A stretch of 53,413 bases of DNA, taken from the IMG/VR virus record IMGVR_UViG_3300023116_000063, positions 1-53,413 of that record; one strand, given 5' to 3'. This DNA is from a virus. The notes beneath the pieces are model-generated. The model was given only the letters and a program-made list of their open reading frames with translations, made no database searches and was not told where the DNA came from. The translations under genes and the position numbers were made by a program. This document shows, one piece after another, positions 1 to 53,413 of this stretch. How positions within the stretch are numbered: position 1 is the stretch's first letter; the number at the start of each line of letters is the position of its first letter.

Positions 1-360
1 CCCATTTTCAAAAGTTGCACCTTTAACTACCACATCATCAGAGATAGTGAAAGTTCTCTTGAAGGCACGATTTGAAATGCCCTTGTGCAGATAAGTTGTT
101 TCATCAACAACATCACCCTTTTCTTTAGACTTGATTGAAAGAGTATTCTCTTTTGTTTCAATCTCAATATCGTCTTTACCGAATCCAGCAACTGCAATCT
201 GAATTGCATAATTGGTGTCATCCATTTTTACGATATTGTAAGGGGGGTAGTTTGTTGTTGTAACAAGACTATCATCAAGTAGTCTGTCGAACATTCTATC
301 GAATCCGATAGAGTAAGTTTTAACCCTGTCAAAAGGGTCTGTAAGAGCTGTATTTACCAT
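1..360 (-). CDS. hsp20: Small heat shock protein Hsp20 (partial, 3' end outside window)
   Basis: The first 120 codons are visible, starting at ATG 358-360; the C-terminal end lies beyond the left edge. Residues about 40-120 look like the alpha-crystallin domain: YAIQIAVAGFGKDDIEIE followed by NTLSIKSKEK and the later segment RAFKRTFTISDDV, typical of IbpA-type Hsp20. The family holds unfolding proteins in a refoldable state in the cytoplasm, and marine T4-like phages commonly carry it. A GGAG ribosome site precedes the ATG and a TATAAATA late promoter lies about 60 bases upstream, so it is probably made late, with the structural proteins. Confidence in the family is high; a virion-assembly role is inference. 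Confidence 0.9.
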   Translation of the reverse strand, partial: MVNTALTDPFDRVKTYSIGFDRMFDRLLDDSLVTTTNYPPYNIVKMDDTNYAIQIAVAGFGKDDIEIETKENTLSIKSKEKGDVVDETTYLHKGISNRAFKRTFTISDDVVVKGATFENG

Positions 361-418
361 TTTGTTTCTCCTTTAAAAAGCAAGTTACAGTGTGATACCC
401 ATTATGGCATATCACGTT

Positions 419-426
419 TATTTATA
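419..426 (-). promoter_or_regulatory. Late promoter TATAAATA for hsp20
   Basis: An exact T4-type late element TATAAATA on the minus strand, 58 bases before the hsp20 start. A stem-loop (GGTAGTTT 431-438 with AAACTACC 448-455) lies just upstream of it. Confidence 0.75.
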
Positions 427-540
427 AAGTGGTAGTTTTTTGGGCGGAAACTACCAAAACCGTGATTTGCGACACAGAGTAAGCATATTTGTGTCGAACA
501 GGGCGACTTACGAATCGCACCCTATATTATATATACATCC

Positions 541-577
541 AAGAGGGATTTTTCAATCCCTCTCTTCAATTTTTTTT
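541..577. terminator. Stem-loop after the DUF932 gene, possible terminator
   Basis: AGAGGGATT (542-550) pairs with AATCCCTCT (555-563) around a four-base loop, 12 bases past the DUF932 stop. On the minus strand the loop is GAAA and no T-run follows. On the plus strand a run of Ts (570-577) follows, so it looks like a better terminator for transcription in the opposite direction. The remaining intergenic stretch down to 361 holds the hsp20 promoter and no convincing reading frame. Confidence 0.45.
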
Positions 578-1535
578 ATGCAGCATCAGCGTATTCAAGT
601 GCCTTATCAAGTGCATTTAGTTTTACCTTACGGTTACGTCCGTACCATGATGAAACCAATCGTCCATCATTAGAACGTCCTTGCAAGTGGTCTGTCATGT
701 TAGTAACAGAGTTGAATGCAGTCCACCAAGTTCCTTGTGCGAACTCAGCACCAGGCTGAACATCCAAGTTCTCAAATGCAAGTTTTGAGTTACGAGAAGT
801 GAAAGGAATTACGTTATCCACTTTCTCTTTCGCAGGCGCACCGAATACCTCATTGAAGTACTGGATTACATTATCAGAAGTGTATTTCTTAGAACCAAGA
901 AATGCAGCCATTGACTTATACTGTTCCATCTTCTCACGAGCGATACCCATCTGTTCTTTGACTTCAGAAGCATCAAACTCTTTACGGTGATTTACAGTCA
1001 ACATCTTATCTGCATTCTGTGATAGAGACAGTGTAAGAGTGTTGTTACATACTACACGAATTGGTGTCATACGAATGTTAATCGCCTTACCAAACTGGTG
1101 TGGGTTAGTAAACAAGAAGTAGTTGTCAGTAACGTCACCGTTGAACAACTCAAATGATTCTTTGGTTTTTGCAAGTGCCCAAACCATTTGTCCATCTTTC
1201 AGTGAACCAGCAGTGTGCATTTCCATGTCACCAGCCATCACATACTCGTGGAAGAATTCAAATGCTTCTGAGTTCTGTACTGGATTCCAACCAGTACCAA
1301 CAACATCAAGTACAGTGTTGTCAGAGGTACGAACAAGTGCCTCTTTGTTTTTGATAGGAACACCAGATGCAGTGACAATTGGTTGTTTCTCAACAGTCCA
1401 GTTAAGTCCAGCGACTTCTTGGAATTGAGCAGGAGTCAAATCCTGTTCTACTTTAGTTCCAAGTCCATGCCAAGGAAGTTCACCAACATAGGCCATCTGG
1501 GCCTGTCCATTTACGATTTCAAGTTCGTGTGCCAT
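576..1535 (-). CDS. DUF932 / TIGR03299-type phage-plasmid protein
   Basis: A 319-residue protein of the DUF932 family (phage/plasmid-like protein TIGR03299). The N-terminus MAHELEIVNGQ, then LPWHGLGTKV and LTPAQFQEVAGLNW, is the classic opening of this family, and the length is usual. The function is not established; relatives sit on plasmids and phages, often near DNA-metabolism genes. It starts at ATG 1533-1535 with GGAG about 9 bases upstream. It has its own sigma70-like promoter (1575-1603) overlapping the end of the deformylase gene, so it may be expressed separately from the gp55-gp46 operon, and a stem-loop follows its stop. Family assignment is confident; role unknown. Confidence 0.85.
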   Translation of the reverse strand: MAHELEIVNGQAQMAYVGELPWHGLGTKVEQDLTPAQFQEVAGLNWTVEKQPIVTASGVPIKNKEALVRTSDNTVLDVVGTGWNPVQNSEAFEFFHEYVMAGDMEMHTAGSLKDGQMVWALAKTKESFELFNGDVTDNYFLFTNPHQFGKAINIRMTPIRVVCNNTLTLSLSQNADKMLTVNHRKEFDASEVKEQMGIAREKMEQYKSMAAFLGSKKYTSDNVIQYFNEVFGAPAKEKVDNVIPFTSRNSKLAFENLDVQPGAEFAQGTWWTAFNSVTNMTDHLQGRSNDGRLVSSWYGRNRKVKLNALDKALEYADAA

Positions 1536-1574
1536 AATAAAAGTTCTCCGTTTGTTTTCTCACTTTATATACAC

Positions 1575-1603
1575 AGTATAGACTGTTTTAAGAACAAAGT
1601 CAA
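1575..1603 (-). promoter_or_regulatory. Sigma70-like promoter for DUF932 gene
   Basis: On the minus strand TTGACT (1598-1603), a 17-base spacer and TATACT (1575-1580) form a near-consensus host-type promoter. The -35 overlaps the last codons of the deformylase gene. No NATAAATA element lies between it and DUF932, so early or middle expression is inferred. Confidence 0.75.
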
Positions 1604-2130
1604 GATGTTTTTACAACTTTTTTCAACATTTTTTGTTGTTTTTTTCTGGCCATATCCATCTTCAACTTTGATGCATACATAGTAAAGTTCTTACCATCCA
1701 TATGGTCATACTCATGTTGGAAGATACGAGCAGTCAGTCCAGCAAACTTGCCCTTCTTTTGTTCACCATTAATGTCCATATATTCAAACTCAATCATCTT
1801 TGGCCTTTTGAGATTCAAGAATAAATGTGGATAAGTTAAACACCCCTCAACAAAGAATTCAGTTTCTTCAGATTCCCAAATGATTTTAGGATTGAAGTAA
1901 ATCTCAACATTTCCATCTTTCAAGTCTGTGTACATAACGAATGCACGAATAGATAGCCCACATTGATTCGCAGACAATCCAATACCACGCATAGCAGACA
2001 TAGTACCTTTTAGATTATCATATAATTCTTGTGGTGTCAAGTCATATTTTGTTTTAATATCATCAAATGTTATATCAGGCAGTTTCACATTTAGTGATGG
2101 ACTTTCTGCCTCAATTAGTTTATATATCAT
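1600..2130 (-). CDS. def: Peptide deformylase
   Basis: A 176-residue peptide deformylase, which removes the formyl group from N-terminal methionine of nascent proteins. All three family motifs are present: GIGLSANQ (49-56), EGCLTYP (95-101, the Cys being a metal ligand) and QHEYDHMDG (138-146, two metal His and the catalytic Glu). The start at 2130 overlaps the TGA of the upstream methyltransferase-like gene (ATGA), pointing to translational coupling; a longer frame reaching 2193 would lie inside that gene. The lysine-rich C-terminus (KKQQKMLKKVVK) is short compared with bacterial enzymes. Phage deformylases are known in marine myoviruses, where processing of photosystem proteins was proposed; no such link can be seen here. 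Confidence 0.93.
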   Translation of the reverse strand: MIYKLIEAESPSLNVKLPDITFDDIKTKYDLTPQELYDNLKGTMSAMRGIGLSANQCGLSIRAFVMYTDLKDGNVEIYFNPKIIWESEETEFFVEGCLTYPHLFLNLKRPKMIEFEYMDINGEQKKGKFAGLTARIFQHEYDHMDGKNFTMYASKLKMDMARKKQQKMLKKVVKTS

Positions 2131-2648
2131 GTTCTGCCCCAAAATTCGATAGGTTTCACCATATCTGTGTTGTCGAATAGATACCAACAGCAATTGTCTT
2201 TACCAACGCTACTGCTACCCTCAATCCACTTTACTCTTCCTATACTAACAACTTTTTTTAGTTTTGTCAAGAAGGGAATTGATTGTTTTGTATGCATCCA
2301 ATCTGAATCAAAAAGAAACCATGTAGGAGCAATATTAGAAAAATGTTCTATCATTGGATGGAGTATCTTACGATTCCAAGGTGGATTTGTAATAATGTAT
2401 TGTGCCTTTGCATTTACATCAAAACAATCCATTTCCATTATTTCGTCAGACTGTGGTTCAATATCAGATGCATGAATGCACATTCCATTATGCAACCCCA
2501 AGTGGTCAATCAATCTACCGTCACCAGCACATGGCTCAACAAAGGTAAATGGTTTTTGTGGTAGATGTGCAATAAGAGGCGCAACTGCCGAATATGGTGT
2601 TGGATAGAAATCTCTTTCTATTCTTTCAAAATCACTTCTTTTTCCCAT
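2127..2648 (-). CDS. SAM-dependent DNA methyltransferase-like protein
   Basis: A 173-residue class I methyltransferase-like protein. It shows DFYPTP (13-18), a glycine-rich SAM-binding motif EPCAGDG (38-44) and the N6-adenine-type catalytic motif NPPW (88-91), in the order found in small phage adenine methyltransferases. It would methylate an amino group of adenine in DNA; the target site cannot be predicted, and it is short, with no clear target-recognition domain. The ATG at 2648 is preferred because AGGAAG lies 5 bases upstream; an in-frame ATG at 2660 adds four residues. It overlaps the Nmad1-like gene before it and the deformylase after it. Whether it protects phage DNA from restriction is inference. 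Confidence 0.78.
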   Translation of the reverse strand: MGKRSDFERIERDFYPTPYSAVAPLIAHLPQKPFTFVEPCAGDGRLIDHLGLHNGMCIHASDIEPQSDEIMEMDCFDVNAKAQYIITNPPWNRKILHPMIEHFSNIAPTWFLFDSDWMHTKQSIPFLTKLKKVVSIGRVKWIEGSSSVGKDNCCWYLFDNTDMVKPIEFWGRT

Positions 2649-2940
2649 TATCTTCCTCATAAAGAATTAGTGCGATTAAAGCATAGTTTGCCATGTCAAC
2701 CAAAGTATCCTTGATACTCTCATCTTTTACTTGCAATCTTTCTTTCCTTGCAAATCCCATGATACGACTAAACTTGTCGCTGATACGAACTGCAACACCT
2801 TTCCATGCTGGAATACCAGCAATCTCACAGTGTCTAAAGTTTGCAAACACATCTTCCGTACTTGCATAGTCGTGACGTTTTGCGTCATGTGTTATTTTCA
2901 TTTCTTCTAGTAATTCATAAAATCGTTCACTTTGTTTCAT
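2632..2940 (-). CDS. DUF1599 / Nmad1-like nucleotide-modification-associated protein
   Basis: A 102-residue all-helical protein resembling DUF1599, also called nucleotide modification associated domain 1. Visible landmarks are KRHDYASTEDVFANFR (21-36), GIPAWKGVAVRISDKFSRI and DTLVDMANYALIALILYEE. The family is found in phages and is linked by context to hypermodified DNA; no enzyme activity is firmly known. The start at 2940 directly follows the gp46 stop (TAATATG), so longer upstream frames are rejected. It sits between gp46 and a DNA methyltransferase-like gene, which fits a DNA-modification role. Confidence 0.72.
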   Translation of the reverse strand: MKQSERFYELLEEMKITHDAKRHDYASTEDVFANFRHCEIAGIPAWKGVAVRISDKFSRIMGFARKERLQVKDESIKDTLVDMANYALIALILYEEDNGKKK

Positions 2941-2941
2941 A

Positions 2942-4648
2942 TTATGCCACCTTTGAGAAGTTCTTCTCTTTTTTGAATTGGATAACGCTTCTGAATTTAT
3001 CAAACAACATATCCTGTTTATGGGAAATAACGAATACATTCTGATCACTGAACGTATTCAAGATTTTGAGGAAATCATCTGTACCAGTACCATCCAAAGA
3101 TGAATCAAAGATTTCATCAAGAATGAGTAGATTAGTATTGGTTGAGTTCTTCATCTTTGCGACAGCTCTCCATGTAAAGAGTAGTGCCAAGTCGATACGC
3201 ATCTTCTCACCTTCAGAGAATGATGCATAAGAAAACTCATCACGAAAACGTGACTTGATAGTTTCTTGAAAGTTTTCGTCAATATTAAAGTTGACAAAGA
3301 AATCCATAGAACTGAGATATGTATTTACCAACTTGTTCATAATTGGCAAATATTGTTTTACAATCTTAGTTTTAATACCACTGTCTTGTAAAAGATTTCG
3401 TGCTACATCAATATAGAATCTATCCTCGTTTAACTTAGACTTTTGTTCATTGATGTATTTAATTTTACCTTTGAGTTCATCAAGTTTAGATTTATCATCT
3501 TCTGATATAGAACCAGCTTCATAAGCCTCAATGTCTTTCTGCAACTTGACATTAAACTTTTCTAGTTCAATAATAGAGGAACGAATCTTTGCAATCTCAA
3601 CATCATGCTGACGAATGGTTTCAAGGTTGATTAAGATTGTGTTGAGTCTGTCTTGTTCGGCACGTTCAAGGGTTTTGCAACTGTCGATTGCTGTGTCGAG
3701 TTCTCCGATTTTTGTAGTGCGAAGTTCTGTCTGCGTCTGCTTTGTTGCAGTCGTAATTGATTGTTCGCAAGTCGGACATTCATCGTTGTTCTGGAAGAAT
3801 TGGATTTGACGGTCATGTTCTGCCTTTCTGTTTTGAAGTGCGGCTTCAGTTTGACTTAGTTTTTTAAGTTTCTGTTCAGTCTTTATTTTTATCTCTGCAT
3901 CAAAAGATAAATCACTTTTATCTTTCTCAAATGATTTAATTTCTTCTTTTCTAGAATTGATAGTAGAGTTATTATCAGAAATCTTTTGTTTGTTTTCTGT
4001 AATGATAACAGATTTATTATCAACTACATTTTTAATAAACTTTTCCTGTAAAGTAATTTTTTCACTAGTCAAATCATACTGATATTCAACATTACGAATC
4101 TCTTCATTCAATTCTTTGTTCTTGTTCTTGAGCAAGAAGTTCATCAAAGAAAATACTTTGATATCTAGAATATCTTCAACAACCTCACGGCGTGCCTTTG
4201 TAGACAACTGCATGAATGGAACAAAGGTAGAAGAACCTAGAATAACAACCTGTGTAAAAGAACGATAGTTTAATCCCAAAATCTGTTGTTCTAGATGTTT
4301 CTGATAATCACGAGCATTCGCATCTTGATTAATCATGTTATCATTAACGTATACTTCAAACTTATTAGGTTTGATGCCACGAATAACCTTTACATTTTTA
4401 CCACCAACAATAAACTCAACTTCAACAATAGAAGCACTACCATTAACTGAATTAACAAGTTGTGATTTTGAGATGTTACGAAATGGTTTATTAAATAGGC
4501 CAAAACAAAGTGCATCAAGAATGGTTGACTTTCCTGCTCCGTTTTCGCCAATGATCAAAGTAGTTGGACTTCTATCCAACTGTATTTCTGTAAAATTATT
4601 GCCAGTAGAAAGAAAGTTCTTCCAGCGTACATATTTAAAAGTAATCAC
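2942..4648 (-). CDS. gp46: gp46 recombination endonuclease subunit (Rad50/SbcC-like ATPase)
   Basis: A 568-residue SMC-type ATPase, T4 gp46 homologue, partner of gp47 in resecting DNA ends for recombination-dependent replication. It contains Walker A GENGAGKST (34-42), two coiled-coil arms around a zinc-hook CPTC (291-294), the ABC signature FSEGEKMR (477-484) and Walker B LLILDE (507-512). The length is like T4 gp46 (560). It starts with an ATGA overlap onto gp47, so the two subunits are probably translated in a coupled manner. Confidence 0.96.
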   Translation of the reverse strand: MITFKYVRWKNFLSTGNNFTEIQLDRSPTTLIIGENGAGKSTILDALCFGLFNKPFRNISKSQLVNSVNGSASIVEVEFIVGGKNVKVIRGIKPNKFEVYVNDNMINQDANARDYQKHLEQQILGLNYRSFTQVVILGSSTFVPFMQLSTKARREVVEDILDIKVFSLMNFLLKNKNKELNEEIRNVEYQYDLTSEKITLQEKFIKNVVDNKSVIITENKQKISDNNSTINSRKEEIKSFEKDKSDLSFDAEIKIKTEQKLKKLSQTEAALQNRKAEHDRQIQFFQNNDECPTCEQSITTATKQTQTELRTTKIGELDTAIDSCKTLERAEQDRLNTILINLETIRQHDVEIAKIRSSIIELEKFNVKLQKDIEAYEAGSISEDDKSKLDELKGKIKYINEQKSKLNEDRFYIDVARNLLQDSGIKTKIVKQYLPIMNKLVNTYLSSMDFFVNFNIDENFQETIKSRFRDEFSYASFSEGEKMRIDLALLFTWRAVAKMKNSTNTNLLILDEIFDSSLDGTGTDDFLKILNTFSDQNVFVISHKQDMLFDKFRSVIQFKKEKNFSKVA

Positions 4649-5721
4649 AGTTCTAGGTCACTCGCTTCTACATACAACGACTTCATCATATTAGTCAATC
4701 GTTTTTTATCTAAGTCAACATCAAGTTCATCAATGTAACGCTCAATCAAAGTCATGTTATCTTCTGCATTCTCAATGATTGCATCATCAACATTCTCTGC
4801 ATCAAGTTCACTAAAGTCCTCAACAATCTTTACCTCATGGGCACCAGATTCATTCAAAACTCTGTCAATAAACCTATCGAACTGATAAAAGTCCTTTTTA
4901 TTAACAACGATTATTTTAACAAACTTTTCCTTCAATGTCAATACATTAAAATCAGAATAATTTGTTGTTGAATCATCATAGTAGATTTTTTCAAAGATTG
5001 TGTATGGATTAATAATACGATCTAGTTCTCTCGTATTTGTGTCAAAGATATGGAAACCCTTTGGGCAACCATCATCACTCCAAGTCATTTGATAGGTGTT
5101 ACCAAGATAATAAACATGGCCATCGTCAGACTTCTTGTGAAAGTGTCCAGAGAATACAGTATCAAACTTTCTTAGAAAATCTTTATCATATCCACTTTCT
5201 GAAAAATGTCCAGCGTGCATCTCAAAACCATTGATTTCAAAATGCCCCATACAAATCTGTGCAGAAGTCATTTCAATACTTCTCATAGACTGTTCATAGT
5301 TTTCAGTACAAATCCATGGCATAAAGTGAATACCAGTACCATCAAACTCTTCAGTAAGAGGTGCATCATAACAATGAATGTTAGGATATTTCTCCTCGCC
5401 TGGGCCACCTAACAGTTCGTATAATGAGTTTATTTCATTGGTGTTTTTATAGTAGGTGTCGTGATTCCCTGCCATAATATGGACAGTGATACCTCTATCA
5501 ACAAAAGGTTTGATAAACCTTTCACGCAAGTCTTTTGCAATCTTATATGAAACAAACTTACGTCTGTCCATAAGGTCGCCCAAATGAATAACCGTTTTAA
5601 TGTTGTGTTCATCTAAGTAAGGAAAGAAAATCTCTTCCCAAAACTTATAGAAGTATTCATTAAATGCTAAACTATCATTACGGGCGCCAAAGTGAGTATC
5701 AGTTATCAGCGCTATTTTCAT
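4645..5721 (-). CDS. gp47: gp47 recombination endonuclease subunit (Mre11/SbcD-like)
   Basis: A 358-residue calcineurin-like phosphoesterase, T4 gp47 homologue. Metal-binding motifs appear in order: TDTHFG (7-12), GDLMDRR (48-54), GNHDTY (85-90), MGHF (158-161) and SGHFHKKS (191-198). With gp46 it forms the nuclease that generates 3' single strands for UvsX/UvsY-driven strand invasion. The start lies 23 bases inside the end of gp55, and the end overlaps gp46 by ATGA, giving a tight gp55-gp47-gp46 operon. Confidence 0.96.
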   Translation of the reverse strand: MKIALITDTHFGARNDSLAFNEYFYKFWEEIFFPYLDEHNIKTVIHLGDLMDRRKFVSYKIAKDLRERFIKPFVDRGITVHIMAGNHDTYYKNTNEINSLYELLGGPGEEKYPNIHCYDAPLTEEFDGTGIHFMPWICTENYEQSMRSIEMTSAQICMGHFEINGFEMHAGHFSESGYDKDFLRKFDTVFSGHFHKKSDDGHVYYLGNTYQMTWSDDGCPKGFHIFDTNTRELDRIINPYTIFEKIYYDDSTTNYSDFNVLTLKEKFVKIIVVNKKDFYQFDRFIDRVLNESGAHEVKIVEDFSELDAENVDDAIIENAEDNMTLIERYIDELDVDLDKKRLTNMMKSLYVEASDLEL

Positions 5722-6265
5722 TTATCTCTTCACCATCGTCATCATAAAATTTTTCAAGGCCTTTTGGTTCACTCTTCTTTTTTTTCTTAGGTTTATATAC
5801 ATCTTCAGCTGGTAGAAAATTCTTCTGTAGATAATCAACAAACTGTCCTTGTTCCATATCTTCTCCAACTGCAAGAACATCAACACTCATGTTCTCAATT
5901 ATTTTGTGTCTGATATGTTGTTGTTTCTTTTCTTTTTGTATCCTACGAATAAAGGCGTAGTAAATAATTTGTGTGAAATACGCAAAAGGATTGTTTGATT
6001 TATCTGGATTGAAGTTGCTACAATACTGTAGACAGTTTTCAATACCATCAGAAATCATTTCTTCTCTATAGGTGTAATTGATAAAATTTGGTCGGTAAGA
6101 AAGGTGGTTTGCAATTTTCAAGAAGCATTCGCCGATATAATTAGTCACTGGTGGTTGTGGTTCACCTAGTTCCTCAGCCTCTTTGCAACGCTCTTTCCAT
6201 TCTTTCATTGCTTCTAGGAACTGTGCATTATTGACATAATGCGCTCCTTTTGGTTTTTTAGCCAT
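5699..6265 (-). CDS. gp55: gp55 late-transcription sigma factor
   Basis: A 188-residue homologue of T4 gp55, the minimal sigma factor that directs host RNA polymerase to NATAAATA late promoters. The core region 2-like stretch NPFAYFTQIIYYAFIRRIQKEKKQ is diagnostic, preceded by the helical ISDGIENCLQYCSNF segment. The C-terminus is lysine-rich then acidic (KPKKKKKSEPKG); in T4 the C-terminal end contacts the sliding clamp, and whether that holds here is inference. It is driven by a near-perfect sigma70-like promoter at 6311-6339, so it can be made before late transcription starts. It overlaps gp47. Confidence 0.93.
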   Translation of the reverse strand: MAKKPKGAHYVNNAQFLEAMKEWKERCKEAEELGEPQPPVTNYIGECFLKIANHLSYRPNFINYTYREEMISDGIENCLQYCSNFNPDKSNNPFAYFTQIIYYAFIRRIQKEKKQQHIRHKIIENMSVDVLAVGEDMEQGQFVDYLQKNFLPAEDVYKPKKKKKSEPKGLEKFYDDDGEEINENSADN

Positions 6266-6310
6266 AATAACTCCACATATATTGTCGCTTAAAGTGCGAT
6301 TAATAGATAC

Positions 6311-6339
6311 ATCATACTATATCTTGATTCAGATGTCAA
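6311..6339 (-). promoter_or_regulatory. Sigma70-like promoter for the gp55-gp47-gp46 operon
   Basis: Minus strand: TTGACA (6334-6339), 17-base spacer, TATGAT (6311-6316), about 45 bases upstream of the gp55 ATG. This is one of the best host-type promoters in the window. The -35 is part of a 12-base inverted repeat. Confidence 0.85.
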
Positions 6340-6380
6340 GAGAAAAATAATTATAAAAATCTATTGACTTTCTCTTGACA
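6334..6380. repeat. 12-bp inverted repeat overlapping the gp55 promoter
   Basis: TGTCAAGAGAAA (6334-6345) and TTTCTCTTGACA (6369-6380) are perfect inverted copies separated by 23 AT-rich bases. Each arm carries a TTGACA -35 sequence on opposite strands. It could be an operator, a divergent promoter pair, or an RNA stem-loop after the upstream operon. Confidence 0.7.
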
Positions 6381-6421
6381 AGAGGGTATATTTACTATGC
6401 TGGGTTTGAGAATGAATAGAT

Positions 6422-6823
6422 CTAATGTATAAGCTTAGAGTCTGGACTACCAAACTCCTCATCCCATTGTTCCTCAACAATATCATCTAATTCTCTATTG
6501 GTGGGAGCTCCAGTTAATACATCTTCATCCTCCAATCTAGATTTACTAACACAATACTCATAAAACTTTGATAACCCATAAGAGGCCTCAGTAAGTACGA
6601 TGATTTGAGACTTGGGGATATCATATGTGTTGGTTTTAGCAAAGTGAATCCACCTTTGTAAAGACAAGGCTTCTTCTATACCATTTCTTGTTGCTTTTGG
6701 ATATGAATTTAATTTCATAGGAGAGGTTACACTAAGATAGGGTGAATCTAAAGACTGAACAACATCACAAATAATCTCTTCACCACTAGACAGCTTTAGT
6801 ATTTTTATATTATTTTCTGTCAT
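6422..6823 (-). CDS. Conserved phage protein, possible Sm-like fold
   Basis: A 133-residue protein with an N-terminal beta-rich stretch NIKILKLSSGEEIICDVV (5-22) resembling the Sm1 strand pattern (strand, G-E-x-I, strand), followed by helices and an acidic tail. A structurally characterised Sm-like protein of putative cyanophage origin has been reported and has this kind of opening; I infer the relation from pattern only. It overlaps the uvsW stop by ATGA and is the last gene of the uvsY operon. If Sm-like, it may form rings that bind RNA or protein. Otherwise it is a conserved hypothetical. Confidence 0.5.
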   Translation of the reverse strand: MTENNIKILKLSSGEEIICDVVQSLDSPYLSVTSPMKLNSYPKATRNGIEEALSLQRWIHFAKTNTYDIPKSQIIVLTEASYGLSKFYEYCVSKSRLEDEDVLTGAPTNRELDDIVEEQWDEEFGSPDSKLIH

Positions 6824-8295
6824 TTTAGTTTTATCCTTTTAATTTCATAATCAAATTGCTCTTCATTATAGATATTTATTCGTTCCATGAAATGGTTAAT
6901 TGTAAAGTTTCTTTTTGATTTATAGGTGAGGTCATCAGCAATATCAAAGAGGATAGCGGAATCCTTAGTTTCACTCCTACGCAATCCACGGCCAATTGAT
7001 TGCAAGGTACGAACTCTGGACTTACTTGGACTTGAGAACACGATGTTGTGAAGATTCCTAATGTTAATACCAGTAGAAAACGTGCCATAAGATGCAACGA
7101 TAATGGCATCCCTCTCTTTTTCTGTAATTGCACGAATATCCTCTCTGGTTTGGGTGTCAGTACCACCAAACACATAAAACACTTTTCTATCTGTGTTAGA
7201 CTTAATCATATCATAGATAACACTTCCATGTTTCTCTACAAATTGAAATAACACCAGTGTATTGCCTTTTAGTGCCAATGTCAAGTCTTTTATAAATTCA
7301 TTTCTTTTTGGGTGTGTAACAATAAAATCAATTTCATCTTGATAGTTCATATCCTTTACGAGTTTACACTCATGTTCTGGATATGTTAAGACTAGCGCCC
7401 TAATCTTAAATTCAGCTAGTGTCTTTTCATCTATCAGTTCTTTTGTTGTAATAACTTTATTAAGTGTTCCAAATAATCCTTCTAGTACTAGGCGATGCGT
7501 TTGCATACCATCCAGTGTACCAGTTAGTCCAAACCTATATTTACACAAATGAAGTTTTGTAAGAATTGAAGTAAGAGATTTTGCCTTAAATAAATGTGCT
7601 TCATCACCAATCACACAACCGAATTGTTCAAAGTAACTCTTAGGAAACTTGTAGATAGATTGCCATGTCGATATAACAACTGGTTTCGTTACTTGTTTAT
7701 CATGTCCACTGTAAATCTTCTGCATATAAGCTTCTTGCCATCCATAGTCGATAAAATCAGAATACATCTGTTCAACCAGAGATGTTGTCGGAACAAGAAT
7801 AAGGATTTTGTCTTGTTGGGTTTCTTGTAATAGTAATTGATAATACCTTACCAGAATATAGATTATAAGTGACTTACCAGAAGCGGTAGGACTAAGAAGA
7901 AGGGCCCTATGATTTCGGATAGCATAATCCACGGCATCAATTTGATAATCACGAGGTTTGATATTTCTTCCACTGGATCGAAGTCTAAGTTGTCTAATGT
8001 ATCCATCAAGAGTTGGTCTGTCGATTGTTTTTTCATTTTTTAGTTCCTCACTTATTGTAAATTCTTCTTCATAATCTGTCAAATATTTTTGTAAATATGG
8101 CAGTAATCCAAGATAAAGTTCTCCTGTTGATGGAGAAAATAGTCTAATCTTTCCATCCCAAATACGATTTCGATACGCAGGCATAAAACGAGCGCCAGGA
8201 ACTTCAAACGTAAAGAAGTCAGAAATCGCCCTTGCAGTTGAGGGTTCAGTTTCTACTTGTAGGTATACTTCATTCTTTTTGGTGATTATGGTCAT
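6820..8295 (-). CDS. uvsW: UvsW DNA/RNA helicase
   Basis: A 491-residue superfamily 2 helicase, T4 UvsW homologue. It shows the N-terminal UvsW domain, Walker A SPTASGKS (135-142), DEAH box GDEAHLF (230-236) and a motif VI SIGRGLRRSE. In T4 it unwinds branched recombination intermediates and R-loops, shutting down origin-dependent replication in favour of recombination-dependent replication. It overlaps both neighbours by ATGA. Confident by family, length and position next to uvsY. Confidence 0.95.
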   Translation of the reverse strand: MTIITKKNEVYLQVETEPSTARAISDFFTFEVPGARFMPAYRNRIWDGKIRLFSPSTGELYLGLLPYLQKYLTDYEEEFTISEELKNEKTIDRPTLDGYIRQLRLRSSGRNIKPRDYQIDAVDYAIRNHRALLLSPTASGKSLIIYILVRYYQLLLQETQQDKILILVPTTSLVEQMYSDFIDYGWQEAYMQKIYSGHDKQVTKPVVISTWQSIYKFPKSYFEQFGCVIGDEAHLFKAKSLTSILTKLHLCKYRFGLTGTLDGMQTHRLVLEGLFGTLNKVITTKELIDEKTLAEFKIRALVLTYPEHECKLVKDMNYQDEIDFIVTHPKRNEFIKDLTLALKGNTLVLFQFVEKHGSVIYDMIKSNTDRKVFYVFGGTDTQTREDIRAITEKERDAIIVASYGTFSTGINIRNLHNIVFSSPSKSRVRTLQSIGRGLRRSETKDSAILFDIADDLTYKSKRNFTINHFMERINIYNEEQFDYEIKRIKLK

Positions 8296-8837
8296 TTAAA
8301 TTTAGGCCCAAGTACCCATCCAACTAAACTTTTGCGTACACCTTTAGTAATTGGTCTTACTCTATGCCAATAGTGCGATTGAAAGAAAAAACCAGTATTT
8401 GGTTGTCTTTTAATTGTTGTATATCTTTTTTCTTCCTGTGGGTTTCCTGTTTCTATATCAAACTCACCACCTTCATAATCATCATTCAGAAAAATAGAGA
8501 AACTAATCTTCCTCACTCTACCATCATCATATGGTTTGTTGTGTTGGTCAATATGCCATCCAAACTCATCTTCAACAGAATACTCTGCATATTGTAGTGG
8601 TTCGATAACATCAATATGAAAATCCCACCCAGCATTTTTATTTGCCGCTTGTGCATATTCCAAGAATGTTGTTAAAACATCTTTATCATTAATCCAATCA
8701 ACCTTAGTGCTTCTACGAACTTGTCCACTCGCACCCACTATCTTTGCGTCCTCTAACTGAGTATTAACTTTTGCGAGAGCTTTAGATATGGTTATTGCAC
8801 CAATACGTTCAATGATGTATGGTTGACAATACCTCAT
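8292..8837 (-). CDS. 2-oxoglutarate/Fe(II)-dependent oxygenase (prolyl hydroxylase-like)
   Basis: A 181-residue 2OG-Fe(II) oxygenase. The iron triad is visible: HID (95-97) in FGWHIDQHN and the distal His158 in SHYWHRVRP, with Arg168 placed to bind 2-oxoglutarate. The region ISFSIFLNDDYEGGEFDI is the usual core of prolyl 4-hydroxylase-like enzymes. Substrate is unknown; protein or nucleic acid hydroxylation are both possible. It is embedded between uvsY and uvsW with ATGA overlaps at both ends, so it is co-translated with recombination proteins. Confidence 0.9.
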   Translation of the reverse strand: MRYCQPYIIERIGAITISKALAKVNTQLEDAKIVGASGQVRRSTKVDWINDKDVLTTFLEYAQAANKNAGWDFHIDVIEPLQYAEYSVEDEFGWHIDQHNKPYDDGRVRKISFSIFLNDDYEGGEFDIETGNPQEEKRYTTIKRQPNTGFFFQSHYWHRVRPITKGVRKSLVGWVLGPKFK

Positions 8838-9262
8838 ATCGCCCCATCCACAAATTTACGCCATTCAATTGCGTTTTTAATATCCCAACCACGAGACTGA
8901 ATTTGTTTCAGAATCCGTTCACAGGAATCTTGACACATCTTATAGTATTCTACTTTCTGTTTTGCTTTGATGAGTTCTTCATCAGAATCCAGATAAAGTG
9001 GAATGTCTTGTTTTAAAATTTTGTAGTCAAAGGGATTATCACGATAGACTTCTGGCGATGCTTTACCACCATAGTATTCCCACTTCTTACGTTTGAGTAC
9101 ATTGTAAGTACCCTCATTCATAAGAACGAGTTGTCTAAAGTTATTGTAGATGGTTAGATATTTTTGATGTAGACTTGCAGACCTAAGTGATTCATCACCA
9201 AGTTCTATATTGTCGATTTCTAAGTCTTTTGCGGCCTGAGCCTGTAGTTCTTCAAGTGTCAT
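8834..9262 (-). CDS. uvsY: UvsY recombination mediator
   Basis: A 142-residue helical protein matching T4 UvsY (137 residues) in size, in helical KAKQKVEYYKMCQDSCERIL pattern and in location next to uvsW. UvsY loads the UvsX recombinase on single-stranded DNA covered by gp32. The middle contains VLKRKKWEYYGGKASPE, conserved in marine homologues. It starts at 9262 with an AGGA-type site and lies downstream of a TATAAATA element at 9381-9388. First gene of an overlapping operon uvsY-oxygenase-uvsW-Sm-like. Confidence 0.88.
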   Translation of the reverse strand: MTLEELQAQAAKDLEIDNIELGDESLRSASLHQKYLTIYNNFRQLVLMNEGTYNVLKRKKWEYYGGKASPEVYRDNPFDYKILKQDIPLYLDSDEELIKAKQKVEYYKMCQDSCERILKQIQSRGWDIKNAIEWRKFVDGAI

Positions 9263-9318
9263 TATATTTCACATCCTAATAATAAAAGTGAGCAGAGTGG
9301 GTTGTAACTTGCGTTACT

Positions 9319-9338
9319 ATATTATCTCTTTAAAGAGA
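9319..9338 (-). promoter_or_regulatory. Palindrome with adjacent -10-like element upstream of uvsY
   Basis: TCTCTTTAAAGAGA (9325-9338) is a perfect 14-bp palindrome, followed on the minus strand by TAATAT (9319-9324). No good -35 is found 17 bases upstream. It may be an operator or middle promoter for the uvsY operon. Confidence 0.35.
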
Positions 9339-9380
9339 CTCAAACTATGATTGTCCAAGTCAACCATTGTCTGCTCGGTA

Positions 9381-9388
9381 TATTTATA
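9381..9388 (-). promoter_or_regulatory. Late promoter TATAAATA before uvsY
   Basis: Exact TATAAATA on the minus strand, overlapping the stop codon of the preceding tail-tube-fold gene (stop at 9384-9386). Confidence 0.65.
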
Positions 9389-9944
9389 AAGTTTCAAATT
9401 CGTAAAAATCGTATTTAAAACTTGCAGTTGCCGTTAGTTGTTCTGTGTCAGTAACCTGTGTATTATATGTCAATCCAGAAAGAGAGTTAGGATAACAATT
9501 TTTGAAATTCACTCTGAGTGTTGGATTATTTTTATTTGTAAGAAGTGTGAGACTTGCATCAGAAGCCATAGTATTGGGATTAGTTAAACTTGATGTATTA
9601 GGTCTCAATTCAGAATTTTCTGAAGATGCAGTTTTAAACTGTTCAGTATCTTTTGGAAAACCAATTCCAGTAATCCAATCATGTACTTCACGATAGTTTG
9701 ATAAATCTTCATTCACAAGGAATGTTAATTCTAAATCTTCAAATTCAAGTGTATCTCCCATTAGAGCAATACTCTTAAAACGTGTATTCATATTTGCTTC
9801 ACCACTAAAACTAATGCCAGGCAAGTTTACAGATGTAACAAAATATTCTACGTTAGGTGTTTTCAACAAATTAAATCTAAACTGAGTCGGTGATGCAAAG
9901 TCTAGATTATTTGGTTGTCGTGCAAGTGGATTAAGTTTTACCAT
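9384..9944 (-). CDS. gp3: Tail-tube-fold protein, gp3-like tail completion/sheath stabiliser
   Basis: A 186-residue protein with the tail-tube pattern: NVEYFVTSVNLPGISFSG, then MGDTLEFEDLELTFLVNEDL, then REVHDWITGIGFP. The same layout is seen in gp19 of this window, so the two are likely distant paralogues. Marine T4-like phages place gp3, the tail completion and sheath stabiliser protein, between gp23 and uvsY, which is this position. An alternative is gp54, the tube initiator, which shares the fold. It has its own late promoter (9963-9970) immediately after the gp23 terminator, so it is uncoupled from capsid expression. Confidence 0.6.
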   Translation of the reverse strand: MVKLNPLARQPNNLDFASPTQFRFNLLKTPNVEYFVTSVNLPGISFSGEANMNTRFKSIALMGDTLEFEDLELTFLVNEDLSNYREVHDWITGIGFPKDTEQFKTASSENSELRPNTSSLTNPNTMASDASLTLLTNKNNPTLRVNFKNCYPNSLSGLTYNTQVTDTEQLTATASFKYDFYEFETL

Positions 9945-9962
9945 AGTTTTCTTCCTTTATAG

Positions 9963-9970
9963 TATTTATA
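9963..9970 (-). promoter_or_regulatory. Late promoter TATAAATA for the gp3-like gene
   Basis: Exact TATAAATA on the minus strand, 19 bases before the ATG at 9944 and directly after the gp23 terminator T-run. The expected start site would leave a very short leader. Confidence 0.8.
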
Positions 9971-9973
9971 AAG

Positions 9974-10003
9974 AAAAAAGGGGGAGAGCAAAAGCCCTCC
10001 CCC
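9974..10003 (-). terminator. Strong intrinsic terminator after gp23
   Basis: On the minus strand GGGGGAGGGC pairs with GCTCTCCCCC around a TTTT loop (stem 9980-10003), followed by six Ts (9974-9979). It lies 28 bases after the gp23 stop, the best rho-independent terminator in the window. Confidence 0.95.
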
Positions 10004-10031
10004 AAGTTCAGAAACAAGTTTCTTATTATTA

Positions 10032-11315
10032 TTACATGATGTTCGTAACTTGAACTCTTCTGTAATATACGTTGTCGTTAGCAGTGATTGCACCACTTCT
10101 GACTGTAGCACCACCAGCAAATGGGTTTGCAGTAAGACCATAACGTGTCTTGAAACCAATTTTTGGCTGGAATGTGTTCTCACCAACTGCACGAACCATC
10201 TGAAGTGGAACGTATGGGCAGTAGAAGATACCAGCATCGTATGGTGAAGTACCTTTGTATCCAACAACAAAGAACTGCTTTGCGGCAGCGTTTGCTGAAT
10301 ATGGATCAATGTACACTTTGTAACGTCCGTTAAGAACACCAGCAAATGTGTTACCAGCATCGTCAACTGACAAGTTGTTGTTAAGAGCAGGGGATGTATC
10401 CAACTGTCCGGCCATCTGAAGTGCAGAAGCAACATCAGAAGAACAGATAATCATGTTACCTTTACCTCTACGAGTTTGCTGAGCGATTACGTTTGCTTCT
10501 CTCTCAACTTGGAACATAAGTCCTTTGAACTTCTCAACTGACCATCTACCGTTTGAATCAACGTCCATGTCAAAGATACCAGCGTTTGCAGTATCAGCTT
10601 GGGCACCGATTTTAGCAGATGTATAAACAGTTCTAACAACTTCTCTGTTGATTTCGTTAAGAATTTCACCAGAAAGAATGTTAGCAAGTTCTGTTTCTGC
10701 GTCAAGACCGTGAATTGCTTTAAGGTCTTGTGCAAGTTCCATTGTATATTCTGCTTTAAGAGCTCTTGACTTTGCAGTAACAGAGTTCTTCTCAATTGAG
10801 AAAGACATTTCTGCAAAAGAGTTACCAGCAGAGTCACCCAATGCTTCTGCAGCAGCAGTTGTCATACCAGTACCATTGGTGTATGTACCAGCAGGAGTGT
10901 CATTCAAGATAGCAGGGTTTGTACCAGCTTGTGTACCAGTACCAGAGAAATCTGAGTCTGCTTCGTTGTAGAATGTTTCTGTACCTGTCTGTGATGCATA
11001 GCGTGAACGCATTGCAAAGATAAGTCCAGTTGGGCCTGTCATAGGTTGAACGCCAGCAATATCATAAGCGATAAGGTTTGGCATTGCTCTACGGACTAGA
11101 GAGATTAGGATCGGATCCCAATTATCTACACTAGCACCTGTAGCGTTAGTTGGTGCAGCTTCGCCGAGGAAACCTCTATCTTCACGAAGTGCTTTTTCTT
11201 GGTTTTCTAGGATAATCGTGGTTACAGCCTTACGATAAGAGTCCTTGATCTCTGGAAGATCGTTGTGCTCTAGTACTGGCTGCCACTTTTCCTGTAGATG
11301 TTCTGCTTTGAACAT
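10032..11315 (-). CDS. gp23: gp23 major capsid protein
   Basis: A 427-residue gp23 major capsid protein of the HK97 fold. The N-terminal region (LQEKWQPVLEHNDLPEIKD) and SVDNWDPILISLVRRAMPNL are characteristic of T4-like gp23. The gp21 protease of the phage should remove the N-terminal scaffold segment; FLGE at 49-52 fits the L/I-x-E cleavage rule, so mature protein may start at Ala53 (inference). It is flanked by a late promoter 33 bases upstream and a strong terminator, consistent with very high late expression as a single unit. Shorter than T4 gp23 (521), as is usual in marine relatives. Confidence 0.97.
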   Translation of the reverse strand: MFKAEHLQEKWQPVLEHNDLPEIKDSYRKAVTTIILENQEKALREDRGFLGEAAPTNATGASVDNWDPILISLVRRAMPNLIAYDIAGVQPMTGPTGLIFAMRSRYASQTGTETFYNEADSDFSGTGTQAGTNPAILNDTPAGTYTNGTGMTTAAAEALGDSAGNSFAEMSFSIEKNSVTAKSRALKAEYTMELAQDLKAIHGLDAETELANILSGEILNEINREVVRTVYTSAKIGAQADTANAGIFDMDVDSNGRWSVEKFKGLMFQVEREANVIAQQTRRGKGNMIICSSDVASALQMAGQLDTSPALNNNLSVDDAGNTFAGVLNGRYKVYIDPYSANAAAKQFFVVGYKGTSPYDAGIFYCPYVPLQMVRAVGENTFQPKIGFKTRYGLTANPFAGGATVRSGAITANDNVYYRRVQVTNIM

Positions 11316-11347
11316 TTTGTTTTCTCCTTGTTGAGTTTTTCTAATAA

Positions 11348-11355
11348 TATTTATA
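11348..11355 (-). promoter_or_regulatory. Late promoter TATAAATA for gp23
   Basis: Exact TATAAATA on the minus strand, 33 bases before the gp23 ATG at 11315, followed by a strong AAGGAGAAAA ribosome site. Confidence 0.85.
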
Positions 11356-11391
11356 AAAACTAGATTTTTAGAAGATAATTTCTTCCGCTAA

Positions 11392-12615
11392 TTAGTCTTT
11401 TGCCCGCTTTACATTTTTACTGATTGCTGCCATGTAAGCAGACATTGCACCAGTTGTATCGAAAGATTCTGAACCATCAGTTTCAGAGTCTACAGATTCA
11501 GCGATAGTGGTTGCCTTTGGAAAATAACTTTCCTTAAGCGTGTCGAGTTTACTTCTGAAAGAACCTTCATCTGTAAAATCTACATCTTCTGCAAGAGACT
11601 TGAACTTCTCTACCTCTGTATCGGCGAGGTCAGAAGCGACTTCTGCAAAGACTGATTCACGAACCAATTGGTCATTCTGCTTTTTCATTGCAGCAGTTTT
11701 TTCAATCTGTTCGTTGAGTTTTGCTTCAAGTTCGTCAATCTTTTCAGACTGAGTTCCTAGAATATCATACTTCTCGTCTGGAACATCAATGTAATGCTCC
11801 TCAAAAAGTGATTTAAGGCCTGAAATGAAATCTTCAGCAATCTCACCTTTGAGACCTCTTTCGATTGCAATTTCGTTCTCTTTCATCCACTCTTCTACAA
11901 CGTAGTTCATGTATGCGTCAACTTTTTCAGTCAACTCATCACGCACTCTATTGATTTCTTCAGCGATTTCTTGAGTTTTTGCTTCCTCAATTCTTTCAAC
12001 TTCAGAACGAAGTTTAGATTTAACAGCAGCCTCAAAAATTGTTGATGCCTTTTCTTTGAATTCTTCAGTAAGTTCCTCACCCTCTACGAGAGCAGTAACA
12101 TCTTCAGAAACGTCTACAGATGCAAGACGGTCATCAAGAGTAGATTCGTCAACTGACTCATCTTTCTTTTCCATTGAACCGTAACCTTCACCGTTACACA
12201 TTGCTTCGTATGCTGCCTTGAGATCTTGGGCTTTCATGCTTTCCATCTTCTTCTGCATTTCTGCCTTCATCATCTCTTTAGTCATCTTACCTTCTTCTAG
12301 TTCCTCACCATCGTGATCTACTTGATCACCAGCAGCAAGGGGTTCTTTAATTGCAGTTGGAGTATCATTTCCACCGGCATCTTTTGCACCTTTAGTCTGA
12401 GCATCACTGGCCTTCTTTGTTGCTTTCGCACCATCTGGGCCCTTTGCTGTCTCTGGACTTTCAACTGCTTTGCCTAGGTCTTGAACTTCCCCATCTACTT
12501 TTTCCATTGAGTCGCCTTTAGCAGCACCCTTTGTTGGGGCGTCCTGTGCAGCTTCTTCAAGTTCTGCTTGGACTTCCGCTTCTAGTTCCTCAATTGTCTT
12601 GTCTAGTTCTGACAT
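11392..12615 (-). CDS. gp22: gp22 prohead core scaffold protein
   Basis: A 407-residue, very acidic, Glu/Lys-rich and largely coiled-coil protein just upstream of gp23: the T4 gp22 main scaffold, around which the capsid assembles and which gp21 then degrades. The first 100 residues are low-complexity (SPETAKGPDGAKATKKASDA), the rest long helices such as EELEAEVQAELEEAAQD and KIDELEAKLNEQIEKTAA. Ending LSAYMAAISKNVKR-like segments precede the stop. The ATG at 12615 is chosen because AAGGAGAAAAT precedes it; the frame open to 12702 crosses the late promoter at 12647 and overlaps gp21. Longer than T4 gp22 (269). Confidence 0.88.
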   Translation of the reverse strand: MSELDKTIEELEAEVQAELEEAAQDAPTKGAAKGDSMEKVDGEVQDLGKAVESPETAKGPDGAKATKKASDAQTKGAKDAGGNDTPTAIKEPLAAGDQVDHDGEELEEGKMTKEMMKAEMQKKMESMKAQDLKAAYEAMCNGEGYGSMEKKDESVDESTLDDRLASVDVSEDVTALVEGEELTEEFKEKASTIFEAAVKSKLRSEVERIEEAKTQEIAEEINRVRDELTEKVDAYMNYVVEEWMKENEIAIERGLKGEIAEDFISGLKSLFEEHYIDVPDEKYDILGTQSEKIDELEAKLNEQIEKTAAMKKQNDQLVRESVFAEVASDLADTEVEKFKSLAEDVDFTDEGSFRSKLDTLKESYFPKATTIAESVDSETDGSESFDTTGAMSAYMAAISKNVKRAKD

Positions 12616-12646
12616 TGGGATTTTCTCCTTGAGTTGTCTATTAACA

Positions 12647-12654
12647 TATTTATA
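12647..12654 (-). promoter_or_regulatory. Late promoter TATAAATA for gp22
   Basis: Exact TATAAATA on the minus strand in the gp21-gp22 gap, 32 bases before the gp22 ATG. Confidence 0.8.
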
Positions 12655-12658
12655 ATGA

Positions 12659-13306
12659 TTAAAGTTTTGACAAGAATTTTGCAAATGCGAGGGCGGAAAC
12701 ATTAGATTGTTTCGCTCTTACACCTTCATTAATCTCATCTTTGATGTTTTGAATCTCTACTTCTTTAAGTAGTCCGTTATCCCAAACCCACTCTTTACCT
12801 TCCATGATACCTTCAACGAAGGCCTGAGGTGCAGAAGGGTCTGCAACAATATCTGCCGCAGTGGCAAGATAAAAATCATCTTTCACATAGTTTGCACCAC
12901 CTCTATTTTCAAGTGAACCCATACCTCTTGAAGAGACACCAAGTTTACCACCATCTTTGATTAGTGCTTTCGCAATTTCCCCCATTGGAGTAGAGAGCAG
13001 TTTCGCCTCACCAATAAAGTTCTTTCCATCAGCTTCCAGTTTTGTGATCATGTGCGATACCCTGTCAAGATTGACAGTGGGGCCTTCTGGATGACCCAGT
13101 TCCCCAAACGCACGACCTTCAGCAACAAATTCTTTATTATATCGAGCGACTTCTTTATTAAGTACGCCCATAGGGTAGACACGACCATTACGGTTTTTCA
13201 TGTCTGCCTGCATGAAGATTCCACGAATCTTCATATCTTTTCCACCACCGTCTTTTTCTTCAACGATGTATTCTACTTCTTGTATTTGTTCTGCGATAAG
13301 TTTCAT
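12659..13306 (-). CDS. gp21: gp21 prohead core protease
   Basis: A 215-residue prohead protease of the T4 gp21 family (herpesvirus-assemblin-like fold). It matures the capsid by cutting gp22, gp23 and core proteins after L/I-x-E sites. Visible landmarks: MKNRNGRVYP (36-45), the conserved FGELGHPEGP with His72, and GVSSRGMGS with Ser125/126 as likely nucleophile. The start at 13306 follows the upstream stop (TAATATG), so an in-frame ATG at 13321 inside the previous gene is rejected. Size agrees with T4 gp21 (212). Confidence 0.93.
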   Translation of the reverse strand: MKLIAEQIQEVEYIVEEKDGGGKDMKIRGIFMQADMKNRNGRVYPMGVLNKEVARYNKEFVAEGRAFGELGHPEGPTVNLDRVSHMITKLEADGKNFIGEAKLLSTPMGEIAKALIKDGGKLGVSSRGMGSLENRGGANYVKDDFYLATAADIVADPSAPQAFVEGIMEGKEWVWDNGLLKEVEIQNIKDEINEGVRAKQSNVSALAFAKFLSKL

Positions 13307-13307
13307 A

Positions 13308-13556
13308 TTAGTACCCAGCATTCGTGATTGCTGTACCTTTTAAGGTAGATGCACCACGAAGCCCCTCTCCAGCGTTCATGTGAATTACAATACCAGCACC
13401 AGCACCAACATAAATCGTACCAATGTCAGCATCGTCTGCCGAATTACGAACTGTTACTACTTGTGCAGAACCAGTGTTAAATACCCATACCGCCGCATCA
13501 TCTACAAATTTTGTAGTTCCAGCTGCGAGGTCGGTTGCTGTTCCTTTTACTTGCAT
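13308..13556 (-). CDS. Small beta-rich protein in the head gene cluster
   Basis: An 82-residue hypothetical protein starting MQVKGTATDLAAG. It is Gly/Ala/Val-rich with alternating hydrophobic residues (VWVFNTGSAQVVTVRN, GTIYVGAGAGIVIHM), suggesting a small beta-sandwich. Located between the prohead core genes and gp21. The pattern resembles small virion decoration or fibre-attached proteins but I cannot name a family. Start 13556 is chosen as it follows the previous stop at 13567; the site is only AGGAAAA. Confidence 0.65.
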   Translation of the reverse strand: MQVKGTATDLAAGTTKFVDDAAVWVFNTGSAQVVTVRNSADDADIGTIYVGAGAGIVIHMNAGEGLRGASTLKGTAITNAGY

Positions 13557-13566
13557 TTTACTTTTC

Positions 13567-13815
13567 CTAAATTGATAATACTTCTGCCTCAAAGTAATCC
13601 ATAAGTGCCTTTGGAGGAACTTTGAACTTTTTTGAGACTAAAGTAATAGTTTTGTCAAAAGTATTTAGGAAATCTGAAGGTTTACTTTCCATTTCCTTAA
13701 AAATAGCGTCAACAGCATTCTTCATCTTAGGAGATAACTTTTTATACTCCTTAGATGTTTTATGCTCATCCTTTTCTGGTAACTCCTGTCGAAGTTGAGA
13801 AACGGTTTTACTCAC
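13567..13815 (-). CDS. Small helical protein in the gp68 position, GTG start
   Basis: An 82-residue, Lys/Glu-rich helical protein (KYKKLSPKMKNAVDAIFKEM) of unknown function. It sits between a gp67-like gene and gp21, the position of T4 gene 68 (prohead core), but similarity to gp68 is not visible. No ATG is available near the front: the frame starts with GTG at 13815, overlapping the TAA of the gp67-like gene, which suggests coupled translation. The final stretch FKVPPKALMDYFEAEVL may be a helix-turn-helix-like fold, which is speculative. Confidence 0.65.
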   Translation of the reverse strand: MSKTVSQLRQELPEKDEHKTSKEYKKLSPKMKNAVDAIFKEMESKPSDFLNTFDKTITLVSKKFKVPPKALMDYFEAEVLSI

Positions 13816-13990
13816 TATCTTCTTCTACCTCTGGAATATGATGAGTTACAAATGTTTTTGCAACTTCCTGTCTTTTTGTTTCTAATGCATCACCAACTTT
13901 TGATGCAAGAGAAGCATTAAAGTGTGTTTCTGCTGAAAGGTTATCACCGTCACCAATTGCGTTTACAAAGTCTCTTACTGTATCCATCAT
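13808..13990 (-). CDS. gp67: gp67-like prohead core protein
   Basis: A 60-residue protein with a helical body (ETHFNASLASKVGDALETKRQEVAKTF) and an acidic end PEVEEDSE. Size, position directly after gp20 and the pattern of a helical part followed by acidic tail match T4 gp67, a minor prohead core protein processed by gp21. Two start codons stand in tandem (13990 and 13987), with AAGGAGA upstream; the second gives better spacing. The start overlaps the gp20 stop. Confidence 0.7.
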   Translation of the reverse strand: MMDTVRDFVNAIGDGDNLSAETHFNASLASKVGDALETKRQEVAKTFVTHHIPEVEEDSE

Positions 13991-15516
13991 TTATCTCCTT
14001 GTTCTGGATTGTTCTGTGCGAACATACCATCATCTTGACCCATAGGGTCGAGTTCGCCACCAGATTCATCTTTAATTTGATTTTCAATTTCTTCAATCTC
14101 TTCATCAGACATTCTTAGAACATTCTTTCTCACATATTCTTTAGAGAAGTATGTTCCCACATAACTTTCAATCTGTCCTAACATATCCAAACGATTTTGA
14201 AGAAGTTCTGCATTCTTTAATTCTGTAAAGTGGCCATCTTGCATAAAGTCAAACTGCAAGTTTTCTTTAATCATAGACCATTCATCTTCTGCAATCACAC
14301 CTTTTAGAATAAGTTGTGTGCGAAGAACATCCATAAACATTACAGTGAATTTCTTACGAAGTTTCTGTACGAACTTTGTAAACTTCAATTCGTCACGAGT
14401 AATGTTATCAGAACGTCCAATAGAGAATGAGTTCTCTGCCTCAAGTCTTGAGATTGGTACGTTCAATGAACGGTAAAGTTTTGTCTGGAAGTATTTGATA
14501 TCATCAATCTCGCCGAGGTTTGAGCCGCCAGGCAAGGTTGTGATTTCTGTACCTCTACCACCTTCTCTACGAGGCAACCAGAAATCTTCCAACATTGACA
14601 TATGATTTCTATCGTCACGAATTTCACCAGTTCGTGCGTCATACACCAACTTGTTACGATAACGATTCATCACATCTTTCAGATAAGCCTCTGCCTTTAC
14701 TTTCGGCAAGTTACCAACATCAATGTAGAAAATACGTCTTTCAGGCGCACGAGAAATACGATAGATAACCAACGCATCCTCAATCATGCGTAACTGATTG
14801 ACAGGTTTGATTGCTTTGTGCAGATATGAAAGGACAGTTCCTTTGTGCATATCTACAAGTCCAGAAGGGCAATATGTAATAGAGTCGGCAGTAATACGAA
14901 TACCAGAAGATGTTCCTACGTTCTGTTCCCAACCCTTATCATTATAAAGATAGAAATCCTCAATGCCTTTTACCATCTCGGCACCAGTTTTCTTGTCCAT
15001 TTCTTTTCGTTGTTCTCTGACCTTCTTAATTTTACGAGGGTCGATATAACGTAATTCTTTAATTCCCTTACGAGGGGAATTTCTATCAATAATTTTATGA
15101 TAGTATATTCTTCCATCGACATACCAACGTCTAAAGATATCATGGCCTTTTGCATTAAAGTCTAGCAAATGCAAAACTTCATTAAATTCATCTCTAATTT
15201 TAGATTTGATATTTCTAGAAAGGTCTAACCTGTCGAGGGAAATAGATACGGATTGTCCTCTTTCATCAGAGACAATCGCTTCGTTTGCGATATCTTCAAT
15301 AGCACTATCACACTCTGGTTGTTGTGCAATATCACGATATCTTCTAATTAAGTCAAGTTCATTCCGATCACGACCATCCATATCAAGAATGGAAGCATAA
15401 TGGCCACCGCCTGATACAACATCAAGGGTGCCATCGTCAGATGAGGGAGCAGTGAATCCATCACTACTCCCACTCTGATTCGCTCTTGTGATTCTGAAAC
15501 CAAAAAGTTCAGCCAT
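13987..15516 (-). CDS. gp20: gp20 portal vertex protein
   Basis: A 509-residue portal protein of the T4 gp20 family, the dodecameric vertex through which DNA is packaged and to which the neck attaches. Characteristic segments include RYRDIAQQPECDSAIEDI, the clip/stem region RRWYVDGRIYYHKIID, and RSLNVPISRLEAENSFSIG. Length equals that of T4 gp20 (524) within a few percent. Preceded by an ACTAAATA late element at 15544-15551 and followed by the prohead core genes in T4 order. Confidence 0.96.
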   Translation of the reverse strand: MAELFGFRITRANQSGSSDGFTAPSSDDGTLDVVSGGGHYASILDMDGRDRNELDLIRRYRDIAQQPECDSAIEDIANEAIVSDERGQSVSISLDRLDLSRNIKSKIRDEFNEVLHLLDFNAKGHDIFRRWYVDGRIYYHKIIDRNSPRKGIKELRYIDPRKIKKVREQRKEMDKKTGAEMVKGIEDFYLYNDKGWEQNVGTSSGIRITADSITYCPSGLVDMHKGTVLSYLHKAIKPVNQLRMIEDALVIYRISRAPERRIFYIDVGNLPKVKAEAYLKDVMNRYRNKLVYDARTGEIRDDRNHMSMLEDFWLPRREGGRGTEITTLPGGSNLGEIDDIKYFQTKLYRSLNVPISRLEAENSFSIGRSDNITRDELKFTKFVQKLRKKFTVMFMDVLRTQLILKGVIAEDEWSMIKENLQFDFMQDGHFTELKNAELLQNRLDMLGQIESYVGTYFSKEYVRKNVLRMSDEEIEEIENQIKDESGGELDPMGQDDGMFAQNNPEQGDK

Positions 15517-15543
15517 ACTATAGTTCTCCTAATTTTACCTTAC

Positions 15544-15551
15544 TATTTAGT
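15544..15551 (-). promoter_or_regulatory. Late-promoter-like ACTAAATA before gp20
   Basis: A one-base variant of NATAAATA on the minus strand, 28 bases before the gp20 ATG at 15516. Similar CTAAATA variants occur at 22541 and 34260. Confidence 0.55.
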
Positions 15552-15568
15552 AAGATTATAAAGCAGGA

Positions 15569-16102
15569 TTATACACCACTTGCTGAGAATGATGTGTATC
15601 TCCATGTCACATCAAAGGTTTCAACTTCACTTACTGTATCATAAGACAACTCAATTGGTGCAATCACTGTTGGCCAACAGTTGGTTAGAATGTATTCTTT
15701 AAGAATAACATTATCTCTATCCAATTGTTGAACTCTAAGATCAGCAGTATATTGAGAAACATTGGCAGCACCAACACTTGTTTCCAAGTCGTTAATACCA
15801 CTCATCCATGACTCAAGTCCATTACGAATTCTGAAATCTGTGTCATTGATGATAGTTGTTGTCCATGTTTCAAATTCTCTGTCACCAGCAAGATAGAGAA
15901 TACGTCCTCTAAAGTTGACAGGAACTTCTGTGATTGTCTGGCCAGGCAACGATGCTGCCTTAACCAAAAATGATGTTGCTTCCGAACTTTCAATTCCGGC
16001 AGCCCCGATTGCAGGCGTATTCAGAATAACTGTAAATTGGTTAGCACGAGCGCCCCCACCAGTCATTCTAGCTCTAAAATCATTAATATTTGGTGTTGAC
16101 AT
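15569..16102 (-). CDS. gp19: gp19 tail tube protein
   Basis: A 177-residue tail tube monomer of the T4 gp19 family (163 in T4). Landmarks: opening INDFRARMTGGGARANQF, ATSFLVKAASLPGQTI, the strand pair GRILYLAGDREFETWTTT and ending ETFDVTWRYTSF. It stacks into the hexameric tube inside the gp18 sheath. The gene begins two bases after the gp18 stop, so sheath and tube are co-translated from the gp18 late promoter. Confidence 0.95.
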   Translation of the reverse strand: MSTPNINDFRARMTGGGARANQFTVILNTPAIGAAGIESSEATSFLVKAASLPGQTITEVPVNFRGRILYLAGDREFETWTTTIINDTDFRIRNGLESWMSGINDLETSVGAANVSQYTADLRVQQLDRDNVILKEYILTNCWPTVIAPIELSYDTVSEVETFDVTWRYTSFSASGV

Positions 16103-16104
16103 GA

Positions 16105-18099
16105 TTAACCTCCCACTTCACTAAATGCAACGCCAGTTCTTACGGCGATGAAGTTTAGTGTAATAAAGTTGATTGAACGAGCAGGCTTGATGTAAATATC
16201 ACCAATGAATTCATTTCTGTCAATGACTTCACCTGTGTTATTTGTTTCATCACAAACCACCTTAAAGTCTGTAATACCTCTACGTCCTTGCACATCTCTA
16301 AGGAATGGTTCTACCAAATTCAAGAATTGTGCTCTTGTAAATGTATCGTTGAACTCAAAGAGTTGGAATTTCGATGCAGTTGCAATTGCCTTTTCAAGAA
16401 CGAGGAACAATCTACGCACGTTAATTCTATCAAACGCAGAAGGTCTAGAAAGAGCAGTCTTGTCACCAAACAAGAATGTTCCTTGGCCTGACTGTGTAAT
16501 AACAGGGTTAATACGAGCAGGATAAAGAATATCCCTTTGTGCCTTGTTAGGGTTGTATGCAAGTCTTACTGCACCACGGATTTGTCCTCTGTTGTAACCA
16601 GCAGGGGAGAACCATGCGTCAGCGACTTGGTCAGTGTTTGCACACAAACCAGCAATGTCACCATTCAATGGTACATATCTGTAAACATCATTGTATCTGT
16701 CGTACATATACTTGTATCCACTATCGAATACTGCATATGAAGAAGATGCAAGGTTGTCAAAGAATGCTTCGACATTTGTAGTTTGAGTGATTGAACTTGT
16801 GATACCAACAACATCTGCTCTACGAGGAGAGATGAAACCAACACAATCTTTACGAGCCTCACAGAGGTCGATAATCATGGTTGCGTGTGTAACACCATCT
16901 GTTCCAGCTGGACAAGTACCAGCCATCACAAGGTTTACATCAACTGTATCAACATCAGCAAACAACTGATATGCAGTGTCCAATTCACCGATTGTTGGGT
17001 TAGCGTCTACACCACCAGAAAGTGTTGAAGTGATAACACCAGCGTCACCAGTAGAAGAGGTGTAAGTTGAACCAGAAGCAATGTCTGTTCCAGCATCAGA
17101 TAGTGAACCGTCGTGATCCATCCATCTTACGAAAGAAGAACCTGTGTTTACTACGTTTGCATAGAAGTTTGTTCCACCTTGTGCAGTTTTAGCAGATGCA
17201 GCCTGAGATACGAATGGATATGTTTCCATTGCAGCATTACCTCTTTGTCCGGCCAAGTCAGCGTCAAAACCAGTAACAGTACCAGCAGTATCGTAAACTA
17301 CGATATGCATTTCGTCACCAGAAATTCCTCTGTCTGTTGCCCAAGGTGATGTGCCAGGCGCACCATCAAACAAGTCATAGTACTTCCAACGTCTACGAAC
17401 AGTAGTTGCAGCAGTCAAGGCAGATTTAAGTCCACCACCGTTAGGATTGTCAAGTTGTCTGATTGTTAGATCGTCAGTTGCAACAGCAGTAACTTCATAC
17501 TGTTGTCCGTCTGCTTCTGCAAAGTAAACAATATCTCCAACTGAGAACAAGTTACCACCGTCACCAGCAGAACCACCACCGTTGTCAATTCCAACAGTAG
17601 TTGCACCAGCAGCAGGCGTACCTGTGGTTACACCAAGTGTACCAGCAGCACCAGAGAATGATTGTTCGTATGCAGTTGCACTTGAACAGATTGATACAGC
17701 AACACCGTTACCGTATGTGCCTGGGAACTTTGCAGCCCAGTTACCGACAGAACCTTGTCCAGCGGCATAGTTAGTTTCATAATCAAAATCGTTTTTAATC
17801 TTCAATCCAGAACCGTCAGCGGTAGCGTTTACAGCAGATGAAGCATCTGCACGAACTACACGAAGAGCGTTTCCGTATTGAAGAAAGTTAGCGGCAGTAA
17901 ACCAAGTTTCAAAATTACTTGCATTTGGTTTACCAAAGACTTGTACAAGATCTTGTTCTGAAGCAATCGGAATGATTTCTTCAACTGGCCCTTGTGGGAA
18001 ACCAGCAGCAATTGCACCAATAGATGTTGCAACAGCAGGAACAATATTGGTCAAGTCGATCTCTTTGACGAGTACGCCAGGGGATACTTGAAATGCCAT
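16105..18099 (-). CDS. gp18: gp18 tail sheath protein
   Basis: A 664-residue contractile sheath protein, T4 gp18 homologue (659). The opening VSPGVLVKEIDLTNIVPAVA and TSIGAIAAGFPQGPVEEI is the typical sheath N-terminus, and the C-terminal domain includes RINVRRLFLVLEKAIATAS and FKVVCDETNN, conserved in sheath proteins of contractile systems. The middle third is a variable protruding domain rich in Gly/Ala/Thr. A TATAAATA late promoter lies 58 bases upstream. Confidence 0.97.
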   Translation of the reverse strand: MAFQVSPGVLVKEIDLTNIVPAVATSIGAIAAGFPQGPVEEIIPIASEQDLVQVFGKPNASNFETWFTAANFLQYGNALRVVRADASSAVNATADGSGLKIKNDFDYETNYAAGQGSVGNWAAKFPGTYGNGVAVSICSSATAYEQSFSGAAGTLGVTTGTPAAGATTVGIDNGGGSAGDGGNLFSVGDIVYFAEADGQQYEVTAVATDDLTIRQLDNPNGGGLKSALTAATTVRRRWKYYDLFDGAPGTSPWATDRGISGDEMHIVVYDTAGTVTGFDADLAGQRGNAAMETYPFVSQAASAKTAQGGTNFYANVVNTGSSFVRWMDHDGSLSDAGTDIASGSTYTSSTGDAGVITSTLSGGVDANPTIGELDTAYQLFADVDTVDVNLVMAGTCPAGTDGVTHATMIIDLCEARKDCVGFISPRRADVVGITSSITQTTNVEAFFDNLASSSYAVFDSGYKYMYDRYNDVYRYVPLNGDIAGLCANTDQVADAWFSPAGYNRGQIRGAVRLAYNPNKAQRDILYPARINPVITQSGQGTFLFGDKTALSRPSAFDRINVRRLFLVLEKAIATASKFQLFEFNDTFTRAQFLNLVEPFLRDVQGRRGITDFKVVCDETNNTGEVIDRNEFIGDIYIKPARSINFITLNFIAVRTGVAFSEVGG

Positions 18100-18156
18100 C
18101 TTTGTTTTCTCCTTTATGGATTCATTATAATTATTAAGTTTCCAAACTTACATGAA

Positions 18157-18164
18157 TATTTATA
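18157..18164 (-). promoter_or_regulatory. Late promoter TATAAATA for gp18-gp19
   Basis: Exact TATAAATA on the minus strand, 58 bases before the gp18 ATG. It diverges from a plus-strand CATAAATA at 18207-18214. Confidence 0.8.
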
Positions 18165-18206
18165 AAAAACCTTTTCTACACTTGATTTTTTATAGGTTAA
18201 GCAACA

Positions 18207-18214
18207 CATAAATA
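18207..18214 (+). promoter_or_regulatory. Plus-strand late-promoter-like CATAAATA before the HNH-like gene
   Basis: CATAAATA on the plus strand ends six bases before the ATG at 18220. In T4 the start site lies about that far from the element, so the transcript would begin at or near the ATG itself. No ribosome-binding site is visible. Confidence 0.5.
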
Positions 18215-18219
18215 GTTTT

Positions 18220-18519
18220 ATGTCGGAGCATTATCAGAAATACAAAGAAACCATAAAAAAGGTATCACAACGCAATTATAGAGCTCGCAAGATATGGGTT
18301 AATGAATATCTTGGTAAAAAGTCCTGTAATTACTGTGGTGAATCTGAAACTGCTTGTCTCCAATTTTATCCTCACGAGAGGAAAATACGCACTCTAACAA
18401 AAAGAAAAGGATTGAACGAGGAATCTAGAACAGAAGTCAAAGATTTAATCAATCAATCCAAAGTAGTTTGTGCAAACTGCTTCCTTAAATTAGAAAACGA
18501 TATTATTGATATTATGTAG
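18220..18519 (+). CDS. Small HNH-like zinc protein, the only plus-strand gene
   Basis: A 99-residue basic protein with two Cys pairs (CNYC 36-39, CANC 84-87) around LQFYPHERK, matching the layout of small HNH endonuclease-like proteins in which a first zinc pair is followed by a FDH-type motif and a second CxxC. The usual His after the second pair is Phe here (CANCFLK), so it may be inactive as a nuclease or act as a DNA-binding protein. It lies opposite to all neighbours, between gp17 and gp18, a position suited to a mobile homing-type gene. In-frame stop TAA precedes the ATG, fixing the start. Confidence 0.72.
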   Translation: MSEHYQKYKETIKKVSQRNYRARKIWVNEYLGKKSCNYCGESETACLQFYPHERKIRTLTKRKGLNEESRTEVKDLINQSKVVCANCFLKLENDIIDIM

Positions 18520-18533
18520 GTATTTTAAGATTT

Positions 18534-20183
18534 CTACCAATCTGAATCGTATGAACGAACCACTGGACTCCACCGTGTTCCATACTCATCTACAATAGTT
18601 TCTCCGTATCCATTATCATTCAACCCATCATCAAAGAACCCAAAAGGAGCCATATCCTGTTCTAATTGATGTTGTTGTTCTAAGAACATTCTAGCACGAA
18701 TATCATCGTCAGTTAGTTCTTTAAAGTATGTCTGTTCTACCAACCACGCAAAGATAACACAACACATAGCTAAGTCATCTGTATGTCCATCTTCTGCCTC
18801 AAAGGATTGTCCTTTAAGAATAAAGGTAGAGAACTCATTGATTAAGTCGTAATCATTGATAATGAGTTTATCTGTTTCAATAATCTGTTTAAGGTTAGAA
18901 CATCCTAGTTTTTTAACTGCCTTTGTTGTTCTTACCCCCAATTGTGCTTTTCCACCACTAAAACCACCACCAATCACCTGACCTGCACGACCACGCATAC
19001 TTGCCATAATAAGGTTCTCATACTCCAAGTCAAACTGTAGTGCAGTTGCAACTTGTTCACCGATATCATTCACCTCAATCAAAATATAGGCTTGATTGTA
19101 AGCCTTAGATACATCATGGATAATGTTGGGAAAGAGTAGAGGTTTGATTTCGTTATTACGATATTTTGCAACAATCTTATAAGGAACTGTAGATACATCA
19201 AAGACAATAAATGCAGAGTAGTCATTATTTGTGCCTCTTGCAACGTCAGCAACCACAACATATGTACCACCATCATTTGGTTTCTCATACATATCCAATC
19301 CAGCGTTTGACTGAATAGGATTCTGAAAGGCCATTGACTTAATCTTTGAAGGATTAATAAGTGTATTTGCAGAACCCAAAAACTCACAGTCAAACTCTCT
19401 TCTGAACTGTTCTTCAGAAGTATTTGCGATTGTCTCTGTTCGCCACTTTTCATCTCGGCCTGGCACTTGACTCCAGTGAACATCTATGATATTATACGAG
19501 TTTCTTTTGTTCTCTGCATCAACCCACAATTTGTAGAAAAGATTCATACCATTGGGTGTAGATACAATAATAACTTTTGTAGTTTTACCAGATGAGATTG
19601 TAGGATAAACAGAACTAAAGAAGTCCTCTGCTACGTTGTTTGGAACGAATGCAAATTCGTCCAAGAATATCATGTTGTAAGAACCACCACGAACAGCAGA
19701 TGAAGATGTAGAAGATGCAACAACCCTACTACCATTCTCTAAGTCTACTGAACCTTTGTTCCAAGACACCACGCCCTGTTGTAACCACTTAGGAAGATTC
19801 TCATATGCAAGTTGAAGTCTACCAAGAATGTCTCTTGCAGTCGCAGCCTTGTTGGCAAGGATTGCAACATTCATGTTAGGATTGAATAGAACGTAGTGAA
19901 GAATATAGGATACCATAGTCGTGGATTTACCAGACTGTCTTGGCATCTTACAGATAGTAAAACGATTGTCGTGGATTGTATCTACAATGTCCTCTTGAAA
20001 ATTATACATTTCAAAAGGAACAAGTCCTTCATCAAGCGATACGATTTTAATATAATTCTTGATAAAGTATATGGGATTTTCCATACACTTCTGGTATTCA
20101 AGAATTTGATTTTTCGTCCACTCTACAGGAACATTAGATTTTTTTAGTAGAGGATTTCCAAGGTAGTGATCATAAGTTTTCAT
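18534..20183 (-). CDS. gp17: gp17 terminase large subunit
   Basis: A 549-residue packaging motor of the T4 gp17 family. ATPase: Walker A MPRQSGKST (80-88), Walker B MIFLDEF (171-177) with catalytic Glu176, and coupling motif VSTPNGMN (208-215). Nuclease: Asp313 in VVADVARG, Glu370/Asp373 in ILIEVNDIG and HTDD (467-470). It cuts concatemers and pumps DNA into the prohead through gp20. The start overlaps the small gene upstream by 14 bases. Its gp16 partner is not adjacent but 1.7 kb upstream. Confidence 0.97.
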   Translation of the reverse strand: MKTYDHYLGNPLLKKSNVPVEWTKNQILEYQKCMENPIYFIKNYIKIVSLDEGLVPFEMYNFQEDIVDTIHDNRFTICKMPRQSGKSTTMVSYILHYVLFNPNMNVAILANKAATARDILGRLQLAYENLPKWLQQGVVSWNKGSVDLENGSRVVASSTSSSAVRGGSYNMIFLDEFAFVPNNVAEDFFSSVYPTISSGKTTKVIIVSTPNGMNLFYKLWVDAENKRNSYNIIDVHWSQVPGRDEKWRTETIANTSEEQFRREFDCEFLGSANTLINPSKIKSMAFQNPIQSNAGLDMYEKPNDGGTYVVVADVARGTNNDYSAFIVFDVSTVPYKIVAKYRNNEIKPLLFPNIIHDVSKAYNQAYILIEVNDIGEQVATALQFDLEYENLIMASMRGRAGQVIGGGFSGGKAQLGVRTTKAVKKLGCSNLKQIIETDKLIINDYDLINEFSTFILKGQSFEAEDGHTDDLAMCCVIFAWLVEQTYFKELTDDDIRARMFLEQQHQLEQDMAPFGFFDDGLNDNGYGETIVDEYGTRWSPVVRSYDSDW

Positions 20184-20433
20184 TATCTGCGTTCAGTTGT
20201 TCTATTGTTTTAGCAATACCCAAATCATAAGCTTGTCTAATTTGATTATCAACACCAACTTGAATCGCAATATCGTTATTATTACAATGATCTACTAGAG
20301 ATGCAACAATCGTATCTGTTGCCAGTCTTGATCTGTAGTCCAACCAGTTTTGTAAATATTCTTGAACATCCAAACAAACAGAATCCATAGCTAATTTTTC
20401 TGTTTCTGAAATATTTAAATTAATTTGTGCCAT
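20170..20433 (-). CDS. Small protein paired with C1q-like fibre (copy 1)
   Basis: An 87-residue protein of unknown function, paralogous to the 94-residue product of 39942-40226. Shared features: TEK near residue 12, CLD(V/A)QE(Y/F)(L/V)QNW, a lysine/arginine-rich helix, (D/E)HCN(N/A)NDI and QA(Y/F)(D/T)LG. Both copies lie directly downstream of a C1q-like adhesin gene, so a chaperone or attachment role for such tips is inferred. It is not terminase small subunit: gp16 is found at 21875-22291. It overlaps gp17 by 14 bases. Confidence 0.75.
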   Translation of the reverse strand: MAQINLNISETEKLAMDSVCLDVQEYLQNWLDYRSRLATDTIVASLVDHCNNNDIAIQVGVDNQIRQAYDLGIAKTIEQLNADNENL

Positions 20434-20448
20434 AATTTGAGTTTCCTT

Positions 20449-20456
20449 TATTTAAG
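20449..20456 (-). promoter_or_regulatory. Late-promoter-like CTTAAATA overlapping fibre stop
   Basis: A degenerate NATAAATA element on the minus strand, overlapping the TAA of the C1q-like fibre gene and 16 bases before the 87-residue gene and gp17. Confidence 0.35.
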
Positions 20457-21873
20457 CTATCTTGTAGCCCATCCACCATGTGTTCCATTGATTGCCTCCA
20501 GAATTCATCGCCCAAGCAGAGCCACCATGTCCATAAATTCTTACATAATCACCTTGATCTAATTCTAGAACATTCATATAGGCCTGGGTGCTATTTGCAT
20601 AATGTGGTAGATCTTCTACTACATCCAAAGTTCTGGTGTTGCCATTTACACCCCAACTACAATACCAACCAGTTGTTTGAGTACCACTAAAATCTGGTTT
20701 GAAAACCATCAAATAAAGTCCAGCAACTGGAGCGGTAAATTGATCACTTGCAAAAGAACTGTGATGCCTTCTTGTTTGCACCCCAAAGTAATTAGAGGCA
20801 CCATAAAGTGTCCAACCTGTGACTCTGGTAGCGACATTAACGACATTTGTAAAGCTTGTATTTAGATATGCAGCAAATGCTACTTGATTTGGATGAGATA
20901 CCCTACCAGAAGTATCAACAACTATACCAACATTATTATTATTTAATATATGAAGCCCACTTGCACCAGTTGCTCCTGTTTGATAACCAGCATAAGCTCC
21001 ACCGCCAGCATCTGTTGATGTTTCAACACCAATTTCTGCCGTAGTCGCCGTATTTTGCAATTGAAGAGCAGCAACAGATCCAGAATTTGTAGTTTTGATG
21101 AGTGCTCTGGCGTTGTTTGTATTTTCAATATGTAAGGGTAAGGACGGTGAAGTAGTGCCAATGCCGACATTATTACCATCAATAGCAACCCTAGTAACTC
21201 CAGCAGTCTGAAGATGAAGTGGTTTAGCACTACCAGATGCACCATTAACATGACCAACACGAGCGACAGAGCCAGTGAAGTCCATTATAATTCTTTCGTC
21301 ACCGGCACCAAAATTAGCAGATGCACCAGAAGAACCTATCGCACCAGCAACATTTAATCTTTCATTACCAGTAGTTGTGTTAAGACTAGTAAATCCATTG
21401 GGATCTATAGTAAATCGTTCAGCACTTGAAAAATCTTGATTATAATTTATTGATAATTTACCTGTTGATTGGACACTTCCGACAGCCCAACTTCTTGTTC
21501 CAGCATCGTGAAACCAGATATAACCGTCTGCATCATCGTTATATACTTCAATATTTCCCGCTACTCTTAGTTTTTCAAGAGAACTCGTAGAACCAATAGC
21601 TACTCTATTATTTGTACTGTCTAGATAAAGTGTTCCAGAATCGTAGTTTAGGTTATCTGCAAGTTTTGGGCCTGTGACAGCACCATCTGAAATCTCTGAT
21701 ACAGTAACAGAGTTTGCCGCCAAATCCTCGGCAGCAATAACATCAACACCAATCTTTGCAGAGTTCACTGCATCATCAGCAACTTTAACAGTTGTTACAG
21801 CACCATCAGCGAGTTTTGCAGTTGAAATGCCACCGTCACCAATGGCTGTATTTTTAATTCTGGTTAATGGCAT
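20452..21873 (-). CDS. Tail fibre/adhesin with repeat stalk and C1q-like tip
   Basis: A 473-residue fibre protein. The N-terminus has decapeptide-like repeats (ISTAKLADGAVTTVKVADDA) and the shared adaptor IGVDVIAAEDLAANSVTVSE, then LNYDSGTLYLDSTNNRV and a beta-rich shaft. The last 140 residues (FTAPVAGLYLMVFKPDF, LELDQGDYVRIYGHGG) look like a C1q/TNF-type jelly-roll tip, a common trimeric receptor-binding domain. It occupies the space between gp16 and gp17, genes that are adjacent in T4, which suggests insertion. It is directly followed by a small paralogous partner gene. Confidence 0.85.
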   Translation of the reverse strand: MPLTRIKNTAIGDGGISTAKLADGAVTTVKVADDAVNSAKIGVDVIAAEDLAANSVTVSEISDGAVTGPKLADNLNYDSGTLYLDSTNNRVAIGSTSSLEKLRVAGNIEVYNDDADGYIWFHDAGTRSWAVGSVQSTGKLSINYNQDFSSAERFTIDPNGFTSLNTTTGNERLNVAGAIGSSGASANFGAGDERIIMDFTGSVARVGHVNGASGSAKPLHLQTAGVTRVAIDGNNVGIGTTSPSLPLHIENTNNARALIKTTNSGSVAALQLQNTATTAEIGVETSTDAGGGAYAGYQTGATGASGLHILNNNNVGIVVDTSGRVSHPNQVAFAAYLNTSFTNVVNVATRVTGWTLYGASNYFGVQTRRHHSSFASDQFTAPVAGLYLMVFKPDFSGTQTTGWYCSWGVNGNTRTLDVVEDLPHYANSTQAYMNVLELDQGDYVRIYGHGGSAWAMNSGGNQWNTWWMGYKIA

Positions 21874-21874
21874 A

Positions 21875-22291
21875 TTACTTTCCCTTTAACATCTTTTGTA
21901 GTTCAGCAGTGCTTCCAACAAATAATGCATTTGTTACGTTCTGAGGAGCAGAATTAGGAACTTCTTTGAGTTTCTTCATCTTTGCTTGCAAATCACCCAA
22001 TTTCTCCGTGACTTCTGCCACTTGTTTAATCAAGTTCCCAGCAACCTCATAGGTTCTTGGGTGTTCTGATTCTCTTGCAAGGTCTAGAATACCATCAATG
22101 GCATCCTGTCCTCTTTCGATAAGATTATAAAAGTTCTCTCGTTGATATTTATAATCGTTATCTATATCTTCTTCATTTAGTTTTGTTTCTGGAACAAGAA
22201 CAGGTTTTGGTGGAGTAACATCCTTTACTGCCAAAACCTCTGGTTCTGCTATTCCTAAAACATTATCTAAAATGTCAGTCTGATTGCTCAT
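21875..22291 (-). CDS. gp16: gp16 terminase small subunit
   Basis: A 138-residue homologue of T4 gp16 (164 residues), which recognises DNA for packaging and stimulates gp17. The central helical region IDNDYKYQRENFYNLIERGQ to SEHPRTYEVAGNLIKQVAE corresponds to the coiled-coil core of T4 gp16 (DDYGVVRRNM, SPRHMEVFATLM), and the end NVTNALFVGSTAELQKML matches QNATVFMGSPTEL. A proline-rich segment TPPKPVLVPE precedes the core. It overlaps the 76-residue gene upstream by 17 bases. Confidence 0.88.
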   Translation of the reverse strand: MSNQTDILDNVLGIAEPEVLAVKDVTPPKPVLVPETKLNEEDIDNDYKYQRENFYNLIERGQDAIDGILDLARESEHPRTYEVAGNLIKQVAEVTEKLGDLQAKMKKLKEVPNSAPQNVTNALFVGSTAELQKMLKGK

Positions 22292-22505
22292 CTACCGCTT
22301 CTTCTTGTTTTGGAAGTTCGGCTTTCAAATTGTCAAACATCAATTGTCTAGATGCTTTGAGCATCTCAATTTCAAAAGTTTTGTCTGCTTCCAACTGATT
22401 TGACTTTTGAATATTATTAATTAGATTAATACAATTCTGGCTCAAATCTTCAATTGCATACTCTACGTCATCAATTGTAATCATTTGTTTCTTTTCTTCA
22501 GTCAT
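22275..22505 (-). CDS. DUF6447-like small protein
   Basis: A 76-residue protein: ITIDDVEYAIEDLSQNCINLI followed by a helix (NQLEADKTFEIEMLKASRQLM) and an acidic end. This looks like the DUF6447 family of short phage proteins (I-x-I-D-G/D-x-E-Y opening). Function unknown. It overlaps gp16 and probably forms one operon with it under the CCTAAATA element at 22541-22548. Confidence 0.75.
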   Translation of the reverse strand: MTEEKKQMITIDDVEYAIEDLSQNCINLINNIQKSNQLEADKTFEIEMLKASRQLMFDNLKAELPKQEEAVDEQSD

Positions 22506-22540
22506 AATATTTTCACTCCGTTTATTATATGTCTGTCTTT

Positions 22541-22548
22541 TATTTAGG
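22541..22548 (-). promoter_or_regulatory. Late-promoter-like CCTAAATA before the DUF6447-gp16 genes
   Basis: A one-base variant of the late element on the minus strand in the gap after the S74 fibre, 36 bases before the ATG at 22505. Confidence 0.5.
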
Positions 22549-22555
22549 TAGACTA

Positions 22556-24067
22556 TTAAAGTCCAGCATCGTCTAGTCTTGCCTTCAGACTATCAATTTC
22601 TGTTAGTGCTTCTTGTAAAGATTTAACAAGTAGTGGAACAAGCTTGGCTTGGTCGATTGCTTGGTAATCTGGATTACCATCATCATCTACTGCATCCTTT
22701 TCACCAGTAATTGCTTCTGGAACAATATCTTGAACCTCGTGTGCAAGGAAGCCATCGACTGTTGTATCTGCGTCAGCGATGAAGTTAAATCTAGCAGGTT
22801 TCAGTTGCTTTAATCTTGTTGAGGCATCAAAGTCGTATTCTACATTTTCTTTTAGGCGGTAGTCAGATGAGGTGTTGTAAGATACGGATGAGGTATTACC
22901 AGTAATATTTCCAACTTTATTTCCAGCACCTCTATAAAATTGAACTATTTCTCCATTTGCATTCATTCTGTTTAATTGTAAAGATGGATCATTGTTTCTT
23001 TCTATTCTAATTAACCCAGCTGCACCATTGACAGAAATACCAACGCTGTCATTAAAACTATCACTAGTTTTATTAAGACAAAGATGACCACCAGTAGTAA
23101 GACGCATTTTTTCGTCAGCAGGACTAAGAACACTACCATCTGCTGCATTTCTAGTAGCAAATATAAGTTCCAGACCTGATGCATTATTAGTTGATATTGC
23201 ACCAATCCCCGCTCTTCCCCTCTGTACAGCACTACTACTTGGATACCCTGTCCAAGAAATCCACGGCGCATATTGGTTTGATGACAATGAAGCACTAGGT
23301 ATCATAAGAATACCTTCATTTGTTGTCGATGATCCAGAAGTTATTGTACTATCACTTATAACCGATAGTTTTGCACCGGCGTCTGTTTGGACACCACCAA
23401 TATTAACACGGCCCGAGCTGTCTATACGCATGGCTTCTGAGTTGCTAGTGCCAAAGTGTAAGTCACCTGTTCGTGTCCACAAGTCTATGCCTGCACCTGT
23501 CCATTGATACATCGCTGACCTATGTGCAGATTGAATAGCAGGAGAACTGCCAAAAGAGTACAGGTCTATACGACTTCCAGTACCCTCATTGTTTTGTACT
23601 TGTGCGCTAATAACATTGGTGCTTGAACCAGAAACGTGAAGATTAGCATTTGGCGAACTAGTGCCGATGCCAACATCACCATCATTGGCCACACGAATTT
23701 TTTCAGAACCAGCAACCATAAAGGCAAGTTGTGTGCTTCCAGCCTCAGTTCCAAAAGTGCCAACACTACTTCCATCTGTTTTAAATGTGAAGTTAGTTGC
23801 AACACCATCTGTAAAAGTAACTAAACTTCCAACACCACCACCATTTAATTCAAGTTTTCTACTGGGCGAAGTTGTTCCTATGCCTACACGATTGTTTGTG
23901 CTGTCGAGGTATAGTGTTCCAGAATCATAGTTTAGGTTATCTGCGAGTTTTGGGCCTGTAACAGCACCATTTTGAATTTCGGCAGTTTCAACTGAACCAG
24001 CTGCCAAATCCTCAGCAGCGATAACATCCACTCCGATACTTCTTGATATGATTTTTCTAATTGCCAT
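22556..24067 (-). CDS. Tail fibre with S74 auto-processing chaperone domain (copy 1)
   Basis: A 503-residue fibre protein. It has a shortened adaptor (IGVDVIAAEDLAAGSVETAE), the LNYDSGTLYLDSTNNRVGIG module, repeated VGIGTSSP-type shaft segments, and a C-terminal peptidase S74 (intramolecular chaperone) domain. Key residues: Ser401-Asp-Tyr-Arg-Leu-Lys406, FLAHEV (441-446) and a terminal coiled coil ESLKAR-like helix. In this family the domain trimerises the fibre and then cuts itself off just before the Ser. It lies between gp15 and gp16, again a non-T4 location for a fibre. Confidence 0.92.
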   Translation of the reverse strand: MAIRKIISRSIGVDVIAAEDLAAGSVETAEIQNGAVTGPKLADNLNYDSGTLYLDSTNNRVGIGTTSPSRKLELNGGGVGSLVTFTDGVATNFTFKTDGSSVGTFGTEAGSTQLAFMVAGSEKIRVANDGDVGIGTSSPNANLHVSGSSTNVISAQVQNNEGTGSRIDLYSFGSSPAIQSAHRSAMYQWTGAGIDLWTRTGDLHFGTSNSEAMRIDSSGRVNIGGVQTDAGAKLSVISDSTITSGSSTTNEGILMIPSASLSSNQYAPWISWTGYPSSSAVQRGRAGIGAISTNNASGLELIFATRNAADGSVLSPADEKMRLTTGGHLCLNKTSDSFNDSVGISVNGAAGLIRIERNNDPSLQLNRMNANGEIVQFYRGAGNKVGNITGNTSSVSYNTSSDYRLKENVEYDFDASTRLKQLKPARFNFIADADTTVDGFLAHEVQDIVPEAITGEKDAVDDDGNPDYQAIDQAKLVPLLVKSLQEALTEIDSLKARLDDAGL

Positions 24068-24097
24068 GCGTTTCTTCCTTTAGGAATTCTTTTCTAT

Positions 24098-24105
24098 TAT
24101 TTATT
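24098..24105 (-). promoter_or_regulatory. Late promoter AATAAATA for the S74 fibre
   Basis: NATAAATA on the minus strand, sharing its TAA with the gp15 stop codon (24101-24103), 31 bases before the fibre ATG. Confidence 0.75.
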
Positions 24106-24922
24106 CATCTTGGTCAGTTACAGGATTATAAGTTTTCGCATCTTCAAAGAAACTTGTTGTTTCATTAAATCCAAAGTTATCATCATCTGGATCAAATTCT
24201 TGTGCAGTTGCATTTGATGGATTCGGTGCGACTGTGTATCTTTGTTCCCTAGATGGAGCATTAACTGGAGTATTTGCATACTGGTCAACTTGTACAGTAC
24301 GAATAACATTTGTAGACGTTACTGGGCCGTACAAGTAATACTTTGCAGTAAAACTTAGAGTATAAATGATACTCCTTCTACTTGTAAAGTCGCCTTCATA
24401 ATCGTCCTCATAAGAGATACTATTCAGTACGATAGGAACATCACGAATGATATCTAGTTCTGGAATCTCTCTCAAAGTTACTGTGTATTCTGGTTGAAAG
24501 TAAGGAAGGATTTGTTCTACAATTTGCAACGCATCATCTGAGTTCTTTGCAAGAATATACAACTCAAAGTCAACATTATATGGAACAGGCATAAAACCAG
24601 ATTTTAATTGTGAGTTATCTGCACCATCTAGTACCTTCTTTGCCTTCATAATTTTGTTTTGTTTTCTGGTTGCATCATATGTCAAACCAGAAATCTCAAA
24701 CCCAATACGAGGAAGTGTAACCGCTACCTTTTTTGCAAGGTTAGGGTCTTCTGTCAATCTTGACAACCACTTTTGTTTTGGGCCATATGCAAGTGGAACT
24801 TTCATTGTCTGTGTGACATTTCCACTGCTATCTTTTTTAGTCAATTGAATTTGGTTAAAAAGTGTACCAAACGCAACTACGACATTTCTTGTCGATTCGT
24901 TATAAAAATAATTTCCAATCAT
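24101..24922 (-). CDS. gp15: gp15 tail terminator/sheath completion protein
   Basis: A 273-residue homologue of T4 gp15 (272), the hexameric ring that caps the tail tube and sheath and joins the neck. Typical segments: MIGNYFYNESTRNVVVAFG, the core VTLPRIGFEISGLTYDATRK and SGFMPVPYNVDFELYI. The tail (DPDDDNFGFNETTSFFEDA) is acidic. It follows gp14 by one base, giving T4 order gp13-gp14-gp15. Confidence 0.93.
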   Translation of the reverse strand: MIGNYFYNESTRNVVVAFGTLFNQIQLTKKDSSGNVTQTMKVPLAYGPKQKWLSRLTEDPNLAKKVAVTLPRIGFEISGLTYDATRKQNKIMKAKKVLDGADNSQLKSGFMPVPYNVDFELYILAKNSDDALQIVEQILPYFQPEYTVTLREIPELDIIRDVPIVLNSISYEDDYEGDFTSRRSIIYTLSFTAKYYLYGPVTSTNVIRTVQVDQYANTPVNAPSREQRYTVAPNPSNATAQEFDPDDDNFGFNETTSFFEDAKTYNPVTDQDE

Positions 24923-24924
24923 AG

Positions 24925-25683
24925 TTAATTAACCCCAGCATCACCGAATGGATTAGATTCAGTAAAGTCTAATATATTATCGTCTGCAAGTTCAAAGTCA
25001 TCATTCTGTGAATTCTCATCAATAGTTGCGACATTATAAGTTTCTAGTATTATATAGGACGCCGCAGCATTCTCTACTGAGTTCTCCAATATAAGAGAAC
25101 CAGAACCAGTTGCAGTTTCCAAAGTGAGTTGATGTGACAACATATCCAAAGAGTTGTCAGTTTCAATAACATCAATCTCTGCAATACCTGTGTCAATGGC
25201 TTCTGAACCATACTCAAAGGTTTTGCATTTTAGTTTATATGTAGGTAGATTGTGGACTTGAAGAAATGGATCTTCATCTTCCACAAAAGTAATCTCAAAG
25301 AGTTTGCCACCCTTTGGGAAATAAACTAAATCGCCTTCATTTGGCCTTGAAGATACAATCAAGTTGTTGTCGATAGAAATAAACTGTTCCCATCTTCTTC
25401 TTGCAACAACAAAGGTTGCATCATCTTGTATATCCAAACCAAACTTAGACATGAGTTCTTTCTCGCCCTCATATCCATCAATATTTTCCATATACATTTC
25501 GATAAGGTATGCATCCTCAAATGAAGAACCGATATCTTCACCAAAGATATTATCAGTACCAGCTAACTTACGAGGAATATAATAAACATCTTGCCCATAA
25601 ATGCGAAGTTGTTCAATAATCAAATCCTCATAGAGCGCCTGCTCTGGTTTTGTTCCTGTATCGAAATATACATTAGTTGGCAT
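24925..25683 (-). CDS. gp14: gp14 neck protein
   Basis: A 252-residue T4 gp14 neck homologue (256 in T4). The N-terminus PEQALYEDLIIEQLRIYGQD and YYIPRKLAGTDNIFGED match this family. In T4 gp13 and gp14 form the head-completion neck to which tails attach. The start overlaps the small membrane protein gene by 11 bases. Confidence 0.92.
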   Translation of the reverse strand: MPTNVYFDTGTKPEQALYEDLIIEQLRIYGQDVYYIPRKLAGTDNIFGEDIGSSFEDAYLIEMYMENIDGYEGEKELMSKFGLDIQDDATFVVARRRWEQFISIDNNLIVSSRPNEGDLVYFPKGGKLFEITFVEDEDPFLQVHNLPTYKLKCKTFEYGSEAIDTGIAEIDVIETDNSLDMLSHQLTLETATGSGSLILENSVENAAASYIILETYNVATIDENSQNDDFELADDNILDFTESNPFGDAGVN

Positions 25684-25957
25684 TTTGTAACCTTATCTCA
25701 AGTTCTTTTACTTTTAGTTCTAAGTTACGAACTCTTTTAATTGTGTCTTGAACTTCTGGTGGTGGTTTGAAACCATTTATCCAATCATTATTCTTATCTA
25801 CTTGCATATCCATCATTGTGTAGTTATGTTCTAAAAACGCAATTCTTTCTGTTAAACCAAAATAAGCCGTGACAGCAATAACTGTACCAATAATCAATCC
25901 TATTAAATTCTTTAATGGAATTGCAACTTGCGTATCTTCATTTAGTTTTGTTGGCAT
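25673..25957 (-). CDS. Small membrane protein with coiled coil
   Basis: A 94-residue protein with one strong transmembrane segment (about 15-36, LKNLIGLIIGTVIAVTAYFG) after a short charged N-terminus, then a helical region ending in VRNLELKVKELEIRLQ, a coiled coil. No family is recognised. It sits between gp13 and gp14 in one operon. Possible roles are lysis (spanin- or holin-like), membrane anchoring, or head-neck assembly at the membrane; none is supported beyond topology. Confidence 0.75.
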   Translation of the reverse strand: MPTKLNEDTQVAIPLKNLIGLIIGTVIAVTAYFGLTERIAFLEHNYTMMDMQVDKNNDWINGFKPPPEVQDTIKRVRNLELKVKELEIRLQNAN

Positions 25958-25960
25958 AAC

Positions 25961-26776
25961 TTACCCTATCATATGCATAGGCGGCAGTTCGTATGCAAGT
26001 TGAATCTGTTCTTCCAACTTATCAATCTCTTCCTGTGCCTGTGTATAAATTTGATCACCGTTTAGTGCAACACCACCCAACATCTGAATACCTTGAAACT
26101 TAGAAAGGTTTGCACCCCATTGTTTCTTAATGAGTTGAGTTGCATACTTCTTCAAAAAGATATCATCCCAAACATCTGCATATGTTGCTGGATCAAGTTT
26201 GCGATAGCATTCAATAAGAATGTAATCGTTCTCAACAAAATCTGTCTGGAAATCTGCATCCAAGTATAATCTGTTTTGATGTTGGTTGTGACGAATTGCT
26301 GTCTCACCAATAAGAATGTGATCTAGAAAATCTAGATGTTGCATTGTCATCTCATAGTGAATAACAGAAGTAGAACTAAAATCATACAAATCATTCAGTC
26401 TCAACTGATATCTAATATCAAACATATTCAGTGCGGCCTTATCTGTCAAAGGAAATACTTTAACGATAGACACCACCGAACTTGGAACTGGAATCCAGTT
26501 TTGCTGTTCATACCAAGTTGCAGTTGTCGAACCATCAACATCAGTTGCAACCGTTCCAGAATCATTACCTCTTGCACGAGTAATATCTGCCGCAGACAAT
26601 TGATATTTTAGATACACCCTCTCAATACCATCGTAATGATATTGTGCGAAATATTGTAGAGCCTCATCAATTCTATCTTCAACTTGATCTGGATCAACAT
26701 TAATTTCGATAACAGGTTTGCCTAAACTTCTTAAGCACCATTCTTTAAAATCTGTTCTTGTTGTTGGTATTGCCAT
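25961..26776 (-). CDS. gp13: gp13 neck protein
   Basis: A 271-residue T4 gp13 neck homologue (309 in T4). The N-terminus TRTDFKEWCLRSLGKPVIEI and the helical DQVEDRIDEALQYFAQYHYD are typical of marine gp13. It completes the portal after packaging together with gp14. It follows a 69-residue fibre-associated gene by a few bases, so neck genes may be co-transcribed with the adhesin cassette above. Confidence 0.92.
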   Translation of the reverse strand: MAIPTTRTDFKEWCLRSLGKPVIEINVDPDQVEDRIDEALQYFAQYHYDGIERVYLKYQLSAADITRARGNDSGTVATDVDGSTTATWYEQQNWIPVPSSVVSIVKVFPLTDKAALNMFDIRYQLRLNDLYDFSSTSVIHYEMTMQHLDFLDHILIGETAIRHNQHQNRLYLDADFQTDFVENDYILIECYRKLDPATYADVWDDIFLKKYATQLIKKQWGANLSKFQGIQMLGGVALNGDQIYTQAQEEIDKLEEQIQLAYELPPMHMIG

Positions 26777-26782
26777 GTTTTC

Positions 26783-26992
26783 TTATCCTAATGCGACTGC
26801 TACTGCGATTGCGAAACCTTCTGAAGCACCAGCAGATGCGTTTGCAACTTCAACTACTGTACCATCAGATTTTTTTGTATAAATCTTTTGGTCAGCAGAG
26901 TTGATTGCAACTTCTCCAACTTCCAAATCGCCTGAAGATGGAACTGAAGATGCAGTTTCAGAGCGTTTTGGTCTAATCGCAACAGTAGCCAT
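26783..26992 (-). CDS. Small fibre-associated protein with tropism-determinant-like fold
   Basis: A 69-residue protein: IRPKRSETASSVPSSGDLEV, GEVAINSADQKIYTKKSDGT. The R-x-x-x-x-x-P...L-x-x-G-E-x-A-x-N-x-x-D-x-K-I-Y-x-K pattern is that of phage fibre N-terminal domains of the Mtd_N type. It ends in EGFAIAVAVALG, a hydrophobic tail shared with the products at 42884 and, more loosely, 39272. Role probably in attachment of a fibre; exact partner unknown. Confidence 0.7.
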   Translation of the reverse strand: MATVAIRPKRSETASSVPSSGDLEVGEVAINSADQKIYTKKSDGTVVEVANASAGASEGFAIAVAVALG

Positions 26993-27018
26993 AATGTGTT
27001 ATCTCCTAAGACTACTTA

Positions 27019-28995
27019 TTAGAATGTTCCACCGTCAATACTTGTAGCCCATGAGATTGTGTCTGTAGATGCACTGTAAGATAGGAAACCATCATTTGCA
27101 CCACCACCATCAAGAGCACTGAAAGTATCAGCAGAGTTTGCAATAAGTACAGAACCCTTTGCGGCAGATGTAATTCCTGTTCCACCATATGCAACACCAA
27201 TTGTGTCTGCGTTCCATGTTCCAGTTGTAATTGTTCCTAAAGTAGTAATAGTATTTTGTCCAACATAAGTTGAAGCAATGTCAATCGCATTTGCAGAAAC
27301 AGAGATACGGTTTGCAGTTCCTACTGCATCAATAGTGTTACCAGTTTTTGTTAAACCGTTACCAGCAGAAATCTGTCCAGCACCAGAGAACTGGTCAAAA
27401 GTAATGTCATCAGTTCCAAGTGTTGGTGTTCCATTGTGTGTTGCAACATAACCATTGTCTGCGTTTGCAGTACCTTCTTCAACGAAAGTAAATGCACCAC
27501 CAGTGATTTCAGAAGCTTCGTTTGCGTCTGGTGTTCTGGTAAGAACGAATGCAGCAGAACCAGAACCAACTGTTGTTACTTTATAGAAACCATTCTCGAC
27601 TGCATCACTTTGGTCTTTAACAAGAACTCTGTCGTTCAATGAAAGTGAAACACCATCAATTGAAATAGCACCGTTTGCATTTGCAGTCAATGTGCCTGCA
27701 CCGTTAGCATATGTTGCAGACAAGTCAGCAGTAGTTGCAACTCTTACAGATGCCTTAACATCAAGTCCGTTTGCAACTTGGTCAACATATGTTTTATTAA
27801 CAAGTGAATCTGAACCAAATCCTGCTCTTGCTTCATAACCAGAAGGAACTGTAACTGTTCCTGTTCCGTCTGGAGCAAGTGCCAAGTTACCATTTGAGTT
27901 TGTGGTTGAGATTGTGTTTGCGTCAACTGTAATGTTATCAACGTCAAGTGAAGTGATACCATTCAAGTCTGTCTGAGTTCCACCAAGTGAAACTGTGTCA
28001 GAACCAATTGTTACAGAACTGTTTACAAGTTTTGCATTTGTGATTGAACCAGCAAGTTGTGCGTTAGTTACTGTTCCTGTCAACTGTGTGGTTGCAATAG
28101 AAAGTGCAGCCTGGTGTTGTGTAACAGAACCTTGTGTGATATTTGCGTTTGGTACGTTTGCCCAAACAACAGCAGCAGACAAGTCGTTTGTTTCTGTTGT
28201 CAAAAATCCAGAATTTGAGTTATCATAGTTTGACAAGTCGTTGTCAACAACCAAATCAATCGCACCATCATTAGCATCATCATAAGTTGCAGTAATGAGA
28301 GTGTGTGAACCATTTGTTACTAATTGAGCTCCAACAATATCTTCTACTCTTTCTGCATTTACAGTAACGGCACCACTTGTTACAGTAAAGTCTGTAGAAT
28401 CAAACGATGCGATACCTTTGTTGGATGAAGTTGCATCTTCACCAGCAATTGTAATTGTGTTGTTTGTTACTGTTGTATCAATACCTTCACCACCAGTGAA
28501 CGTAATTGTTTCGCCAGTAGATACTGCATCATTAGAACCACTATCAGCAGCAATCGAAAGTGATTGTGTGACTGTTCCAAATGAAAGTTCACCAGAACCA
28601 TTCGTTGTAAGGAACTGTCCAGCAGAACCATCTGCACTTGGTAGTGTGAATGTTACACTTGCTGCCAAAGAGTTTGGAGCTTTCAATGCAACATGATCTG
28701 TTCCATTTGAAGTTCCTTCTTTAAGTTTGATTGAACCACCAGTTGCTGAGTTATTCCCAACAATGAAGTCATCAATTGCTTTGTTACTATCAACAAGGAT
28801 AGCAGAACTAGCAGTCAGAGTTCCAGCGGTATGATCAACTAAGTCATTATAATATTTACCGCCGATTAGTTTTACTGTAGAACCATCACCGATATAGAAT
28901 TTCTCGTTGCCGTGGGTATAGGCGAGTTCACCGTCTGCAAGGGATGATGGCGCAGTTGATCCAGTAGATCTTTTAATTTGTAGGGTTAATGCCAT
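27019..28995 (-). CDS. Long tail fibre-like structural protein
   Basis: A 658-residue fibre protein. It opens with an Mtd_N-like domain (LQIKRSTGSTAPSSLADGEL, HGNEKFYIGDGSTVKLIGG), followed by a long Thr/Ser/Asn/Ala-rich beta shaft with motifs such as TNNTITIAGED and LGGTQTDLNGITSLDVDNIT, and NPxxVLVKDQSD-type segments common in tail fibres (VSLSLNDRVLVKDQ). It ends in SIDGGTF, much like SGGSF of the next small gene. No enzymatic domain is seen. Confidence 0.82.
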   Translation of the reverse strand: MALTLQIKRSTGSTAPSSLADGELAYTHGNEKFYIGDGSTVKLIGGKYYNDLVDHTAGTLTASSAILVDSNKAIDDFIVGNNSATGGSIKLKEGTSNGTDHVALKAPNSLAASVTFTLPSADGSAGQFLTTNGSGELSFGTVTQSLSIAADSGSNDAVSTGETITFTGGEGIDTTVTNNTITIAGEDATSSNKGIASFDSTDFTVTSGAVTVNAERVEDIVGAQLVTNGSHTLITATYDDANDGAIDLVVDNDLSNYDNSNSGFLTTETNDLSAAVVWANVPNANITQGSVTQHQAALSIATTQLTGTVTNAQLAGSITNAKLVNSSVTIGSDTVSLGGTQTDLNGITSLDVDNITVDANTISTTNSNGNLALAPDGTGTVTVPSGYEARAGFGSDSLVNKTYVDQVANGLDVKASVRVATTADLSATYANGAGTLTANANGAISIDGVSLSLNDRVLVKDQSDAVENGFYKVTTVGSGSAAFVLTRTPDANEASEITGGAFTFVEEGTANADNGYVATHNGTPTLGTDDITFDQFSGAGQISAGNGLTKTGNTIDAVGTANRISVSANAIDIASTYVGQNTITTLGTITTGTWNADTIGVAYGGTGITSAAKGSVLIANSADTFSALDGGGANDGFLSYSASTDTISWATSIDGGTF

Positions 28996-29013
28996 TTTTT
29001 TATCTTCCTATTG

Positions 29014-29304
29014 TTAAAAACTTCCACCACTCAATACGAGATTTCCAGTGGTTGTATCAAGTTCGTTTCGGGCAGTCCATTTTCCAGTAGATGAACGGTA
29101 CTGCAACAAAGAACCATCTGATAATGGAAAAGATGTTGTATCAACATCTGATAATCCAGAGAGTTGCAGAGATGCAGCTCCCACAACTGATCCAGAATCC
29201 CCCTTGGGGCCTGGAACTGTTACACGAGTTACTTGTGGTTGGTTTCCTTGTGATACAGAACCAACTACTGTTCTTGGTGTATTTACTGTTGCTGTAATTG
29301 CCAT
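29014..29304 (-). CDS. Short collagen-like fibre protein
   Basis: A 96-residue protein with a short collagen-like GPKGDSG (31-37) followed by LSGLSDVDTTSFPLSDGSLL and YRSSTGKWTARNELDTTTGN, a layout common in phage fibre segments. It ends VLSGGSF, like the DGGTF end of the long fibre. Likely a short shaft or connector. Confidence 0.72.
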   Translation of the reverse strand: MAITATVNTPRTVVGSVSQGNQPQVTRVTVPGPKGDSGSVVGAASLQLSGLSDVDTTSFPLSDGSLLQYRSSTGKWTARNELDTTTGNLVLSGGSF

Positions 29305-29308
29305 AGTT

Positions 29309-29644
29309 CTACCTTGATACGCTTGGGTTTACAGTTGCAATACCTTCTACCACTCTTGTTTTAGAACCAGAAGAATCTGTTATGACTAAATCATAAACAT
29401 ATCTACCATCCTCAAGAGCAGCGGTTTGCGTGTCTGTTAGTGAAATTGTGATTTGACCAGAAGTTCTTGGCGTTTCAAATGTCGAAGTAAATGTTGTTGC
29501 AGTTGTAGATGCATATGTCTTGCGAATCATCGCAAGTGCAGTATAACCTGTCAAATCAAGTGCAGAACCAGCGGAATCGTTGATTGTCACTGTAGTAGTG
29601 AAATCAGCACTTTGGTCTATGAATAAATTAGAAATAGTTGCCAT
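29309..29644 (-). CDS. BppU-like beta-sandwich baseplate/fibre protein
   Basis: A 111-residue protein with the layout of small Ig-like phage tail proteins: DFTTTVTINDSAGSALDLTG, YTALAMIRKTYAS, and SGQITISLTDTQTAALEDGR with YVYDLVITDSSG. The pattern resembles the N-terminal domain of BppU-type baseplate proteins that hold receptor-binding proteins. First gene of a cassette after the TATAAATA at 29666. Confidence 0.65.
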   Translation of the reverse strand: MATISNLFIDQSADFTTTVTINDSAGSALDLTGYTALAMIRKTYASTTATTFTSTFETPRTSGQITISLTDTQTAALEDGRYVYDLVITDSSGSKTRVVEGIATVNPSVSR

Positions 29645-29665
29645 CGAACACAGTCTCCTTTGTTC

Positions 29666-29673
29666 TATTTATA
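29666..29673 (-). promoter_or_regulatory. Late promoter TATAAATA for the 29644-26783 cassette and gp13
   Basis: Exact TATAAATA on the minus strand, 22 bases before the ATG at 29644. Confidence 0.8.
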
Positions 29674-29700
29674 AGGATTGTGTGTTAGATATTTTGAAAA

Positions 29701-31404
29701 TTAGTTTGATTCTAGAGCAGTGATACGAGCTTCTAATTCTTGAATTGTCTTTACGAGTAGAGGAACAAGCTTGCTTTGGTCGATTCCTTGATAAACAGGG
29801 TTGCCATCATCATCTACTTCATCGTGTGTGCCTGTGATTGCTTCTGGAACAACTGACTGCACCTCATGTGCTAAGAAGCCATCTACTGTTGTATCTGCAT
29901 CTGCTATGAAGTTAAATCTTTTTGGTTGTAGTTGCTTGAGCCTTGTTGTAGCATCTGTCATCTCAACCACGTTATCCTTTAGGCGATAATCTGATGAGGT
30001 GTTATATGATGTTGATGAGCCACTAGTGCTAATAGTACCTACGACACTATTAATATTTTTAAAACATATATGGTGCATTGTAGAGGAACTATCTTTATTT
30101 GTTACAATAGCATAAGCATTAGCATCAGTAGAACTTGCATTAAAATAAGCACAACCAATAGAGCCAACATTTAAATATGGGTTTGTACTTGAATTAAATC
30201 TGTATATTTTAAAAGAGCCTGAAGTATGATGATTTATATCACCATTTGATGTTATACGCATACGTTCTGCTCTAGAGCCACTATCCCTAGACACAAACAC
30301 AAAATCTGATGCATTGTTACTGCTGTTCTGAACTCCACCAATGTACCATTCACCATTAGATTCCGTAGTAAACGACATAATCGAGTTATTTAAAGCACCA
30401 GAGGTGCTATTCTTTAGACCAAGTATATTGTTAAATGCCGCAGACAACGGGTTATAATCCGTATCAGAATCATTTTGAACTTGAACAGGGGTGTTTGGAT
30501 TATCAGTACCAATGCCCACTCTGCCGTTGCTGTCGATACGCATACGTTCAACATCACCAGTACCAAAAGTTAATTCTGGAGCTGCACCGCCGGTAGCACC
30601 AATTCTTGCCTGAGCTTCTGTTGACCTCATTCCAAAAACAATTTGTCCACCAACAGTAATATTAGAATTAGCAGGATTTTCTAAATAAATTGTGGGGCCA
30701 ATACCAACTTGACCATCTGCATCAGTAGCATCATAAGTTGTAGCATCAGATTTTTTTAAGTGTAAGAAACTAGATGGGTTGGTCTCGCCGAGGCCCAATT
30801 TGCCATCGGACAAAATACTCATACGCACACCGCCGCCAGTCAGCAATTCCATTGCATTTGAACTATTTGCTCTAATTGCAAGACTCTCTGCGCCGCCAGT
30901 ATCTTGCATCGCAAAATAAGAGGCGTTAGGCAAAACCAACTTATTTGTCATACTGCTTACGCCAATGCCCACGTTGCCGGCATTGTCGATACGCACCTTT
31001 TCAGCTACTGTTCCATTATTATTAGTTTTAAAAGCAAGGCCGCCGAAGTTATTTCCAATATTGATACCCTCTACAGTACCGTGAATTTCTTCTGCTTTGA
31101 AACGCAAAACAGCAACTCCACCTGTACCTCCCTCAACATCAATATCACCTTTAACATGAAGTTCTTTAGAAGGCGAAGTTGTGCCGATGCCCACTCTATT
31201 ATTTGTACTGTCTAGATAAAGTGTTCCAGAATCATAGTTTAGGTTATTGGCAAGTTTAGCACCAGTGACAGCACCATCAGTGAGTTCAGATACAGTTACA
31301 GAGTTCGCAGCAAGATCGTCAGCAACAATTACATCTACACCAATCTTGGCAGATGTGATAGCGTCATCTTGAATACCGTCTGTTTTAATTCTTGAAATTG
31401 GCAT
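29701..31404 (-). CDS. Tail fibre with S74 auto-processing chaperone domain (copy 2)
   Basis: A 567-residue fibre. N-terminal adaptor IQDDAITSAKIGVDVIVADD, the shared LNYDSGTLYLDSTNNRVGIG module, several VGIG...NP/SP shaft repeats, and a C-terminal S74 domain with Ser471-Asp-Tyr-Arg-Leu-Lys476 and FLAHEV, ending in the coiled coil ELEARITALESN. The S74 domain is nearly the same as in the copy at 22556, while the shafts differ, so tips or shafts have been exchanged between conserved ends. Confidence 0.92.
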   Translation of the reverse strand: MPISRIKTDGIQDDAITSAKIGVDVIVADDLAANSVTVSELTDGAVTGAKLANNLNYDSGTLYLDSTNNRVGIGTTSPSKELHVKGDIDVEGGTGGVAVLRFKAEEIHGTVEGINIGNNFGGLAFKTNNNGTVAEKVRIDNAGNVGIGVSSMTNKLVLPNASYFAMQDTGGAESLAIRANSSNAMELLTGGGVRMSILSDGKLGLGETNPSSFLHLKKSDATTYDATDADGQVGIGPTIYLENPANSNITVGGQIVFGMRSTEAQARIGATGGAAPELTFGTGDVERMRIDSNGRVGIGTDNPNTPVQVQNDSDTDYNPLSAAFNNILGLKNSTSGALNNSIMSFTTESNGEWYIGGVQNSSNNASDFVFVSRDSGSRAERMRITSNGDINHHTSGSFKIYRFNSSTNPYLNVGSIGCAYFNASSTDANAYAIVTNKDSSSTMHHICFKNINSVVGTISTSGSSTSYNTSSDYRLKDNVVEMTDATTRLKQLQPKRFNFIADADTTVDGFLAHEVQSVVPEAITGTHDEVDDDGNPVYQGIDQSKLVPLLVKTIQELEARITALESN

Positions 31405-31426
31405 TTGCGTTCTCTCTGTTTCTCTT

Positions 31427-31434
31427 TATTTATT
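31427..31434 (-). promoter_or_regulatory. Late promoter AATAAATA for S74 fibre 2
   Basis: NATAAATA on the minus strand; its TAA is the stop codon (31430-31432) of the 65-residue gene. 23 bases before the ATG at 31404. Confidence 0.75.
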
Positions 31435-31627
31435 CTGCATCTGGTAATGGGTCTGCGTCTGCAATTGTTAAGTCACCAGATTCTACTTGTCTGAGTATTT
31501 CTGCGTAGTGTCTGTTAGCAGGGTCTAGTGGTACAGACATTGGGATATCATCTATTATTGCTAAAATACCAGAATTAACTCCTTCAAACTGTAAATACTT
31601 AGCTGATAAAATGTTTAAATTTTCCAT
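31430..31627 (-). CDS. Small protein paired with QRGTS-type fibre (copy 1)
   Basis: A 65-residue acidic protein: MENLNILSAKYLQFEG, then AIIDDIPMSVPLDP and EILRQVESGDLTIADADP. It is related to the 56-residue product of 34263-34433 (NI.SA.Y, (Q/R)VE.G.LTIA.AD). Both follow immediately after fibres carrying the ING.F...QRGTS motif, with the small gene's ribosome site inside the fibre end (GGAGTTATAAATG). Function unknown; a fibre-specific assembly factor is inferred. Confidence 0.75.
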   Translation of the reverse strand: MENLNILSAKYLQFEGVNSGILAIIDDIPMSVPLDPANRHYAEILRQVESGDLTIADADPLPDAE

Positions 31628-32785
31628 TTATAACTCCGAATCTGCTGTCCACCCAGCAATATGAGACTTATCTGTTGTAAATCCACTAGCTTTGTACGCC
31701 AAAAAAATACCTTGCTTAGATGAACTATTAACTGTAACACCTGTTATATCAGGGCTACCAATCTGATGTACACCTCCTGCCGTTCCGGCATTATTATAAA
31801 GAACACAAGTAGGATTAGTTCTCATTTCTACTGGAAACCTGTTTCCACCCCATGCTTCACTAGCGTTGTAAGAATAAAACCACATTGGACTAGATGTAGC
31901 ATTAGCAATAGACGTACTTTGCTGATAATACCTCTTACAAAGATGGAGTTCAGCAGCATATGTGCTATGCTCGAATGTGGTAGCCTCAGTGCCTTCTTCA
32001 AGTTGTAATTGTGCAAATTGAATTTTATCAGCGGTGTTATGACAATTACCAAATGCCCAATATATCTGCAATCCTTTGTCAAAGTTTGTCAAAGAAGTAG
32101 CAGAAGTTCTTGTAACCGTAAAATAATACCATGTATCTACTGAAGTAAGTGTGAGCGTTCCATTGTTAGCAGCTGTTCCATCACCAGAAATTGTTGCAGA
32201 AGTAAACGCAGCACCATGTGTAGTGTATCCAGCAAAGTTATCTGTTGCAGTAGGACAAATGATGTTAGTTGAAATTGCTTGGTTTACACTGCCACTTCTT
32301 TTAATATAACCACTGATAGTAAATGAATTTTTTGCTCTAATACCAGCAAGAGATGAGGACTCTACTCTTTGTCCAAAGTAACCAGCACCATTTCCACTGT
32401 TTGCACTTGTTGGGCCTCTTACCTCTGCAAATTTATTGTTAGCACCGCTGGCAGTTGGGCCTCCATCAAATACATGATGTGTAGCACCAGTAGGAGTTTG
32501 ATCAAAATGCCCGAACCACCTGTCTGGAGAAAGATATTGCCAAATACCACCAGTATACGTTACTGATGTGCCTCTTTGAGCTATTCTGAAATTGCCATTG
32601 ATAAAGACATTTCTTCTACCAGTTTCAACACCAAGTTTACTTCCAGTAACAGCATCATCAGCAATTTTTGCAGAAGAAACAGAACCGTCAGAAATCTTTG
32701 CCTGTGTAACAGAACCATCAGCAATGTCAGTGTTTACAACTGTATTGTCTGGTATTGCTCTTGAATTTAGTTTAATGAGTGCCAT
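31628..32785 (-). CDS. Tail fibre/adhesin with QRGTS-type carbohydrate-binding-like domain (copy 1)
   Basis: A 385-residue adhesin. Residues 1-50 are a repeat adaptor (VNTDIADGSVTQAKISDGSV), followed by NVFINGNFRIAQRGTSVTYT, a motif opening a beta-sandwich domain common in phage tail proteins, and a jelly-roll-like body (FTISGYIKRSGSVNQA, VDTWYYFTVTR, QLQLEEGTEATTFEH). It ends ADSEL and overlaps no other gene, but the small partner gene begins right at its stop. 29 bases around its start are repeated exactly at 51652-51680. Confidence 0.85.
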   Translation of the reverse strand: MALIKLNSRAIPDNTVVNTDIADGSVTQAKISDGSVSSAKIADDAVTGSKLGVETGRRNVFINGNFRIAQRGTSVTYTGGIWQYLSPDRWFGHFDQTPTGATHHVFDGGPTASGANNKFAEVRGPTSANSGNGAGYFGQRVESSSLAGIRAKNSFTISGYIKRSGSVNQAISTNIICPTATDNFAGYTTHGAAFTSATISGDGTAANNGTLTLTSVDTWYYFTVTRTSATSLTNFDKGLQIYWAFGNCHNTADKIQFAQLQLEEGTEATTFEHSTYAAELHLCKRYYQQSTSIANATSSPMWFYSYNASEAWGGNRFPVEMRTNPTCVLYNNAGTAGGVHQIGSPDITGVTVNSSSKQGIFLAYKASGFTTDKSHIAGWTADSEL

Positions 32786-32806
32786 TCTGTTCTTTTCCTA
32801 TAATCT

Positions 32807-32814
32807 TATTTATT
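32807..32814 (-). promoter_or_regulatory. Late promoter AATAAATA for the QRGTS fibre 1 cassette
   Basis: NATAAATA on the minus strand; its TAA is the stop (32810-32812) of the 83-residue gene. 22 bases before the ATG at 32785. Confidence 0.75.
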
Positions 32815-33061
32815 CTGCCGCAATGAGCTCATCATACTTTGCAACTGCGTCTGCATATGTTACAGTAAATGCAGAAACATCAGATGAAGTGATTGCACAA
32901 TCGTTATCATCCGTTCCAGTGATTTCCATGTAACACGCATTGTATTCTTCTTCTGTAAGTCTATCATTGTGAGGCATACTCATCATAAACATTCCATCTG
33001 AATGCAGTGCTTGTACAGCAGTTAAAAAAGTAATTTCTGGGGTTCTTGTTGGTAATGACAT
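32810..33061 (-). CDS. Small cassette-terminal protein
   Basis: An 83-residue protein of unknown family: ITFLTAVQALHSDGMFMMSM, PHNDRLTEEEYNACYMEITG, and an acidic helical end DAVAKYDELIAAE. It directly follows the 388-residue fibre and ends inside the next late promoter, like other small proteins in this island. No paralogue found here. Confidence 0.7.
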   Translation of the reverse strand: MSLPTRTPEITFLTAVQALHSDGMFMMSMPHNDRLTEEEYNACYMEITGTDDNDCAITSSDVSAFTVTYADAVAKYDELIAAE

Positions 33062-33065
33062 AATA

Positions 33066-34232
33066 TTATCCTATTCTATACCATGCATGATAATTGCGTC
33101 CATTACTATCTGATTGAACACTTGAACTTGTAGAGTTATTATCAGAGAACATTTGATGATGAATATCTTGGTTATCAGCAGATGTGGTTACAATCCATGT
33201 TTGATGAATTTGAATGTTAAAAAGTTCAGCAGTACCACCACCTCTGTTCTCAAGATTCATTCTATACGTTGAATAATTATATTTGTCGTTTATAACAGCA
33301 GATGTGGTGTTGTTGTACAATCTTGATAAAATCATTCCATGCACACCCCACATTCTAATTCTCATTGTGGCCTCAAGTCGATAGTCGCCCGCCTTTGGAA
33401 GAACCCAACGATAATATGTGTTATTTGGTGTACCCCATGAGTTGTAAGGAACATTACTATCACCAATAGAATCTGACCCCAAAGCGTTATATGCAGTTCC
33501 ACTAGTTCCAGTAAATGCAGTTGCATCAATAATACCATCATGGTCTAGATTTATAGAAGTTCCACCTGCTGTTCCAGCATCATTCAAAATTCTCCAATGT
33601 GCTTTATCGCCAGACATGAACCAGTTCATGGTTCTTCTATCGGCAGTCATGTCGGTGTTTGTTATAGATAATTCTGCACCGTTGGCATTATTACCATATA
33701 CGACAAGTTTTCTATTTGGTGTTAATGTACCAATACCTAATGTTGGTGTTGCCCCACCAATGAATTTTAAGTCATCCGAAACATTAAAAGTTCCATTAAC
33801 ATCTAAGTTTCCAGCAACATCAATATTCGTATCTAGTTTTGCAGAAGTCACTGCACCACTAGCAAGTTCTGTTGTATCAACAGCCCCAGCAGCAATCTTT
33901 GCAGTTGTTACAGCATCATTTGCCAACTGACTTGTATTAACAGAACCAGCACTAGGTACACCGATATCCAGTGTATCACCAAGTGCAATGATAAAGTCAA
34001 TAACGTCAGCACTTGTCAATGCAGAGTCAAAGATAATCTGTGAACCACTGACTGTGAATGAATCTTGAGGAGCCTGAATAACACCATTAAGTGAAACCAA
34101 CAGGTGATTAGCACTTTGAGGATAGTATGCACCACTATCAAGTGTCAAGTTATAGGTAGCAGTCGCAGAAGTTGTGATTGCATCTAACTTTGAATATGCA
34201 CCAGCCTGTGGTTGTTTTCCGATAAATGGCAT
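33066..34232 (-). CDS. Tail fibre/adhesin, MPFIGK type (copy 1)
   Basis: A 388-residue adhesin. N-terminal domain MPFIGKQPQAGAYSKLD with LLVSLNGVIQAPQDSFTVSG (a module widespread in phage fibres), then decapeptide repeats (ATTAKIAAGAVDTTELASGA-like) and AKLDTNIDVAGNLDV. The C-terminal half is unlike other proteins here (LPKAGDYRLEATMRIRMWG, WIVTTSADNQDIHHQ) and looks like a C1q- or lectin-like tip. N-terminal relative of the product of 37839-38909. Confidence 0.82.
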   Translation of the reverse strand: MPFIGKQPQAGAYSKLDAITTSATATYNLTLDSGAYYPQSANHLLVSLNGVIQAPQDSFTVSGSQIIFDSALTSADVIDFIIALGDTLDIGVPSAGSVNTSQLANDAVTTAKIAAGAVDTTELASGAVTSAKLDTNIDVAGNLDVNGTFNVSDDLKFIGGATPTLGIGTLTPNRKLVVYGNNANGAELSITNTDMTADRRTMNWFMSGDKAHWRILNDAGTAGGTSINLDHDGIIDATAFTGTSGTAYNALGSDSIGDSNVPYNSWGTPNNTYYRWVLPKAGDYRLEATMRIRMWGVHGMILSRLYNNTTSAVINDKYNYSTYRMNLENRGGGTAELFNIQIHQTWIVTTSADNQDIHHQMFSDNNSTSSSVQSDSNGRNYHAWYRIG

Positions 34233-34259
34233 ATTATTGTTTCCTAATCTCTTTCATAC

Positions 34260-34267
34260 TATTTAGT
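34260..34267 (-). promoter_or_regulatory. Late-promoter-like ACTAAATA for the 34232 cassette
   Basis: A one-base variant of NATAAATA on the minus strand, sharing its TAA with the stop (34263-34265) of the 56-residue gene. 28 bases before the ATG at 34232. Confidence 0.55.
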
Positions 34268-34433
34268 CTGCTTCTGCAATAGTTAGTGTGCCTGCTTCTA
34301 CTTGGCGCATGATTTCGTCATATTCGACATTCCCCACAACACAAGGAATTGCATATTGTTTGCCTTCAATTGTTGCGATGATACTTATATTTCCTTCACT
34401 ATATTGTGCAGATGTAATATTCATATTTTTCAT
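34263..34433 (-). CDS. Small protein paired with QRGTS-type fibre (copy 2), 56 residues
   Basis: A 56-residue protein that is easily missed because of its size. It opens MKNMNITSAQYSEGNISI, contains GKQYAIPCVVGNVEYDEIMR and ends VEAGTLTIAEAD. It is a relative of the 65-residue product of 31430-31627. It begins three bases after the stop of the QRGTS fibre at 34437, with GGAG in the fibre end as ribosome site, and its stop lies in the next late-promoter element. The repeated pairing supports it as a real gene. Confidence 0.8.
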   Translation of the reverse strand: MKNMNITSAQYSEGNISIIATIEGKQYAIPCVVGNVEYDEIMRQVEAGTLTIAEAD

Positions 34434-34436
34434 TTT

Positions 34437-35456
34437 TTATAACTCCGCCTTTGCTTCAAAGGGATGTGTAGAAAAATCAGTGTTCGTTCCACCCACACCC
34501 CAAATCTCGCCAGTAGAACCACCAGAAAACCCACTTAATTTGAAGTGTCCACCATTTGCATTCATTGATGTGCTTGTTAGTGTTGGTGTAGCATCTCTAT
34601 CTCCAACACCCCATTCATAAAGTCTAATAGTTCCTCCAGTAGGCAATCCAATAGTTGGAGCAGTCCTCTTTTCAACTTTGAACTGTCCGTTTACAACAAG
34701 TCCAGAACCAGATTCAAATCTTGACCACCAACCTTGTCCAAACTTTTCATAATACCTCTGACAGAGCGAAAGCTCTTCTCCGTATGAACGGTGTTCAAAT
34801 GGAGTAGCAACCGAGCCAATCTCTAATTTCATTTGTGCAATATCAATATCAACATTTGATGCAGGCAAACTTCTAATAAAAGCAATATAAAGATAACTAC
34901 TTGTTCCTATTGTCTTACCAGAAATACTTGGAAGGACAATATTAAAAGTAAATTTTTGCCATGAAGTGGTTAATGAATATGATTGTGCTGATGGAACAAC
35001 TTGAGAACTACCACCACTTCCAAAATTCTGTCCTAGTTCTATTGTAGAACTGTGAGCAGTAGATGCCTTACCCCAAAAGGATAATGTTACGGTTTGTCCA
35101 GCACCAGTTCTCACATCTTCAATTCTATGATGAACAACTTTATTTGATGATGTAGAACCAGCAGTAAATCGAAAGTAGTAAGTTGGTTCGCCAGGAACAT
35201 CTGTTTGTCCAGCAGTAAATGATTGTCGAGTTACATTATCACCAGTAGTTCCACCACCAGCGACAACATACATCCTATCAGCAGTGTAAACATTATTGAC
35301 ATCACTGAATGATGTGCCTCTTTGCCAGACATTAAATCCGCCATTGATAATCAGATTTTTTCCAGCCATATTGGATGACTGTGGAGTAAATCCGTTAATG
35401 GTTGTAGTTAAACCAGAAGAAGAATCTGTAATTGTATCTACTTTTAATGTACTCAT
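34437..35456 (-). CDS. Tail fibre/adhesin with QRGTS-type carbohydrate-binding-like domain (copy 2)
   Basis: A 339-residue adhesin. Short N-terminal VDTITDSSSGLTTTINGF (a segment common in fibres), then KNLIINGGFNVWQRGTSFSD, the same motif as in the product of 31628, and a beta-sandwich body with VTLSFWGKASTAHSSTIELG and MKLEIGSVATPFEHRSYGEE. It ends AKAEL. The ATG at 35456 overlaps the upstream chaperone-like gene (ATGA) and is preferred to one at 35474 lying inside that gene. Confidence 0.84.
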   Translation of the reverse strand: MSTLKVDTITDSSSGLTTTINGFTPQSSNMAGKNLIINGGFNVWQRGTSFSDVNNVYTADRMYVVAGGGTTGDNVTRQSFTAGQTDVPGEPTYYFRFTAGSTSSNKVVHHRIEDVRTGAGQTVTLSFWGKASTAHSSTIELGQNFGSGGSSQVVPSAQSYSLTTSWQKFTFNIVLPSISGKTIGTSSYLYIAFIRSLPASNVDIDIAQMKLEIGSVATPFEHRSYGEELSLCQRYYEKFGQGWWSRFESGSGLVVNGQFKVEKRTAPTIGLPTGGTIRLYEWGVGDRDATPTLTSTSMNANGGHFKLSGFSGGSTGEIWGVGGTNTDFSTHPFEAKAEL

Positions 35457-35770
35457 TCTGGTTTCTCCGGCCATACCACATCATCCAGTGATGTATATGT
35501 GTCTGTAATATCTCTTAGTGCCTGTCTGTATGTTTTCCATGCAGCAGGAATGTTTGTTCCTAGTTCCTTGTGCATAGTGACAACCCAATCTGTTTCTACG
35601 AGTTTGGCATTACGAATCATTCTTACTTCTTGAAGATTTAATTCTATCATAACTGCATCATCATCATATGAAACTACATTATCATCCTTATCGTAAGGAA
35701 CACCATCAATAACTTTAACAGCAGATGGATTCAATTTCATAATTGCAAAATCTTTACTACCTAGTCTCAT
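35453..35770 (-). CDS. Phage tail assembly chaperone-like protein (copy 2)
   Basis: A 105-residue protein with RNAKLVETDWVVTMHKELG and WKTYRQALRDITDTYTSLDD, the pattern of the small phage tail assembly chaperone family (PF16778). It shares DVVWP(E/T)KP with the product at 36422. It overlaps the fibre upstream by ATGA and the QRGTS fibre downstream by ATGA. Probably helps fold or attach the fibre encoded just before it. Confidence 0.82.
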   Translation of the reverse strand: MRLGSKDFAIMKLNPSAVKVIDGVPYDKDDNVVSYDDDAVMIELNLQEVRMIRNAKLVETDWVVTMHKELGTNIPAAWKTYRQALRDITDTYTSLDDVVWPEKPE

Positions 35771-36390
35771 TGTTTGATCTCCATCAATGTCATGTCATTA
35801 TTATAATTATATCCACAACCTAGTTGTCCAGAACCAGACTGTAATGTAACCACCAAAGTAAAAGTAATTGCACTTGTTGTATTATAACTAGAGAAAAGTT
35901 TCTGTCCACCATAATGCATTCTTGCGCCAGTAGTGTAAACTGAGTTAGGATAACCAATCGCATCGGCAAGATAGTTACTTCCTAATGTAGCAGTTCCACT
36001 AGCACCACCAGCGATACTGTAATTATATTGGGCTCTCCAATATGCACCAGCAGCGTTATCCATATGATAAGCGGAATTTGTAATCATTAAAATTTTAGAA
36101 CTTGCATATATTGGAGTGATTGTTGCAGTTTGAAGTGTTAGACTACCAGTGGATATAGAAGCTGGGGCGCCATTAGTATGAACTGTTTGAACTACAGAAC
36201 CAGCTGGTAACTCATCTCTAACTGCATTAGTAGCAAGTATTGCTGATGTAACAGTTCCACTATCACCTGTTGTCACAACATTTCCAGTAACATCTGGAAT
36301 GGTCAAAGTGCGATCAGTATTCGTGTTTGGAGCAACAATGTTTATTGTTCCAGTTCCACTCGCATTTGGTGTTATCGCAATTTTACTCAT
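35767..36390 (-). CDS. Short tail fibre/tip protein (copy 2 of duplicated cassette)
   Basis: A 207-residue protein. N-terminal TINIVAPNTNTDRTLTIPDV, common in fibres, then LPAGSVVQTVHTNGAPASI, ITPIYASSKILMITNSAYHM, YSIAGGASGTATLGSNYLAD and a final MTLMEIKQ. The order S/G-x-x-x-Q-V-V, IT-P-x-x-x-S-K, YSIAGG, L-x-EI is shared with the 196-residue product at 36676, so they are paralogues. Beta-rich receptor-binding tip is likely. Confidence 0.78.
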   Translation of the reverse strand: MSKIAITPNASGTGTINIVAPNTNTDRTLTIPDVTGNVVTTGDSGTVTSAILATNAVRDELPAGSVVQTVHTNGAPASISTGSLTLQTATITPIYASSKILMITNSAYHMDNAAGAYWRAQYNYSIAGGASGTATLGSNYLADAIGYPNSVYTTGARMHYGGQKLFSSYNTTSAITFTLVVTLQSGSGQLGCGYNYNNDMTLMEIKQ

Positions 36391-36415
36391 CTACTTTTCC
36401 TGTTTCTCATATTCT

Positions 36416-36423
36416 TATTTATT
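36416..36423 (-). promoter_or_regulatory. Late promoter AATAAATA for the 36390 cassette
   Basis: NATAAATA on the minus strand sharing its TAA with the stop (36422-36424) of the 85-residue chaperone gene. 26 bases before the ATG at 36390. Confidence 0.75.
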
Positions 36424-36679
36424 ACGGTTTAGTAGGCCATACAACATCATCCAATGAAGAATATGTGTCTGTAATATCTCTGAGAGATTGTCTGTATGTT
36501 GCCCATGATGTTTTTTGTGAATCTGTCAAAGGACTATCTGCACCTTGTGTCCAATCTGTTTCTATCAACAAATGATTTCTCATTGCACGAAGGTCTGCCA
36601 TGTTCTTTTGTGTAACTGCGGCATCACCAGTAACAGATGAAACTGTTCCATCAGAATTAAAATATACGACTTCACTCAT
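36422..36679 (-). CDS. Phage tail assembly chaperone-like protein (copy 1)
   Basis: An 85-residue protein matching the small phage tail assembly chaperone family (PF16778): RNHLLIETDWTQGADSPLTD followed by WATYRQSLRDITDTYSSLDD and VVWPTKP. It overlaps the 196-residue fibre by ATGA. Shares its C-terminal half with the product at 35453. Confidence 0.85.
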   Translation of the reverse strand: MSEVVYFNSDGTVSSVTGDAAVTQKNMADLRAMRNHLLIETDWTQGADSPLTDSQKTSWATYRQSLRDITDTYSSLDDVVWPTKP

Positions 36680-37266
36680 TGTGCTATCTCCGTGATTGTT
36701 AGACCACTACCACCACCAACTCTATTCCATGCATATTCACCACCAGTACAATATTGTCCATAACCATAAATTGAGAATACAATTGATTGTCCTAAAGTGT
36801 AAGACAATGCACCAGTAAGACCACTAACCACATGGTTTACATATGTATTACTACCACCGTAATGTCCAGTATCAATACCAGCAGCGGTAACAGTACCACC
36901 AGCAATAGAGTATTTTACTAACGAATAAATTGCACCAACACCAGTAGTGTTCGCAAAACCAACTGAAGACACCTTTCCATCAACTTTAAATTTACTACCA
37001 GTTCTTACTGGTGTTATTGTAACACTATAGTTGGTAAGTAGTGCGTGTCCAGTTGCAGCGCCACCAGCATCAGCAGTTGTATTGTAGTTTGTTCCACTTG
37101 CACTATTGACTACTTGAATTGCAGTGCCAGATGGCAAGTCAGAACTGGCCAAACCATAAGTAACTGTCTTGCCACTCAAGTCTAGAGTAGATGCCAAATC
37201 AGCAGTCTGAACTACTCCGTCTTGGATTAAACTTACACCAGTTGTTCCGTCTATTGTTACAGCCAT
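36676..37266 (-). CDS. Short tail fibre/tip protein (copy 1 of duplicated cassette)
   Basis: A 196-residue protein opening AVTIDGTTGVSLIQDGVVQT (a widespread fibre segment), then LPSGTAIQVVNSASGTNYNT, ITPVRTGSKFKVDGK, VKYSIAGGTVTAAGIDTGHY and a Gly/Tyr-rich end LTITEIAQ. Paralogue of the 207-residue product at 35767. Beta-rich tip is inferred. It follows a 67-residue gene with a one-base overlap. Confidence 0.78.
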   Translation of the reverse strand: MAVTIDGTTGVSLIQDGVVQTADLASTLDLSGKTVTYGLASSDLPSGTAIQVVNSASGTNYNTTADAGGAATGHALLTNYSVTITPVRTGSKFKVDGKVSSVGFANTTGVGAIYSLVKYSIAGGTVTAAGIDTGHYGGSNTYVNHVVSGLTGALSYTLGQSIVFSIYGYGQYCTGGEYAWNRVGGGSGLTITEIAQ

Positions 37267-37469
37267 TATACTACCACCAATCTTGCACCAGAGGAAACTG
37301 TGAGGGTGACACCACTATTCACTGTGATAGGCCCAGCAGTTACGCCGTTCTTATCAGCAGCAAGAGTATAGTCTACTGTCATAGTCTGATCATTGATAAA
37401 GAAAACAGCATCAGAACCGCCTCCGTCAATATTTTCTATAACTTGTGCCTGAACTTTCGATAGTGGCAT
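37266..37469 (-). CDS. Small fibre-associated protein
   Basis: A 67-residue protein with an N-terminal VQAQVIENIDGGGSDAVFFI and a beta-rich end VTAGPITVNSGVTLTVSSGA RLVVV. The last part (PITVNSGVTLTVSSGARL) is a common phage fibre motif. Likely a short structural or connector protein. First gene of the cassette after the AATAAATA at 37489. Confidence 0.68.
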   Translation of the reverse strand: MPLSKVQAQVIENIDGGGSDAVFFINDQTMTVDYTLAADKNGVTAGPITVNSGVTLTVSSGARLVVV

Positions 37470-37488
37470 AATTATCCCCTTTTAGATA

Positions 37489-37496
37489 TATTTATT
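37489..37496 (-). promoter_or_regulatory. Late promoter AATAAATA for the 37469 cassette
   Basis: NATAAATA on the minus strand sharing its TAA with the stop (37492-37494) of the 92-residue gene. 20 bases before the ATG at 37469. Confidence 0.75.
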
Positions 37497-37770
37497 CTTC
37501 ACCGTCAACAGCTGCGTTCTGAGCAGCAACGTGTGCTGCGTATGCAGTTTTCACTGCGTCAGTATGAAACTGTGCAACCATTGCCTGAACGTCTGCACTT
37601 TCAGCGGCAACTGCGTCAGCAGATGCATCTGGTGCTACAACGTGTCTGTGAAATGAACGAGAAATTTCTACACCATCACGCTCGATGATTGTAGCAGTTC
37701 TTACTTGAATATGCTTGAACTCGCCTACGACTTCAATCTTATCCTGTTCTGTTCTTTCTGTAAGTGCCAT
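37492..37770 (-). CDS. Small cassette-terminal protein
   Basis: A 92-residue protein of unknown family. The first half is beta-like (DKIEVVGEFKHIQVRTATII, ERDGVEISRSFHRHVV); the second half is an Ala-rich helix (VQAMVAQFHTDAVKTAYAAH) with an acidic end DGEE. The layout is common in small phage proteins next to fibres. Ends in the next late promoter. Confidence 0.72.
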   Translation of the reverse strand: MALTERTEQDKIEVVGEFKHIQVRTATIIERDGVEISRSFHRHVVAPDASADAVAAESADVQAMVAQFHTDAVKTAYAAHVAAQNAAVDGEE

Positions 37771-37838
37771 TTTATTTCTCCTATTTTAGTATCGTGACTT
37801 GACTTGTCACCTGTCCGACCCTATATCCAATAGGGTTA

Positions 37839-38909
37839 TTACGATGTTTTATAAACCAACATTGCCGTAAAAAACGACATTTGAGTAGTAACGTCTTGAC
37901 CGCCCTTAAATACTCTGGGTGGATTAAAACCGTGAATATTTCCAACTTGGCTGCTGGGGTTTGAACCCCAAATCCCAATACCCATATTGCCTTGTGCTTG
38001 CGACACTGCAAACGGCAAACCACCAATAACTAGAAACGAACCCGCTGTGCCACTTGTTCCACCATCAACTCTTATTTGACAAGTTACTGTGTTGCCAATC
38101 TTAGTATACTGTCCATTTGATAAACTGAATGTCGAATCATTAGTGCTAGTGTGATATAGGGTCGGCGTAAAAGTGCCTTCTTCATAATCGTCAAGGGCGT
38201 TAGCAGCTGTATAACCACTATTACCAAAGACAACTGTTCCGCCAGTTCCCACACACACATGGATACCAGCGTTATTTGCATTTTGAATATTTCCACGAAG
38301 AGTACCAGTTCCAGAACCAGAGTAGAAACCCAACATTCCACCTAAGTTACCAGAGTTAGTATCGTTAATTTGCATACCATTTGTAGATGCAGAACTAAAA
38401 TTAACACCTAGTGGAGTTCCACCAGCACCAAGAGTTCTACCACCTAAATTTATTGAGTTTGCAGTTGAATTACCAACTACAGCAAGTGTTGAATCAAGTG
38501 TAGTTGCACCAGTAACATCCAGTGTTCCTGCCACATCAATATTCGTATCTAGTTTTGCACTAGTGACAGCATTGTTTACTAGTTTTGCACTAGTGACAGC
38601 ATTGTTTACTAGTTTTGCAGTTCCAATAGAAAGGTCTGCTGGAACGACTGAACTTTCGATTGTTCCAGCAATATGAAGAACATAGAAATTAACACCAGTT
38701 GCTGGTGCAACACTCATCGTCAAAGTTGTTCCATTAACTGTATAAGCGTCTGTAGGTTCTTGGCGAACATTACCTACATAGACAGCAATATCAGTTACAG
38801 TTGCAACTTGTTTTGATAACGTAAATACTGTGGTTGTACCGTCTGCTGTAAAATCATCCTTGACGATTGTAGCAAAACCAGCGGTTGGATTTTTTCCAAT
38901 AAATGGCAT
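37839..38909 (-). CDS. Tail fibre/adhesin, MPFIGK type (copy 2)
   Basis: A 356-residue adhesin: MPFIGKNPTAGFATIV with TDIAVYVGNVRQEPTDAYTV, then a repeat segment with a perfect duplication of AKLVNNAVTS and the junction AKLDTNIDVAGTLDV, and a tip starting ALDDYEEGTFTPTL, a motif widespread in phage fibre ends. It shares the tip start with the product at 51682, including 32 identical bases. The 68 bases after its stop (37771-37838) contain two small stem-loops and no gene. Confidence 0.84.
   Translation of the reverse strand: MPFIGKNPTAGFATIVKDDFTADGTTTVFTLSKQVATVTDIAVYVGNVRQEPTDAYTVNGTTLTMSVAPATGVNFYVLHIAGTIESSVVPADLSIGTAKLVNNAVTSAKLVNNAVTSAKLDTNIDVAGTLDVTGATTLDSTLAVVGNSTANSINLGGRTLGAGGTPLGVNFSSASTNGMQINDTNSGNLGGMLGFYSGSGTGTLRGNIQNANNAGIHVCVGTGGTVVFGNSGYTAANALDDYEEGTFTPTLYHTSTNDSTFSLSNGQYTKIGNTVTCQIRVDGGTSGTAGSFLVIGGLPFAVSQAQGNMGIGIWGSNPSSQVGNIHGFNPPRVFKGGQDVTTQMSFFTAMLVYKTS
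38551..38610 (-). repeat. Perfect 30-bp tandem duplication inside a fibre gene
   Basis: Bases 38551-38580 and 38581-38610 are identical direct repeats. They encode two copies of a ten-residue unit AKLVNNAVTS in frame. The perfect match suggests recent duplication by slippage or unequal exchange. Confidence 0.95.
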
Positions 38910-38923
38910 ATTACACTATCCTC

Positions 38924-39256
38924 TTAGGTTTTTTCCATAATACCCAAAACAACATCAAGTGCAGAACCAGTGCCTGCCTGAACCTTGAGAATGTCTGCGG
39001 CCTCTAAAATATATTTTTGTCCAGCAAGAGTTTCCAATGTAGTATTTGCTGGAATACTTACATCCTCTAGTAATTGGTGTGTTGTACTCGCAGAACTATC
39101 TGTGAATTGAACCTTAACTGTCACCGCTGAAGTTGTTTTATTAGCGATGGCAAGTCCAAGAACAACAACTTGTGTAGCAGCAGGCGCAGTGTATAGAGTA
39201 TCATATGAACCAGATGATACATCAGCAAGGGCCGCATTTTTGAATGTGTTCGCCAT
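38924..39256 (-). CDS. Small beta-sandwich virion protein (copy 2)
   Basis: A 110-residue protein, MANTFKNAALADVSSGSYDT, LYTAPAATQVVVLGLAIANK, SIPANTTLETLAGQKYILEA. It is a paralogue of the product of 42504-42848 (MAN.FKNA, Y.A......V....L.IAN, IP....L....GQK). This layout is common near phage tail fibres. Likely a decoration or connector protein. Confidence 0.75.
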   Translation of the reverse strand: MANTFKNAALADVSSGSYDTLYTAPAATQVVVLGLAIANKTTSAVTVKVQFTDSSASTTHQLLEDVSIPANTTLETLAGQKYILEAADILKVQAGTGSALDVVLGIMEKT

Positions 39257-39271
39257 GTTTCTTTCCTATTG

Positions 39272-39910
39272 TTATCCTAAAGCAATCGCAAGTGCAGTTG
39301 CATCATCTTCTGGATCAAATGCGAGATCAACTCGTGCAATCGAACCATCTTGAATTTTTGCAGAAGTGACTGTATTATCTGCAATAGTATTTAGTGTGTT
39401 AATGTTATTAAGTTGATAAACTTGAATATTATTTGTTCCACTTGCTGGAGCGCCTGTGAATGTAAGCGTCTGTCCAAGTACAGTAAATGCATATGAAGAA
39501 CCTTCTCTTTGATAGACATTATCTACAAAGACAATGAAGTTTCTTGCATCATTGGTTACTGGTGTTCTTGTAAGTGTAAACGCAACAGTAGAACCATCTC
39601 CATTGAATATATCAACGAAAGATTCGGACTGAGTAACAGATGCCTGTAGTAGTTGTCTACCCAAATATGTGATAAAGACTCTACCAGCCGCATCTGGTGC
39701 TTCAGAGAAATTAATAACTCCCTGTCCTGTAGAACTAGAAACTGTATATGAATGATCTGGCTCTTGGATAACACCATCCAAAGAAACCAACAGCTGCGAA
39801 GATGTTGCGACAGGATGGTCTAAATTGAATTGTGTTGTCGAACCATCACCAGTAAGTACTTGTTTATCAAATACTCCGTAGGACGGTTCTGCTCCAATAT
39901 AGTTACTCAT
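39272..39910 (-). CDS. Fibre-adaptor protein with MSNYIG opening (copy 2)
   Basis: A 212-residue protein: MSNYIGAEPSYGVFDKQVLT, repeated domains with GDGSTTQFNLDHP and GDGSTVAFTLTRTPV, VSLDGVIQEPDHSYTV and VFVDNVYQREGSSYAF. It ends EDDATALAIALG. Related to the 269-residue product of 41682. The two internal repeats resemble the N-terminal part of MPFIGK-type fibres, so these may be adaptor domains between baseplate and tips. Confidence 0.78.
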   Translation of the reverse strand: MSNYIGAEPSYGVFDKQVLTGDGSTTQFNLDHPVATSSQLLVSLDGVIQEPDHSYTVSSSTGQGVINFSEAPDAAGRVFITYLGRQLLQASVTQSESFVDIFNGDGSTVAFTLTRTPVTNDARNFIVFVDNVYQREGSSYAFTVLGQTLTFTGAPASGTNNIQVYQLNNINTLNTIADNTVTSAKIQDGSIARVDLAFDPEDDATALAIALG

Positions 39911-39939
39911 ATCATTCTACCTTTGTTTATCATACTCTT

Positions 39940-39947
39940 ATTTATTC
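39940..39947 (-). promoter_or_regulatory. Late promoter AATAAATA for the 39910 cassette
   Basis: NATAAATA on the minus strand sharing its TAA with the stop (39942-39944) of the 94-residue gene. 30 bases before the ATG at 39910. Confidence 0.75.
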
Positions 39948-40226
39948 TGCTTCTCTAGCAGCGACCATTGCTTGATACTCAGCTTCTCTATCTGCACCTG
40001 TTTGGACAACACCCAGTGTAAATGCCTGTTCAATTTGAGCATCTTCACCTGTTGCAATTGTAATGTCATTTGCATTACAATGTTCTAAGTTTTTTCTTAT
40101 GATATCAGCCTTAGCAGTATTGACACGAAAGTTAATCCAATTCTGAACAAACTCTTGAGCATCAAGACAGAGATAATTGATACATTTTTCTTCAGTATCA
40201 TTCAATGTAAATGTGTAATCAGCCAT
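39942..40226 (-). CDS. Small protein paired with C1q-like tip (copy 2)
   Basis: A 94-residue protein, FTLNDTEEKCINYLCLDAQE then FVQNWINFRVNTAKADIIRK, HCNANDITIATGEDAQIEQA and an acidic end AAREAE. Paralogue of the 87-residue product at 20170. Both lie directly after a C1q-like tip gene. Its stop is inside the next late promoter. Function unknown. Confidence 0.78.
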   Translation of the reverse strand: MADYTFTLNDTEEKCINYLCLDAQEFVQNWINFRVNTAKADIIRKNLEHCNANDITIATGEDAQIEQAFTLGVVQTGADREAEYQAMVAAREAE

Positions 40227-40248
40227 TTTATATTTTCCTATTTGTTAA

Positions 40249-40698
40249 TTAAAGAATGTTAGGGCCTTCCATACCACTAATCATCTTGATACTCATCATA
40301 AATCTAGCATGAGTTCCACTGCCGCCGCCTCCACGGCGCCAATCAAAAACATCACCCTCATTTGCTTCTACCAAAGTAGTAAACCCCCACATTTCGTGAA
40401 ATGTAGTGTTATTATGATTAAAATGAAAATCAACATAGTTACTTCCATTTTTATATAAATTTACATATCCGTAGCCAGGGGTAAAGGTTGTGTATCCAGC
40501 AGCATGAAATTCAAAAGTTCCACTTGTAGAACAAGTGTAACTGTTGTTTGACCAAGATTGAGCCATGCCAGGATTGTTTGTTCCATTCACATCCAAATTA
40601 AATGTGTATCTATTTCCACTTGTTGTCAAGCCAGGGTTTGTGCAAACTCCAGCAACTACAGTATTTTTAATACCAGAATGATGTCTTACGTTACCCAT
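40249..40698 (-). CDS. C1q-like tip protein
   Basis: A 149-residue protein with a jelly-roll pattern: YTCSTSGTFEFHAAGYTTFT, GYVNLYKNGSNYVDFHFNHN, LVEANEGDVFDWRRGGGGSG. The order (strand, SGTFEF, YKNGS, L-x-x-GD) is that of C1q/TNF-like domains, which form trimeric receptor-binding heads. It lacks a shaft, so it may attach to the fibre encoded just upstream (40708). Followed by its small partner. Confidence 0.72.
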   Translation of the reverse strand: MGNVRHHSGIKNTVVAGVCTNPGLTTSGNRYTFNLDVNGTNNPGMAQSWSNNSYTCSTSGTFEFHAAGYTTFTPGYGYVNLYKNGSNYVDFHFNHNNTTFHEMWGFTTLVEANEGDVFDWRRGGGGSGTHARFMMSIKMISGMEGPNIL

Positions 40699-40707
40699 AT
40701 CTATTCC

Positions 40708-41682
40708 CTAAGATGTTGTATAATTACTACTTGCAAAATCAACCGGCACCCAATAAGTTACCTCTGCAATACCATTAAATCCGTTTGTGCCATTATGTGA
40801 TGCCAAAAATAATTGCAACCTATTTGATACTGAAGTATCAAAGGTTATTTGAAGAGTAGCATTTTCTTCATAGTCTGCCTGAATCAAAACTGGAGCTCCT
40901 GTGCCACCATCCCAATAATATTTCCCCCAAAAGTGGCCGTTTGCGACTCCAGATGTGTGTCCAGTTACAATATATTCAAATAAACATCTAAACCCATTTG
41001 CACCAGTTCCAGAAAGTTGAGAAATTAATGTACTAGAAGTAATATTAGAAAGAGCAAACACCTCTGAGTGTTTATAACCTCTACCTTGATATGAAGTCCA
41101 TGGCGCCTGTCTAATTGACGCACCTTCTCCAGCACTATTAGCATTTGTAGTTAATTGTAAAACTTTAGTATTTGTAGCATATGTTGATGGTGTGGTAGAA
41201 CCTATTCCAGTATTGCCACCACTGTCAATGTGCATTCTTGTACTGCCACTTGTTCCAAGTGCCAAATAATTAGTTATTGGGTCGCCAACAATTTGGATGG
41301 CGTTATTTGTTGCATTTGATCTCCAATAAATGTTTCCAGTATCAGCAGAACCAGAATTAACATTCATTGTCATTCCCACAGTTCCCGAACCAGCAGGATT
41401 TGTAAGTTCTAATTCATTTGCATTTGCATTACCAACAGCACTACCAGAACCAACCAATAAATTACTATCAGCAGTTAATTTACCAGTAACATCTAGTGTT
41501 CCAGCAATGTCAATATTCGTATCTAACTTTGCACTAGTAACAGCATCATCAGCAATCTTTGCTGTTGTTACATTTGCATCAGCAATCTTTGCCGTAGTAA
41601 CCGAATCGTTAGCAATATCCGTTGCATCAATAGTAACATCACCATTAAGAAGTTCTGCGAGAGTTTTTGATTTACTTGCCAT
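40708..41682 (-). CDS. Tail fibre/adhesin with repeat stalk
   Basis: A 324-residue fibre. Repeats VTTAKIADANVTTAKIADDA, junction AKLDTNIDIAGTLDV, shaft segments with LGTSGSTRMHIDSGG and TGIGSTTP, and a tip of about 130 residues (ASIRQAPWTSYQGRGYKHSE, LEYIVTGHTSGVANGHFWG-like) that is unlike others here. Overlaps the previous gene by one base. Confidence 0.82.
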   Translation of the reverse strand: MASKSKTLAELLNGDVTIDATDIANDSVTTAKIADANVTTAKIADDAVTSAKLDTNIDIAGTLDVTGKLTADSNLLVGSGSAVGNANANELELTNPAGSGTVGMTMNVNSGSADTGNIYWRSNATNNAIQIVGDPITNYLALGTSGSTRMHIDSGGNTGIGSTTPSTYATNTKVLQLTTNANSAGEGASIRQAPWTSYQGRGYKHSEVFALSNITSSTLISQLSGTGANGFRCLFEYIVTGHTSGVANGHFWGKYYWDGGTGAPVLIQADYEENATLQITFDTSVSNRLQLFLASHNGTNGFNGIAEVTYWVPVDFASSNYTTS

Positions 41683-42491
41683 TATAGTTGATACCTTACC
41701 ATTATTTCTGATGCATTAACAGGAGCAAATGTAAATGTAATTGTAGTTCCACTGATACCATAATCAGTAGAAGGTTTCAAACACACACCATTGTAATATA
41801 CAAAAGCATTGTTTGCAGTTACACCAGAGTTTGTTAGGGTGAATGCAGTAGTAGAACCATCTCCTGTAAGATTGTCTATTTGAAAATCTGGGCCTCTGCG
41901 AATAACACCACGAATACCTAAATGTTTTACTTCAATCTCTGCACTAGCATCTGGTGCAGTAGTAAATGTCAATGTTGTTCCAGATACAGTATAGTTAGTT
42001 GTAATCTTTTGAACAATACCATCAACCATTACAAGGATTGAATTTCCAGCAGGCGGCGTTTCAGTCATTGTAAACGCAGCAGTAGAACCATCACCTGTGA
42101 ATGAATCTGTAGTAATATTTTTTAGTCCAGAAGCAAGTTGTGTTGTTCCAACAGAACCAGCTGGTGGTGTCATGTTGTAATTACCAATACCTCTATGTAC
42201 AACATAGATAGAAGCGTTTGATGCTGGTGCTTCTGAGAAATTTAAAATCTTTGGTTGGTTAGATGAATTCTCGTGAACAGTATATGCAATATCTGGCTCT
42301 TGAACCACGTTGTCCAATACAACCAAAAGGTTTTCTGTATTAGCGCCAGGAACATCAACAGATAGTTCTACGGCATTTGAGTATGTCGCATATGCTCCAG
42401 TTACACTACCAAAATTAGACCCATTAAAATCTTCCTTTGGAAAACTGGGCGAAATCTGATTAATGTATGGAACACCAATATAGTTAGACAT
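41682..42491 (-). CDS. Fibre-adaptor protein with MSNYIG opening (copy 1)
   Basis: A 269-residue protein: MSNYIGVPYINQISPSFPKE, LLVVLDNVVQEPDIAYTVHE, then repeats GDGSTAAFTMTETPPAGNSI and GDGSTTAFTLTNSGVTANNA with ILVMVDGIVQKITTNYTVSG and AFVYYNGVCLKPSTDYGISG. Three repeats of the same beta module, compared with two in the copy at 39272. No receptor-binding tip: a role as modular connector is inferred. Confidence 0.8.
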   Translation of the reverse strand: MSNYIGVPYINQISPSFPKEDFNGSNFGSVTGAYATYSNAVELSVDVPGANTENLLVVLDNVVQEPDIAYTVHENSSNQPKILNFSEAPASNASIYVVHRGIGNYNMTPPAGSVGTTQLASGLKNITTDSFTGDGSTAAFTMTETPPAGNSILVMVDGIVQKITTNYTVSGTTLTFTTAPDASAEIEVKHLGIRGVIRRGPDFQIDNLTGDGSTTAFTLTNSGVTANNAFVYYNGVCLKPSTDYGISGTTITFTFAPVNASEIMVRYQL

Positions 42492-42503
42492 TTAAATCAC
42501 CCC

Positions 42504-42848
42504 TTATGTTACATCTTCTAGAATAGAAGCAACAACATCGACAGTTGCAGCAGAAGCATACACTTGAACTTTGTCATCTCCATTCAATACAATCTTTTGG
42601 CCTGATACAACCTTCAAGGACGAGCCTGGAGGGATTGGAGCACTCTTTACAACATGATAAGATGCAGTTGCAGAACTATCATAAATGAGGACAGTTGCAG
42701 AAACAGCAGCAGTACCAGTGTTTGCTATATCAAGTTCGATAAGAATTGAATTGACGGCAGAACCATTATTTGCAGTATACACATCTGTCGGCGAACCACT
42801 TGAGGTGGAAACACTTGTAGCAAATGCATTCTTAAAATTGTTAGCCAT
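42504..42848 (-). CDS. Small beta-sandwich virion protein (copy 1)
   Basis: A 114-residue protein, MANNFKNAFATSVSTSSGSP, ILIELDIANTGTAAVSATVL, APIPPGSSLKVVSGQKIVLN. Paralogue of the product at 38924. First gene of its cassette, behind the TATAAATA at 42872. Confidence 0.76.
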   Translation of the reverse strand: MANNFKNAFATSVSTSSGSPTDVYTANNGSAVNSILIELDIANTGTAAVSATVLIYDSSATASYHVVKSAPIPPGSSLKVVSGQKIVLNGDDKVQVYASAATVDVVASILEDVT

Positions 42849-42871
42849 TCTTTATCTTCCTTTGTTTATCT

Positions 42872-42879
42872 TATTTATA
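42872..42879 (-). promoter_or_regulatory. Late promoter TATAAATA at the head of the adhesin island
   Basis: Exact TATAAATA on the minus strand, five bases after the stop of the 136-residue gene and 24 bases before the ATG at 42848. Confidence 0.8.
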
Positions 42880-42883
42880 ATGT

Positions 42884-43294
42884 TTATCCAAGGGCAACTG
42901 CAAGTGCAATTGCAAAACCTTCAACTGCAATAGTTCCACTGGCGCCTGGGAATGTCAAGTCAACTCCGTTATCCCTAAGAATAAGATCTCCAGTACCAGT
43001 ATGATTAACATAACTGTTTAGACTGTCATGGTATATTTGTAAATCGTCATCTGTGCCGAATTTAATTCTTTCACTGTTTACACCTGTCGAATCATCAAAG
43101 TCAATGACTGTAGGAAACATAACACTACTGAGAGCAAGTTCAAGTTCTTGAATTGCTTCGATAACGTCTGTTACTGCTTGTCCGTTGACAGTAGACGGCA
43201 GATTCGCAATATCACCCACATCAGTTGCGAGTTCATTAAATTCTACTCTCCACTCTTCAAAAGTGAAACTAGCTGGTGCGTTACGATCTGCCAT
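42884..43294 (-). CDS. Fibre-associated protein with EGFAIALAVALG tail
   Basis: A 136-residue protein: SFTFEEWRVEFNELATDVGD (helix), AVTDVIEAIQELELALSSVM, then a beta part IKFGTDDDLQIYHDSLNSYV with DLILRDNGVDLTFPGASGT, a module widespread in marine phage fibres. It ends EGFAIALAVALG, like the 69-residue protein at 26783. Likely a connector. Confidence 0.75.
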   Translation of the reverse strand: MADRNAPASFTFEEWRVEFNELATDVGDIANLPSTVNGQAVTDVIEAIQELELALSSVMFPTVIDFDDSTGVNSERIKFGTDDDLQIYHDSLNSYVNHTGTGDLILRDNGVDLTFPGASGTIAVEGFAIALAVALG

Positions 43295-43521
43295 TATTTC
43301 TTATCCATCATTTGCATTAATAGAGATTTAATTTCATGCATCTCTGACTTTAGACTATTTATATCTCTTACTGCATCCCTTAGTTCATCTTTACTCTTTT
43401 GTACAGCACGAGAACGTGCAACTGCGGCTTCATATGCAGCCATATTAGTATTCACAATACCACGAGAATTAGTATCTCTTGCTAAGTCTGGATGATTTTC
43501 TACTTTGATATATTCTGTCAT
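43294..43521 (-). CDS. Small coiled-coil virion-associated protein
   Basis: A 75-residue protein: TEYIKVENHPDLARDTNSRG, IVNTNMAAYEAAVARSRAVQ, then a coiled coil DELRDAVRDINSLKSEMHEI. Similar small proteins follow the large DUF4815-type gene in marine T4-like phages, to my knowledge; function unknown. The start at 43521 follows the giant gene stop at 43523-43525. The stop overlaps the next start (43294). Confidence 0.72.
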   Translation of the reverse strand: MTEYIKVENHPDLARDTNSRGIVNTNMAAYEAAVARSRAVQKSKDELRDAVRDINSLKSEMHEIKSLLMQMMDKK

Positions 43522-43522
43522 C

Positions 43523-46500
43523 TTATGTAGCCAACGCAATCGCTCTTAGGTCTTTTAGATATGGAACTTCACAAGAGTTTGTTCCCTGTAACCTAATCTT
43601 AATTGCAAAAGAAATGAATTCTTCCAAACCTTCAGCAGAGTACTTTCTTTCGATGAAATCAGTTTCATTGATAGAAGCGTTTACTGTTTCGTCTGGTTGT
43701 CCATCAGTATTAAAGTATTGCCATCCGATTTCATCAAAGTCTGATGCATCGTCTGAACGAAGAATTTTATACATTGCCTGAATTTCTGCACTATCAAACT
43801 GAACTGCATCAACGTACATTCTAATTGCAGTAGCAGGATTTTGTAGAGACACCTTACGAGTAACGTAGACAGCCTCGTTATTATCACCCTCTGGTTCAGT
43901 TGGTGAAACAAAATCTGTAGTTGGATATACGTCAGCAGAACTATCAATATTATTAATTCTGTTAGAAATAGCAATAACACTCTTTCTATCCAAGTCAAAC
44001 AATGGAGATAAGTTTTCTCTTTCTGTATTAAGATTAACAATACACTTGAATGATTTATTACCAGACAATTCCAAAGTTTCATTTACTTGAGAAGCAATCA
44101 ATTTGGGTGTTGAGAAAATATAGTTATCATTTGTTGGAATATTCTCAGCCGTTGTAGATTGTGTAAACGAAGTCTGATTACCACTTGGAGAAGTACCAGT
44201 TGTTGTGATAACAGAAGTTGATACACTTGTATCTGGTAATTCAATGGTAGGAAGAAGTGTATGGATTTGATCCATTTGAGCATTCTCTGTTGCAGTCACA
44301 GAAGAACCACCACCTGTACCATCAGCAGTTGCAGTTGCAGTCGTAGAAACTGTATATGAGTCAATACCAATATTTGCAAGTGCGTTGTGTGTCTTATTCA
44401 CCTCTGTCAATGGAATACCATTTAACTGATACAATGCGACTGCATCACCATTACCATGTGCAGCTGCACTTCCCTCAACTCCACGAGTTAGAGAAGAAAC
44501 TGTAGTTCCAGAAATACTTCCTGTCATAACTTCATTGTTAATCTTCAAGTAGATTGTACCAGATGATGGCCATCCATTAGAAGATGAAAGTGTAAGTGAT
44601 GTGGAACTAGATGTAATTGCACCGTTCAATGTAGAGTTAATACCAGATGCAACTCCAGCAAGTGTAACATTGTTTGAAGAAGAATACATATGATGATCTG
44701 TATGTAATACTTTAACAAGATTTTGTCCATTAATAGTTCTGATTGGATTTGCATTCAGAGTTTTAACTGGAACGGATTCGTTTACTAGAGTAATAACAGA
44801 AGTTTTCGATGTATCAAATGAAGCACGATAAAGAGTAAATTTCAAATCCTCTAAATCATATGCACTCCAAGTAGTATTATTCTGCGACTTGAAAAGAACA
44901 CCCAAATATGGTTGTTCAGAGATTTGTCTGCCATTTACATCAATTTCTCCCATACGAGAAATCCATGCAGTATATTTTGGACTATCTGTAAAGAGAACAA
45001 TACAATATTCAACTCCGTCTTTTACATAAACAGGAGCATCAAAGATAAATGTAGTTTTTGCATCACCTGTGTCTGGAGCAGTATTTACAAGACTATACCA
45101 CTTACCACTACCAGAACTTCCTGGCACACCACCAGTAAAGGTATATCCATTCGGGCCGGATCCACCAGAGATAGTGAAAGCAGTATCAGATTCAACACTT
45201 ACAACATTACACAAACAATCTTGTCCACTAACACCAATATCTTCAATGGTAACTTGCATCCCAGCCCTCAAGTCTGTTAGGAATTGAGTTCCAGTTCCAG
45301 TAATTGTTGTACTACCAGATGTATACGATACTGTTCCATCAGCATAAGGTTCTAGTGTCTTAGATGCAAAAGGAAGAACTTTTGTAGTAGGATAACCATT
45401 AGACATTTCACGAATCTGACATGATACTGGAAGTGTTTCATCTCTGTGTCCAAAATAAACATCAACCTTAGTAATGAACTCGCCACCTTTTGCCTGTGGC
45501 ATAAAGGACTGTGCAAGCGGATCCCACCAACCCACAACATCTTCACGAACCTCTTGGCGTGTGACGTTCTGTGTTTGAGATACTTCACGAGTTTCAAACC
45601 TTGCATTACGAGTTGCAATAATTGTTTCTTGAACATTATTAAGAATACCTCTTGCAGAATAAATTGCCTGTGCAAAGGTTTCTACACTTGCAACGCCATT
45701 GTTAGGATCAGAGGTAAGTCTGAACTGTCTTTCTCCAGTTCTAAATCTTGGAGCTCCTCGTGTTGTAGGATTAGGGATTGAAAATACACCAACAACTCTA
45801 CCACCACCAGAGGTGATAAGAGCTCCCCCCAAAGAACCACCTTGTGGAGTACAATATGCACTTACATTTGTTTTATCAAAGAATGGGTAAACTCTTGTAA
45901 GAGGTTTCATTCCAGTTGCATTAAAGGTAATATTTTTTGAACGAATAAATGGAATAAGTGCTCGTGATACTACTCTATCGCCCTGTGACTCATGGTCAAT
46001 TTGAGCGACAATAGACGTTTGAATACCACTTCTAGAAGCAGTTCCTTCTCTAGTAGAAATTGTTCTTTCAATGATAGCACGACCTCTAAATCTTCCACCA
46101 GCAAGTGCAATTGATCTTTGGAAAGAATGTTCTCTAAATCTATTTGTTGTTGCTCTTGTAACACCACCCCATTGTGTCTGCCATGCATTCCACACTGTAC
46201 CAATAGCATTCTGGTTTTGTGCAACAAAGGTATCAAAGTTTCCTTCTTGGTTGACAATCAAATCTGGAAGTCTATTTACTTCAAACCACTCATCACCAGA
46301 TGGTGTGAGTTTACATATACCAGCCCATGCAAAGTTAAGAACAGGGTTTAGGTTTTCAACACGAGATGCATATTGTTGATCAATAACTACAGTATCAGAA
46401 TATGGAAGAGTAATAACTTCACCAGTAAGTTGATAGTTATCTGCAACACGTTCTGCATCAGTTGTATTCTCTTCTTCTAGAGAAATGCCTTTCATAAAAT

Positions 46501-49500
46501 ATTTTGGACGAAGAATACCATCTTGCATATCAATAGCAACACGATAGTCTGGATGTTTAACATCACCAGTTGCGTGTCCAGCAAAGTTGTCTACAACAAA
46601 ACCAGACTTAAATCTGTCAAGTCCATTTGAATCTTGAATTTGTAAAGATGCTGCATCTTTCTCAAGTAGATTAAGTGCAGTATAGTATTCCATGTTCTGA
46701 ATACGAGTTTCGAGTCTACCAATATCTCTCATGGTATATCTACGATTATTCTCTTTTACAAAAGACACATCGTTAATATCAATTACATAAGGAGGCATAT
46801 TGATGTGTGCAAGTTTCATTGCATCATCAAGAGGTTTTGCCTGAGTTGGGTTTTCAGAAGGAACACCAGTAACGATTTTGAATTCACCAGCAGAAGTAAG
46901 GAACAGTTGATCCACACGACCGATATAATGTTCAAAGTCATAAACAAAGTTTGAGTTGTCCTTTGGAATACCCACAGTAGAAGAACCAGTTCCAGCAAAA
47001 GAACGGTTTTCAAAGTTAAATGACATTGATGTTACTTTATAAACAGTCTGACTTTGAATAGTCTGTGTACTCATTGTCGCATCAGCAACACGAGGCCTAA
47101 AGTCTACAGCATCACGCAAGTCATATTCACCAGTAGGTTCTGCAACCTCTGGATCAACACGAGTAGCAGTGTAAGTTGGAATATCTTTATAATCAATAGA
47201 ACTGTAAGAATCTACAGAGAAGAAGTCACCAGTACCGTGTGAGAAATAATCTGCAACGATAAGAAGTCTACCACTAGGAGTGATAGCAGCCGGTTTGCGA
47301 ACTAGTTTACCAACATCATAGAAGTTGTCTCTCTGTCCATTATCCAATGTAAAGTCATTAGTAATAACACGAGAACCAGCAGTAAATGTATCTAGTGTTG
47401 CACTTTCTCCACTCTCACTTCCAATAATAGTTTCACCAGAAGTAAAGTCTACTTCATTAATTGAAACATATGTAATTGGCGAAAGTGTATTAACAATTCT
47501 TGCAATAGCACCAGAAGTAGAACCAGTAATCAATTCACCTTTTGTGAATGTGCCAGTTGCACCAGTGATTGTCCACTGTGGAAGAACTGGATCGGTTGTA
47601 TTATCTTCTGAATCAAATACTGCCCAAAGTCTTTGAACATCGGCGACACCAAGAGAAATATCTTTATGATGAGCTGATGTTCCATATTCTGCACCACCAG
47701 CAATACCATCATTGTCCACTAGGACTTGATACATTCTTGTTCTTGTTTTTGTCTTTTCAGAAACAACTGTTCTTGTGATTGTTGAAATAAGTCTTACTTC
47801 AGCACCGTTACCAAGAATAGAAGAAGAGGTAATTGAAAGTGTTCCAGTACCAGCACCACCAATAGTTACATTAGAACTATTTAAGTTTACGATTTGTCCG
47901 GCAGTAGCAGAACCACCAGAACCAGCAGTGATAACTGTTAGAACATAATCTGTATTATCTACAGCACCAAAGATTTCGTTTGAACCAGCAGTAAATGTAA
48001 CAACACCAGATGCAGAAGATGTATCTGTGAATGAACGTCTGATAGTAATCTGTGTATCTGATACTCCAAGGTTTGCTTCTGTCTTTAGTGTCTTGATAGT
48101 ATTCTTCTGTAATTTACGAAGAAGAATATTTTTCTGTTGGTCAGAAAGTTGAGCTCTCTTTCTTGTTGCAGCAACTGAAGTAACTGCATTACTAAGAGAA
48201 CTATCAATTGTAATTGTTGTTGAGTTTGTTACAGCAGTAACTCTTCTAAATTCAATAGCACCAGCTGCACCAGTTGGGAATCCAACGATATCTCCAACTC
48301 TCAACTCAGCAGTAAAGTTTGTTTGGAAACCATTAACTGTCGTACCACTAGCATAAGAAACTAGTCCTGTCAAGTTAAATGAATTTTGTAGAACAATATC
48401 TCCAGTGAAATCTGGATCACCAGCATCTGGATCATTCATGTATGTTTGTTTTACATGACTGAAATCAAATGCATCAATAGAACTAATTGTTAAATCTGTA
48501 TTGCCACTATCTTCTAGAATTTCATCTGCTTCAGCAGAAGAGGTTGATTTGATTTTTTCTCCAGTTACGAATGAACCTGTAACTGTTGTGAGAACAATTG
48601 TGCTTCCAGTTGTATCAGATTGAATGAAACCTGTAGCACCAGAAGTAACACCTGTTACTTTTGAACCTGTGCTTGTTCCAGCAGAAGGAGTTGCAGACAT
48701 TGTAAGTTTTGTAAACATACGAATGTCAAAGAGATATAATTTATATTCTGCATCTGATGGCATAACATCAATACCAGAACCAGTACCATTTGCAGAGTGT
48801 TCAAATGCTCTTACACGAGCAAGTCCAACCTTATTACCAGCTGGAGTTCCTAATGAAGAAGTTTGTTGGTCATGCAATGCAATCTGACGATATGGTTCAT
48901 CAATCTCACCAGAGATAAATGGTGAAATTTCTGGAGAACCACTAATATTTTGTATTACAACATAGTTACCTACTTCAACTGGAGTGACAGCGGCGTTGAA
49001 ACTTTCAAAGGTTCTAGGTTTAGCAACGTCAACAAATTTTGGAGAGATTGTTTCAATCTCATATCCACGAACATAAGCTTTGCCAGGCGATACTTGGAAA
49101 GTTACAAAGTTATCAGAAGCAGTATTTCCACTATCAGTGCTTTGTCCAGTATTGTACACACCATTATTCAAACCATCATTAAGAGTTTCTCTGATATCAA
49201 TATCAAAAGAACGAACAGTATAATCACCAGACTCATCATACGTTCTGCGAGCCATTGTTTCACCCAAAACTGAGTACTGAGTGTTTCTTGCCTTTTCTAA
49301 AAGAGCACCGTTCTTAATTCTAAGAAGTTCAACAAAGTTTGTGTCCTCAGCAGAATCTAATGCCACCTTTGCAAGTGTCAAAGTAAACTTTAGTCGATGT
49401 GAACCTTTTGCATTAAAGTTTGAAGTACCGGCTGCATTGTCCAAAAGACTTGTATCTTCTTCTGGAGTTTCCAACCCTTCAGTGATAGCAAGTCCAACTC

Positions 49501-50125
49501 TATAGTTTGGAGTATTAGTGTATTTGTCTAGAATAATTCTTTGTTGTGCAACTCTAACAAAATGTCCACGAACAAAGTAGACACCTTCTTGAATGTTTGC
49601 AGAAGAACCAATTGCAGTTGCATTTGTTGATACAAGTTGTGCAGAGTCTATGCCTGCACCGAAAGAACCAACTGTTCCATCAGCAGAAATGTTTTCACCA
49701 GCAGAAAAAACTGTTGTAGAATTATCTGAACCAGTGTTTATGTATTTAACATAAAGAGTAATAGGATCATCAGTTGTTGCAGCGACAACTTCAATAACTT
49801 CAGCGACAACGCCTGATGTTGTTCCAGTAATTCTCTTACCAACGTAATCTTGAATTTGAGATGAAATGTCTGAACCACTTAATGTAGATTCAATCTTAAC
49901 AGCATAGTATTCATCAGTATAACCTACTGCGCCAGGGATAACAACTGTGCCCTCTTTAAAGATGTGACGCCCAAACCTTTCGATTTGGTTTTGCATGATA
50001 GACTGTAGTTGAGTTAGTTCTCTTGCTTGTACGGCAAAGCCAGGACGAAAGAGTACTCTATGAAAATCTTTACTTTCGGTAAAGTCATCATAATATGGTG
50101 CTACGTTAAGATTGGTTTTTTCCAT
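43523..50125 (-). CDS. Giant virion structural protein with DUF4815-type N-terminus
   Basis: A 2200-residue structural protein. The opening NLNVAPYYDDFTESKDFHRV and VLFRPGFAVQARELTQLQSI is the hallmark of DUF4815. Inside are repeated beta modules: GTTSGVVAEVIEV (about 101), GVTSGATGFI (about 490) and GELITGSTSGAIARI (about 870), and two GTxxxGxxTxFxxxLxxGD modules (about 595 and 1600). Around 1840-1900 is a NGWPSSGTIYLKINNEV segment typical of tail proteins. The C-terminal 300 residues (CIVNLNTERENLSPLFDLDR, TRKVSLQNPATAIRMYVDA) are conserved in relatives. By size and place beside gp8 it is probably a baseplate or proximal fibre component. It is by far the longest gene here. Confidence 0.88.
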   Translation of the reverse strand: MEKTNLNVAPYYDDFTESKDFHRVLFRPGFAVQARELTQLQSIMQNQIERFGRHIFKEGTVVIPGAVGYTDEYYAVKIESTLSGSDISSQIQDYVGKRITGTTSGVVAEVIEVVAATTDDPITLYVKYINTGSDNSTTVFSAGENISADGTVGSFGAGIDSAQLVSTNATAIGSSANIQEGVYFVRGHFVRVAQQRIILDKYTNTPNYRVGLAITEGLETPEEDTSLLDNAAGTSNFNAKGSHRLKFTLTLAKVALDSAEDTNFVELLRIKNGALLEKARNTQYSVLGETMARRTYDESGDYTVRSFDIDIRETLNDGLNNGVYNTGQSTDSGNTASDNFVTFQVSPGKAYVRGYEIETISPKFVDVAKPRTFESFNAAVTPVEVGNYVVIQNISGSPEISPFISGEIDEPYRQIALHDQQTSSLGTPAGNKVGLARVRAFEHSANGTGSGIDVMPSDAEYKLYLFDIRMFTKLTMSATPSAGTSTGSKVTGVTSGATGFIQSDTTGSTIVLTTVTGSFVTGEKIKSTSSAEADEILEDSGNTDLTISSIDAFDFSHVKQTYMNDPDAGDPDFTGDIVLQNSFNLTGLVSYASGTTVNGFQTNFTAELRVGDIVGFPTGAAGAIEFRRVTAVTNSTTITIDSSLSNAVTSVAATRKRAQLSDQQKNILLRKLQKNTIKTLKTEANLGVSDTQITIRRSFTDTSSASGVVTFTAGSNEIFGAVDNTDYVLTVITAGSGGSATAGQIVNLNSSNVTIGGAGTGTLSITSSSILGNGAEVRLISTITRTVVSEKTKTRTRMYQVLVDNDGIAGGAEYGTSAHHKDISLGVADVQRLWAVFDSEDNTTDPVLPQWTITGATGTFTKGELITGSTSGAIARIVNTLSPITYVSINEVDFTSGETIIGSESGESATLDTFTAGSRVITNDFTLDNGQRDNFYDVGKLVRKPAAITPSGRLLIVADYFSHGTGDFFSVDSYSSIDYKDIPTYTATRVDPEVAEPTGEYDLRDAVDFRPRVADATMSTQTIQSQTVYKVTSMSFNFENRSFAGTGSSTVGIPKDNSNFVYDFEHYIGRVDQLFLTSAGEFKIVTGVPSENPTQAKPLDDAMKLAHINMPPYVIDINDVSFVKENNRRYTMRDIGRLETRIQNMEYYTALNLLEKDAASLQIQDSNGLDRFKSGFVVDNFAGHATGDVKHPDYRVAIDMQDGILRPKYFMKGISLEEENTTDAERVADNYQLTGEVITLPYSDTVVIDQQYASRVENLNPVLNFAWAGICKLTPSGDEWFEVNRLPDLIVNQEGNFDTFVAQNQNAIGTVWNAWQTQWGGVTRATTNRFREHSFQRSIALAGGRFRGRAIIERTISTREGTASRSGIQTSIVAQIDHESQGDRVVSRALIPFIRSKNITFNATGMKPLTRVYPFFDKTNVSAYCTPQGGSLGGALITSGGGRVVGVFSIPNPTTRGAPRFRTGERQFRLTSDPNNGVASVETFAQAIYSARGILNNVQETIIATRNARFETREVSQTQNVTRQEVREDVVGWWDPLAQSFMPQAKGGEFITKVDVYFGHRDETLPVSCQIREMSNGYPTTKVLPFASKTLEPYADGTVSYTSGSTTITGTGTQFLTDLRAGMQVTIEDIGVSGQDCLCNVVSVESDTAFTISGGSGPNGYTFTGGVPGSSGSGKWYSLVNTAPDTGDAKTTFIFDAPVYVKDGVEYCIVLFTDSPKYTAWISRMGEIDVNGRQISEQPYLGVLFKSQNNTTWSAYDLEDLKFTLYRASFDTSKTSVITLVNESVPVKTLNANPIRTINGQNLVKVLHTDHHMYSSSNNVTLAGVASGINSTLNGAITSSSTSLTLSSSNGWPSSGTIYLKINNEVMTGSISGTTVSSLTRGVEGSAAAHGNGDAVALYQLNGIPLTEVNKTHNALANIGIDSYTVSTTATATADGTGGGSSVTATENAQMDQIHTLLPTIELPDTSVSTSVITTTGTSPSGNQTSFTQSTTAENIPTNDNYIFSTPKLIASQVNETLELSGNKSFKCIVNLNTERENLSPLFDLDRKSVIAISNRINNIDSSADVYPTTDFVSPTEPEGDNNEAVYVTRKVSLQNPATAIRMYVDAVQFDSAEIQAMYKILRSDDASDFDEIGWQYFNTDGQPDETVNASINETDFIERKYSAEGLEEFISFAIKIRLQGTNSCEVPYLKDLRAIALAT

Positions 50126-50128
50126 TGT

Positions 50129-51595
50129 TTAGAATTCCACTACGATTTTAATATCTTCTGTTTGGTCAGATGCACGAGAAATCGGCCGTCTGTTTTCGAC
50201 ATAAAGAATATGTCCACTATCTGGTTCAAGTTCTGGATTAGCATATCCAGTTGTAAAAGTCAAAACAGTACCACCAGTTAGTGTTACGTTTTCAGATGCA
50301 GTAGATGATGGAATAGCTGCAGCAAGTGATGTTGCACCTGTCACAGTATTTGCACCAGAGAATGCTACATAATTACCAGCGGCATTAATGCCAAAGTCTG
50401 CAAATCTTTCTTGTACATAATACAAAATGTTATTTGTTGCATCCCATTCTACAACTCTACCAACTGCACCAGTGCTTGATTGTGTAATCTTTTCATCAAT
50501 GGTATAGTCTGTTGAAGGAGCGGCAGCCATTTTAATTGCATATGATTGTCTACGAGTTGATGCAGAAGAAACAGTTGTCGTACCAAAGTTAAATGGATCT
50601 TTTACAATACCAACTTCTCTAAAGTCGTTTGCGACTGTTACATCGTCACCCTCGGCCTGTTCAAGTTTAGTATTCATCATCACATAATGAGCACCAAGTT
50701 CTTCAACTGCATTGAAACCATGTCCACCTCTAGGAGAAATGATTGGAGTGACAGAACCACCAGTACCAGCACCTATAGAAGATGAAAGTGTTAATGCGTT
50801 ATCAGAATATGTGTCTGTCAAATCTACAGTAGCAAATGTATATCCTGTTCCAGCAGCAAATACGTTTGTTCCACTAGAACCCTGTGGTTGAATTGCACCA
50901 CCACTTACTACAATCTCAACAATACCACTAGAACCATCACCATCAATTGCAGTGTAATAAGTTCCATCAGTATAACCAGAACCAGCAGTAATACGAACAG
51001 TATCAATTGAACCATTCGCTGCGGCCGCAGATATAGTAGAATCTGTTACAACTGGAATAAAGTCTGAAGTTAAAAACTTATCAATATTCGATACACTCAA
51101 TGTGTACATATATTGTAGAGTGTAACCACCAAGTTCAAATGGAATTGCTGATGTTGTTGTTGGTTCTACACCACTATATGCAGTTCCACCATTATTGTCA
51201 AGTACTTTATAAACTTTATATTCACTAGTCATAAAGTAAAATGTAGAATCCCATAGGTTTGTTGCACCAGATGATGTTGGATTTGATACAGAAATATCAT
51301 GTTCATACATATCATAGGTTGTACTGTTTGTCCAATTTCTACGAGGAGCACAGTACACAACATCAGAAGATGAGATCAATTTGGCAGCGAGCATTGAATC
51401 CCATTTGTGTTGTTCCAATACAACGTCATCGTTTGGAGTTGGAGGGGAGTTGTCATCGCCACCAGAAGTACTCACGCTGAAAGGTGAACTCTTTCCGATA
51501 AACAAATAATATGTAGATGCAGAAGCTTCAGAGAATGACTCAAAAAATTGTTCTGCATTATGTTGTCTGAATTTTTCAGTAATAATTGCTGCCAT
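50129..51595 (-). CDS. gp8: gp8 baseplate wedge protein (enlarged)
   Basis: A 488-residue homologue of T4 gp8 (334 residues). N-terminus ITEKFRQHNAEQFFESFSEA and FIGKSSPFSV, the PRRNW segment (CAPRRNWTNSTTYDMYEHDI), and the end ILYVENRRPISRASDQTEDI correspond to T4 gp8 (MIYMENRPPI...DQTEEI). The extra length holds Gly-rich beta repeats (AGSGYTDGTYYTAIDGDGSS) and an EKITQSSTGAVGRVVEW module like those in the giant protein. It begins three bases before the giant gene in the same transcription unit. Confidence 0.9.
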   Translation of the reverse strand: MAAIITEKFRQHNAEQFFESFSEASASTYYLFIGKSSPFSVSTSGGDDNSPPTPNDDVVLEQHKWDSMLAAKLISSSDVVYCAPRRNWTNSTTYDMYEHDISVSNPTSSGATNLWDSTFYFMTSEYKVYKVLDNNGGTAYSGVEPTTTSAIPFELGGYTLQYMYTLSVSNIDKFLTSDFIPVVTDSTISAAAANGSIDTVRITAGSGYTDGTYYTAIDGDGSSGIVEIVVSGGAIQPQGSSGTNVFAAGTGYTFATVDLTDTYSDNALTLSSSIGAGTGGSVTPIISPRGGHGFNAVEELGAHYVMMNTKLEQAEGDDVTVANDFREVGIVKDPFNFGTTTVSSASTRRQSYAIKMAAAPSTDYTIDEKITQSSTGAVGRVVEWDATNNILYYVQERFADFGINAAGNYVAFSGANTVTGATSLAAAIPSSTASENVTLTGGTVLTFTTGYANPELEPDSGHILYVENRRPISRASDQTEDIKIVVEF

Positions 51596-51613
51596 TGTTT
51601 TTTCCTATAATAT

Positions 51614-51621
51614 TATTTATG
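51614..51621 (-). promoter_or_regulatory. Late promoter CATAAATA for gp8 and the giant gene
   Basis: NATAAATA on the minus strand; its TAA is the stop of the fibre remnant (51617-51619). 19 bases before the gp8 ATG. Confidence 0.7.
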
Positions 51622-51680
51622 CGTTCTCTAGAGCCTCTAGGCGTGCTTCAAGAGTGCCATTCTGTTCTTTTCCTATAATC
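51617..51680 (-). pseudogene. Scar of a deleted tail fibre gene
   Basis: Bases 51652-51680 are identical to 32777-32805, the leader, ATG and first codons (MAL) of the 31628 fibre gene. Straight after, in another frame, bases 51617-51658 encode GTLEARLEALENA and a stop, which matches the coiled-coil end of S74 fibres (ELEARITALESN at 29701). So a start and an end of fibre genes are fused with the middle missing. From the ATG only seven codons are readable. Confidence 0.75.
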
Positions 51681-51681
51681 C

Positions 51682-52731
51682 TTATACTGAGCGGTACATC
51701 ACTGAGCCACGAATTACAGCATTAGTATTAAGCTCACTTGCAACAATACCATTTTCACCCAAGTTATCGCCAACTTCTTTAAGTTCAATTTGGTTTGTTG
51801 ATACAGCTGGAATTTGGTATGCCATAGTAGTTCCAGAACCTAAATTAACATTAAAGTAGTGTCCGATATGTCCACCAGAATACAAACTATTATCAACATT
51901 TTTAGTATTGAATGGAACATTATCCAAGAAAACTGTGTTTGTAAGAGTGCCTGTTCTATTACTAAGTGTAATGTTGAATTGAAGATAAACTAAGTTACCA
52001 ATTTTAATATAACTACCAAGTTGAACACTGTAACTAAATGTAGCACCATTTGAATATAGTGTGGGAGTGTATGTGCCTTCTTCATAATCGTCAAGGGCGT
52101 TAGCTGCAGCAGTGTCACCGTTGAAAGTGATACCACCACCACTCAATATTCTCAACTTTTCTGTTTCACCAGTTCCATCAGATTGTCCACCAGTAAAAAA
52201 TTTTATGACATTACCACTACCACTATGAAATCCTCTAGAATGAATACTAAAAGAGTTGTCTTGAGATGCGCCAGAGGTTTGAATTATTGAACTATGTCCA
52301 AATGATACACTTCTAGTTGAATCATAGGAAACTTTTGCTTGAGGAAGTTGAGATGTGCTTTGAACATGAAAAGCCGTATCTGGGGATGATAGCCCCACCC
52401 CAACTCTATCATTTCCACCATCAACAAATAGCATATTAGCATTGCCATTTGACTCAACTCTGAAATCTACGTCAGCGCTATCTTCATTGAATACTGCACC
52501 ACCGTTTGCTTTAAACTCACCAGTTGCAGTCATGGACGAGCCACTAGAGAGTGTTCCTGTTACTGCAATATTCGTATCTAGTTTTGCAGAAGTGACAGCA
52601 CCATCCGTAATTTCTGATACAGTAATAGAGTTCGCCGCCAAATCCTCGGCGGCAATAACGTCAACACCAATCTTTGCAGAGGTGATAGCGTCATCTTGAA
52701 TGCCGACTGTTTTAATTCTATCTAGTGCCAT
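51682..52731 (-). CDS. Tail fibre/adhesin with ALDDYEEGT tip
   Basis: A 349-residue fibre. Adaptor IQDDAITSAKIGVDVIAAED, then AKLDTNIAVTGTLSS, a VGVGLSSPDTAFHVQ shaft repeat and a tip beginning AANALDDYEEGTYTPTLYSN. The adaptor is nearly the same as in the S74 fibre at 29701 and the tip start the same as in the product at 37839. It is thus a mosaic of modules used elsewhere in this window. Confidence 0.84.
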   Translation of the reverse strand: MALDRIKTVGIQDDAITSAKIGVDVIAAEDLAANSITVSEITDGAVTSAKLDTNIAVTGTLSSGSSMTATGEFKANGGAVFNEDSADVDFRVESNGNANMLFVDGGNDRVGVGLSSPDTAFHVQSTSQLPQAKVSYDSTRSVSFGHSSIIQTSGASQDNSFSIHSRGFHSGSGNVIKFFTGGQSDGTGETEKLRILSGGGITFNGDTAAANALDDYEEGTYTPTLYSNGATFSYSVQLGSYIKIGNLVYLQFNITLSNRTGTLTNTVFLDNVPFNTKNVDNSLYSGGHIGHYFNVNLGSGTTMAYQIPAVSTNQIELKEVGDNLGENGIVASELNTNAVIRGSVMYRSV

Positions 52732-52747
52732 AATTCTCTATCCTATC

Positions 52748-53413
52748 TTATGCAGACGTAATTGTTTCCCATGCACTACCAGTATAAACCTGTAGTTTAT
52801 TTGTTGCAGTCAAGTATGCAACCATACCAGCGGCAGGAGATGTAATTGCAGCATCTCTTGCACTTGTATCTGCATACACGGCTGCTTGGAAATGTGTGCT
52901 AGAACTTAGGGTTGTAAATGAACCAGCAGCAGGAGTATTGCCACCAACGATACCATCAACATCACCTGTTACGTTACCAGTGATATTACCAGTGAATGTT
53001 CCGGCAATTGCACCTGTACCAGTAATTGTGGGAGATGTAAGTGTCTTATTAGTTAATGTTTGTGTTGCAGTATCAGAAACCAAAGTTGCATCAGCATTTC
53101 CAAGTGTGTCACCGCCTGGTAATGTTAATGTATTTGTTGCATTTTCTGAATGTGGTTGTGATGCAACAATTTGTCCATGTGTGTTGACATGACAGTTCAA
53201 TTGAAGTTGTCCAACGACAGATGCACCATCACCTTGAACTTCTAGAATGTTTGTAGCAGGAGCAACAACAATATTACCAGAGGCTGAAGTTGCAGTACCA
53301 CCAAGAACTGGACTAGTCAAAGTTTTGTTTGTAAGTGTAATAGTATTTGCAGCAAGAGCAATATCAGCTGTGTCACTCAAGTCTGTACTTGCGATTGTGA
53401 TATTTGCACTACC
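52748..53413 (-). CDS. Tail fibre-like protein (partial, 5' end outside window)
   Basis: The last 221 residues of a larger protein; the reading frame runs open to the right edge with no ATG start, so the gene begins beyond the window. It has TLTNKTLTSPVL and QTLTNKTLTSPTI repeats and a GTFTGNITGNVTGDVDG run, followed by GSFTTLSSSTHFQ and VAYLTATNKLQVYTGSAWE, all typical of phage tail fibre or baseplate-attached proteins. No tip domain is seen. Confidence 0.78.
   Translation of the reverse strand, partial: GSANITIASTDLSDTADIALAANTITLTNKTLTSPVLGGTATSASGNIVVAPATNILEVQGDGASVVGQLQLNCHVNTHGQIVASQPHSENATNTLTLPGGDTLGNADATLVSDTATQTLTNKTLTSPTITGTGAIAGTFTGNITGNVTGDVDGIVGGNTPAAGSFTTLSSSTHFQAAVYADTSARDAAITSPAAGMVAYLTATNKLQVYTGSAWETITSA

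Follow-up and report, generated by a model that had tools for sequence, protein, structure and literature searches.

Probable leaderless late genes and a predicted nuclease-dead HNH protein at a divergent late promoter in SAR11/OM43 T4-type phages

The window, by which we mean the whole 53.4 kb of an IMG/VR virus record, groups with the Melnitz-like (OM43 methylophage) T4-type phages. Its closest annotated relatives are the Methylophilales (OM43) phages Melnitz (Kyanoviridae), with 79.5% DNA identity across the gp18–gp17 stretch. Between gp17 and gp18 lies a small gene, here called hnh, which an earlier note on this DNA had described as a lone plus-strand gene; it is indeed the only clear gene on that strand of the window. 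The features of the locus are as follows.

16105..18099, minus strand: gp18, tail sheath, divergent neighbour of hnh
18100..18151, minus strand: predicted leader of the gp18 late mRNA, with a 5' hairpin (TAAGTTT/AAACTTA) and a Shine-Dalgarno GGAG before the ATG
18164..18157, minus strand: late box TATAAATA of gp18, diverging from the hnh box with 42 bases between the boxes
18189..18194, plus strand: conserved TTTATA, a candidate operator, 12 nt upstream of the hnh late box
18207..18214, plus strand: T4-type late box CATAAATA of hnh, separated from the ATG by 5 bases (GTTTT); predicted +1 at the A of the ATG
18220..18519, plus strand: hnh (ATG at 18220, stop TAG at 18517-18519), 99 aa, predicted nuclease-dead HNH-fold zinc protein between gp18 and gp17
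18534..20183, minus strand: gp17, terminase large subunit, convergent neighbour of hnh

In the stretch of Melnitz that aligns to the window (about 85.5-138.3 kb), the sole opposite-strand CDS besides hnh is a 31-aa ORF. The gene is present in four Melnitz records (77% aa identity) and in many IMG/VR contigs; one Melnitz record annotates it at the same position and in the same orientation as in the window, labelled hypothetical. It is absent from HTVC008M, Mosig and T4. When ten named or IMG/VR records were searched with a family profile, three matched: Melnitz, an IMG/VR contig (L160) and cyanophage P-TIM68. The last of these is a weak match (NC_028955.1, 154531-154821, plus strand; E 5.1e-5) and is not at the gp17/gp18 junction. 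Among prokaryote chromosomes, 53 stretches matched the search patterns, and tblastn showed none of them to be a relative of hnh; an Rfam search of window positions 17900-18700 gave no matches. A chance ORF is ruled out by the relatives in Melnitz and the IMG/VR contigs and by a median dN/dS of 0.10 (57 distinct close CDSs; 614 of 1596 pairs, those with dS 0.1-1, were used, and 101 were saturated).

Across the 53.4-kb window the pattern [CT]ATAAATA occurs once on the plus strand, as the hnh box CATAAATA, compared to 11 times on the minus strand. The earlier note had this element shortly before the ATG with no ribosome site, and we confirm both points: five bases separate box and ATG, and a Shine-Dalgarno-like motif is found neither in the window nor in any of 70 distinct 30-nt upstream stretches of relatives. 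Relatives were taken as at most the best 80 loci of each of several IMG/VR scans. Because of this cap, the sets lean to close relatives, and because loci overlap among scans, we express counts as distinct sequences. The late box stands exactly 5 nt before the hnh ATG in 111 of 115 distinct upstream-plus-protein sequences (YATAAATA in 105, CTAAATA in 6) and 7 nt before it in the other four (all YATAAATA); the window, its copy (L087), one further locus (L129) and a fusion locus described below (L393) were left out of this count. Per locus, with the window and its copy included, 266 of 276 have 5 nt and one has 7 nt; the remaining nine have CTAAATA at 5 nt once an upstream ATG is disregarded, and L129 has 5 nt by eye. 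The spacing holds down to proteins about half identical to that of the window, and the box is conserved above the level of the surrounding sequence.

T4 late boxes are 8 bp long and are numbered from -13 (PMC2988020, available portion). Such a box ends at -6, and +1 therefore falls on the A of the hnh ATG, so that the earlier claim of an element placed for an RNA start at the ATG stands as regards box placement, which is kept in the relatives, with the start itself predicted. With the +1 position carried over from T4, transcription would begin at the A of the AUG, and the mRNA would be translated leaderless, without a Shine-Dalgarno site. The four sequences with 7 nt may therefore have a 2-nt leader. 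The Melnitz annotation includes a late sigma factor and a coactivator. We also considered a hairpin that would hide the AUG in a longer RNA (ACATAAA/TTTATGT) and do not favor it, as by eye it looked weaker in relatives.

The arrangement had been presented as a lone oddity, which it is not: late boxes at 5 nt recur at a set of genes in these phages. We counted N[AC]TAAATA boxes against gene starts in whole phage genomes, scoring genes at 5 nt, at 0-4 nt and at 6-15 nt, respectively. HTVC008M has 11, 0 and 3 such genes, Mosig 6, 0 and 3, Melnitz 3, 2 and 0, T4 0, 0 and 4, and P-TIM68 1, 2 and 6; 14 permuted hexamers used as a control gave means of 0.00-0.43 genes at 5 nt. The strict box YATAAATA is found at 5 nt in 6 genes of HTVC008M, 3 of Mosig, 3 of Melnitz, none of T4 and 1 of P-TIM68. 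Matches to the raw pattern YATAAATANNNNNATG number 6 in HTVC008M, 4 in Mosig, 4 in Melnitz, 1 in T4, 1 in P-TIM68, 1 in G001, 3 in G002 and none in Bellamy, S-SSM7 or G003, while the reversed pattern gave a single match over all ten genomes together; the surplus matches in T4, Mosig and Melnitz lead into frames of only 6, 13 and 8 aa. The starts that we used are the depositors' own in 9 of the 11 HTVC008M genes and 5 of the 6 Mosig genes at 5 nt, that is, in all 14 that were compared. The single 5-nt case in P-TIM68 is at an annotated start and stands amid scatter, and we therefore do not extend the class to cyanophages.

Among the 5-nt genes of HTVC008M are those for phytanoyl dioxygenase, CsgF, a cyclase, the tail tape measure, the gp2 DNA-end protector, head completion and baseplate. 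The cyclase gene has its box at 5 nt in both Melnitz and HTVC008M, and gp2 has it there in Melnitz, HTVC008M and Mosig. Two further scans placed the gp2 box at 5 nt in 32 of 34 distinct sequences, with 8 nt in one of the others and no box in the last; eight loci were left out because the match started far into the query or an ATG was missing from the search. Late genes of Melnitz with the box at 5 nt have a ribosome site in none of three cases, compared to 15 of 15 (looser motif set) or 11 of 15 (strict set) for its YATAAATA genes at 16-43 nt. At HTVC008M (KC465899.1) 18916-18943, the divergent start codons of gp2 and the head-completion gene are separated by ∼27 bp; both genes have a late-type box 5 nt upstream of the ATG, and these boxes stand back to back.

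The hnh protein is matched to known HNH proteins by family profile and by predicted fold. All 55 aligned family members match the HNH endonuclease family phrog_2255, and an AlphaFold2 model (pLDDT 88.5) has a long N-terminal helix followed by strand-helix-helix-strand-helix, the order of elements in the beta-beta-alpha HNH fold. HNH endonucleases make up most of the named matches among the best listed from BFVD (top E 1.1e-4, TM 0.74). Pfam gave no HNH match for the window protein, NCBIfam nothing useful and Foldseek no PDB match at E<=0.001; the single match in a PDB sequence-profile search has E 0.24, and the best score in an aligned comparison of PDB folds, a weak Z of 3.5, is to an HNH nicking enzyme.

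The Cys pairs to which the earlier note drew attention (C36-x2-C39 and C84-x2-C87) are borne out, all four Cys being invariant in 107 of 107 distinct proteins. We mapped the active site by alignment with the HNH proteins of FelixO1, HGTV-1 and Riptide, which sets the D/H-H pair at Y50-P51 and the last His of H-N-H at F88. Residue 51, the catalytic His position, is Pro in all 107 proteins. The His of the PHERK motif (H52), previously taken for the HNH motif His, lies one residue beyond that position and is not conserved (H in 77, Y in 16, D in 11 and N in 3); it is not the catalytic His. Residue 50 is Y in 76, H in 22 and F in 9, and residue 88 is F in 54, Y in 44, H, E, W and K in 2 each and R in 1. 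The last His is therefore lacking as the note had said, with F88 at its place, but it is not lacking alone, because Pro51 replaces the catalytic His as well. With Pro51 and the four Cys invariant and the last His mostly lost, the nuclease site is thus gone and the zinc framework kept. We reject an active nuclease on the loss of the catalytic His position throughout the family; as far as sequence can tell, the product is a nuclease-dead protein derived from an HNH enzyme, and we infer that it binds zinc and DNA.

Presence or absence of hnh at the gp17/gp18 junction of relatives, a check that the note had proposed, was scored from gp17 searches. A query with gp17 of the window found hnh in 75 of its best 80 loci, with three junctions empty and two cut off; among the matches listed for an HTVC008M-type gp17, 9 of 73 complete junctions contain hnh and 64 are empty. 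A gp17 tree of 187 distinct junctions (371 sequences, less 101 duplicates, 54 with partial gp17 and 29 missing a neighbour) requires two presence/absence changes, compared to a mean of about 53 when states are shuffled. Occupied junctions form one side of this tree, with one empty group of three inside (L260, L269 and L270). Distances between hnh proteins follow those of gp17 (r 0.89 over 123 occupied rows, from a row set three short of that used for the tree; none of 500 permutations was as high). In the sole incongruent group, L175/L195, hnh is more distant than gp17 predicts, and some exchange of the gene is therefore possible. Mobile homing genes are recognized by a patchy distribution that is incongruent with that of their neighbours, which is not what we find for hnh; as read from these alignments, the pattern is one of domestication and vertical inheritance rather than current mobility.

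The distance between the divergent hnh and gp18 late promoters, earlier put at 43 bases, proved to be 42 bases between the two boxes, so that the claimed divergence is upheld. This gap is 40-44 bp in 73 of the 78 sequences with an exact gp18 box and 36 bp in the other five. Of 96 distinct sequences, 91 have TTTATA at a distance of 11-12 nt upstream from the hnh late box. This element reads TATAAA on the opposite strand and may therefore act as an operator, as a second, weak late box or as neither, and its conservation could also stem from neutral promoter constraints; by eye, the other two Melnitz genes with a box at 5 nt do not have it at the corresponding position. In the upstream regions of three relatives (L266, L273 and L275), an inverted repeat, TATATGCA-4 nt-TGCATATA, overlaps the hnh late box, its 4-nt centre being found in both orientations, CCAC and GTGG.

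On the gp18 side, the leader hairpin (window 18150-18135, minus strand) begins its stem no more than 3 nt from +1 in 29 of the 43 distinct leaders. The first 24 nt of the leader have a mean energy of -2.25, compared to -0.69 in mononucleotide shuffles. Some variants alter both arms, by eye.

One relative offers a natural fusion. At the gp17/gp18 junction of L393 (2588-3208, minus strand), the HNH-like domain is preceded in the same frame by a GIY-YIG-type domain, giving an ORF of 207 aa from the likely ATG (266 aa in the longest frame, from a TTG). The first ∼107 residues resemble GIY-YIG proteins, and the remainder is the HNH-like domain. By eye, the translation has the elements of the GIY-YIG core (VYYLW, YVG, R and E). 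The match to PF22945 (E 1.9e-4, 21.9 bits) is below the curated cut-off of 27; that to the GIY-YIG protein of PDB 9u75 has a whole-sequence E of 1.2e-4 over the core motifs, with 0.26 for the best single stretch, and the structure model of this half has a low pLDDT of about 50-60. Compared to a near-twin (L390; 95% DNA identity over gp17 and the HNH domain), 373 nt replace 41 nt just before the gene, and the fused version has, by eye, a leader with a Shine-Dalgarno-like AGGGA. The fusion is represented by one full locus, and a second copy would account for two fragments at contig ends from another sample. Because a nuclease-type domain is here attached to the hnh protein, this locus gives the best hint that the protein binds DNA.

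The earlier suggestion of a degenerate homing endonuclease that has been kept thus holds in several parts: the fold is HNH-derived, catalytic positions are lost and selection is purifying. Kinship with homing-type nucleases is supported by the HNH relatives found in tRNA clusters and by the GIY-YIG-type fusion. The ancestor at this site may have been an active homing endonuclease; all 107 distinct family proteins already lack the catalytic His. What we describe would be a homing-type nuclease fold that has been stripped of catalysis and retained, and that in one lineage has had a GIY-YIG-type domain attached to it.

With moderate confidence, we favor the explanation that hnh encodes a domesticated, nuclease-dead HNH protein, vertically inherited and made late from a leaderless mRNA, which is perhaps an autorepressor like I-TevI. 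The ancestral protein would have lost its nuclease active site, kept its structural zinc site and been passed on vertically at the gp17/gp18 junction. A gp55-type late RNA polymerase would transcribe the gene late, starting at the A of the AUG, and the mRNA would be translated leaderless, with no Shine-Dalgarno site. The protein may then bind the compact gp18/hnh divergent promoter, perhaps through the TTTATA-N12-YATAAATA block, and would limit its own late transcription and perhaps that of gp18. The functional part of this proposal, binding at the gp18/hnh promoter and limiting its own late transcription, we offer tentatively, as a possibility suggested by analogy and by one conserved box.

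More broadly, we consider it probable that SAR11/OM43 T4-type phages have a leaderless late regulon, to which belongs a domesticated, nuclease-dead HNH protein whose divergent late promoter spans ∼42 bp. A gp55-type late promoter would, on this reading, be set to one-base precision at gp2, cyclase, baseplate and neck genes and hnh, with other late genes retaining Shine-Dalgarno leaders, giving two translation classes inside one transcription class. T4 late transcription is a textbook system, and the 5-nt lock of the box is seen in marine T4-like phages, for gp2 over a wide divergence. If mapping confirms the starts, leaderless translation would be a late programme built into phages that infect streamlined hosts. 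The leaderless class could then sort late proteins by translation mode during host take-over, and leaderless starts would let divergent genes begin within tens of bases of each other, as at the ∼27-bp gp2/head-completion interval of HTVC008M. We found no earlier account of leaderless late genes in these phages in the portions of the open-licence PMC literature available to us: the word 'leaderless' occurs once each, in a cited title, in the available text of PMC9004378, PMC7892664 and PMC9516812 and not in that of PMC3014915, and the AR9 paper (PMC5312081) says in its available part that phage transcripts are often leaderless, and no more.

Four other explanations were weighed. The least unlikely is that the zinc protein binds RNA or acts in some other way, as a translation repressor or as a factor in host take-over or anti-defence, instead of being a DNA-binding regulator. 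A zinc-stabilised HNH-derived fold is re-usable for such roles, yet late timing and the divergent-promoter position fit local regulation better, and the natural fusion to a nuclease-type domain makes most sense with DNA binding. In HK97-type phages, HNH proteins adjoin the terminase, and their function there requires the nuclease residues. By analogy, hnh might encode an accessory to DNA packaging, a nuclease-dead partner of the terminase, which we regard as improbable: the gene adjoins and is co-inherited with gp17 and is late by promoter type, but it is on the strand opposite to gp17, it is absent from HTVC008M, Mosig, T4 and the in-clade lineage of L260, L269 and L270, and its product is missing the residues that the HK97 function requires.

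It is more doubtful still that transcription of hnh begins at a promoter farther upstream and yields a longer plus-strand RNA with a leader, CATAAATA being incidental or secondary. The conserved sequence upstream, TTTATA in 91 of 96 sequences, could reflect another start; against this, none of the 70 upstream stretches has a ribosome site, conservation of the late box exceeds that of the flanking sequence, its distance from the ATG is almost constant, and the 5-nt arrangement recurs in unrelated genes. Finally, an active HNH homing endonuclease spreading by cutting the empty gp17/gp18 junction is very improbable despite its HNH fold and homology, the existence of empty junctions (64 of 73 HTVC008M-type), the relatives in tRNA clusters and the distant hnh of L175/L195, since Pro holds the catalytic His position in 107 of 107 proteins, no more than 2 of the 107 have His at the last-His position, occupied junctions cluster on the gp17 tree (two changes) and hnh tracks gp17 (r 0.89).

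We now compare the favored explanation, a domesticated HNH protein made late from a leaderless mRNA, to known systems. Three cyanophages (L084, L085 and L086) have at the gp17/gp18 junction a Cys-pair gene of 74-76 aa annotated as 'endonuclease VII', which is co-directional with gp17 and gp18, unlike hnh. Its homology to hnh is unsupported: a forced alignment gave 16-18% identity for two of the proteins, and a Pfam search of all three at E<=0.1 matched no HNH model. By eye, the small protein is like the zinc portion at the N terminus of HNH endonucleases, that of FelixO1 for example. The HNH endonucleases of phrog_2255 and phrog_3106 (FelixO1 NP_944871.1, HGTV-1 gp89 and Streptomyces phage Riptide gp160) align over nearly the whole hnh protein and have the CxxC...CxxC framework and predicted fold in common with it. 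They have the D/H-H catalytic pair and an H after the last Cys pair, whereas the window protein has Y-P and F; their genes (L299, L300 and L301), with active-site residues kept, lie in tRNA gene clusters, and hnh lies between gp17 and gp18.

T4 late promoters, served by gp55, gp33 and gp45, have an 8-bp box like that of hnh, according to the available part of PMC2988020. In T4, however, the called gene starts nearest to a late box follow it by 12-14 nt and none by 5 nt, the distance at hnh. The mob genes of T4 are, like hnh, HNH-type ORFs that stand free between other genes of T4-type phages, and among the table rows listed in the available part of PMC2988022, the mobA row excepted, none is at gp17/gp18. 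Unlike them, hnh has lost its active site and is vertically kept.

A functional parallel that we draw is to I-TevI of T4, a GIY-YIG homing endonuclease with a DNA-binding half and a zinc finger, as described in the available portions of PMC2988022 and PMC3014915. The former also describes how I-TevI represses its own late promoter through an operator lying over it, for which the DNA-binding domain suffices without the nuclease. The I-TevI gene is located in an intron, its product is active and its ribosome site is sequestered by RNA structure, whereas hnh is free-standing, nuclease-dead and predicted to be leaderless. Yet both have a late promoter directly before the gene, the ability of the DNA-binding half of I-TevI to act without its nuclease is a likeness to nuclease-dead hnh, and the fusion in L393 resembles I-TevI in joining a GIY-YIG-type domain to a zinc domain.

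Follow-up and report, generated by a model that had tools for sequence, protein, structure and literature searches.

A short scar before gp8 in a T4-like marine myophage as the probable trace of a tail-fibre gene replacement

Background

Between a fibre gene and the baseplate wedge gene gp8 of a marine virus lie 64 bases in which the front of one fibre gene is joined to the end of another, which raises the question of what kind of event left them there. That marine T4-like phages swap fibres is usually deduced from mosaic comparisons, and a scar of this kind is a fossil of change in parts thought to recognise hosts. The DNA analysed here (the window) is 53,413 bases long and comprises positions 1 to 53,413 of the IMG/VR record IMGVR_UViG_3300023116_000063. 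It belongs to a T4-like marine myophage; on gp8, the named phages closest to it are the Methylophilales phage Melnitz (75% amino acid identity) and then the Pelagibacter phages Mosig and HTVC008M.

The genes treated here all lie on the minus strand; in the order of transcription they are fibre A (52748..53413), which is cut by the end of the window and is a fixed left flank with a variable tip; the 51682 fibre gene (51682..52731, 349 aa); the scar (51680-51617); gp8 (50129..51595, PF09215 and phrog_438), which is the fixed right flank; and a gene for a 2200-aa protein that takes the position of VrlC. A profile search with the 51682 protein gave no Pfam match, the S74 domain included. The original prediction read the scar as a fibre cassette of which the inside had been lost and both borders left behind. 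Relatives were collected by a gp8 search of IMG/VR, which gave 80; 44 relatives were examined for the TAAATA motif described below.

Results and discussion

The left piece of the scar (51652..51680) is the front of a 31628-type fibre gene, its leader and start. As had been predicted, the minus strand from 51680 to 51652 (GATTATAGGAAAAGAACAGAATGGCACTC) is an exact 29-base copy of positions 32805-32777, at the front of the window's own 31628 fibre (31628..32785), and the 31628-type genes in L085-L088 are preceded by a leader identical to that in the scar. This match is far beyond chance: in 200 dinucleotide shuffles of the scar region the shared word never exceeded 16 bases (mean 11.7), and in 300 random 111-base pieces of the window the longest repeat had a median of 13 and a 95th percentile of 18. 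Five of the 300 pieces reached at least 29, which shows that a genome this rich in fibres does contain long repeats. A fuzzy search for the leader, which allowed up to 5 substitutions, returned exact copies only, and little weight is given to it because BLAST showed gapped near-copies in L216 and L217.

The right piece (51617..51656) holds the last 12 sense codons of an S74 fibre and its stop. The codons after the join, from 51655 to 51617, are ACT CTT GAA GCA CGC CTA GAG GCT CTA GAG AAC GCA TAA, which read TLEARLEALENA-stop; the S74 end had been given as GTLEARLEALENA-stop, of which the leading G comes from the start-codon context and not from the S74 gene, while the remainder stands. The join is out of frame, as was also predicted, and the ATG at 51660 opens a 7-codon frame, MALLKHA-stop (51637..51660), which was made by the join, lies outside the S74 frame and is probably a by-product. 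The S74 domain itself is absent, with only the last 12 codons left; the scar is non-coding and is not a functional Peptidase_S74 fibre.

The S74 stop codon (51617-51619) lies within the late-promoter motif of gp8, CATAAATA (51614..51621), which matches the cyanomyovirus late-promoter motif NATAAATA (PMC2984593). TAAATA was found at most 60 bases upstream of gp8 in all 44 relatives examined, and in 15 of the 44 its TAA ends an open frame that is 40 codons or longer. The placement of the stop inside a late promoter was therefore correctly predicted for the scar, but the added claim that intact cassettes end in the same way applies to that minority only. Since the right join lies upstream of this stop, the gp8 promoter was preserved, and the presence of TAAATA in every relative suggests that joins destroying it may have been selected against.

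The 64-bp stretch might instead be a conserved functional element, such as a leader peptide, an RNA structure or a regulatory site, and it does place a ribosome-binding-like stretch and a 7-codon open reading frame before gp8. This is extremely improbable, because the stretch is confined to this lineage, relatives being unrelated there save for the gp8 leader and promoter, and because searches of the scar gave no RNA structure (z = +0.98), no Rfam family and no terminator, so that a functional RNA or terminator was rejected.

A second contig, L004, from another record, carries the same scar (0/65 differences) and the same 51682 gene (0/1050 differences). An assembly artefact was rejected on these grounds, and the two contigs were counted as one scar event. 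In fibre A, about 300 bases near the tip (window ~53014-53313) are 60-66% identical between the window and L004, with flanks at 99-100%. The tip thus differs although neither the 51682 gene nor the scar does, so the two scar-bearing phages are separated by a second recent exchange, in fibre A of the same operon.

The sister contig L005, a single contig of 7951 bp, has a gp8 that is 99% identical in protein, and it lacks the 51682 fibre. Directly before gp8 it carries an intact 476-aa S74 fibre (31.3 bits against PF13884, cut-off 22), which ends in KIDTLETRLEALENA and stops 21 bases short of the gp8 start codon. Its flanks are 98.6% (left) and 97.8% (right) identical in DNA to those of L004, while the region between fibre A and gp8 differs. 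The last 40 bases of the L005 S74 gene match the right half of the scar (43/44 nt including four flanking bases, E 5e-16); the original prediction had named such a gene in a close relative, intact, before gp8 and with an end matching the scar, as the thing to look for, and the outcome of this check is thus positive. S74-type fibres also lie directly before gp8 in five more distant relatives, clearly in L066 and L067 and in more divergent form in L064, L065 and L068. These comparisons support the view that the right piece of the scar is what remains of a Peptidase_S74 (PF13884) fibre that once stood before gp8 and was lost. The remnant also matches the S74 fibre end of L090 (1-477), where a fibre with the same KIDTLETRLEALENA end lies elsewhere, beside genes matching the window's fibre array and the region that follows it; this type of S74 end is therefore common to more than one locus. 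Two intact S74 fibres with PF13884 are present in the window itself (22556-24067 and 29701-31404), and their ends differ from that in the scar.

The joins were located by ungapped alignment of the window with L005. Agreement extends past the end of fibre A and across the leader into the next gene, of which the first 17 bases (ATGGCACTAGATAGAAT) still correspond, and is lost thereafter; this retained slot border (52715..52763) has one difference from L005, and the 183 bp around it are 94.5% identical. The left join, AGAAT (52715..52719), is a 5-bp identity between the start of the slot gene (the L005 S74 gene) and an array-type N-terminus (29701), and from AGAAT on, the start of the 51682 gene resembles that of the window's own array gene 29701 (AGAATTAAAACAG...). 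The right join, CACTC (51652..51656), consists of five bases that the 31628-type start (GGCACTC) and the S74 tail (GACACTC) have in common; to the right of it the window and L005 are identical save for single substitutions, and to the left of it they are unrelated. Between AGAAT and CACTC the window has no similarity to L005. At this base composition an identity of at least 5 bp at a random join has a probability of about 0.006, the value for the left join being based on 29701, a homologue standing in for the donor.

Since L005 and the window agree to the left of AGAAT and to the right of CACTC, the S74 gene and the 51682 gene are, to judge from this alignment, alternatives in one slot: the 51682 gene still begins with the front of the S74 gene, whose back is left as the scar. 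The earlier reading was thus right that an S74 fibre was lost before gp8, as L005 attests, but the data do not support an origin of both scar borders from one cassette excised beside the 51682 fibre, because the L005 S74 gene occupies the 51682 slot and its left border survives in the 51682 gene.

The best explanation, to which we assign a probability of roughly 0.7, is that the inside of the S74 gene was replaced by a foreign block through short-homology recombination. The ancestral slot between fibre A and gp8 would have held an S74 tail-fibre gene, as that of L005 still does, and the incoming block would have consisted of most of the 51682 gene together with the leader of a 31628-type gene and its first 9 bases, so that the 29-bp piece would be the front of a third fibre gene. 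The left join, AGAAT, falls inside the first six codons of the replaced gene, so that the new fibre would now be driven by that gene's leader and start codons, and with the right join at CACTC, 12 codons before the old stop, the 64-bp non-coding scar would be left and the gp8 late promoter kept. What is seen directly is two states in sister genomes, with common flanks and unrelated insides, sharp boundaries, a 5-bp identity at each join and a gene family for each piece; a single event, the direction from S74 to 51682 and a donor with the order [51682-type fibre][31628-type fibre] are probable deductions from this. A slot gene need not be of the S74 type to have a MALDRI-like start (as in L006), and the left join by itself is therefore no proof that the replaced gene was. 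The joining itself may have occurred, for example, by template switching in recombination-dependent replication. Replication in T4-type phages does proceed through recombination. These phages are also thought to import DNA by illegitimate exchange (PMC2993671), and for these two reasons no special enzyme need be assumed. In the slots inspected, only fibre and baseplate-type genes were seen.

The families of genes on which the two pieces are found bear on an alternative closer to the original prediction, in which the order was once fibre A, the 51682 fibre, a separate S74 gene starting GATTATAGGAAAAGAACAGAATGGCACT under a 31628-type leader, and gp8, and this S74 gene suffered an internal deletion from ATGGCACT near its start to GACACT near its end. 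A deletion at CACT/CACTC would give the observed join as well, many fibre genes have a start that reads ATGGCACT, and S74 fibres do occur directly before gp8. The left piece of the scar was found only on non-S74 genes and the right piece only on S74 genes. Every gene found behind the 31628-type leader was of the MALIKLNSRAIP type and lacked an S74 domain, save for an unrelated large-protein family (L214, L215, L218, L220-L223) that has only its AGGAAAAGAACANAATGGCA core; no S74 gene with a 31628-type front was found. Against the deletion, no complete gene with the MALIKLNSRAIP start had an S74 domain, and in the only sister that has an S74 gene, this gene fills the 51682 slot and begins with the very leader and start that the 51682 gene has. 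Such a deletion also requires an insertion beforehand, while replacement fits in one step, so that replacement is the simplest reading and the loss of a separate cassette, which needs extra steps and an unseen type of S74 gene, is unlikely.

The source of the 29-base piece admits a further variant of replacement. The phage's own 31628 locus could have supplied, as a separate short copy, the 24 bases that precede the right join, in which case the 51682 fibre would have replaced the S74 gene and template switching would have filled in the 31628 start between them. The scar and the window's own 31628 gene have identical leaders, with a resemblance at the left edge too, where ATAAG stands before ATTATAGG at both places. 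Such a three-part join needs two switches close together, and identical leaders are present in other contigs, so the source need not be the window genome; we consider it quite improbable. For the replacement by a single block, a donor of the expected order is plausible, since in L219 a 31628-type start directly follows a complete fibre gene. Such a start follows a 91-aa gene in L216 and an 83-aa gene in L085, and these different predecessors indicate that the front end moves between neighbours. Searches of viral and genome contigs gave no donor in which a 51682-type end is followed by a 31628-type start, an absence that is weak evidence, and no intermediate was found either; the leader pattern had no match in GTDB genomes, and for the 51682 C-terminus no close match, only weak relatives, was found outside the lineage.

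The event is of a known kind, phage fibre mosaicism by short-homology recombination, in an unusually well resolved instance. Fibre-gene replacement has been described for T4-related phages, with illegitimate exchange between marginally similar sequences named as a route (PMC2993671); here, in contrast, both joins of one exchange are visible at the level of bases, together with a remnant of the lost gene. In related marine myophages, the host recognition cluster of pelagimyophages likewise has variable fibre genes in the structural region, but that island lies between VrlC and gp14, whereas the slot in the window is a small cassette position upstream of gp8, on the other side (PMC7029224). Metaviromic islands are similar in that host-recognition genes, including tail fibres, vary between nearly identical marine phages, but they were defined by read recruitment, without display of the joins that can be seen here (PMC3909814). 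The lost gene belonged to the Peptidase_S74 fibres with an intramolecular chaperone (PF13884), having an S74-type coiled-coil end, of which the scar keeps 12 codons and no domain. With two sister genomes and the scar, one exchange has both of its joins placed within five bases, which makes it testable whether swaps need long homology and what limits are set by the borders of fibre genes and by late promoters.

A broader proposal is that such borders, namely the leader with its ATGGCA front and the stop in the late promoter, are recurring exchange points, and that fibres move between the array and the slot before gp8 as a regular route of changing host recognition, with selection sparing the gp8 promoter; at present this appears rather unlikely. 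Similar scars were sought in the long gaps before gp8 in L022, L059, L063, L075, L076 and L082, and no fibre-end match was found among the loci compared. Within 100 bases upstream of gp8 (start 3144), L022 has a small open reading frame, MTGDKDFEPGDTPFDTPPTDTE, between the slot fibre and gp8, perhaps a remnant, perhaps a short accessory gene. A spacer of about 60 bases before gp8 (97% identical) is common to L059, L063 and L069, the slot contexts of which are otherwise different. Many array fibre genes are separated by short genes (56-91 aa), as at 31430-31627 and 32810-33061 in the window and in L085, L216 and L219, and these may encode fibre chaperones or attachment proteins.
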